The translations under genes were made by a program, and so were the position numbers. A stretch of DNA of 5,806 bases. Source: an uncultured bacterium. Lineage in GTDB: Bacteria; Verrucomicrobiota; Kiritimatiellia; CAIKKV01. Location: contig CAIKKV010000572.1 in the NCBI GenBank assembly GCA_903828035.1, positions 1-5,806 on the forward strand. The letters run 5' to 3'. The notes beneath the pieces are model-generated. The model ran no database searches and was not told the DNA's origin. It saw only the letters and a list, made by a program, of their open reading frames with translations. This document shows positions 1-5,806 of this stretch, one piece after another. Every line of letters begins with the position of its first letter. Positions within the stretch are counted from its first letter, which is position 1.

Positions 1-477
1 GCGGCTAATCTCATTAACTTTCTCATGTCGTTCCTGGTCCTTCTTCTCTACCTGCTTGTCATGCACGCGCCCATCCAATGGGGGAGCCTGGTCTGGCTTC
101 CGCTCGTCATCCTGACCCAGACCGCCCTTTGCCTGGGTCTTTCGGCGCTGCTGTCCGCCGCCAACGTATTCTTCCGCGATGCCGAGCATCTTCTCGGCCA
201 CCTGGTGATGGCCTGGTTTTTCCTGACGCCCATCCTCTATCCGCTTTCCCTGCCTCTGACGGTCATTCACAACAAGCTTCCCGCTTTTTGCGAGACGCTT
301 TACTTCTGCAATCCCATGACCGGCCTGATCATGTCCTACCGCCGCATCCTGCTGGGCACGCCGCCCGAAGTCAGCCTCTGGCTGCCGGCCCTGTCGTTTG
401 CCGTCTGCTGGCTGATTCTCCTGGCCGGCGTCGGCCTTTTCCAAAAGGTGCAGGGTCGTTTTGGAGACGAGTTGTAA
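1..477 (+). CDS. wzm: O-antigen/polysaccharide ABC-2 type permease, 5'-truncated
   Basis: This is the membrane subunit of an ABC exporter that moves finished, lipid-linked polysaccharide (O-antigen or similar) across the inner membrane. The frame is open from base 1 to the TAA at 475-477, giving 158 residues. The family is usually about 260-270 residues, so roughly the first 100 lie outside the window; the ATG at base 25 is internal, not the start. Hydrophobic helices lie at about residues 4-21, 30-51, 64-82 and 130-150. The family motif NVFFRD (55-60) followed by WFFLTPILYP (72-81) is characteristic of Wzm/TagG-type ABC-2 permeases. The gene ends 2 nt before a Wzt-type ATPase, its obligate partner. 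Teichoic-acid TagG is the main alternative, but the Wzt-like C-terminal domain on the partner favours a Gram-negative O-antigen system. The family call is secure; the exact substrate is unknown. Confidence 0.9.
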   Translation, partial: AANLINFLMSFLVLLLYLLVMHAPIQWGSLVWLPLVILTQTALCLGLSALLSAANVFFRDAEHLLGHLVMAWFFLTPILYPLSLPLTVIHNKLPAFCETLYFCNPMTGLIMSYRRILLGTPPEVSLWLPALSFAVCWLILLAGVGLFQKVQGRFGDEL

Positions 478-479
478 CC

Positions 480-1661
480 ATGAAGCCAACCGTCATCGAT
501 GTCCAGGATGTCAGCAAGAAGTTTCTCCTCCAGAGAAGCGGCTCACGCACCCTGAAAGCCGCCATGCTGGATATCTTCCGCCGGACGCCCCTCCGCGAGT
601 TCTGGGCGCTGCGGGACGTGAACTTTTCCGTCGGCCGGGGCGAAACGCTCGGCATCATTGGGGCCAATGGCGCCGGCAAAAGCACGCTGCTGTCCCTCCT
701 CGCGGGAACGCTTTCGCCCACCACGGGCTCCATCACCGCCAATGGCCGCATCTCGTCTCTTCTTGAGTTGGGCGCCGGCTTCCATCCGGAGTTGACCGGC
801 CGCGAAAATGTCTTCCTCTGGGGCTCGATCATGGGGCTTTCCAAGAGCCGCATGAGGGAGCGCTTTGATCGCATCGTGGAGTTCGCGGAGCTGCGAGAAT
901 ATATCGATCAGCCCGTCAAGCATTACTCCTCCGGCATGTATGTCCGCCTCGGCTTTGCCGTCGCCGTGGAGGTCGATCCCGACATCCTGCTGGTCGATGA
1001 AGTGCTGGCGGTGGGCGATCTGACCTTCCAGCAGAAATGCCTCGAGCGCATGGACGATTTCCGCAAGCGCGGAAAGACCATGCTGATTGTCTCGCACGAC
1101 ATGCGGACCATCCAGGCCATCAGCAACCGGATTCTTTTCCTCAGCGCCGGGCGCGTGCTGGGCGACGGCACCCCCGATTCCATCGTTAGCCAATATGAAT
1201 CCAACCAGCGTCAGCAGCACGCCGATATCCTGAAGCGGGAGTGGGGCACCCGTGAAGCCGTCATCACGGGCGTGACCCTCACGGGCCAGGATGACAAACC
1301 CCGCCGGGAATACAGCTGGAACGAGCCCATCCGGATCACCATTTCCTACCAGGCGTCCGCGCGAATCGCGGATCCCGTTTTCGGGTTCGCCGTCTCCTCG
1401 GCCTCCGGTCAGCGGCTTTACGGAAACAACACCCAGATCGAGAAGCTGTCCATTCCCTTCATCGAAGGGGAGGGGAGCATCCGCCTGACGCTGCCCCGGC
1501 TGCCCGTGGCCACCGGCGCCTGCCTGTTCTCGTTCTCCATCCACTCGTCCGACCACAAAACCCATTTCCACCGCCTCGACAACGCCTTCCCGATTCAAGT
1601 CGAATCGCCGCTTCCCTTCGAAGGCGTCTACCTGCCCATCCACTGGGAGATTCTGCCATGA
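480..1661 (+). CDS. wzt: Polysaccharide ABC exporter ATP-binding protein with C-terminal glycan-recognition domain (Wzt)
   Basis: This cytoplasmic ATPase powers polysaccharide export with the upstream permease. It has 393 residues. The nucleotide-binding domain covers about 5-240: Walker A GANGAGKST (61-69), LELGAGFHPELTGREN (95-110) typical of this subfamily, signature YSSGMYVRLGF (149-159), Walker B ILLVDE (169-174) and switch histidine H206 in SHD. Residues about 255-393 form a beta-rich extension matching the Wzt C-terminal domain, which in characterised homologues binds the modified end of the O-antigen chain and gives substrate specificity; this glycan role here is inferred. The frame is open upstream to base 78, but ATG 480 is chosen because it lies 2 nt after the permease stop and gives the normal N-terminus before the first beta strand. 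A GGAG at 463-466 is 13 nt away, a weak ribosome site, so coupling to the permease is likely. The gene overlaps nadC by 4 nt. Confidence 0.93.
   Translation: MKPTVIDVQDVSKKFLLQRSGSRTLKAAMLDIFRRTPLREFWALRDVNFSVGRGETLGIIGANGAGKSTLLSLLAGTLSPTTGSITANGRISSLLELGAGFHPELTGRENVFLWGSIMGLSKSRMRERFDRIVEFAELREYIDQPVKHYSSGMYVRLGFAVAVEVDPDILLVDEVLAVGDLTFQQKCLERMDDFRKRGKTMLIVSHDMRTIQAISNRILFLSAGRVLGDGTPDSIVSQYESNQRQQHADILKREWGTREAVITGVTLTGQDDKPRREYSWNEPIRITISYQASARIADPVFGFAVSSASGQRLYGNNTQIEKLSIPFIEGEGSIRLTLPRLPVATGACLFSFSIHSSDHKTHFHRLDNAFPIQVESPLPFEGVYLPIHWEILP
1658..1661 (+). promoter_or_regulatory. ATGA stop-start overlap coupling wzt to nadC
   Basis: The wzt stop TGA (1659-1661) and the nadC start ATG (1658-1660) share bases. 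A GGGAG at 1645-1649 within the end of wzt serves nadC. This arrangement normally means translational coupling through termination-reinitiation, tying a cofactor gene to a polysaccharide-export gene. Confidence 0.85.
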
Positions 1662-2527
1662 CCCCGTCTCTGCCCGATCTTGCCAACGACCCCTATGTCC
1701 GCACCGTCATCCGGCGGGCGCTGCGCGAGGATATCGGCAATGGCGATGCCACCACCCGCGCGCTCGTGCCGCTGCGGCTGAAGGCCTCCGCCGAAATCCT
1801 CGCCCGCACGGCCTGTCGCGTGGCCGGCGGAACCATCGCCGCCGCCATTTTCCGCGAACTCGATCCCGGCATCCAATGCGATATCGGCGTGCCGGATGGA
1901 GCGGATGCCAAAGCCGATGACGTGCTGCTCACCCTTCGCGGGAACGCCGGAAAACTGCTCACGGCCGAGCGGACCGCCCTTAATTTCATGCAGCGCATGA
2001 CCGGCATCGCCTCGCTGACGGCCCGGTTCGTCGACCAGGTCAAAGCCTATCCCGTGAAGATCCTGGACACCCGGAAAACCACGCCCACGCTCCGGTTGTT
2101 CGAGAAATACGCGGTCCTGTGCGGCGGCGGAACGAATCACCGCATGGGCCTCTTCGACATGGTCCTGCTCAAGGATAACCACCGCTTCCTGTGGCGCCAG
2201 GGCGGAACCCCCGACCTGGCCGCCGCCATCCGCCGCGTGCGCTTGACCCACCCCGACTTGCCGATTGAAGTCGAAGTGGAAACGCAGGCCGATCTTCTGG
2301 CCGTGCTTCCTGAAAAGCCGGATTGGATCATGCTGGATAATATGAGTCTGGACGACATGCGCGCCTGCGTGAAGCTTGGCAAGGGCGCCGTCCAGCTCGA
2401 AGCCTCCGGCGGCGTCTCGCTGGAGCGCGTTGCCGCCATCGCGGCAACCGGGGTGGATGCCATTTCCATCGGCGCCCTGACCCATTCAGCGCCCGCGGCC
2501 GATTTGTCCCTGGAGCTCTCGGCTTGA
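1658..2527 (+). CDS. nadC: Nicotinate-nucleotide pyrophosphorylase (quinolinate phosphoribosyltransferase, decarboxylating)
   Basis: NadC converts quinolinate and PRPP to nicotinate mononucleotide, CO2 and pyrophosphate, the entry to NAD from the de novo pathway, in the cytosol. The 289-residue length is normal. The N-terminal domain carries REDIGNGDATT (23-33). The barrel carries ERTALNFMQRMTGIASLT (104-121), the PRPP/quinolinate site ILDTRKTTP (135-143), GGGTNHRMGL (156-165), KDNH (172-175), EVE (204-206), MLDN (225-228), EASGG (248-252) and SIGALTHSA (270-278). All catalytic positions I can recognise are present. The start ATG lies inside the wzt stop (ATGA, 1658-1661), with GGGAG at 1645-1649 placed 8 nt upstream. 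No nadA or nadB is in the window. The gene is translationally coupled on both sides, to wzt and coaX. The assignment is secure. Confidence 0.97.
   Translation: MTPSLPDLANDPYVRTVIRRALREDIGNGDATTRALVPLRLKASAEILARTACRVAGGTIAAAIFRELDPGIQCDIGVPDGADAKADDVLLTLRGNAGKLLTAERTALNFMQRMTGIASLTARFVDQVKAYPVKILDTRKTTPTLRLFEKYAVLCGGGTNHRMGLFDMVLLKDNHRFLWRQGGTPDLAAAIRRVRLTHPDLPIEVEVETQADLLAVLPEKPDWIMLDNMSLDDMRACVKLGKGAVQLEASGGVSLERVAAIAATGVDAISIGALTHSAPAADLSLELSA
2524..2527 (+). promoter_or_regulatory. TTGA stop-start overlap coupling nadC to coaX
   Basis: The nadC stop TGA (2525-2527) overlaps a TTG start for coaX (2524-2526). GGAG at 2512-2515 lies 8 nt before it. No ATG or GTG occurs in the coaX frame before its essential phosphate loop, which supports TTG. 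The weak start codon may keep CoaX output below that of NadC. Confidence 0.75.
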
Positions 2528-3303
2528 GCGCAACACGGCCCAGGCTGCGGCTGGCGCTGGTTGATGCCGGCAACACCACCTCATCCCTGGCTGTGGCGGA
2601 AGGCCTCCGGATACGCCGGTCCGGCGTCCTGCTGACGGGCGAGGTCACGTTCGCCAGCGCCTCGTCGTTGCTGAAGAAAGCCGCTAACGGCAACCCCTTG
2701 GATGGCGCCGTTCTCTGCTCTGTCGTGCCGGCGGTGAACGCCCTCTGGCTGAAGGCGCTTGCCGCCGTCAGCCGAACACGACCCCTGCTGATAACCCATC
2801 AGTTGGACTTCGGCATTGCCATCCGGTATGCCCATCCCGAGACGATCGGCGCCGACCGCCTGGTCAATGCCGCGGCCGCGGCGGCGCGCTTCGGATCGCC
2901 GGTTGTGGCGCTCGATTTCGGCACAGCTTTGACCTGCGATGTGGTTTCGCGCGACGGCGCCTTTGTCGGCGGAATCATTGCCCCCGGCATGCGCCTGTTG
3001 CTGGATTACCTGCATGAGCGCACCGCCCTGCTTCCCGAGGTCGCCTTCGGGGCGATTCAGAGGATGGTCGGACGAAACACGCAGGAAGCCATGCGAATCG
3101 GGGCCTGGGCCGGCTACCGCGGCCTGGTGCGCGAACTGATGTCGGGCTTGCGGCGCGACCTCGGACGGGGAGCCCGCTTCTGCGCCACTGGCGGAGATTC
3201 GCTCAGGCTTAAAACCATTCTCGGGCCGGCCTGTCCGGTTATTCCGGATCTGACGTTCGACGGCATGCGACTGGTATTCACGCGCAACACACCGGACGGG
3301 TGA
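2524..3303 (+). CDS. coaX: Type III pantothenate kinase
   Basis: CoaX phosphorylates pantothenate, the first step of coenzyme A synthesis. It belongs to the ASKHA fold, uses ATP and often needs a monovalent cation. It has 259 residues, normal for the family. Visible motifs are the phosphate loop DAGNTT (14-19), the pantothenate/catalytic GADR (109-112, with D111 the expected base), DFGTALT (131-137), GGIIAPG (149-155), the HERTALLP dimer-contact region (164-171), GRNTQEAM (183-190) and ATGGDS (221-226). The start is TTG at 2524: the reading frame has no ATG or GTG between there and the D14 loop, and GGAG at 2512-2515 sits 8 nt upstream. The TTG overlaps the nadC stop as TTGA. Type III enzymes resist feedback by CoA in studied cases. 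The frequent nadC-birA-coaX neighbour birA is absent. The call is secure; only the start codon is slightly uncertain. Confidence 0.95.
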   Translation: MSATRPRLRLALVDAGNTTSSLAVAEGLRIRRSGVLLTGEVTFASASSLLKKAANGNPLDGAVLCSVVPAVNALWLKALAAVSRTRPLLITHQLDFGIAIRYAHPETIGADRLVNAAAAAARFGSPVVALDFGTALTCDVVSRDGAFVGGIIAPGMRLLLDYLHERTALLPEVAFGAIQRMVGRNTQEAMRIGAWAGYRGLVRELMSGLRRDLGRGARFCATGGDSLRLKTILGPACPVIPDLTFDGMRLVFTRNTPDG

Positions 3304-3308
3304 GTGGC

Positions 3309-3314
3309 GGAGGG
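3309..3314 (+). promoter_or_regulatory. Shine-Dalgarno site of the PHP-Cache-PAS-DUF294 gene
   Basis: GGAGGG ends 5 nt before the ATG at 3320, inside the only real intergenic gap (3304-3319, 16 nt). It is the strongest ribosome site in the window and fixes the start of the fifth gene, so this gene probably initiates independently of coaX although it shares the transcript. The gap is too short for a terminator and no promoter is visible in it. Confidence 0.8.
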
Positions 3315-3319
3315 TGGAC

Positions 3320-5806
3320 ATGCAGGAGTTCATAAAAGTCGATTTTCACAGCCATTCAGCCTTCAGCGATGGCGGGTGGAGGCCTGAGCAAATTGCCCAG
3401 GCCTGCGCGGAACAGGGCGTTCGCTATGCAGCCTTGACGGATCACTGCACCCTGGAGGGGCTGGACCGGTTTGAAGCCGCCTGTGCCAGGCTTGGCGTAG
3501 GTTTTTTGAACGGCCTTGAACTGACCGCTTTCTATGACAAGAAGGAGATTCATCTGCTCTGTTACGGTTTTGACCGGACGCATATCGCGTTGATCCGCAT
3601 GGTGAAGGCAGTCCGGGAGAGCCTTGTTCTGAAAAGTGCGCCCTTTGCGCTGTTTGAGAAAAAAAGCCTTCTGGCCTTGATCAAGACGGTCCATCAGGCG
3701 GGGGGGGTCGTTCTTCTGGCGCACCCGCTCGCCACGGAGAGCGACTTCGGCAGAATGGAAAGCCTTGTGGCGGAGTTGGCACGTGCCGGATTGGACGGCA
3801 TTGAGGTGGATCACCCCACGGCCAGCGATGCCCAGCGGACGCGGTTGCGCGAATACGCCACCCGCCTGGACCTCGTTGTTTCGGGCGGGTCCGACCATCA
3901 TGGACGCGCCGACGAGAAAGCCGCTGCGCTCGGGGTTGAGCTTCCCGCAAGGGACTGGATGGCCTTGCGCGACCGGCTCGTCTCGCAACGGAAACAGGCG
4001 CAACGGGATGACGAATCGACTGCTCCGCATTCCGGACTCGAATCCCCGGGCGAAAAAAAGACCGGACGGATGCGCCTGCTGGCTTCGATGGCCTTGCCGG
4101 CCATATCCGTGGTGGTTCTCTTTACGCTGGCCTTATTCGGCTATTTTCTGCCCGGATACGAGAATACCCTGATGGAGCGAAAGAGGGAGATGATCCGGGA
4201 GCTGACCCGTACGGTATGGAGTTTGCTCGACGAAGCCGACAAAAATGTGCAGGCGGGGCGGGTTTCGCCCGAAGACGCGCGAAGTCAGGTCATTGATCGC
4301 GTCCGGGCATTGCGCTATGGCCGCGAGGGGAAAGATTATTTCTGGTTGCAGGATCTGACTCCACGGATGCTGATGCATCCCTATCGCCGTGATCTGGAGG
4401 GGCAGAACTTGTCCGATTTCAAGGATCCGCGCGGCGTTCATATTTTCACGGTATTTGCCGACAAAGTCCGTCAGGATCGCGAAGGATATGTGGGCTATGT
4501 CTGGCAGTGGAAAGACGATCCCGCCCGATTGGAAGCCAAAGAGTCCTACATCCGCCTCTTCGAACCCTGGGGATGGGTGATTGGGACCGGGTTGTATATC
4601 CATGACGTGGTGGCGGAAATACACCTTTTGAAGCTCAGGCTGTTCTATGTCATGGGGAGCGTCATCGCGGTCTTGATTCTTCTCCTGCTCATCATGTTGA
4701 GGGGGGGCATGCGGGCGGACCGATTGAGGGCTGCCGCCGAGATGCGTCTTCAGGAGTCCAACGAGCGATACCTCTCGCTTGTCCGCGCGTCTGCTGAGGG
4801 CGTTCTGTTTGTTCGCAATCTCCGATGCGTCTACGCCAATCCTGTTTTTCTCGAATTGGCAGGGTGTGAATCTTCCGAACTGCCGTTGCTCGACTGGCGG
4901 GAACTGTTCCCGGGCGTCTTGGAGCTAGACCCCTTTTTCAGGGATACCGGCGCCGATCTGTACTGGGATGCGTTGCTTCGGAGGAGAGACGGAAGCGCGT
5001 TGAAATGCCGGATCGCGCGAAAGGTGATGTCGGAAAACGGCCTGGGCGGATTCGTGGCGTTGGTCCGGCGGCCTGAAGAAACAGGCACCCGGACGGCCGG
5101 CATGGCGGATGGACTGTTGAAGCGGCTGTTGAACGTGCCCTCCACGGCCGCGGAGGATATCGCGCGTGAGATCGCCTTGGCAGAGACGCGCGAGCACGTT
5201 GTCGGACTCTGCCGACGAGTGCCTGAACTGGTGGGCTCCATGCTTGAAAGCGGCGCTTCACCCGCCTCCATCGCAGGCATGATCTCTTCCATTACGGATT
5301 CGGCCACCAGCCGGTTCATTGAGATGGCGCAGGCGGATTTGGGTTCGCCGCCGGTCGACTATGCGTTTGTCGCGCTAGGCAGTCAAGGCCGCAAGGAGCA
5401 GACCCTGTTCACGGATCAGGACAACGCCATTATTTATGAGGCCCCTAAAAACGGGTCGGATGAACGAGTTGAACGTTACTTCTCCGCCTTGGCGGCGAGC
5501 GTCTGCGAATCCATGACCTGTTCAGGATACAGGAATTGCAAGGGGTTGGTGATGGCCAGTAATCCCAAATGGTGTCAGCCCCTGTATGTCTGGAAAGGCT
5601 ATTTCACAACCTGGATAGCCAAGGCGGAAGCGCAGGACATGATGGAGTTTGGCGCCTTTTTCGATTTGAGGTGCGTGAAAGGCGAACGAGGCTTGGTCCA
5701 GGCCCTCCGTACGCATATCCAGTCCGAATTATCTCGTTCGCCTTTGTTTTACACCCACGCCGCCCGGACCGCCCTTCTTTTCAAGAGCCCTCTCCGTCTC
5801 TTCGGA
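3320..5806 (+). CDS. PHP phosphoesterase - sCache sensor - PAS - DUF294 nucleotidyltransferase membrane fusion protein, 3'-truncated
   Basis: One frame stays open for 829 codons to the right edge. PHP domain (about 1-215): the expected metal ligands are all present, H10 and H12 (DFHSH), D17, H42 (TDH), E67 (GLE), H78, H135 (AHP), D192 and H194 (SDHHG). A polar linker (216-250) leads to TM helix 253-276. A periplasmic sCache_2 domain (about 277-435) follows, with DYFWLQD (339-345), a downstream MHP, and PWGWVIGTGLYIHDV ending at V430; then TM helix 441-460. A PAS domain spans about 481-585. A helical stretch leads to the DUF294 nucleotidyltransferase signature GSQGRKE (687-693) and TDQDNA (698-703), then the DUF294_C motifs GYRNCKG (736-742), SNPKWC (747-752) and FDLR (781-784). 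Arginine- and lysine-rich flanks (KKTGRMR, RGGMRADR) put both ends in the cytosol. I infer a ligand-gated nucleotidyltransferase/phosphoesterase; the substrate is unknown. ATG 3320 has a strong ribosome site. GC content looks lower than upstream. Confidence 0.9.
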   Translation, partial: MQEFIKVDFHSHSAFSDGGWRPEQIAQACAEQGVRYAALTDHCTLEGLDRFEAACARLGVGFLNGLELTAFYDKKEIHLLCYGFDRTHIALIRMVKAVRESLVLKSAPFALFEKKSLLALIKTVHQAGGVVLLAHPLATESDFGRMESLVAELARAGLDGIEVDHPTASDAQRTRLREYATRLDLVVSGGSDHHGRADEKAAALGVELPARDWMALRDRLVSQRKQAQRDDESTAPHSGLESPGEKKTGRMRLLASMALPAISVVVLFTLALFGYFLPGYENTLMERKREMIRELTRTVWSLLDEADKNVQAGRVSPEDARSQVIDRVRALRYGREGKDYFWLQDLTPRMLMHPYRRDLEGQNLSDFKDPRGVHIFTVFADKVRQDREGYVGYVWQWKDDPARLEAKESYIRLFEPWGWVIGTGLYIHDVVAEIHLLKLRLFYVMGSVIAVLILLLLIMLRGGMRADRLRAAAEMRLQESNERYLSLVRASAEGVLFVRNLRCVYANPVFLELAGCESSELPLLDWRELFPGVLELDPFFRDTGADLYWDALLRRRDGSALKCRIARKVMSENGLGGFVALVRRPEETGTRTAGMADGLLKRLLNVPSTAAEDIAREIALAETREHVVGLCRRVPELVGSMLESGASPASIAGMISSITDSATSRFIEMAQADLGSPPVDYAFVALGSQGRKEQTLFTDQDNAIIYEAPKNGSDERVERYFSALAASVCESMTCSGYRNCKGLVMASNPKWCQPLYVWKGYFTTWIAKAEAQDMMEFGAFFDLRCVKGERGLVQALRTHIQSELSRSPLFYTHAARTALLFKSPLRLFG
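3659..3665 (+). repeat. A7 homopolymer inside the PHP domain
   Basis: Seven A bases encode K114, K115 and the first base of S116. The phase does not match a canonical A-AAA-AAG slippery heptamer. It is one of four homopolymers of seven or more bases in this gene. Confidence 0.85.
3700..3707 (+). repeat. G8 homopolymer inside the PHP domain
   Basis: Eight consecutive G bases encode parts of residues 127-129 (AGG), just before the AHP metal-ligand motif at 134-136. The frame is open through it, so the assembled allele is in the on phase. A run of this length is a potential slippage site, and gain or loss of one base would abolish the downstream sensor and transferase. Confidence 0.9.
4053..4059 (+). 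repeat. A7 tract forming an in-phase A-AAA-AAG heptamer at the PHP-membrane junction
   Basis: Codons GAA-AAA-AAG encode E245, K246 and K247 in the linker just before transmembrane helix one. The phase is exactly that of the bacterial minus-one slippery heptamer known from dnaX. A minus-one shift here would add 78 codons and stop at 4294-4296, giving a soluble PHP protein of about 325 residues. I see no close downstream stem or upstream Shine-Dalgarno-like stimulator, so a working frameshift is only a possibility. Confidence 0.5.
4701..4707 (+). repeat. G7 homopolymer after the second transmembrane helix
   Basis: Seven G bases within the AGG-GGG-GGC codons encode R461, G462 and G463, immediately after transmembrane helix two and at the start of the cytoplasmic signalling helix. 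The frame continues unbroken on both sides. Confidence 0.9.

Follow-up and report, generated by a model that had tools for sequence, protein, structure and literature searches.

A chain crossing the membrane with a PHP phosphoesterase domain at one end and a DUF294 nucleotidyltransferase at the other raises two questions: what its sensor detects, and whether the two enzymes send separate signals or act against each other. Such a chain is encoded at the end of the window (the whole stretch of DNA analyzed, 5,806 nucleotides). It was described by the initial annotation as a receptor with two outputs, of an architecture not recognized from earlier work.

Gene layout and recurrence

The frame is stop-free from the ATG at 3320 to position 5806 and covers 829 of about 959 codons, the 3' end lying beyond the window. 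A GTG at 3314 is a possible alternative start. The features discussed are the following.

2524..3303, + strand: type III pantothenate kinase gene coaX (Pfam), neighbor ending 16 nt upstream of the receptor gene
3309..3314, + strand: GGAGGG, likely ribosome-binding site (read from the sequence), 5 nt before the ATG at 3320 and fitting that start
3320..5806, + strand: receptor gene, PHP-TM-sCache_2-TM-PAS-DUF294-DUF294_C (open frame, near-identical full-length protein P0001, Pfam)
3320..3994, + strand: PHP domain, RNase AM/TrpH type without insertion domain (Pfam/NCBIfam; PDB matches 7ug9, 2yb1, 3e0f, 9etk; conservation)
4073..4159, + strand: transmembrane segment 1, about residues 252-280 (hydropathy; helix 251-311 in the structure model)
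4169..4621, + strand: sCache_2 extracytoplasmic sensor domain, residues 284-434 (Pfam)
4337..4540, + strand: carboxylate pocket, Y340, W342, H353, F376, Y393, W395 and K407 (residue mapping; PscD contacts from PMC5062169)
4634..4708, + strand: transmembrane segment 2, about residues 439-463 (hydropathy; helix 427-492 in the structure model)
4790..5074, + strand: PAS domain (PAS_8 by Pfam; PAS fold match at residues 491-585)
5108..5806, + strand: GlnE-like nucleotidyltransferase (NTase) unit, residues 597-950 in the full length, cut at the window end
5378..5422, + strand: NTase motif GS...DxD, residues G687, S688, D699 and D701 (conservation)

Only the beginning of DUF294_C (about 5744-5806) is found in the window, and the missing C-terminus was taken from P0001, a protein of 959 aa from a 10.9-kb contig which differs from the window protein at 2 of the 829 common residues. 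In P0001 all domains exceed the Pfam gathering scores: PHP (residues 8-85; 47.7 bits, E 2.9e-12), sCache_2 (284-434; E 1.2e-32), PAS_8 (482-538; 24.7 bits, cut-off 21.8), DUF294 (632-770; 149.1 bits, E 9.5e-44) and DUF294_C (809-952; 118.3 bits, E 3.1e-34). The domain order first read from the open frame is thus borne out, both enzyme ends being detectable. Because the two transmembrane segments bracket the Cache domain, the usual receptor layout, Cache is expected on the outer side of the membrane, and the two enzyme ends on the cytoplasmic side. The charges at the flanks of the segments (inside, 4 K/R vs 2 D/E and 5 vs 4; outside, 5 vs 4 and 2 vs 2) weakly favor cytoplasmic enzyme ends. The structure model reached a pTM of 0.46, so that a PHP-NTase contact is not predicted, a point counted against the explanation preferred below.

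Wzm, Wzt, NadC and CoaX genes are packed in a row upstream of the receptor gene (window 1-3303). The same order precedes the receptor gene in one other locus, L001 (73-77% identity). As relatives of nadC and coaX (E <= 1e-8) are confined to L001 among the loci compared, the upstream genes were dropped as functional partners and taken as local context, outside the system.

The protein search, in which the 7999 best candidates were scored, gave 890 homologues at E <= 0.001. Among the best 120 of the 890, the matches listed, PHP resides besides Cache and DUF294 in 118 (precomputed Pfam annotation), and the alignment spans 99-100% of the query in 96; recurrent full-length homologues, to which the initial annotation had looked for support, do exist. 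Short proteins (<1100 aa) number 97 and longer ones 23 among the 120, the long form P0074 featuring an extra CBS pair and more PAS matches (Pfam). A scan of genome contigs gave 469 relatives. PHP, Cache and DUF294 share a single frame in 68 of the best 80 of these 469 loci, a few loci being clipped at contig ends and 3 having no scoring NTase ORF. The 68 loci are distributed over 19 named phyla, the single-locus phyla resting on metagenome bins, and 9 loci have no phylum name. The PHP-Cache-DUF294 form is therefore a recurrent family, no singleton. Its distribution among phyla is sparse, none of the DUF294 genes fetched from the phylum samples carrying PHP.

An assembly chimera, or degenerate enzyme ends, could in principle have produced the same picture, most loci of the genome scan being labelled metagenome-assembled, and three of them (L010, L070, L077) appearing frame-broken in draft contigs. 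The probability of this reading is close to nil: the 68 single-frame loci over 19 named phyla and the almost invariant catalytic motifs refute it already. A chimera or a frame error near position 4050 is very unlikely, as the listed homologues are mostly full-length and the 68 loci single-frame. The three broken loci, candidates for naturally split PHP and Cache-DUF294 genes, were not counted as evidence.

Sensor pocket and enzyme ends

The seven pocket residues match, in the same order, Y90, W92, H103, F126, Y143, W145 and K156 of PscD, the ligand contacts given in PMC5062169. All seven are kept in 120/120 listed homologues, and the position of PscD Met129 is occupied by Phe in 118/120. The MctS model matches the Cache part with 66.8 bits. 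Judged by residue mapping, the pocket is that of C2/C3 carboxylate sensors. The fold is common to the sCache_2 sensors PscD, McpP, Adeh_3718 and the MctS kinase, from which the receptor differs in its output, NTase and PHP rather than chemotaxis or histidine kinase. The main text of PMC4822843, on Cache domains, mentions neither PHP nor DUF294 nor nucleotidyltransferases.

The C-terminal unit belongs to the DUF294 family, PF03445 and PF10335 both scoring above curated cut-offs, and combines a GlnE/GlnD-like transferase fold with a related helical domain. Its kin by fold and sequence are GlnE and DrrA, with a HEPN-clan substrate domain; relatives in the PDB were found by fold search, none by sequence search. 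GlnE and DrrA adenylylate proteins. Each residue of the GS...DxD motif is shared by 119-120 of the 120 homologues listed.

At the other end, a PHP barrel with a three-metal ligand set was found. Each of the nine metal-ligand positions (H10, H12, D17, H42, E67, H78, H135, D192, H194) has the same residue in 119-120 of the 120 listed homologues. Eight of them are counterparts of the RNase AM ligands His13, Asp20, His45, Glu72, His83, His198, Asp255 and His257 (PMC9410882), and H12 would in our own reading match His15 by the same offset. Over the 68 loci, the PHP and NTase motif positions are kept in 65-68, the exceptions being gaps and single H78D, H194G and D701S rows; the motifs of both enzyme ends are intact, as had been proposed. 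RNase AM, a 5'-3' exoribonuclease (PMC9410882), is the closest PHP by fold. Along with CV1693 (PHP, TrpH family), it shares with the receptor PHP the barrel and the eight metal ligands. The receptor PHP is distinguished because fused to a receptor, devoid of the insertion domain (H78 and H135 are separated by a median of 57 residues vs 115 in RNase AM), and changed at Arg201, the residue contacting sulfate in RNase AM (PMC9410882): the eight residues most frequent at the corresponding position 138, covering 113/120 homologues, do not include Arg. The lack of both Arg201 and the insertion domain is counted against the preferred explanation as regards the PHP substrate. The top-scoring models, 3',5'-nucleoside bisphosphate phosphatase and RNase RNM, remain far under their equivalog cut-offs (110.2 vs 400 and 95.8 vs 375 bits).

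Symporters and phosphoesterases near DUF294 genes

Clustering of the four ORFs at each side of the receptor gene in 78 loci gave two recurrent neighbors, a large protein in 55/78 loci and a small one in 25/78. Five large neighbors were examined, their best models being ActP, MctC or VC_2705-type symporters, mostly below curated cut-offs (for example 339.5 of 750 and 452 of 670), so that acetate is not established as symporter substrate; these scores are counted against the preferred explanation. The two small neighbors examined match DUF485, the second one coming from the phylum survey. The symporter lies within 300 nt of the receptor gene in 48/68 PHP loci and at 300-3500 nt in 6/68. As a within-locus control, no symporters were found 3.5-8 kb from the receptor in 371 kb of the 68 PHP loci. 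The symporter is absent within 3.5 kb in 14/68 loci, of which some, not all, are at contig ends, and no recognizable carboxylate transporter was seen in the flanks of eight of these 14; the 14 loci, too, are counted against the preferred explanation. The receptor gene is tied to acetate-type symporters. The link is looser for DUF294 genes without Cache, 21/83 having a symporter within 3.5 kb. Since L001 shares the upstream gene order and has a symporter 266 nt downstream of the receptor, a symporter is predicted just beyond position 5806 of the window. At two PHP-less Cache loci without an adjacent calcineurin-type gene, a SatP/YaaH acetate permease resides within 570 nt.

Some loci show further variation. 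In L154 (1814-11209) a SatP-type acetate permease stands between two Cache-DUF294 genes that point towards each other, and symporter genes lie to one side; a short DnaQ-like ORF (10790-11209), recognized by eye, escaped the DnaQ profile. In L126, a small Cache-type ORF of its own (8971-9540) separates a Cache-DUF294 gene from a SatP-type permease. Acyl-CoA/acetyl-CoA synthetase-like genes, recognized by eye (e.g. L136), lie within 3.5 kb of 14/83 DUF294 genes without Cache, and are possibly another acetate link.

For the analysis of phosphoesterases, DUF294 genes were also surveyed in 455 genomes of several phyla, yielding 90 strong-hit regions, two of which repeat contigs already in the set; two short fragmentary DUF294 hits (G018, G029) and weak GlnD/GlnE-like hits were left out. 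Contig-truncated (L013, L042) and frame-broken (L010, L070, L077) rows were removed from the pairing counts; L206 and L207, located on the same contigs as L065 and L073, did not enter them either. The pairing set was made up by 68 PHP-fused genes, 13 Cache genes without PHP (12 loci), and 82 genes without Cache, called soluble from the absence of Cache alone, not from membrane segments.

A DnaQ-type exonuclease is found within 300 nt of 49/82 soluble genes, directly downstream on the same strand in 46/49, and within 3.5 kb of 56/82. These neighbors match the RNase_T exonuclease family; 55 ORFs fit the DnaQ profile, 49 of 140-420 aa, and in an alignment-based count the catalytic residues are kept in 45-49 of the 49. 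A DnaQ motif expression matched 5/55 ORFs only, and was discarded as too strict. A gene for a calcineurin-type phosphoesterase adjoins 5/13 PHP-less Cache genes (L058, L065, L075, L170, L177), either overlapping them or at most 31 nt away. Three of the five were called by Pfam, the other two by a profile derived from those three; the L075 gene is spread over two overlapping ORFs. DnaQ is missing within 3.5 kb of 26/82 genes without Cache, and a calcineurin-type neighbor at 8/13 PHP-less Cache genes, both results being counted against the preferred explanation. Neither DnaQ nor calcineurin-type neighbors occur at PHP-fused genes (0/68), zero counts resting on somewhat fewer loci, as flanks of at least 1 kb on both sides are available in 52/68; in one PHP-fused row another ORF matching PHP lies no more than 300 nt away.

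Fisher values for the pairing contrast (1e-17 and 5e-5) overstate it and are not independent evidence, because PHP fusion takes one change on a quick NTase tree (branch support 54), which makes the contrast with PHP a single event in evolution; three changes are needed if the truncated L013 and L042 are kept. On this tree the calcineurin-type association takes three changes, and DnaQ thirteen; an independent-contrast test of Cache vs DnaQ had one pair only. The strength of the pairing lies in three unrelated phosphoesterase kinds associated with the same transferase. In the accessible text of open-licence papers, neither the PHP-Cache-DUF294 architecture, in line with the initial impression of novelty, nor the phosphoesterase pairing was found described, save for a footnote noting a DUF294-dnaQ operon in Bacilli (PMC3412718). 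A further paper retrieved for DUF294, PMC7698356, concerns DUF2946 (a prefix match).

Two PHP-less Cache-DUF294 proteins (L142:4634-7243 and L147:4794-7403) feature an N-terminal extension of roughly 150 residues, inside which no Pfam match was found for L142 at E <= 0.01. The extension occupies the place of PHP, and could be another eraser or a regulator.

The proposed switch and its alternatives

The explanation which we tentatively prefer, at somewhat less than an even chance taken as a whole, is that the receptor joins an acetate-type sensor to a GlnD-like nucleotidylation switch on acetate uptake, with PHP as the remover. The receptor, probably a dimer, would sense C2/C3 monocarboxylates outside the cell, with acetate as the likeliest ligand. 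Once Cache is occupied, the signal would pass through the second transmembrane segment and PAS to the GlnE-like NTase (DUF294 plus DUF294_C). The NTase would then modify a protein involved in acetate uptake with a nucleotide (probably AMP); the neighboring ActP/MctC-like sodium symporter and its DUF485 subunit are the first candidate targets. PHP, on the same chain, would remove the nucleotide by metal-dependent phosphodiester hydrolysis, the ligand shifting the balance between attachment by DUF294 and removal by PHP, with catalysis at both ends and its direction presumed. Transferase, remover and sensor would work on one chain as in GlnD, PHP standing for HD, and Cache/PAS for ACT. In relatives without Cache a separate DnaQ-type exonuclease may serve as remover, as may a separate calcineurin-type phosphoesterase in some PHP-less Cache relatives. 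It is possible, and on balance doubtful, that the protein represents a new class of membrane receptors, an acetate-gated GlnD-like switch acting on the sodium/monocarboxylate symporter, or on its DUF485 subunit, by reversible nucleotidylation. It would then be one branch of a general rule, by which DUF294 and one of several unrelated erasers (PHP fused; DnaQ- or calcineurin-type adjoining) would control acetate metabolism across bacteria.

The initial reading, a receptor with nucleotidyl transfer and phosphoester hydrolysis as putative outputs, fits the fold matches and the conservation. Separate phosphoesterases often adjoin PHP-less DUF294 genes, so that NTase and PHP may act against each other within a single switch instead of being two outputs. 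For the same reason it is quite improbable that the outputs run in parallel, the NTase modifying one partner, PHP hydrolyzing another phosphoester (e.g. 5'-phosphate RNA or a nucleoside bisphosphate), and the sensor alone being common; the identity of the best-scoring PHP models speaks for such a substrate, their distance from the equivalog cut-offs against it. The pairing counts serve equally a different reading, in which the NTase, on acetate sensing, makes a small nucleotide or short oligonucleotide as second messenger, degraded by PHP, DnaQ or the calcineurin-type enzyme. The presence of nuclease types among the partners, the RNase_T match of the DnaQ neighbors and the exoribonuclease activity of RNase AM (PMC9410882) suggest a substrate like nucleic acid rather than protein. 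This reading is nevertheless unlikely, given that the kin of the NTase adenylylate proteins and come with a HEPN-clan substrate domain, and that PHP lacks the insertion domain and the sulfate-contacting Arg201 of RNase AM.

A last alternative, compatible with the others, leaves the symporter co-regulated rather than targeted, the receptor governing gene expression or metabolism broadly. Adjacency alone cannot reveal a target, and both the 14/68 PHP loci without a symporter within 3.5 kb and the looser link of DUF294 genes without Cache are in line with it; set against the very tight spacing (48/68 within 300 nt, none beyond 3.5 kb) and the occurrence of two unrelated permease families, SSS and SatP, at Cache-DUF294 loci, it carries a minor share of the probability. 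A role in anti-phage defence was dropped, PADLOC models matching neither P0001 nor P0074 (0 families at E <= 0.001).

Among known systems, the cNMP-CBS-DUF294 proteins (e.g. Pflu5625), which we take to be COG2905, share with the receptor the DUF294 plus DUF294_C unit (L081), and with the long PHP form P0074 the CBS pair. A DnaQ-type phosphoesterase often adjoins them, and acetate genes are near or co-regulated; they differ in their cNMP/CBS input, in having neither PHP nor Cache, and in the phosphoesterase being a separate gene. To our knowledge, neither a target nor a signal of these proteins is known. They have long been predicted to nucleotidylate proteins, as stated for Pflu5625, which in P. 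fluorescens is, like ActP and Pflu1813 (a DUF485 protein), a member of the acetate regulon of CrbS/R (PMC5715377). Deletion of pflu5625 gave no phenotype (PMC5715377), a result counted against the preferred explanation.

GlnD resembles the receptor in that a single chain holds a related transferase, a helical C-domain likewise related, and a phosphodiesterase (L109: GlnD_UR_UTase, HD, weak DUF294). It also senses on the same chain, its sensors being ACT domains. GlnD is soluble with an HD remover, the receptor having an N-terminal PHP as proposed remover and a membrane Cache sensor. Neither HD nor ACT is among the 7 Pfam families matched by P0001 at E <= 1; the receptor is thus not a GlnD, and the claim is one of GlnD-like working only. 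GlnE, made up by two transferase units, is soluble and has no PHP, Cache or PAS.

What appears to be new is a DUF294 signalling enzyme in membrane-bound, phosphoesterase-fused form, and the receptor looks like an on/off switch for acetate use of a kind not described before. With a signal (a C2/C3 carboxylate, from a fully conserved pocket) and a probable process (acetate uptake) at hand, and a candidate for the opposing enzyme on the chain itself, the question of DUF294 function becomes directly testable using a single protein. If the preferred explanation is true, one-component membrane receptors gain reversible nucleotidylation as an output, and another type of eraser takes its place next to GlnD's HD domain and the half of GlnE that removes the nucleotide.

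Symporters at long-form receptor loci carry about 115 extra residues between AASF-like and GTAxLPH-like motifs (e.g. L017:5957-7894). Both motifs were located in 72/87 symporter ORFs, their median distance being 336 at long-form loci (220-339, 37 ORFs), 220 at short-form loci (202-335, 10 ORFs), and 202 at DUF294 loci without Cache (186-335, 17 ORFs). In our reading of the loop charges, the insert would be extracytoplasmic, and could touch the Cache domain.
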